Assembly (NCBI RefSeq): GCF_028435365.1
Contig: NZ_JAGTJJ010000106.1
Coordinates: 1-22,010, forward strand
Length of the DNA stretch: 22,010 nt
Source of the DNA: Polyangium jinanense
GTDB lineage: Bacteria > Myxococcota > Polyangia > Polyangiales > Polyangiaceae
Direction of reading: 5' to 3'
Below are positions 1-22,010 of the stretch, piece after piece. The position numbers were made by a program, and so were the translations under genes. Within the stretch, counting starts at the first letter, position 1. Each line of letters starts with the position of its first letter. Under the pieces are notes generated by a model that saw only the letters and a program-made list of their open reading frames with translations, did no database searches and had not been told where the DNA came from.

Positions 1-145
1 GCTCGTTCGATGAACTGCGCATCGCGCAGTTCATCGACCCCGGGTCCAGCGCTTGCGCTGGTCCGGGTCCAGGGGTGGACAACCCCTGGTGGGGCCTGGG
101 GCAAAGCCCCAGCGCAGCGCCTCCCAGATGAGACCAATGCTCAGG
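1..145 (+). repeat. Four-hairpin intergenic repeat, copy A (left end cut by the window)
   Basis: Four consecutive inverted repeats can be read directly. H1 (8-36) is a perfect 13-bp stem with loop ATC. H2 (about 41-68) has core arms CCAGCGC/GCGCTGG. H3 (about 70-90) has arms CCAGGGGT/ACCCCTGG. H4 (about 95-112) has arms CTGGGGC/GCCCCAG and loop AAA. A tail with GATGAGACC and ATGCTCAG is shared with the copy at 8491-8646. The other copies begin with a TGGTCTTG leader that would lie left of position 1, so this copy is truncated by the window. Overlapping open frames are low-complexity shadows. Confidence 0.9.
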
Positions 146-211
146 CGTCAAGGCACAGCGAGGGGAGGGCCCCACGGAAAAATCACTGGATCGCGAGGGC
201 CGAATGGAAGG

Positions 212-1222
212 ATGCTACGTGCGCGCATGCGGAACACGCAACTTCCCCTCCTGCTCCTCCTGTTCACCGCCGCCTGCGGGGCCTCGTCCGAGGCCGCGAA
301 AGAGCCGGCCACGCCCGCCTCCGGTTCGTCCTCGGGCAGCACCGACGAGGTCGCGGAGCCCTCGGCGGCGAACGAAAACGTCCTCTCCTTCGGGTGGAAG
401 GTGCCTTGCCGCGTGCCCGTCGAGCGCGTCTCGGAGAAGAAGGGCAAGGGCGCGAAAATGCGCTTTTTCGTCGCGGCCCGTCCCATGAAGGACGGCAAGA
501 TCGAGGTCCGCGTCGAGGACACCAAGTTCCTCGTGATCGACGGCGAGGACGCCACCACGCCCGAGGTGCAGGAAAAGCTCGCCCCCGTGCTCCCGCTCCT
601 CAGCATGCCCGTGCCCATGATCATTTCGCCCGAGGGCGAGTACCTCGAGGCCCGTGGGCTCGATCAGATGATCAAGCGCATGCTCGCCACGCCGGCGATC
701 GCCAACAACCCGAAGCTCTCGACGTTCATGGAGCAGGCGCTCCGCTCGCCGCAGATGCAGGCGCAGCTCGCCTCGGCCGCGGGCGACTCCTGGAATGCCT
801 GGGTCGGCGCGTGGATCGGGCTCCCGAATGCGCCGGGCGAGGTCGTCGAGGCCGACGACCAGGTCCCCGCCGGCGCGGAGACGATTCCCGTGCGCCTGCG
901 TTTCGAGCACCACGGCAAAGTCCAGGAGGACGACGCGCTCGTCCGGGTCTCGATCACGCAGACCCTCCAGGGGGAAAAAGCGGCCCAGGGCCTCGCCAGC
1001 CTCATCCGCGAGATGGCCGGGCCCCATTTCCCCAAAGACATGCCCATCGAAAATATCCGCCGCATCACGCGCACCGAAGCGGAGACCGACCCGCGCACGC
1101 TAAAGCCCCGCCACGTGCGGTTCGAGCAGACCGTCGACATGACCATGGGTGGAAAATCGCAGAAGAGCCGTGAGTACAAGGACGACACGTTCGACTGGTC
1201 CCGCGCCGAGGGCTGCCGCTGA
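212..1222 (+). CDS. Putative lipoprotein of unknown function
   Basis: This is a 336-residue protein. The start at 212 is chosen because the open frame upstream of it lies in the hairpin repeat, and because this start or the ATG at 227 gives a clean lipoprotein signal: a basic N-terminus, a poly-Leu core and lipobox FTAAC with Cys22. A GGAAGG just upstream sits too close to 212 to decide between the two starts. A low-complexity Ser/Glu/Ala linker follows the Cys. The rest is a soluble, charged domain with one Cys early in the domain (KVPCRV) and one at the C-terminus (EGCR), perhaps a disulphide. It is probably anchored in an envelope membrane facing the periplasm or the exterior. I recognise no catalytic motif. 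The style loosely recalls DUF6263-type lipoproteins, but that is only an impression. The next gene begins 38 bp downstream on the same strand. Confidence 0.85.
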   Translation: MLRARMRNTQLPLLLLLFTAACGASSEAAKEPATPASGSSSGSTDEVAEPSAANENVLSFGWKVPCRVPVERVSEKKGKGAKMRFFVAARPMKDGKIEVRVEDTKFLVIDGEDATTPEVQEKLAPVLPLLSMPVPMIISPEGEYLEARGLDQMIKRMLATPAIANNPKLSTFMEQALRSPQMQAQLASAAGDSWNAWVGAWIGLPNAPGEVVEADDQVPAGAETIPVRLRFEHHGKVQEDDALVRVSITQTLQGEKAAQGLASLIREMAGPHFPKDMPIENIRRITRTEAETDPRTLKPRHVRFEQTVDMTMGGKSQKSREYKDDTFDWSRAEGCR

Positions 1223-1260
1223 CCCCTGCCGTCCCCCCGGCCGCCGTGATAAAAAGCGGC

Positions 1261-2121
1261 ATGCGAAACGACGGGAAACTCTCCGCAATCCTCCTCACGG
1301 CCGCCTTTGGTGCCGCCGGGTGCACGGCCGAGGAACGGCAGTTCGCGAACATCTGCGACACGGCGATCCTCTGTGACGACTTCGAATCGGGCGGCACGGG
1401 CGACAAACCCGGAGGCAAGTGGCGCACCGTCGAGGTGGGCGGGTCCGTCGTCGTCTCCTCGGAGAATGCCCGGAGCGGCTCGCGCGCCGTGAAGATCACG
1501 GCGGCCGCGACCAGCATGAACGCCGATTTTCGGACCGTGATGCTCGCGCTCGACGACACCTCGGTGCTCCCCCCGGAGGGCAACGTGCTTTATGGCCGGG
1601 CGATGATGTTCATCGAATCCGTGCCCATGCAAGCGGGGGGCGTGGGGCTCGTGACGGGGCAGGGACGCGTACCCGGACAGACCTACAAGGCTTATTACCG
1701 TTATGGCGTGCACCACCCCATCATCGACGAGGGGACGGGAGCGTTCCTCGGCAGTCAGCTCACGGCGTTCTACGACACGCCCGAGTATTACGAAGATCCG
1801 ATGAGCGCCCCTCACACGGCGTGCTGGGCCCACTCGCACGAGGTGGCCATACCCGTGGGGCGGTGGGCGTGCTTCGAATGGAAGTTCGACGGGCAAAACA
1901 ACGCGATGCAGCTCTCCGTCGACGGGTATGGCGTGCCCGGCCTCGCCGTGAAGGAGACCGGGGACGGCTGTACGAACCCGGATACGCCGACGGCTCCCTG
2001 GGTGGCGCCGCTCTTCTCCGAGCTCTACCTGGGGTGGGAGTCCTATCTGCCGGACGAGGCGCGCGCGATCTGGATCGACGACGTCGTCCTCGCCACGCGG
2101 CCGATCGGTTGTCCCGAATGA
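1261..2121 (+). CDS. Lipoprotein with a probable jelly-roll (concanavalin A-like) domain
   Basis: This is a 286-residue protein. The ATG at 1261 gives a compact signal peptide with lipobox GAAGC (Cys21); a GTG at 1246 would add five residues. After the Cys come ICDTAILCDDFES, a W near residue 54, and VVSSENARSGSRAVKI, ending in a WIDDVVLATRP strand. This order (a DDFE strand, then an A-x-SG-x-A strand, then a W-IDD final strand) is typical of secreted beta-sandwich proteins related to polysaccharide lyase and LamG folds. Here it supports the fold only, not an enzymatic activity. A carbohydrate-binding or cell-surface role is plausible. It converges on the minus-strand lipoprotein gene with only 3 bp between stop codons, so any shared terminator must lie inside coding sequence. 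Confidence 0.85.
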   Translation: MRNDGKLSAILLTAAFGAAGCTAEERQFANICDTAILCDDFESGGTGDKPGGKWRTVEVGGSVVVSSENARSGSRAVKITAAATSMNADFRTVMLALDDTSVLPPEGNVLYGRAMMFIESVPMQAGGVGLVTGQGRVPGQTYKAYYRYGVHHPIIDEGTGAFLGSQLTAFYDTPEYYEDPMSAPHTACWAHSHEVAIPVGRWACFEWKFDGQNNAMQLSVDGYGVPGLAVKETGDGCTNPDTPTAPWVAPLFSELYLGWESYLPDEARAIWIDDVVLATRPIGCPE

Positions 2122-2124
2122 ACG

Positions 2125-2568
2125 TTACTTCTTGCCCTTGAACGTCCAGTCGTAGGAGATGACCGTCGCCTCGTTCTTCGTGGTGCCCGTGACCTCCATC
2201 GAGAGGGCGCCCGTGTCGTCGAAGTTCAGCGTCGCCGAGAGGGGGAGCTTGCCTTCCCAGTTCGCCACTTTGACGTCACACGTGTTTTTCACGACGACGA
2301 GCTTCGGCGTCGACGCCTCGCCCTTCATCTCGCAGGACGCGAATTTCACGACGTAGCCGTTCCCGTCCTTCGAGACCGTCACGGTCGCGTCGGGCACCTT
2401 GCGCGGCGGCGACTCGTTCTTGGCGACTTCCGCCGTCTGCGCGACGGCGATCTTCATCGTCCCGGACTCCGTGGCCTCGCCTTTGTACGTGCCCGAATAG
2501 TCCGTGCCACAGCCGGCCACGCCAAGGGTCCCCACCGCGAGAAAACCGAAGAGATAGTGGTGTTTCAT
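2125..2568 (-). CDS. Small lipoprotein of unknown function
   Basis: This is a 147-residue protein. The start at 2568 (MKHHYLFGF) is preferred over the GTG 10 codons upstream, because a GAGG ribosome-binding site lies about 6 nt before it and a standard lipoprotein leader follows with lipobox VAGC (Cys20). The mature part is short and rich in beta-strand-forming sequence: a YSGTYKGEATESGTMKI strand, two further Cys residues (ASCEMKG and KNTCDVK) likely to pair, and an ALSMEVTGTT strand. This resembles a small eight-stranded beta-barrel or lipocalin-like envelope protein, but I see no family signature. It faces away from the amidase across a 209-bp intergenic region that must hold both promoters. 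Confidence 0.82.
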   Translation of the reverse strand: MKHHYLFGFLAVGTLGVAGCGTDYSGTYKGEATESGTMKIAVAQTAEVAKNESPPRKVPDATVTVSKDGNGYVVKFASCEMKGEASTPKLVVVKNTCDVKVANWEGKLPLSATLNFDDTGALSMEVTGTTKNEATVISYDWTFKGKK

Positions 2569-2777
2569 CGTGCCTCGTTCGATGCACCGAAGACCCAAGC
2601 ACGGCGCGTGCCGGGCTCGCGCGTCGCCCTACATACACCAAACGGCCCGGATTTTCATCGGTCCATGGACGTCGCCGGTCGACACGGCGCAAGGCGCGCG
2701 CGGAGGCGCAGGAGATGCGCCGCGGCCGTGCCCTTCGTCGTTGAGTCGGGCGCGCGCGATCTGGTAGGTACACGGGT

Positions 2778-4295
2778 GTGAGCTTCAAGGAATACGACGA
2801 CCACGACGCTCTGGGTCTCGCCGCGCTCGTGAAGAAAGGGGAGGTGAGCCCCGTCGAGTTGCTCGAGGAGGCGATCACGCGTGCCGAACGCGTGAACGGG
2901 CGGCTCAACGCGATCGTGATCGGCATGCACGTCATCGCGCGCGAGCGGGCGCGCGGCGAGCTGCCCGACGGCCCCTTCCGCGGCGTGCCTTTCCTCATGA
3001 AGGACATGGCCTCCGCTTATGCCGGCGTGCCGCTTCAGGCCGCGAGCCGCCTCTATCGTGGAAATGTCCCTGCCCACCACGCCGAGCTCACCGAGCGATT
3101 CCTGCGCGCCGGCCTCGTCGTGTTCGGCAAGACGAACTCCCCCGAGTTCGGCATCCTGCCGACGACCGAGCCCGAGCTTTATGGCCCCACGCACAATCCC
3201 TGGCGCCTCGGCTACTCGCCGGGCGGATCGAGCGGCGGCGCGGCGGCGGCCGTCGCGGCGGGGATCGTGCCCATGGCGCACGGCGGTGACGGCGGCGGAT
3301 CGATTCGTATTCCGGCCGCGTGTTGTGGCCTCTTCGGCTTCAAGCCCACGCGCGCGCGCACGCCGGTCGGCCCCGACGTGAGCGAGAGCTTTTACGGGTT
3401 CGCCACCGAGCACGTCCTTTCCCGCACCGTGCGCGACAGCGCGGCCGCGCTCGACGCGACGGCCGGGCCCGAGTCGACCGCGATGTACCACGCGCCCGCG
3501 CCGTACCACGGTTTTTTGGATGCGCTCGGCGCGCCCCCCGAAAAACTCCGCATTGCCTTCACGACCGAGCCGCTCCTCCACGGCGCGGACCCCCACCCGG
3601 ACAACCGGCGCGCCGTCGAGGAAACGGCAAAACTGCTCGAAAAGCTCGGGCATCACGTGGAACCGGCGCGGCCGCGCTTCGACGCGCGCGAGTTCGCGAA
3701 GGGGTTTTTCCTGCATTTCAGCGCGCTCGTCGCCGCCGAGATCCGCGCGTCGGAGGACTTCCTCGGCCGCCCGGCGCGGCGCGAGGATGTCGAGCGGACG
3801 ACGTGGCTCTTGAACCTCGTCGGCCGGAGCACGGACGCGGGGACGTTCGTGTATTACCGGCGCAAGCTCTTCGAAGTGCAGCGCGCCGTGGCCGGGTTTT
3901 TTCAGGAATACGACGTCCTGCTCACGCCGACGATCGGCAGGCCGCCCGTGCCGCACGGGACCTTGCTCGCGAAGGGCCTGGAGGAGGGGATGCAAGAGCT
4001 CGTGGCGCGGCTCGATCGCCCGGAGCTTTTGCGGCTGCCGCGGCTGCTCGACATGGCCGTGGAGCGCGCGTATGCGTTTTCGCCGTTCACGCCGGTCTTC
4101 AACGTGACGGGGCAGCCTTCGGCGAGCGTGCCGCTCCACTGGAATGCGGAGGGTTTGCCCATCGGGACCATGCTCACGGCGCGCTTCGGGGAGGACGCGC
4201 GTCTCTTCCGGCTCTGCGCGCAGATCGAAGAGGTCCAATCCTTCCGCGCCCGTCGCCCGCCCGTTCACGCTTCCGCGTCCCCGGGGCTCTCGTGA
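2778..4295 (+). CDS. Amidase signature family hydrolase
   Basis: This is a 505-residue protein starting at GTG 2778. It has the full amidase-signature core: catalytic Lys75 in PFLMKDM, the Gly/Ser-rich stretch with cis-Ser151 in PGGSSGG, and nucleophile Ser175 in GGGSIRIP. The spacing Lys-100-Ser and Ser-24-Ser matches the family pattern. These enzymes hydrolyse amide bonds (aryl or aliphatic amides, 6-aminohexanoate cyclic dimer, fatty amides) through a Ser-cisSer-Lys triad. The C-terminal [20 protein letters not shown] segment with a later GLPIG is the usual family ending and argues against a GatA subunit. No signal peptide is visible, so it is probably cytoplasmic. No gatB or gatC is nearby, and the substrate cannot be read from the sequence. 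Confidence 0.95.
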
Positions 4296-4331
4296 CGTGA
4301 TTCCGAGCCGGCGTCCTCCCTGCCCGGCGGA

Positions 4332-5585
4332 TCAGTCGTCGCCGGGCGTGAAGAGGATGGGATACGAGACCGTGGTCTCCTTCGTCGCCGCGGGGAAAAC
4401 GAAGCCCTGGGCAGCGTCGCGCATGCAAGCCTCCATCGGCTGCGTCGCGGCCGATTCCGCCGTGGCCTTGAGGGTCGTCATGTGCCCGTCGGTGCCCACC
4501 TTGAAATCGAGGATGATGCGACCCGACGCCGCCGGATTCGTCTGGAGGACCGCCTCGTAACAAGGCCGGAACGAGGAAAAACCTCCGCGCACGACGGCCT
4601 GGATCTCCTCGGCTTCGAGCGACTCCGGCACCTCGACGCTCGTGGCCTCGAGCGGGAGCTCGTCCATGCCGGCGAGCGTGGTCTCGACGTTGTCGAGCTG
4701 GGCGAAGCGCGGGGCCGCGACGAGGATCACGGGCGGCGCGCCCTCGCGCTTCTTCGCGGCCACGAGCCCCTTGCCCTTCGCGAGCCGCGCCTTGATCTCG
4801 GCCGAAGGTAGCGGCAGCTCCGCGTCGTATCGCGCGGGGATCTCGCCCCCTTCGAGATCGTAATAATAAACGACGAGCGAGGTGGCGAGCTCGGCGCGGG
4901 CGCGGACGATGCCGACCCACGAGGTCTCGCGGTTCGTGTTGCTGTCGACGTTCACCTCGCACGTCGAGCACGTCTTCTCCTTTTCGGCGCGGATCGCGCC
5001 GCCCACGTTGAACGTGCCGATTCGATCACTCGAGAAGTTGCGGTCGCCGCCGAACGCGAGGACCCGCACGCGATAACGGCCGCCCGCGTCGGGCGGGAAA
5101 AACTTCGCGAGCTGGGTCGCGAAGATCGAGACCGGAGGCTCGGCCGGGGTGAGGCGGCGCTTCGGCGTGTCCTCGCTGCCCGTGAGCAGCTTGCGGAGGC
5201 GTTTTTCCGCCTCGGCGGACAGCGCCCATTCCCGATCGCCCGCGTGCGCGGCGAGGAGGTTTTCGACGGCCGTGATTGCGCCTTCCGCGTCGCCCGTCGC
5301 TTCGAGGGCGCGGCTGCGGACGAGCGTGGCCTCGTCGCGCTCGGTCGCGGTGGCGGCAGGATGCGCGAGCGCGAGATCGATCTCGGCGAGCGCCTGCTTC
5401 GCGTCCTCGCCGCGGTCGAGCGCGCGCGCGACCCGCTCGATACGCAGCGCGACGGACGCCTCGCCCGAGGGCGCCGCCTGAATGGCCGGCGCCTCGGTGC
5501 CCTCGGTGTTTTCACCCGCGCAACCGAGCACGAACGTCGAAGCCAGGGACACGAGAACGAAACCACGGCCGAATTGCTTCATCAT
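4332..5585 (-). CDS. AgmX/PglI C-terminal domain lipoprotein
   Basis: This is a 417-residue protein. The start at 5585 is chosen because GGAGGA lies 7 nt upstream; the open frame extends 9 codons further but without a ribosome-binding site. Lipobox FVLGC (Cys22) follows a hydrophobic leader. Residues about 45-130 are helical and Ala/Glu-rich, like a tetratricopeptide-type region. The middle part is beta-rich, with a CSTC pair. The last about 105 residues match the myxobacterial AgmX/PglI C-terminal (TonB-like) domain: FRPCYEAVLQTNPAASGRI, then a DFKVGTDGHM strand, then a C-x-R-D-A-x-x-G-F-V-F-P end. Family members occur in gliding and envelope complexes. The gene follows the two-component genes on the same strand and has its own upstream copy of the direct-repeat element (5669-5686), so it is a candidate target of the regulator. 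Confidence 0.9.
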   Translation of the reverse strand: MMKQFGRGFVLVSLASTFVLGCAGENTEGTEAPAIQAAPSGEASVALRIERVARALDRGEDAKQALAEIDLALAHPAATATERDEATLVRSRALEATGDAEGAITAVENLLAAHAGDREWALSAEAEKRLRKLLTGSEDTPKRRLTPAEPPVSIFATQLAKFFPPDAGGRYRVRVLAFGGDRNFSSDRIGTFNVGGAIRAEKEKTCSTCEVNVDSNTNRETSWVGIVRARAELATSLVVYYYDLEGGEIPARYDAELPLPSAEIKARLAKGKGLVAAKKREGAPPVILVAAPRFAQLDNVETTLAGMDELPLEATSVEVPESLEAEEIQAVVRGGFSSFRPCYEAVLQTNPAASGRIILDFKVGTDGHMTTLKATAESAATQPMEACMRDAAQGFVFPAATKETTVSYPILFTPGDD

Positions 5586-5668
5586 GATCGGATCCTCCGT
5601 TATGGCTGCCATCGCGGCGCCGTCTGGAGACCACTATGCGGCGCGTTCCTGTACGAAATTTCTCTGCC

Positions 5669-5686
5669 ATGTCACCGTTCGGTCAC
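5669..5686 (-). promoter_or_regulatory. Pho-box-like direct repeat upstream of the AgmX-domain gene
   Basis: On the minus strand this reads GTGACCGAACGGTGACAT: two GTGAC half-sites spaced by 11 bp. It ends 84 bp before the start codon at 5585 and lies just after the stop of the response-regulator gene. An 11-bp tandem direct repeat is the usual binding geometry of OmpR/PhoB-family regulators. The same arrangement and orientation recur at 8243-8260 in front of the kinase/regulator operon. Binding by the neighbouring regulator is an inference. Confidence 0.55.
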
Positions 5687-5696
5687 CGGGCGCGGG

Positions 5697-6425
5697 TCAG
5701 TCGCCTCCAGAGCTCGGGGCGCGGGTGAAGCGGTAGCCGGCGCCGCGCACGGTGACGAGGTGGCGAGGGTTCTTCGGGTCGTCCTCGATCTTGGCGCGGA
5801 GGCGGTTGATGAAGTTGTCGACGGTGCGATCCGTGCCGAAGTAGTCGGCGCCCCAGACGGCATCGAGGATACGCTGGCGCGGGAGGAGCGTGCCCTCGTG
5901 GCGCAGGAAGTAGCGGAGCAGGCGCATTTCGAGCGCGGTCGTCTCGAGCGACTGGCCGCCGCGGCTCAAGGTATGAGCGCGGAAATCGGCGGTGACGTCG
6001 CCGATCTGGATGACCTCGGTCTCGGCCTCGACGCGCCTGCGCCGCCGGAGGGCCGCGTCGATGCGCGCGCAGAGCTCGGCCACGCCGAACGGTTTTACGA
6101 TGTAATCATCGGCGCCGAGGCGCAGGCCGCGGACCTTGTCGGGCTCCTCGCCTTTGGCCGTGACCATGAGAATGGGGACCTCGGGATCCGCCTCGCGGAG
6201 GCGCTGGCAAACCTCGAAGCCATTCATGCCGGGGAGCATCACGTCGAGCAGGACGAGATCGGGCTTTTGCGCGAGCGCGGCTTCGAGTCCGTCCTTGCCG
6301 GTGCCCGCGACCTCGACGCGGAACCCCTCGGATCGCAGTGTCTTTGTCATGGCGAGGCGCAGGCCGAGATCGTCCTCGACGAGGAGAATGGTCTCCTGCC
6401 GCCCCGCAGAACTCTTCGTGCTCAT
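5697..6425 (-). CDS. OmpR/PhoB-family response regulator
   Basis: This is a 242-residue two-domain regulator. The N-terminal receiver (about residues 12-125) has the acidic pocket Asp18/Asp19 (LLVEDD), phospho-acceptor Asp61 (LLLDVMLPG), switch Thr89 (MVTA) and Lys111 (IVKPF). An Arg-rich linker leads to a winged-helix DNA-binding domain (about 140-236) with the family pattern LETTALEMRLLRYFLRHEG, the recognition segment GTDRTVDNFINRLRAKIE, and the wing VRGAGYRF. The ATG at 6425 overlaps the kinase stop codon by 4 bp (ATGA), so translation is coupled and kinase and regulator form one operon. It should bind tandem direct repeats as a phosphorylated dimer; two such elements lie in this window, one upstream of its own operon. 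The signal is unknown. Confidence 0.96.
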   Translation of the reverse strand: MSTKSSAGRQETILLVEDDLGLRLAMTKTLRSEGFRVEVAGTGKDGLEAALAQKPDLVLLDVMLPGMNGFEVCQRLREADPEVPILMVTAKGEEPDKVRGLRLGADDYIVKPFGVAELCARIDAALRRRRRVEAETEVIQIGDVTADFRAHTLSRGGQSLETTALEMRLLRYFLRHEGTLLPRQRILDAVWGADYFGTDRTVDNFINRLRAKIEDDPKNPRHLVTVRGAGYRFTRAPSSGGD

Positions 6426-8221
6426 GCTTTCCTCCCTGGAAATACCAAAACAAATGCCGCGCCGCGACCGGGCTCGCTCTCCACGCGCGCCGTCCCGCCG
6501 TGCGCGCGCATCACGTGTCGGACCAGCGAGAGGCCGAGGCCGCTGCCCTCGGTTTCCCGGCTCAGTTTGTCGTCGAGCCGCTCGAAGGGCTCGAAGATAC
6601 GCTTCTGATCACGCCGTGAAATCCCGGAGCCCCGGTCCTCGACGCGGATCGTGATGCTCTCGTCCGCGCGTCGCAAGACGACCCGATAGGGCGTGCCGTC
6701 GGGCGCGTATTTGCGCGCATTGTCGAGCAGGTTGTCGAGGGCGAGGCGGACGAGCCCTGGATCGACGTGCGCAGGGGCCGGGGTGTCCATGGTGCGCTCG
6801 ATCGCGGGAACATCGGGGAATCGCTCCTCGAAGGCGAGGATGGCCTCGTCCGCGACGGCCGCGAGATCGGCCTCCGCGCGCACCGCGGCGAGCCGGCCTT
6901 TGGCCATACGGCCAAGCGAGAGCATGCGCTCGACCGTGTCGCCGAGCCTCTTCGACTCGCGCGCGAGTGCCTCGAAGACCTCGTGTTGCTCCTCGGGCTC
7001 GACACGACCGCCTTCGAGCAGCTCGGCGAGCATGCGGACGGAGGAGACCGGCGTGCGCAGCTCGTGCGAGACGGCGGAGACGAAATCGACCCGAAGCTCG
7101 CTCGTGCGCCGCGCTGCCCGCATGCGCGCCCATAACAAGGCGAGGAGGCCGAGCGAGACGACGACGGCGCCCGCGCCAATCGCGGCGAGGACGCGGCGGC
7201 TCCGCGCGGCGCGCCGGTCGATGGCCGTGCGATCGGCAGGGACGACGTGCATGGCGAGGCCGGGCGTGAGGAGGGTCGTGCCGCGAAGGTCGCCGAACGA
7301 GGCGACGGTCGGCGCGAATTGCGCGCGTTCGCCGGCGGGCATGGCGGGAAAACCCGCGTCGAGGGAGGCCGCGAGAGAATCGCCGTGCACGACGAGGCCC
7401 GCGAGCCGGCCGTCGTCGAGGGCGCGGAGAACGAAGATGGCGCCCGGCGCGCGAAACCGCAGCATGCCAGCGCGATCGGGGCCGCCGCGCAGGGCCACCG
7501 CGGCCTCCTCGCTGCGCAAAGCGTCGAGGATGCGGCCACGCGTGGAGGGAGAACCCTTCAATGCGAGGAGCGCGCGGGCGCGCAAGGGTTCGCCGAGGGC
7601 CATGGCCGTGGTGAGCTCCTCGCGTGTCGCCTCGCGCTCCCCGGACGAGAGCGACGCCGCATGGCCCTCGATCCAGGCGACGAGGGCCGGAGCTTCGCTC
7701 TCCGAGAGATGGGAGAGCGCGACGATGGGATAGAGGAATCGCCCGCCGGCGCCGCGAACGTCTGGACACACGGTAAGCAGCTCGTTACGGGCAGCTTTTC
7801 GTGTGTCCGGGTTTTTCGAAGTGGTGAACGTGGCCGCGAGGGTGTTGCAATGGTCCGTCGAGGCCTTCGGGGGGGCGCTCGCGGGCGGCGCAGCCGGCAG
7901 GGCGAGGGCGCGGTCGCGATCGAGCAGCAAGGGCGCCGCAAAGGGCGGGGCGAGGCCGGCGAGGGTCTGCTCCGCGTCGCGGAGCTCGGGGCCGAAGCGC
8001 GCGGCGGCAAGGGCCGCGTTGGCCTCCGCGAGGCCCTGCTCGACGCGGAGGCGGAGGCGTTCGGCGCTGAAGTCGAGCGCGCTCTGGGCCTCGCGCCGCT
8101 GCGCCGCCTCCTCGCCCTCCATCGCGCGCAGGCCGAGGATGCCCACCGCGATCGAAGGCAGGAGCGCGAGCGTCACGAAAAGGAGGAGATCCCTGAGGCG
8201 CGCGGCGCGTTCGGTCAACAC
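6422..8221 (-). CDS. Membrane sensor histidine kinase
   Basis: This is a 599-residue protein starting at GTG 8221. One membrane helix lies at about residues 12-32 and a second at about 345-365. Between them is a roughly 310-residue extracytoplasmic domain with no sensor family I recognise; it has a Cys pair, Cys125 and Cys152. The cytoplasmic part has a dimerisation/phosphoacceptor helix with His386 in VSHELRTP and a complete HATPase domain: N box NLLDNARKY (497-505), G1 DRGSGI (529-534), F box IFEPFERLD, G2 GSGLGLSL (559-566). It should autophosphorylate and pass phosphate to the overlapping regulator. No ribosome-binding site precedes the GTG, and a direct-repeat element sits only 22 bp upstream, so the start or transcript may be unusual (leaderless, or the repeat acts as an autorepressor site). 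Confidence 0.95.
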   Translation of the reverse strand: MLTERAARLRDLLLFVTLALLPSIAVGILGLRAMEGEEAAQRREAQSALDFSAERLRLRVEQGLAEANAALAAARFGPELRDAEQTLAGLAPPFAAPLLLDRDRALALPAAPPASAPPKASTDHCNTLAATFTTSKNPDTRKAARNELLTVCPDVRGAGGRFLYPIVALSHLSESEAPALVAWIEGHAASLSSGEREATREELTTAMALGEPLRARALLALKGSPSTRGRILDALRSEEAAVALRGGPDRAGMLRFRAPGAIFVLRALDDGRLAGLVVHGDSLAASLDAGFPAMPAGERAQFAPTVASFGDLRGTTLLTPGLAMHVVPADRTAIDRRAARSRRVLAAIGAGAVVVSLGLLALLWARMRAARRTSELRVDFVSAVSHELRTPVSSVRMLAELLEGGRVEPEEQHEVFEALARESKRLGDTVERMLSLGRMAKGRLAAVRAEADLAAVADEAILAFEERFPDVPAIERTMDTPAPAHVDPGLVRLALDNLLDNARKYAPDGTPYRVVLRRADESITIRVEDRGSGISRRDQKRIFEPFERLDDKLSRETEGSGLGLSLVRHVMRAHGGTARVESEPGRGAAFVLVFPGRKA

Positions 8222-8242
8222 GAGGGACAGGTTCGCATGGAA

Positions 8243-8260
8243 ATGTCACCGCCATGTCAC
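8243..8260 (-). promoter_or_regulatory. Pho-box-like direct repeat upstream of the kinase/regulator operon
   Basis: On the minus strand this reads GTGACATGGCGGTGACAT: two perfect GTGACAT copies spaced by 11 bp. It lies 22 bp before the kinase start codon. The half-site, spacing and strand match the element at 5669-5686. The tandem 11-bp geometry fits an OmpR/PhoB-family dimer, so this is the natural candidate for autoregulation by the operon's own regulator. Its closeness to the start codon would suit repression, or activation of a very short-leader transcript. Confidence 0.6.
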
Positions 8261-8282
8261 GGCATGCGCGGCGGATGCAAAG

Positions 8283-8421
8283 TGGGAGGCGCTGCGCTGG
8301 GGCTTTGCCCCAGGCCCCAGCAGGGGCTGTCCGCCCCTGCACCCGGACCAGCGCAAGCGCTGGACCCGGGGTCGATGAACTGCGCGATGCGCAGTTCATC
8401 GAACAGGCCAGGTCAAGACCA
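8283..8421 (-). repeat. Four-hairpin intergenic repeat, copy B
   Basis: This is an inverted copy of the element at 1-145, with the same four stems in the same order on the minus strand. H1 is at 8373-8401 (13-bp perfect stem, loop ATC on the minus strand). H2 has arms CCAGCGC/GCGCTGG. H3 has arms GCAGGGGC/GCCCCTGC; its outer pair differs from copy A with a compensating change. H4 has arms CTGGGGC/GCCCCAG. The leader TGGTCTTG...GGCCTGTTC on the minus strand (8401-8421) matches that of copy C. With copy C it forms a head-to-head pair that fills the 463-bp gap between the kinase gene and the next gene. Confidence 0.88.
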
Positions 8422-8490
8422 ACGACGATCCTGCCCATCAAGACCGTTCAACAGGCCACGTGCCCGTCGCCAGCGTGCAACGCACCTTCC

Positions 8491-8646
8491 TGGTCTTGCC
8501 ACGGGCCTGTTGGAAGAACTGCGCAACGCGCAGTTCTTCCACGAACGGTCCAGGGCTTGCCCTGGTTCGGGTCGAGGGGCGAACAGCCCCCGCGGGGCCC
8601 GGGGCAGCGCCCCGGCGCGACGCCTCGCGATGAGACCCATGCTCAG
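8491..8646 (+). repeat. Four-hairpin intergenic repeat, copy C
   Basis: The unit starts at TGGTCTTGCC (8491). H1 (8512-8540) has arms GGAAGAACTGCGC and its exact complement with loop AAC; four base pairs differ from copies A and B on both arms. H2 has arms CCAGGGC/GCCCTGG. H3 is a GAGGGGC/GCCCCC-type stem. H4 has arms CCGGGGC/GCCCCGG. The tail GATGAGACCCATGCTCAG is shared with copy A. Paired changes in the stems while loops and order are kept suggest selection on the folded form. It ends 39 bp before the stop codon of the minus-strand gene that follows. Confidence 0.85.
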
Positions 8647-8684
8647 CGCCAGGCCCTCGGGCGGGGGAAAGCGCGGCGGGGCGC

Positions 8685-9323
8685 CTATCCCCCGAGGATC
8701 GCACGCCGCGCCGTGGGGAAATCCTCGCCGGCCGCGCCGCGGCGGGCTGCGACGGCCTCGGCGAGGAGGCCCTGTGCGACGAACGCCTCGACATCCGCGA
8801 GCGTGGCTCCCTCCGTGGGGGCGAACTTCAGGAAATACGGTTTGTCTCCGGTCCTCACGCCCGCCTCGGTGCGCTCGATCACGTGGCGCAAGAGGGCGAG
8901 GGCGTCCTTGGGGAGGCCCCGCCCCCCGATTTTCTCGAATGCTTCGGTCCAGTCGAGATCGGACGAACCGCGGAGTTTGTCGAAGATCAATTCGTAGGCG
9001 CCCGCGAGGTCCGGAGCCCAGCCGACCGCGTCGATCGCGGCGTCGAGCACATATTGATCAGAGTCGCTCGACACATGCATGAGCTCGGCTTGGGCGAAGC
9101 GGAGGCGTCCCTTCAGGGCGGGGTCCGTCACGACCAGGGATACGGCGAGAAACGTGGAGGCGTCGGCGCGCTCGATCGCGACCTCCTCGTTCACCGCCCG
9201 CGCGGCCCACGCGAGGAGCTCCGCGGGAAGATCGGGATTGTCGGAAAGCGCTGATTTGGCGGTTTTCTTTTCGTCGGCGTCGTCGTCGTTGCGGAGTCGA
9301 TCGAGGAGAGATTGGGCGTCCAT
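8685..9323 (-). CDS. Hypothetical protein, all-helical
   Basis: This is a 212-residue protein. The start at 9323 (MDAQSLLDRLRND) is chosen because the longer upstream open frame would run through the start region of the divergent gene at 9412 and has no protein-like composition. There is no clear ribosome-binding site. The sequence is rich in Ala, Leu, Asp and Glu with no signal peptide or membrane segment, and it reads as a series of amphipathic helices (ADASTFLAVSLVV, ELMHVSSDSDQYVLDAAIDAV, TEAFEKIGGRGL, KDALALLRHVIERT). This is compatible with a HEAT-like or other helical-repeat fold in the cytoplasm. I do not recognise a family. It is divergent from the Roadblock-like gene with an 88-bp gap, so the two may share a control region. 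Confidence 0.75.
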   Translation of the reverse strand: MDAQSLLDRLRNDDDADEKKTAKSALSDNPDLPAELLAWAARAVNEEVAIERADASTFLAVSLVVTDPALKGRLRFAQAELMHVSSDSDQYVLDAAIDAVGWAPDLAGAYELIFDKLRGSSDLDWTEAFEKIGGRGLPKDALALLRHVIERTEAGVRTGDKPYFLKFAPTEGATLADVEAFVAQGLLAEAVAARRGAAGEDFPTARRAILGG

Positions 9324-9411
9324 GGGGGCACGATACGCCAGACGGGGCCAGGGGGTCGAGAGCGTGCCTGGGTCTTGTGCCTCGGGCGGTAGAGCTGTAG
9401 GCTCTGCGACC

Positions 9412-9912
9412 ATGGCCTCGGCCGACGAGATCCCCGCGTGGCTCAAGCTGCATCGCCGCCTCGTGTCCTTGCAGGACGGCGTGGGGGCCACGAACGCCAT
9501 CGTCTGCGACCTGTCGGGCAGCCTGCTCTGCTATGGTCTGTCGAGGCGAGCGCCGAGCGACCTTCCGGTCCCCATGGAGGCCCTTGCGCTTCGGGGGACG
9601 GAGGCCGATCTGGAGCGCGAGCTATCCGCGCTCGGCGAGATGTTCGAGCGCGTGCTGCGAGCGCGCCCGCCCGGGAAGGACAGACCCGGCGCGCGCTTCA
9701 CGGTCGCGCTGGCCGACGAAGAGCCGTTCGCCTACGCGCAATCGTTTGCCGGGGTCTATGTATTGCTGCTCTGGTTCAGCGGGCCGTTCACGCCGTTCCC
9801 GGTGGCCGCGCGGATCCGGTCCGCGTTGCCGGCGATCGAGGCGCTCACGGTGATGCTGCCGCCGCCCGAGGGGCCGAGTCGAGGGGCGATATCGATGCGG
9901 ACAAGGGGGTGA
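9412..9912 (+). CDS. Roadblock/LC7-like protein
   Basis: This is a 166-residue protein. The ATG at 9412 is preferred; the frame is open much further upstream but that part is antisense to the neighbouring gene. After a helix (WLKLHRRLVSLQ) come a strand with the typical small-residue pattern GATNAIVCDLSGSLLCYG, a long central helix (TEADLERELSALGEMFERVL), a strand FTVALADEEPFAYAQSF, a hydrophobic strand YVLLLWFSG, and a final helix RIRSALPAIEALTVML. This alternation is that of the Roadblock/LC7 (MglB-like) fold, which in bacteria usually binds and regulates small Ras-like GTPases such as MglA. No GTPase gene is adjacent. The assignment rests on pattern only, so the fold is likely and the partner unknown. 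Confidence 0.7.
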   Translation: MASADEIPAWLKLHRRLVSLQDGVGATNAIVCDLSGSLLCYGLSRRAPSDLPVPMEALALRGTEADLERELSALGEMFERVLRARPPGKDRPGARFTVALADEEPFAYAQSFAGVYVLLLWFSGPFTPFPVAARIRSALPAIEALTVMLPPPEGPSRGAISMRTRG

Positions 9913-9944
9913 GCGCCGCTTCCGTCATCGTGGCGCCGGGATGG

Positions 9945-10196
9945 TCAATCGAGCGGTATCAACGCGCCACCGCGGGCACGTAGATCGAGCAGGGCGGGGA
10001 CGGTCTTGCTCGCGAGCTCCGCGGCTTGCTCGGCGTCTGCACCGTAGATCCGCTTCGTGCACGGCTCATCGAAGCCGGTGATGTCAACCACAGCCGCGAA
10101 CATCTCTCCCTGCGGCTCGGGGGCGCTGATGGTCACCGTGATCGTTCGCGCGGCCCCGCCTTCCGGGGGTATCCATTGCAACTTCTGGGTTTGCAT
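9945..10196 (-). CDS. Small hypothetical protein (83 aa)
   Basis: The start at 10196 (MQTQKLQWIPPEGG) is chosen because the longer in-frame extension upstream is the out-of-frame remnant of the decayed Cys-rich gene. The protein has three beta-strand stretches (ARTITVTISAPEPQ, EMFAAVVDITGF, TKRIYGA) and a C-terminal helix (DAEQAAELASKTVPALLDL), with no signal peptide. It resembles short proteins often found as unannotated partners in myxobacteria; I do not recognise a domain. It begins 8 bp after the last stop codon of the degraded lipoprotein gene on the same strand, so the two were probably co-transcribed. No strong ribosome-binding site is visible. It converges on the Roadblock-like gene with a 32-bp gap. 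Confidence 0.65.
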   Translation of the reverse strand: MQTQKLQWIPPEGGAARTITVTISAPEPQGEMFAAVVDITGFDEPCTKRIYGADAEQAAELASKTVPALLDLRARGGALIPLD

Positions 10197-10204
10197 CGTT
10201 GGTC

Positions 10205-10571
10205 TTATTTTTTCTTGTCGCAGTCCCGCAGACACCGCGTGTAAATGGCGTGCGCCTCTTGATGACAGGCTCGCCTGTTCTCGGGAGGCGCCTTGTTGCC
10301 CCAACGGATTCAACGGACACTCTCGCACGATTGGAAGGAGTAGGGCTGCCTGGTATCACAGAGAAGCCGCTGGTCACGACAGCACGAACCGCACGCGGTA
10401 CTTGCGTCTCGCAGCTTCTGTAGCAGTTGTCCCACGGCTCGTTGCACTCTTCAAGCAGTGGAGGTTTCCGCCATCGAAGGCATCGTATCGTTTCTGCTTT
10501 TCACGCGGACGGCATCCCACGACCAAGACGTTCACGAGAACGGCGGCGACCAGCACGTGTCCCCGCTTCAT
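10205..10571 (-). pseudogene. Decayed Cys-rich small lipoprotein gene (two frameshifts and one stop)
   Basis: The first frame gives a good lipoprotein leader, MKRGHVLVAAVLVNVLVVGC, then RYDAFDGGNLHCL, and soon loses protein character. The natural continuation is in a second frame (EECNEPWDNCYRSCET, from about 10452) and then in a third (ACGSCCRDQRLLCDTRQ, then YSFQSCESVR). After one in-frame TGA (10310-10312) the third frame continues as PPENRRACHQEAHAIY and TRCLRDCDKKK, ending at TAA 10205. Cys spacing and charged tail fit one continuous Cys-rich secreted protein of about 120 residues. The gene starts 3 bp after the hsdS stop codon. Either the gene is broken by three lesions or the assembly has errors here. 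Confidence 0.75.
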
Positions 10572-10574
10572 CGC

Positions 10575-11804
10575 TCACCCGCCACCTTCGTCGGGCATCG
10601 GCAAGCGTGATACGTCAATCTCGCCGGAGAGGAGGCGGGGGAGGAGGAGGTCACGCTGCTTGCGCAAATTCTCGTTCTTCGCCGCGAGCACGTCGACAAG
10701 CTCGTCGTTTGCGTCTGCGATACGCACGAACTCGTCCTGGAGTCGGAGCGGCGGCACGTCGATCGGGATCCCGCGCAGAATCGATGTGTTCAGGTTCGGC
10801 ATCGTCGCGCCGACGGCGCGGCTTGCGATAAGGGAGACGATCTCGGGCTTTCCGAGGTACTGGTGTAGGTATCGGGAGCGCAGCGGTCCCCCGGGTAGGG
10901 TGATCCTCAGGCAACCGGTACCGCAGAGCCAGCCAGCTTGCCTCTGGCGGATGAAGGCACGACGGCCGATGTCTCCTCTTCGGCCGTACACGATATCACC
11001 CTCGGAAAGCTTATGGTGTGCCAACCTTTCGACGATGTCCTTCGGGATGCGGGCGATGTCGCTCGTATCGATCCTGCCCTCACGAAGGTTTTTAGGCATC
11101 ACGACCGGTGTTCCCTCGGTCGTATAGTCCGATTCGTGGAGCTGGCTGCCGAACGGCCCGGTCCGGATGGTCCCGCCGGCCTCGTCTGCTATCTCCCCGA
11201 GGTCTCGACGTTTGGCTGCGGAACGTGCGTCCGCCTCGACGTGTCCGAACATCAGAGCTGTTTGCTGTTCCAGGAGCGTGATGCGCTTGGTGCTGTTCTC
11301 GATGAGGTCGTCGTAGGCGGCGAGGATGTTCGCGATTCGGTCCTGAACCCTGCGTGGAGGAACTGCAACTTCTGTTTGACCGATGAGCGTAGGACGAACG
11401 TTGGGCTGAGCTGCTCCGTATGCAACAGCCTCAATGTTCGTCCGCGTGCTTGGTGCGCGCAGGCAATAAAATAAATAGTCTAACGAAAGCTCACCTGGGC
11501 GGTGCAGCACGAAGCGACCAACTCGTTGATTCAGTAGGAGAGGTTGATGCGTGCGTACTCTTCCCACTTCACCGATGATGCCGCTCATCGTTATGAGAAC
11601 GTCGCCGAAATGTAAGCGATATTCGTGAGCGCTGTCGGCAGTCTCCTCCGAGACATAGGAACAGCCGTCAAGGACAATGCTGCCCTCTTTGATGTTGCCT
11701 ATTTTGACGACAGCCACCCCGTTTGATTGCCAATCGGCGCTCTTGAATGCGTAGCCGGAGCGAACGGATGCAAACTGCGCGATCTGTCGAAGAGGGTAGC
11801 TCAT
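10575..11804 (-). CDS. hsdS: Type I restriction-modification specificity subunit (HsdS)
   Basis: This is a 409-residue protein. The start at 11804 is chosen over a GTG two codons earlier because it gives the usual ATGA overlap with hsdM and has GGAG 8 nt upstream. It has two target-recognition domains (about residues 3-150 and 200-350), each ending in a similar motif, GAAQPNVRP (130-138) and GATMPNLNT (332-340), and each followed by a long coiled-coil conserved region ([18 protein letters not shown] and [19 protein letters not shown]). This is the half-symmetric layout of a normal HsdS. Each domain reads one half of a bipartite DNA site and positions HsdM on adenines. The first recognition domain is visibly richer in A/T than the surroundings, as expected for a swapped module. 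Confidence 0.95.
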
Positions 11805-13354
11805 GAACACGTCTCCAGGAGCGCGGCAACGCTTTCCGCGATCCGCCCCTCCAACTCCCGCGCCTCCGCATGGAGCCGCTCTAGCTCCTCATTCAACTCC
11901 CCAAGCCTCTCTTTGAAATCGAACTCCTCCCCCGCCTTCTCCACCACCCCCACATACCGCCCCGGATTCAGGCTCCACCCCTGCGCCTCGATCTCCCCGA
12001 TCGTCGCCACCTTGCACAGCCCCGCCACGTCGACGTACTTCCCTTTCGGGAAATTCTCCTTCATGAGCTTCCCGCCCCCGTGCAGGTTCTCCGCCTTCTC
12101 CCCACGCCACAGCCGCGCGATGTTCGCCAGCATCTCGATCTGCTCCGGCGTGAACTCACGATGCGCCCGGTCCACCTGCCGGTACACGTGCCGCGCGTCG
12201 ATGAAGAGCACCTTGTCCTTCCGCGCCCCCTTCGCCTTCCCCTTGTCCAGGAACCACAACGTCACCGGCAGTGTCACCGTGTAGAAAAAGTTCGGGCTGA
12301 GCGCCACGATCACGTCGACCGCGCCCGTCTCGACGAGCTTGCGCCGGAGCTCGAGCTCGCTCCCCCGCGCGTCGCTCGCGCTGTTCGCCATCACGAACCC
12401 GGCCCGACCCTTCTCGCTGAGCGCGCTGTAGAAGAGCTGGATCCACAGGTAGTTCGCATTGTCGATCGTCGGCATCCCGAACGGGAACCGCTTTCGGTCG
12501 TCCTTCAGCCGCTCTTTGTCCACGGCATTCTGGTTGAACGGCGGGTTCGCCATCACGAAGTCGAACCGACCCTCCTGCTCGTGCACGTCCTCGTAATAGG
12601 TGTTCGCCTCCTTGATGTCCCCCGAGAGGGCATGCACCGCGAGGTTCATCCGCGCGAGCCGCAGCGTCGCCTGGATCTTCTCGATCCCGTACACCGAGAT
12701 CTCGTCCGTCGGCCGCTTCTCGTGCGCCGAAACGAAGCTCGCACTCTGCACGAACATCCCGCCCGACCCGCACGCAGGATCGTAAATGCGCCCGTGGTAC
12801 GGCTCGACGATCTCCACGATGAGCCGCACCACCGAATACGGCGTGAAATACTCGCCGCCCTTCTGGAGCGTGCGCGGTGCGAAGTTGCCGAGGAAATATT
12901 CGTAAATCCGCCCGAAGACGTCGCCCTCCACGTCCTCGGGGATCGTGCTGAAGAGCTTCAGGAGCTCCTTCAATGTCTGCGCGTCGAAACGACCGTACGT
13001 CTTCGGCAAGACGTCCCGGAGGTCGTCGTTCTCCGCCTCGATCGCCTTCATCGCTTCGTTGATCGCCTTGCCGATGTCCGCGCCCTCCGGCAGCTCCAGA
13101 AGCCCGCGGAATCGCGCTTTCTCGGGCACGTAGACGAAGCCGCGGGCGTGAGCATCGTCCCGCCCGATGGCCCCACGTCGCCGCGCTTTGCCCGCGAGCT
13201 CCCGCTCGGCTTGCGCAAATCGGTGGTCGGCGTACTTGAGGAAGATCAGGGCGAGGACGGGCGTGGCGTACTCGGACGGCTGCAGCGCGGAGTTGGTCCA
13301 GAGCTGGTCGGCCGCGGCCCAGAGGCGCCTTTCGAAGTCGGCGGGGAGGGGCAT
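11801..13354 (-). CDS. hsdM: Type I DNA N6-adenine methyltransferase subunit (HsdM)
   Basis: This is a 517-residue protein. The N-terminal helical HsdM domain (about residues 6-140) begins [20 protein letters not shown]. The N6-MTase core follows: QKGGEYFTP (164-172), motif [11 protein letters not shown] (192-201) for S-adenosylmethionine binding, and catalytic motif IV NPPF (270-273). The C-terminus is a Glu/Leu-rich coiled coil that normally contacts HsdS. Length and motif order are those of a complete, presumably active enzyme. The stop codon overlaps the hsdS start by 4 bp. No ribosome-binding site precedes the ATG, and the tandem 21-bp array begins 54 bp upstream. No hsdR gene is found on either side within this window. 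Confidence 0.96.
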
Positions 13355-13407
13355 CGGGCGGGTTGTACCGCAAGACGGGGGAGGGGGGTCGAGGGGATCG
13401 CGGCCAG

Positions 13408-13743
13408 GGCGGGGTCTTGTGCACCGAGGGCGGGGTCTTGTGCACCGAGGGCGGGGTCTTGTGCACCGAGGGCGGGGTCTTGTGCACCGAGGGCGGGGTC
13501 TTGTGCACCGAGGGCGGGGTCTTGTGCGCCGAGGGCGGGGTCTTGTGCGCCGAGGGCGGGGTCTTGTGCGCCGAGGGCGGGGTCTTGTGCGCGGAGGGCG
13601 GGGTCTTGTGCGCCGAGGGCGGGGTCTTGTGCGCGGAGGGCGGGGTCTTGTGCGCGGAGGGCGGGGTCTTGTGCGCGGAGGGCGGGGTGTTGTGCGCCGA
13701 GGGCGGGGTGTTGTGCGCCGAGGGCGGGGTCTTGTGCGCGGAG
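13408..13743 (+). repeat. 21-bp minisatellite, family 1 (16 units)
   Basis: There are sixteen head-to-tail 21-bp units with consensus GGCGGGGTCTTGTGC-ACC/GCC/GCG-GAG. The first five units carry ACC, later ones GCC or GCG, and two units carry G for C in GGGGTGTTG, so variants lie in blocks as expected from slippage or unequal exchange. Because 21 is divisible by 3, stop-free frames run through the array on both strands, so the open frames here are not evidence for a protein. There are no unique spacers, so this is not a CRISPR array. Confidence 0.95.
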
Positions 13744-13953
13744 GACACAGCCGCTAGCGCGGAGGACACAGCCGCTCGCGCGGAGGACACAGCCGCTCGC
13801 GCGGAGGACACAGCCGCTAGCGCGGAGGACACAGCCGCTAGCGCGGAGGACACAGCCGCTAGCGCGGAGGACACAGCCGCTAGCGCGGAGGACACAGCCG
13901 CTAGCGCGGAGGACACAGTCGCTCGCGCGGAGGACACAGTCACTCGCGCGGAG
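13744..13953 (+). repeat. 21-bp minisatellite, family 2 (10 units)
   Basis: There are ten units of 21 bp with consensus GACACAGCCGCTAGCGCGGA plus G; variants carry CTCGC for CTAGC, and the last two carry ACAGTC. The units join family 1 without a gap and share its GCGCGGAGG nonamer, while the other 12 bases are unrelated. The two families therefore look like one array in which half of the unit was replaced and then amplified. Together the two families span 546 bp between hsdM (minus) and a lipoprotein gene (plus). I see no gene in 13355-14026. Confidence 0.93.
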
Positions 13954-14026
13954 GGCAGCGACGTGGAGCTCCGGACCGATGACCCGAGCGGTTGACGGCC
14001 ATCCACATTCGCGTTTATCTGAACGA

Positions 14027-14446
14027 ATGCAGCGCGTGAAACCGACCCCGCTCCCGCTCACGTCCCTCGTCATCCGCGCCGGGCAAGCCGCGGTGCTCAC
14101 GGCGGCGCTCTTGCCGGGGTGCAGCGGTGATACGACGAGCGGAAGTGGCGACATCCCGCCTCAAGCGCCAGATCCGACGTCGAGCTCGACGGGGCCAGGC
14201 GGGGGAGGGGGCGCGGGTGGTGAGGGCGGCGTCATTCCGCCGCAGCCGGGACCGGGCGGCGGAGGGGGTGTCGGCGGAGAGGGCGGCGTGATCCCACCGC
14301 AGCCGGGACCGGGCGGGGGAGGGGGCGCCGGCGGAGCAGGCGGCGGAGGGGGCGACGGCGGAGCAGGCGGTGCCATTCCGCCTCAACCCAATCCGGCCGG
14401 CGGAGCGGGCGGCGCCATCCCGCCACAGCCCCCGCAGGCCAAGTAA
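14027..14446 (+). CDS. Gly-rich lipoprotein with repeated IPPQ motifs
   Basis: This is a 139-residue protein; the ATG at 14027 follows the tandem array by 73 bp. Residues 11-32 form a lipoprotein leader ending LLPGC (Cys32), with Pro at the -2 position, which is less usual. The rest is low complexity: a Ser/Thr linker, then Gly-rich blocks punctuated by five IPPQ motifs at residues 43, 70, 89, 117 and 131, in 19-residue repeats of the form GPGGGGG-x-GGEGGVIPPQP. Such a chain cannot fold into a globular domain. It is more likely a flexible surface tether, or a substrate for modification. The cupin-like oxygenase gene starts 10 bp downstream on the same strand, so the two form an operon. Confidence 0.8.
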   Translation: MQRVKPTPLPLTSLVIRAGQAAVLTAALLPGCSGDTTSGSGDIPPQAPDPTSSSTGPGGGGGAGGEGGVIPPQPGPGGGGGVGGEGGVIPPQPGPGGGGGAGGAGGGGGDGGAGGAIPPQPNPAGGAGGAIPPQPPQAK

Positions 14447-14456
14447 GCCATCGCCG

Positions 14457-15524
14457 ATGGGCGGCATCTCTCGGTTCAGGACGCGCGGCGTTCCTTCTCC
14501 GCAGGCAACCGCGAGGTCTCGACGAGCCGCGATCAGGCTCTCCGCCGACGCGCTCGATTGGATCGTGCTGAACCTCGCGCGCGGCGTCGCGCCCCGCGAG
14601 ATCGTCGCGACGCTCTCCGGGGCAGGCCTCCCCGTGGCGGCGGTCAGGAACGCGCTCGACGAGATCGCGCATTCGCAGATCACGCCGGCCTATGTGCGCG
14701 CGGTCGACGAGCGCGCCCGAGCTCGCGAGATAGGTCGGCTCCCCGAGCTCGTCCGGCGAGATGCTGGCGCGGTCGTGGAAGTCTCGCGATGTCCACCCGC
14801 CGACGTGTTCCATCGTCAGCACTGGATCGGCAATGCCCCTCTCGTCGTGCGAGGGTACGTGGAGCAATGGCCACGGCCCCCGCGGTTTCGCTTCGAGGAC
14901 CTCCGGCGGCGATTCGCCGATGTGGAGATCGAGGTCGCTCGGGGTCGAACCAAGCACGCGCGCCCCGATCTTGAATTCGCGGAGCTGCGGGCGAAGATGT
15001 CGTTCGGGGACTACCTCGATCTCGTCACCACCGCAGTCGACGACGACGTCTACCTCGTGGCGCGCAACCGAGCCTTCGAGGACACCACGATCGGGCAATT
15101 GATCGAGGAGTTCGAGCTGCCCCCCGATCTCTTCCCGCCGCCGCGCCGTGGAGCCGTCTCGTTCTGGCTCGGGCCCAAGGGCACGCACACGAAGCTGCAC
15201 CACGACGGGACCAACAACTTCTTTTGCCAGATCCTCGGCAAGAAGCGGGTCGTCTTGGTGCCGCCCAGCGTGACGATGGTCGCGGATGCGGCCACGGGCT
15301 TTTACGCGTCGCATTCGAGCGACGAGGTTCGGCGCGTTCACCCGGAGCTCGTCCATGAAGTGGAGCTCGAACCGGGCGATGCGCTCTTCATCCCGGTTGG
15401 GTGGTGGCACGAGGTATGGAGTTTGTCGCCGAGCCTCTCGCTCGCCGTCGTGGGCTTTCGATGGCCGGGCAGCTACGATTATCGGCCAGGACGCCCATTA
15501 CACCAGCGCGAATCGCTCGGTTGA
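14457..15524 (+). CDS. Cupin/JmjC-like Fe(II)/2-oxoglutarate-dependent oxygenase
   Basis: This is a 355-residue protein; the ATG at 14457 lies 10 bp after the lipoprotein stop. Residues about 20-75 form a small helical domain (DALDWIVLNLARGVAPREIV) of a kind that precedes cupin domains in other bacterial proteins. The cupin_8/JmjC-like domain follows, opening with APLVVRGYVEQWP. The iron ligands are visible as His248-x-Asp250 in THTKLHHDGTNN and a distal His318 in PVGWWHEVW. Lys262/Lys263 (ILGKKRVVLVPP) are placed to hold 2-oxoglutarate. All key residues are present, so activity as a protein or peptide hydroxylase is likely. There is no signal peptide. The nearest possible substrate is the Pro-rich lipoprotein encoded just upstream; that link is inference. 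Confidence 0.88.
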   Translation: MGGISRFRTRGVPSPQATARSRRAAIRLSADALDWIVLNLARGVAPREIVATLSGAGLPVAAVRNALDEIAHSQITPAYVRAVDERARAREIGRLPELVRRDAGAVVEVSRCPPADVFHRQHWIGNAPLVVRGYVEQWPRPPRFRFEDLRRRFADVEIEVARGRTKHARPDLEFAELRAKMSFGDYLDLVTTAVDDDVYLVARNRAFEDTTIGQLIEEFELPPDLFPPPRRGAVSFWLGPKGTHTKLHHDGTNNFFCQILGKKRVVLVPPSVTMVADAATGFYASHSSDEVRRVHPELVHEVELEPGDALFIPVGWWHEVWSLSPSLSLAVVGFRWPGSYDYRPGRPLHQRESLG

Positions 15525-15532
15525 GACGCTCG

Positions 15533-16882
15533 TCAGGGCGTGCCGCGCCGAAGCCGCCGCAAAAGCTCCGAAATCGCGTCGATGTCCGCGTCCGTCGTCC
15601 GCCACGACGATACGCTCAGCCGGAATGCCGGCTGACCCCGCCAAACCGTCGGCCCGAACCAGGCCTCGCCCGATGCCTGGGCCGCTTCGCGGATCGCGAT
15701 CGTTTCGGCGTCGCTGCCAGCCCGCACCAGCACCTGATTCAGCACCACCCGATTGAGGACGTCGTAGCCCGCCTCGCGCAGGGACCCGGCGAGCCGCTGA
15801 GCCTGCGCGATGTGCCTGTCGATCATGGCCGCCACGCCGTCCCGGCCGAGGCTCCGGAGCGCCGCCCAGATGGGCAGTCCTCGGGGACGGCGCGAGAACT
15901 CCATCGTCAGGTTCTTCTGCGCATCTCGCGAGGCCGTGGCATAAGCGGCGTCGCTGTTCATGGCGGCAGCGAGGGCATCCGCGTCGCGGCAGATCGCCAT
16001 GGCACCGTCGTAGGGAGTGTTCAGCCATTTGTGGCCGTCGGTCGTCCAGCTATCGGCCCCCTCGACGCCCTTGGCGAGGTGAGCGTGGGACGAGGCGCGC
16101 GCCCAGAGCCCGAAGGCGCCATCCACGTGCACCCACGCGCCCGCAGCTTTGGCGCGGGGAATCAGGGCCTCGAAGGGATCGAACTCGCCGGTGTTCACCT
16201 CGCCGGCAGCGAGGCAAAGGATCGTGGCGTCGTCGAGGGGCGGCAGGCGATCCGGATCGATGCGACCAAACGCGTCCGTGGGCGCGACGAGCAGGCGGCG
16301 CATCCCGAAGCCCAGAATTCGCAGGGCCTTTTTCACGGTGACGTGCACGGTCTCGGAGACCACGACCTTGATCTCGGGGGCGCCGAGAAGGCCGTCGGCG
16401 TCGAAGTCCCAGCCCTTGCGCGCGAGGAGTCGGCGACGCGCCGCCGAGATGCAAGCAAGGGTGCAGGCCGTGGCGCTGGTCCCGAACCCCACGGCGCTCT
16501 CCGGAGGCAGGCCGAGCGCCTCGAGCACCCAGCGGCCCGCGATCCGCTCCAGGGTCGCAGCGATGGGCGAGTTGTCGAACGACGAGGCGCACTGGTCCCA
16601 AGCCAGCATCAGGCGCTCGGCAGCGGCCGCAGCGGGAAGCGCCGCGCCGACGACGAAGCCGAAATAACGCGGGCCGTTGGAGACCACCGTGGCCGGCGAG
16701 CCCAGCTCGTCGAGCCGTCGCAGCGTCTCCGCCGCATCCCGGCCATGATCCGGCAGGGGCTCTTCGAAGGCAGAGAGGGCACGGAGCGCCTCGGCGTCAG
16801 GGAACACGCGCCTCTCGTTCACGCCCGCGAGGTAGGCGTGGGCGCGGCGATCCGCTTCCTCGATCAGGGTCAGTTCATCCAT
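15533..16882 (-). CDS. PLP-dependent decarboxylase (group II amino acid decarboxylase family)
   Basis: This is a 449-residue protein. It is a fold-type I PLP enzyme with His180 (SETVHVTVKKA) stacking on the cofactor ring, Asp254 in WVHVDGAFG contacting the pyridine nitrogen, and Schiff-base Lys285 in TTDGHKWLNTPYD. The order and spacing match the aromatic-L-amino-acid/glutamate decarboxylase group, and the N-terminal YFGFVVGAALPAAAAAERL segment is that of the bacterial branch often named aspartate aminotransferase-fold decarboxylases. The substrate cannot be read; the branch includes enzymes acting on aromatic amino acids. It converges on the oxygenase gene with 8 bp between stops. Its start codon lies 42 bp from the left island boundary at 16924, so its promoter may now lie in or next to the att repeat. 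Confidence 0.94.
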   Translation of the reverse strand: MDELTLIEEADRRAHAYLAGVNERRVFPDAEALRALSAFEEPLPDHGRDAAETLRRLDELGSPATVVSNGPRYFGFVVGAALPAAAAAERLMLAWDQCASSFDNSPIAATLERIAGRWVLEALGLPPESAVGFGTSATACTLACISAARRRLLARKGWDFDADGLLGAPEIKVVVSETVHVTVKKALRILGFGMRRLLVAPTDAFGRIDPDRLPPLDDATILCLAAGEVNTGEFDPFEALIPRAKAAGAWVHVDGAFGLWARASSHAHLAKGVEGADSWTTDGHKWLNTPYDGAMAICRDADALAAAMNSDAAYATASRDAQKNLTMEFSRRPRGLPIWAALRSLGRDGVAAMIDRHIAQAQRLAGSLREAGYDVLNRVVLNQVLVRAGSDAETIAIREAAQASGEAWFGPTVWRGQPAFRLSVSSWRTTDADIDAISELLRRLRRGTP

Positions 16883-16923
16883 GCGCAGAACTCTCCGAGG
16901 GAGGAAGCGAGATCCCCGAAAGC

Positions 16924-16977
16924 TTCGCAGGCGCGCCCGGCAGGACTCGAACCTGCGACCCGCGGCTTGGAAGGCCG
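16924..16977 (-). repeat. Left attachment-site repeat (3' half of tRNA-Arg)
   Basis: These 54 bp match 21567-21620 with one mismatch. The match covers the tRNA-Arg 3' end flank, acceptor 3' strand, T arm, variable loop and anticodon arm, and stops at the 5' strand of the anticodon stem. The 5' half of the tRNA is absent. The single difference changes the anticodon triplet from TCT to TCC. This is the pattern left when a tyrosine recombinase integrates within a tRNA gene and the displaced 3' half remains at the far end. Confidence 0.85.
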
Positions 16978-17172
16978 TGATTGGTGCCCCATAAATTCAC
17001 AATGGTTCCACGGGATCGTTGTTGGCCGCTGTTTCCCGATCGTCGCCCAGGAGGTTACCGACCGTCGCACCGAACGCAAGGCCCGCCTGGTGAGGGTCGG
17101 CGAGCTCGGCCCAGATCGTGGCCCGGAATTAGGCACCAGCTGCCGTGGCGGGTGATACTCGCGCCCGGCTCG

Positions 17173-17229
17173 ATGCGGAGAGCATGGTTGTGGATCTTTG
17201 GAGCGGTGCTCGTGGGCTGCCGACGGTGA
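17173..17229 (+). other. 18-codon ORF consisting only of a lipoprotein leader
   Basis: The ATG at 17173 encodes MRRAWLWIFGAVLVGCRR and then stops. This is a full lipoprotein signal sequence with lipobox LVGC and nothing after it. It ends 14 bp before the start of the deaminase-like gene. It may be the stump of a lipoprotein gene cut during island rearrangement, or a short translated leader. The rest of 16978-17243 holds no gene that I can support. Confidence 0.4.
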
Positions 17230-17243
17230 CGCGGTAAGAGGTT

Positions 17244-18203
17244 ATGGGTATAGAGAAGAAGCCGCCGCACCCGGCGACGGTGTTACAGAGGAAAGCGCCA
17301 CACCCGGCGACGGTGGTGCAAGGGAAAGCGCAGCAGCCATCGGCGGTGATGCAGCGGCGGGAAGTGCAGCAACGCGCGGTCGTTCAGATGGGGACCGCGC
17401 CACTCCTGACGACGGTGGTGTTCGCCGGGACGCAGCATGTACGGATGTACGGCTTGCCGCTTCTAGGTACACCACGCAGTCCGACGCTGGCCCCGTTCTC
17501 CGTGGGGGCTCTGCAGCGAGCGACAGGCCCTCGGCCACCGATGGCCGCGGGGGGCCTCGTGCTGCAGAGGGCGCACCAGTTCCCGCGCTTCGCGAGTGAG
17601 GAAGAGGCCAACCAAGCCGAGAAGTACTACGGCCTCGGGAGCCACCTCGAATCTGATTACAAACCTTGCTGGATGTGCAAGGGGAAGCTCCAGCATATCG
17701 GTATTCCGGAGAGCGCCAAGGGGTCGGAATATCTGAACTACGTTTATCACGTCATGCGCGACAACGACAGGGTCCTGGACCCGTCGGCCCAGAACTCCGT
17801 GTTGCTGACGATGGTAGGCATCATGGAGACGGACAAGGGCTGGTTCGCGGCGAACTCCGGCAAGTCGAATGCCACCGTCGCGGACTTCGTCTGCTCGTCC
17901 AGCAGCTTCTACCTGCCGAGCAGGGTCCAGTGGATCGACAGCTCAACCATGAATGCGCGCTCCGCATACACGGCAGGAGGCGCAAAGATTCCGTCCGAGT
18001 ACATCAAGGATTGCCAGTATCAGAACCTACCGTTCGCCTGCGCCGCGCCGAAGCTCATCAGCTACGCGCTGACGAATGGTCTGCAGATCCGGGCCATGTC
18101 GGAGGTCTGGTTCGGCGGCACTGCGAGCGGCGGGCAGGTCATCTGGTCATGCAAGACATGCCAGCCGTTGCTGCTCATGTTGCTTTGCCCCGCGAAGCAC
18201 TGA
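17244..18203 (+). CDS. Candidate secreted toxin: PATVxQ-repeat leader and deaminase-like C-terminus
   Basis: This is a 319-residue protein; an AAGAGG sits just before the ATG. Residues 8-48 carry four repeats with 11-residue period (PHPATVLQ, PHPATVVQ, QQPSAVMQ, VQQRAVVQ), a leader type I associate with DUF4157-like and injection-system cargo proteins of myxobacteria. A Pro-rich linker follows to about 110. The C-terminal domain has LLTMVGIMETDKGWFAANSG, then CAAPKLISYALTNG (266-279), then SCKTCQPLL (302-310). This order fits the bacterial toxin branch of the deaminase superfamily ([HC]AE, then CxxC). Position 268 is Ala where the catalytic Glu is expected, so activity is doubtful unless Glu287 substitutes. 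A second CxxC is at 142-145. No immunity gene is obvious downstream. Confidence 0.6.
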   Translation: MGIEKKPPHPATVLQRKAPHPATVVQGKAQQPSAVMQRREVQQRAVVQMGTAPLLTTVVFAGTQHVRMYGLPLLGTPRSPTLAPFSVGALQRATGPRPPMAAGGLVLQRAHQFPRFASEEEANQAEKYYGLGSHLESDYKPCWMCKGKLQHIGIPESAKGSEYLNYVYHVMRDNDRVLDPSAQNSVLLTMVGIMETDKGWFAANSGKSNATVADFVCSSSSFYLPSRVQWIDSSTMNARSAYTAGGAKIPSEYIKDCQYQNLPFACAAPKLISYALTNGLQIRAMSEVWFGGTASGGQVIWSCKTCQPLLLMLLCPAKH

Positions 18204-18317
18204 TGCGCCGGACGCCCGCAGGTGAGGCAGAGGCATGGGAGGAGGCCGAAAACGCGAAGGGGCACGCGTGTCTTGTTGACAGGAGCCGGCATGCTCGCGA
18301 GCTGGGGCCCAGCACGC

Positions 18318-18334
18318 CCCGTAGCTCAGCTGGA
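18318..18334 (+). other. tRNA 5'-half-like fragment
   Basis: Seventeen bases, CCCGTAGCTCAGCTGGA, are identical to the 5' part of the tRNA-Arg at 21575-21648 (acceptor end, D stem and D loop). The following bases do not complete a D stem or an anticodon arm, so this is not a working tRNA. It lies in a 453-bp stretch (18204-18656) that otherwise holds only a possible gene fragment. Confidence 0.4.
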
Positions 18335-18423
18335 CAAAGGGCCGGAGGAGCCCAGGTCAGGACTCCGTTCGGCAGGAGCGTAGGGGGAGGGGAGATGGTG
18401 CCAGGGAGGCCCCTTGGCCCACG

Positions 18424-18656
18424 GTGGAGGGACGGTGGGCCCTGCCGAGAGGGCCCGTAACGAACGTATTGAGTTCAGGGGAGATCAGGCTGCGCGCCCG
18501 GCAGGACGAGGGGGCAGCGCGGGCGCTCGAGGTGGTCGAGGGGGCGTACACGTCGATGTTCGGGCATGAGCCCGGCCCCCGTACCGTCCGCGTCTACCTC
18601 CTCCGAAACGCCGCGGCCGAGGCAGCGGGGTCCTCGGGGCGCCGCTGGCCGATCGC
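18424..18656 (+). pseudogene. Possible 5' gene fragment cut by the GMC oxidoreductase gene
   Basis: An open frame here reads SGEIRLRARQDEGAARALEV and VVEGAYTSMFGHEPGPRTVR, then VYLLRNAAAEAAG, which has the composition of a real protein: an amphipathic helix followed by a beta-strand. It then runs into sequence antisense to the oxidoreductase gene and loses that character. It recalls the start of extracytoplasmic metallopeptidase-like proteins of myxobacteria, but only about 60 codons remain. I treat it as debris inside the island; it may also be chance. Confidence 0.35.
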
Positions 18657-20360
18657 CTACCCTTTGCCGAGCATCAGCCGCGCGCAGCGGTCTCCGATCA
18701 TCATCGAGGCCGCGTTCGTATTGCCGGACACGATGGTCGGCATGATCGCCGCGCCCGCGACACGCAGGCCGGTCACGCCACGCACGCGGAGCTCCGGGTC
18801 TACCACCGCGCTCGGACCGACGCCCATCTTGCACGTGCCGACCGGGTGAAAATCGGCCTCGGAGTATTTGCGCAACGCCTCCTTGAGCTGATCGTCCGTG
18901 ACCACGGTCGGCCCCGGCGTGTGCTCGGCGTCCTCGACCCAGGCCAGGAGCTCCGGGGCGTTGATGATCTGGCGGATCATCTTGTAGCCCTCGAGTTGCG
19001 TGGCCCAGTCCTCCGCTGTGCCCAGGAAATTCGGCTCGATGATTGGCGCCTCGCGAGGATCGGCCGAGCGCAGCTTGACCTGGCCACGGCTCGTGGGGTG
19101 AAGGTTGATGCAGCCGAGCGCGAGCGCCTCCGATGGATAGTCGCTCCAGCCGTAGCGCATATAATATGACTGGACCTCGAACCGAGGCGGACCGTTCACG
19201 GCGCCGGGCGCTCCGTTCGTGAAAATCGATACGTCCATGGTCGTGATGTGGCTCGGCGCGTTAGGCATCCGGAGCTTCTTGACGACCACCGAGATCAGGT
19301 GATCTTGCAGGTTCTGCCCGACGCCGGGCACGTCGGCGACGTGCTCGATCCCGTGCATTGCGAGCTCGGCGGCGCTCCCGATCCCAGAGAGCATGAGGAG
19401 CTGGGGCGTATTGACCGTGCCCGTGCAGAGCACGACTTCCCGCCTCGCCCGGACGGCGATCTCGGCGCCATTCACGTCGATGAGGACCTTGTCGACCTTC
19501 CGGTTTGCATCGAATGTGATGCGCTTGACGCGCGCCAGGGTCTTGATCGTCAGGTTGAGATTCGAGAGGAGCGGCTTTACGAACTTCGTGAACGCGTCCT
19601 GCCGAGCCCCCGTCTCTACGTCGACGTTGAGCTGCGTAAACCCGACCCCGTAGGGCGAGGCGCCGTTGTAATCCTGGTTCAGCGGATACCCCAGCTTCAT
19701 GACGGCATCGAGCACGCCCTTGGAGAGCTCATTTTTCGAGGTAAACTCCGCGGTCGGGACAATCGGGCCCATTGTGCCGTGGTAGGCGGGATCGCCGGCC
19801 AGGTAGGTCTCCAGCGTCATGAACGACGGCAGCACGCTCTCATAGCCCCAGCCCGTGCACCCCTGGGCAGCCCAGCCATCGAAATCGTCTTTATGGCCGC
19901 GCACCCAGACCATCCCGTTGATCGAGCTCGATCCTCCGAGCACCTTGCCCGCGGAGTAGGACTGCGCCCTGTCCAAGAGCTCGGGCTGCGGTTCGGACTT
20001 ATAACCCCAATCGACCCCGGAGTCCGGCTGAGTGAGCTTCCACGATTGAGTGAAATCGCGAATGTCCTCGCGATCGTTGCTGCCGCCCGCCTCGACGAGC
20101 AGCACCGTGACGCCCGGCTCCGAGAGCAGGCGCGCGACGAGCGGGCACCCGGCAGATCCGGCGCCGACGACGACGTAGTCATAGACCTCGGGGAGCGGCG
20201 AGATCGTCTCGTCCACGCTGCAACCGGCGAGAGAGCGCGCGCCGATCGCGTAGAGCGACGATGCACCGATGAGTTTGAGGAGATCTCGACGCGAGAGGCC
20301 TGCGCGTTCGGCGAATGCGGGCAGGTCAGTACACCAAGGAGCCCTTGAAGGTCGCTTCAT
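18657..20360 (-). CDS. Tat-exported GMC family oxidoreductase
   Basis: This is a 567-residue FAD enzyme. The N-terminus has a twin-arginine signal SRRDLLKLIG (Arg24-Arg25), a hydrophobic stretch and lipobox-like SLAGC (Cys47), so it is probably exported folded with its flavin and perhaps lipid-anchored. The FAD fold opens with YDYVVVGAGSAG (60-71), and Glu90 in LLVEAGG binds ribose. The GMC signature regions KVLGGSSSINGM and GTVNTPQLLMLSGIG are present. The active-site pair is His505 in HPVGTCKMG and Asn547 in SGNTNAASM. Relatives oxidise choline, long-chain or aromatic alcohols; the substrate here is unknown. It lies inside the tRNA island as apparent cargo and is transcribed away from the integrase remnant. 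Confidence 0.95.
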   Translation of the reverse strand: MKRPSRAPWCTDLPAFAERAGLSRRDLLKLIGASSLYAIGARSLAGCSVDETISPLPEVYDYVVVGAGSAGCPLVARLLSEPGVTVLLVEAGGSNDREDIRDFTQSWKLTQPDSGVDWGYKSEPQPELLDRAQSYSAGKVLGGSSSINGMVWVRGHKDDFDGWAAQGCTGWGYESVLPSFMTLETYLAGDPAYHGTMGPIVPTAEFTSKNELSKGVLDAVMKLGYPLNQDYNGASPYGVGFTQLNVDVETGARQDAFTKFVKPLLSNLNLTIKTLARVKRITFDANRKVDKVLIDVNGAEIAVRARREVVLCTGTVNTPQLLMLSGIGSAAELAMHGIEHVADVPGVGQNLQDHLISVVVKKLRMPNAPSHITTMDVSIFTNGAPGAVNGPPRFEVQSYYMRYGWSDYPSEALALGCINLHPTSRGQVKLRSADPREAPIIEPNFLGTAEDWATQLEGYKMIRQIINAPELLAWVEDAEHTPGPTVVTDDQLKEALRKYSEADFHPVGTCKMGVGPSAVVDPELRVRGVTGLRVAGAAIMPTIVSGNTNAASMMIGDRCARLMLGKG

Positions 20361-20391
20361 CGCACCATTTTATCATCTTGCGAACCGGCTG

Positions 20392-20434
20392 GCACCGGGC
20401 AGGGGCGCCCCCTTGCACCGCGCGGTCCCGGTGC
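20392..20434. other. Nested inverted repeat upstream of the GMC gene
   Basis: The arms GCACCGGG (20392-20399) and CCCGGTGC (20427-20434) are exact complements and enclose a second small inverted repeat, AGGGGCGCCCCCT. It lies 32-74 bp upstream of the oxidoreductase start codon on the minus strand. There is no T tract on either side, so a terminator is not supported; an operator or a leader hairpin is possible. The rest of 20361-20563 shows no gene. Confidence 0.35.
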
Positions 20435-20563
20435 TGCCGCCCGGCCCGGTCCGTCCATCTCGTAGCCCGCGTTCCGGAAGCTATGCCGTGAGACGGGCGC
20501 GCGGCGCGCGCGCCGCGGAGCCTGGTACGCGCGCCAATTCTCTCAGAATCATTTTCGCTTCGT

Positions 20564-21566
20564 TTGCCGCGCCCCCTCGCACGCTTGCCCCTCGTCAACA
20601 TCCAGGCCCGCGACGTGATCGCCTTCGTCGAGCGGCTCACGGTGACGAGTTTGTCCCCGATGGCCTGCCGGGGCAGGGGCCGCATTTCGAGGGAGACCGC
20701 CACGAAGGTGCTTTCGCTCGTCAAGCTCGCCCTGCGGGATGCCGTCGCCCAGGCGATGAGCCCGCAGAACCCAGCGGTGGACGTGAGGATCCGCAAGCAG
20801 GCCAAACCGAGGAGCCCTGGACCTACCTCCTACCCGAGGAGCAGCACGCCCTCTTCACCTGCGTGAAGATCCCGGAAGAGCACCGGCTCTGGATGCAAAT
20901 CCTTTGCGGTACCGGCCTCCGACTCGGTGAGTTCAACGCGCTGAAGCTTGCCGATGTGCACCTCGACGACGAGAATCCGCACGTCGTCATCCGTCGCTCG
21001 AACAAGGGCGCCACGAAGAGCGGCAAGATCCGGCGCGTGCCCCTCTTCTGGATGGCGCTCCCCGCGATGCGCCGGTGGCTCGACCTCCTCCCCGCGTGGT
21101 GCCCTCGGAACGCGCTCTCGCTGGCCTTCCCCGGTCCGCGTGGAGCTCGACGCGGGGTAGGGGTGCTCTTCCAGTTCTCGACCCACAAGGACGGGAAGGC
21201 CGTCAAGGTCAACCCCTGGGACAGCTACCTCGCTGCAGCGGGGATCATCCCCGAGCGTCGCCACGACGGCCGACGGCGGAGGCCCGCCCACGACTTCCGG
21301 CACACCTGCGCCGCCTCGCTCGCCTCGGGCTGGTACCCCCTCCAGGAGGACGGGGCCCCCGCGCCGGGCGGCCGTCGCTGGACGCTCGAGGAGATCAAGG
21401 AGCTCCACGGGCACTCCACGATCACCTTGACGCAGCGATACGCCCACCTCGGCGAGACCGCGCTCAAGGCGGCTGCGAAGGCGACGCACGCGAGTGTATG
21501 CAGCACCCCTCATGGATCAAACGTGGACCAACACCTCGGAGGGGGGAGGGCGAAATCCTCAACGAT
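20564..21566 (+). pseudogene. Tyrosine recombinase (integrase), 5'-truncated and frameshifted
   Basis: The first frame from TTG 20564 gives a core-binding-like helix segment, NIQARDVIAFVERLTVTSLS then RETATKVLSLVKLALRDAV, up to RIRKQAK. A missing base near 20807 moves the natural continuation into another frame: EEPWTYLLPEEQHALFTCVK and on to the full catalytic domain. That domain has Arg in GTGLRLGEF, Lys in RSNKGATKSGKIRRVPL, HDFRHTCAA (H-x-x-R), LHGHSTITLTQRYAHLG with the second His and the nucleophile Tyr. The N-terminal arm-binding domain is missing. The second frame has no stop before the tRNA and stays open to the window end. Its position next to the tRNA-Arg 3' end is typical of the integrase that built the island. 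It is probably inactive now. Confidence 0.85.
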
Positions 21567-21620
21567 TTCGCAGGCGCGCCCGGCAGGACTCGAACCTGCG
21601 ACCCGCGGCTTAGAAGGCCG
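21567..21620 (-). repeat. Right attachment-site repeat (within tRNA-Arg)
   Basis: This is the partner of 16924-16977, with 53 of 54 bases identical. It covers the 3' half of the intact tRNA-Arg plus 8 bp beyond its 3' end. The recombinase gene lies immediately to its left, and the tRNA 5' half lies on the right, outside the island. The interval 16978-21566 is therefore the inserted segment. Confidence 0.85.
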
Positions 21621-21648
21621 CCGCTCTATCCAGCTGAGCTACGGGCGC
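21575..21648 (-). tRNA. tRNA-Arg (anticodon TCT)
   Basis: The minus strand folds into a full cloverleaf. The acceptor stem is GCGCCCG/CGGGCGC (7 bp) with discriminator G. The D stem is GCTC/GAGC with loop AGCTGGATA. The anticodon stem is GCGGC/GCCGC with loop CTTCTAA, giving anticodon TCT. The variable loop is GGGTC. The T stem is GCAGG/CCTGC with loop TTCGAGT. No CCA is encoded. It reads rare AGA codons in a GC-rich genome and serves as the integration site of the island to its left. Confidence 0.97.
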
Positions 21649-21708
21649 TCGCTTTCGCGTTCGCACGCGAGCATAAACGGTCGCGGGGCATCTGACCAGA
21701 TCGTTCCG

Positions 21709-21830
21709 CGGCGTAGCGCCGGGGTTTCACCCCGGACCCCGACCAGGGGTTGTCCACCCCTGGACCCGGACCAGCGCAAGCGCTGGACCCGGGGCGACAG
21801 CGCGCGATGCGCGCTGTCGACAGGGAAAAC
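21709..21830 (-). repeat. Four-hairpin intergenic repeat, copy D
   Basis: This minus-strand copy begins 60 bp outside the tRNA. H4 (21719-21735) has arms CCGGGGT/ACCCCGG. H3 has arms CCAGGGGT/ACCCCTGG. H2 has arms CCAGCGC/GCGCTGG. H1 (21795-21819) is an 11-bp perfect stem, CGACAGCGCGC, with loop ATC on the minus strand. The H1 and H4 stems differ from copies A and B but stay fully paired. Confidence 0.85.
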
Positions 21831-21880
21831 GTCGCCACCAGGTAGGGCAGTGCCGCTGTCTTGGTTGGCAACGCCGCTCG

Positions 21881-22010
21881 TGGTCTTGCCCCGGGCCCGT
21901 CCGAGAAACCGCGCATCGCGCGGTTTCTCGGCCTTCGGTCCAGGCCGTGCCTGGTCCGGGGTGCAGGGGGCGGACAGCCCCCTGCTGGGGTGCGGGGCAA
22001 CGCCCCGCTC
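21881..22010 (+). repeat. Four-hairpin intergenic repeat, copy E (right end cut by the window)
   Basis: It starts with the TGGTCTTGCC leader. H1 (21901-21931) is a perfect 14-bp stem, CCGAGAAACCGCGC, with loop ATC. H2 has arms CCAGGC/GCCTGG. H3 has arms GCAGGGGGC/GCCCCCTGC. H4 has arms GCGGGGC/GCCCCGC. It is head to head with copy D, as copies B and C are with each other. The tail would continue past the window. No gene is visible in 21649-22010. Confidence 0.87.

Follow-up and report, generated by a model that had tools for sequence, protein, structure and literature searches.

Tn5 and IS50 generate 9-bp target duplications and have ends that begin with CTGA, and REPIN/RAYT systems are not known to leave a target duplication when they insert. 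Bacterial MITEs, as described in PMC10969869, are short, non-coding, intergenic elements with inverted repeats, the ends of an autonomous element and target duplications. REPINs and BIMEs consist of inverted pairs of palindromic units around a short spacer and occur as many intergenic copies (PMC3116915). In Sinorhizobium meliloti, the IS4-family element ISRm22 inserts in REP palindromes in 10 of 10 cases, at the axis of palindromy (Tobes and Pareja 2006, PMC1525189). Among titles and abstract openings on myxobacterial, Sorangium and Polyangium repeats, REPs and MITEs, we found no published description of the repeat reported here, and the terms Myxococc-, Polyangi- and Sorangium do not occur in the main text of a REP survey (PMC12306157).

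The repeat lies in a 22,010-nucleotide stretch of Polyangium jinanense DNA, hereafter the window (contig NZ_JAGTJJ010000106.1, positions 1 to 22,010). It has all the MITE features listed above; unlike bacterial MITEs, it carries two arms of four ordered hairpins, most sampled copies are without ends, and inherited slots have genome-specific contents. With REPINs and BIMEs it shares the inverted pairing of palindromic units around a short spacer and the many intergenic copies, but its units are 115-bp four-hairpin arms, its partner is of Tn5 type and three genomes have no Y1 match. That partner, an insertion sequence, resembles Tn5/IS50 in its transposase domains, its 9-bp duplications and its CTGA-beginning ends, whereas the 18-bp ends are of another sequence and it lands mostly in the hairpins of its own MITE. 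ISRm22 is likewise an IS4-family element that lands in palindromic intergenic repeats; unlike the REP case, part of the Polyangium repeat family bears the insertion sequence's own ends, so that target and mobile element coincide. Two usually separate roles are thereby joined, that of a palindromic landing site and that of a MITE probably moved by the same insertion sequence. We read the repeat as a MITE that derives its ends from a Tn5-type insertion sequence and has turned into a REP-like resident of gene ends.

In Polyangium, a genus of soil bacteria, the family is a mobile DNA repeat, settled in many intergenic gaps, whose full element consists of two four-hairpin arms placed back to back, with a length of 336-392 bp between the ends. 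The first-pass annotation of the window had counted five copies, each with four hairpins in the same order; the hairpins and the stem order were borne out, but the five are arms of three elements (A, B and C) rather than separate copies. Element B (8283-8646, plus strand) is the sole complete copy in the window and has two inverted arms around a centre. Its left arm (8292-8406), placed by alignment, has H1 to H4 read on the minus strand, its 98-bp centre (8407-8504) holds the TGGTCTTG leaders, and its right arm (8505-8619, plus strand, by alignment) is followed by a right terminal inverted repeat at 8629-8646 on the minus strand (18/18 matches). Of element A the window contains the right half only (1-144), the left half preceding the window start. 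The plus-strand right arm of A comprises H1 at 8-36, with a 13-bp stem and a 3-nt loop, H2 at 39-67, H3 at 69-89 and H4 at 96-112; H1, H3 and H4 come from fold, alignment and pair counts, and H2 from fold and alignment, which show a conserved inner stem (46-51/56-61). The outer stem of H2 (39-44/about 62-68 in element A) pairs mainly in left-type arms and was omitted from the pairing model. A right terminal inverted repeat of element A lies at 127-144 on the minus strand and matches the consensus end at 18 of 18 positions by reading. Element C (21709-22010) is cut off by the window end: its left arm (21709-21819, minus strand) has an H1 with an 11-bp CGACAGCGCGC stem at 21795-21819, and its right arm (21896-22010, plus strand) is truncated.

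Folding supports this architecture, with -86.1 kcal/mol for positions 1-145 (z = -6.4 against 200 dinucleotide shuffles) and -259 kcal/mol for 8270-8660, which covers element B (z = -16.2 against 100 shuffles). The tail GATGAGACC..GCTCAG, thought at first to be conserved wherever visible, is the element's terminal repeat. Among the four arms with a visible outer end, two have it (127-144 and 8629-8646); beyond 8283 it is absent, with a best match of 9/18, as it is, by eye, beyond 21709. The leader TGGTCTTG, for which the same conservation had been proposed, was found in three of the four arms with a visible inner flank and belongs to the element centre. An Rfam scan of the whole window gave only a tRNA above threshold and nothing over the element; over 8250-8680, the best match reached 21.1 bits against a threshold of 100, and only below-threshold microRNA matches were returned.

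The repeat abounds in related genomes. The histidine kinase adjoining element B has 90-95% identity in four Polyangium species by protein scan, and element B itself has at least 83, 106, 86 and 82 matches in the genomes of four Polyangium relatives (G001-G004). The H1 core motif is present there in 241, 599, 499 and 347 copies, compared with 0-1 for the reversed control. With a covariance-model search, which had been put forward as a check on the family, six of the order's 183 genomes gave strong matches, namely the four Polyangium genomes, G018 and the one-contig genome G060. Weak matches appeared in G028, G152, G157 and G162, and the order-wide search used stricter filters that lose weak matches. 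Searching with the G162 sequence matched 33 of 183 genomes, many of these matches being short and G+C-rich, and we trust only those in the six genomes, G162 and G028. The distant repeats in G162 (L298) and G028 (L280 and L306) are 85% alike between the two genomes over 81 bp, and L298 has, by eye, four hairpins in the same order. Along contig 1 of G060 (13.24 Mb), the top-scoring matches listed all lie between about 2.3 and 9.5 Mb, and H1 motifs begin at 1.3 Mb. dnaA has its single match at 11.65 Mb, and good copies among the matches listed seem to avoid the origin part, an avoidance that the MITE explanation does not predict.

A minority of copies have 18-bp ends, CTGAGCATNGGTCTCATC, reading inwards. 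One-mismatch matches to this end number 16, 23, 36 and 64 in G001-G004, and the reversed pattern gave none. To characterize the copies, we sampled 146 elements; of 207 retained hits, these were the distinct full copies flanked by 80 bp or more. Both ends (at least 13/18 matches at each) were present in 20 of them, one end in 27 and no end in 99, so that 47 have at least one; copies with ends are over-represented in these counts because some were retrieved by searching for the end pattern, and decayed copies are too few throughout. Among the 20 both-end elements, identity between the 9-bp flanks was 0.59, compared with 0.32 for random pairing, and most other flank lengths were near the control (2 bp, 0.47 versus 0.33). 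A 9-bp target duplication, defined as 8 or 9 of 9 matching positions, was seen in 8 of the 20; the other 12 had no clear 9-bp duplication, and in one of these, L193, it looks like 10 bp by eye. In a check for empty sites, the positions of A and B were empty in all four Polyangium relatives, and that of C was empty in the sole testable relative. A pair of ends 3.5 kb apart was also seen in G001 (C45, L192), for which we claim no larger element.

The ends are shared with an autonomous element in related genomes. In G002, a 1503-bp insertion sequence with ends as in the MITE is flanked by the target duplication AACCAGGGC and contains an intact 475-amino-acid transposase frame. This protein has the domains PF14706 (Tnp_DNA_bind), PF02281 (Dimer_Tnp_Tn5) and PF01609 (DDE_Tnp_1), belongs to the IS4 family (NF033590, 240.6 bits) and matches Tn5 transposase in the PDB (1mus, 7.7e-31). 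G060 has four complete copies of the insertion sequence at 84% identity, and in G001, where the repeat abounds, no transposase match was found. The repeat is thus short, non-coding as judged by length alone, bounded by terminal inverted repeats and associated with duplications of 9 bp, the same length as for the insertion sequence. Shared ends, 9-bp duplications in some copies and empty sites support the initial proposal of a non-autonomous mobile element. The mover is probably a Tn5-like transposase. That it would be a hairpin-recognising transposase, as first suggested, was not supported, since the partner is a Tn5-type DDE enzyme. A related Tn5-type insertion sequence (45% identity) is present in G043 (L288), a 16-Mb genome, in several copies with equal scores; its ends, CTGCGCATTGGTCTCATC, and a 9-bp duplication, AGCAAGATG, were read from one copy.

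The importance of the hairpins to the insertion sequence is that it prefers to land in them, mainly in H2. Among the matches listed there were 22 insertion-sequence ends, some of which pair up as one copy and one of which had a flank too short to test. Of the 21 testable ends, 18 lie inside element sequence and 3 outside, and by reading of the flanks 16 of the 18 are at H2 and 2 at H3. Of the four copies in G060, two are in H2 with the duplication GGCACGGCC, one is between element arms and one is outside. When ends of both kinds were considered, 18 of 79 distinct ends lay in another copy (15 from the insertion sequence and 3 from MITEs or others); for loci fetched by pattern alone, the count was 5 of 32.

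Most sampled copies are found at gene ends, most often between converging genes. Convergent genes flank 72 of 115 assigned elements, compared with 8 of 40 control gaps (odds ratio 6.7, p = 3e-6), and a first background count gave 16 convergent among 58 gene pairs; orientation was called by a simple GC-by-codon-position method, 31 of the 146 elements were unassigned and the background is small. The convergent share was 55/77 for copies with no end, 12/24 with one and 5/14 with both (none versus both, p = 0.014). On 111 of the 170 sides where the stop codon could be determined, it lies no more than 20 bp from the edge of the core; in another 29 frames the flank contained no stop. In the orthologous slots L160 and L080, the core is present in both species and the right end is kept in one and gone in the other. 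A classical intrinsic terminator was rejected because the hairpins lack following T runs: across 292 arm ends, the 25 nt beyond H4 contained no run of six or more and one run of five, and the longest run was at most two in 269 of them. A terminator scan of element B gave one site, in the centre, with 0.3 expected. An inverted repeat that bears runs of A and of T and resembles an ordinary two-way terminator adjoins the element in the slot near position 28475 of the syntenic stretch in G001 (C32) and in its partner in G003 (C242).

Comparison between species revealed 17 cross-species pairs, involving 31 elements, that share both flanks. These flanks are 86-96% alike, and in six of the pairs the element is inverted. 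Mean core identity was 0.796 between orthologous copies, 0.777 between non-orthologous copies across genomes and 0.803 within a genome. The nearest neighbour of the 31 elements was a same-genome copy in 29 cases, a non-orthologue from another genome in 2 and the orthologue in none, and the orthologue had a median similarity rank of 75 out of 145. Along three syntenic stretches of G001 and G003, both flanks were located for seven slots, of which six are shared and one is empty; three of the six had served to choose the stretches, and without them three of four are shared, one of these being a single-arm copy. The stretches contain 29 element records, of which 14 have a missing flank and 2 are at an edge. 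Sites appear to be inherited while their sequences are exchanged. Replacement seems to affect full copies but not single arms, the latter point coming from one case, a copy with the look of plain vertical descent, whose orthologues are about 95% alike by eye and which has a one-sided H1 change. Stem correction is therefore not universal. Shared slots with genome-specific and sometimes inverted contents provide comparable sites at which the concerted evolution of dispersed bacterial repeats can be measured.

When hairpin stems change in pairs, this is usually taken to prove that selection acts on RNA. The hairpins and the in-register changes on both arms of their stems are present as originally described, according to fold, alignment and pair counts. 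For the counts we aligned 55 arms, the 5 in the window and 50 of 292 from relatives, picked to be less than 93% alike; window arm 4 was trimmed short, so that the outer part of its H1 is missing there. In this alignment 96.3% of 1877 cells pair, and 16 of 35 pairs have double changes. Double-change cells numbered 149, compared with 46.6 +/- 4.5 in 500 shuffles and 8-22 when partners were slid, one-side changes occurred in two cells, and further pair types were not in excess (25 versus 24.6 in shuffles). The proportion of paired cells was 99.6% for H1, 96.9% for H2, 86.2% for H3 and 100% for H4, the value for H3 being low because its outer pairs fail in about half of the arms (unformed in 28 and 27 of the 55, the right-type ones). 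Over 290 arms, leaving aside 2 of 292 with no recognisable H1, the H1 cells comprised 3756 Watson-Crick pairs, 6 G-T, 3 A-C and 5 others. In 34 comparisons at shared slots, H1 had seven paired and no one-sided changes, and the loops differed in 15.

These counts weaken the first-pass reading of the paired changes as a sign of selection on structure. H1 has almost no wobble or one-sided intermediates and the contents are genome-specific, so gene conversion, re-insertion or template switching explain the changes equally well or better. The near-pure Watson-Crick pairing of H1 points more to copying and correction of DNA than to selection acting on RNA. Exchange among DNA copies, with correction, accounts best for the paired changes; selection on RNA structure behind them is possible. 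Since wobble is almost absent alongside its paired changes and shared sites differ in content from genome to genome, the family is a natural test case for asking to what extent compensatory evolution can be mimicked by copying mechanisms alone. Template switching has been reported to create and mend stems (PMC8794818).

We considered what else could account for these observations. If the repeat were a structured 3'-end RNA, a terminator or RNase barrier for mRNAs of genes entering from both sides, its stem changes would be compensatory under RNA selection. Such a role would fit the stop codons mostly within 20 bp of the core edge, the enrichment of convergent gene pairs, the strength of the paired changes and the more frequent convergence around end-less than around both-end copies. 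The scarcity of wobble in H1, the absence of T runs beyond H4, the central position of the sole terminator-like site in element B, the uniformly below-threshold Rfam matches and the shared slot with its own terminator all argue against it, and we regard it as rather unlikely. By contrast, we give roughly even odds to the idea that DNA copying produces the paired changes as a by-product, by template switching between arms or gene conversion of whole hairpins, with no selection on the fold. It accounts for the lack of one-sided H1 changes at shared slots where loops differ and for the genome-specific contents, and it draws on the reported ability of template switching to create and mend stems. 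However, it leaves unexplained why cores persist while terminal repeats vanish and why gene ends are preferred, and the single-arm copy with a one-sided H1 change does not fit it.

The shared slots could instead reflect parallel insertions, each lineage having been colonised separately at the same few suitable gaps, and the inversion of 6 of 17 pairs and contents no closer than those of random copies would then be expected. Sharing of six of seven slots (or three of four) is nevertheless high for chance among many hundreds of gaps, a number that we assumed, and we think parallel insertion improbable. A genuine REPIN or BIME, mobilised through recognition of single-stranded DNA hairpins by a REP-associated tyrosine (Y1) transposase, would match the inverted hairpin pairs between genes, the hundreds of arms per genome and the Y1 domain (PF01797) matches in G003, G004 and G018. 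That domain was not found in the repeat-rich genomes G001, G002 and G060, and the ends are shared with a DDE insertion sequence. Together with the 9-bp duplications in 8 of 20 both-end elements, the three genomes without a Y1 match disfavour REPIN/RAYT mobilisation, which we consider very improbable. Our preferred explanation, to which we assign a probability of roughly 0.77, is a Polyangium MITE with the ends of a Tn5-like insertion sequence, moved in trans, whose slots are mostly inherited and whose full-length contents are exchanged.

Under this MITE explanation, a Tn5-like transposase would move the repeat in trans by cutting at the 18-bp ends, as the shared ends and duplications suggest. 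A copy that lands in a short gap between gene ends, most often convergent ones, would persist; its ends would then be lost, by small deletions in at least one visible case, while the hairpin core stays. In inherited slots, full-length contents may be swapped within the genome by gene conversion, sometimes in inverted orientation. Alternatively, a new element may land in an old H2, followed by recombination between arms. Such exchange, perhaps together with template-switch repair, would keep the stems perfect. It is possible that the core is beneficial at gene ends, through RNA end protection or insulation of converging transcription. That nested insertion leads to overwriting, and that the position at gene ends reflects a function, are our inferences. 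A more speculative version, which we hold to be possible but somewhat doubtful, is a self-overwriting system in which new copies are targeted to H2 and recombination between arms replaces the old content in either orientation without terminal repeats, giving long-inherited slots and concerted evolution, the core being kept as useful at gene ends. If true, dispersed repeats would evolve in concert, driven by targeted insertion, with the full-length copies of one genome staying similar and their hairpins free of mismatches in slots between convergent genes.

The window has further repeated sequences. A tandem array of about 25 copies of a 21-bp unit (GGGCGGGGTCTTGTGC.., changing into GCGGAGGACACAGCCGCT..) occupies 13400-13960, and matching arrays are found in relatives (L001 and L003, weaker in L004). 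Around and within a tRNA-Arg gene at 21573-21648, a 71-bp sequence recurs at 89% (16907-16977; 21550-21648), and a tRNA-like piece lies at 18318-18345. Beside the tRNA-Arg gene, the frame at 20600-21510 reads by eye as a phage-type integrase. The repeat pair, the tRNA-Arg gene and the putative integrase possibly form a genomic island.
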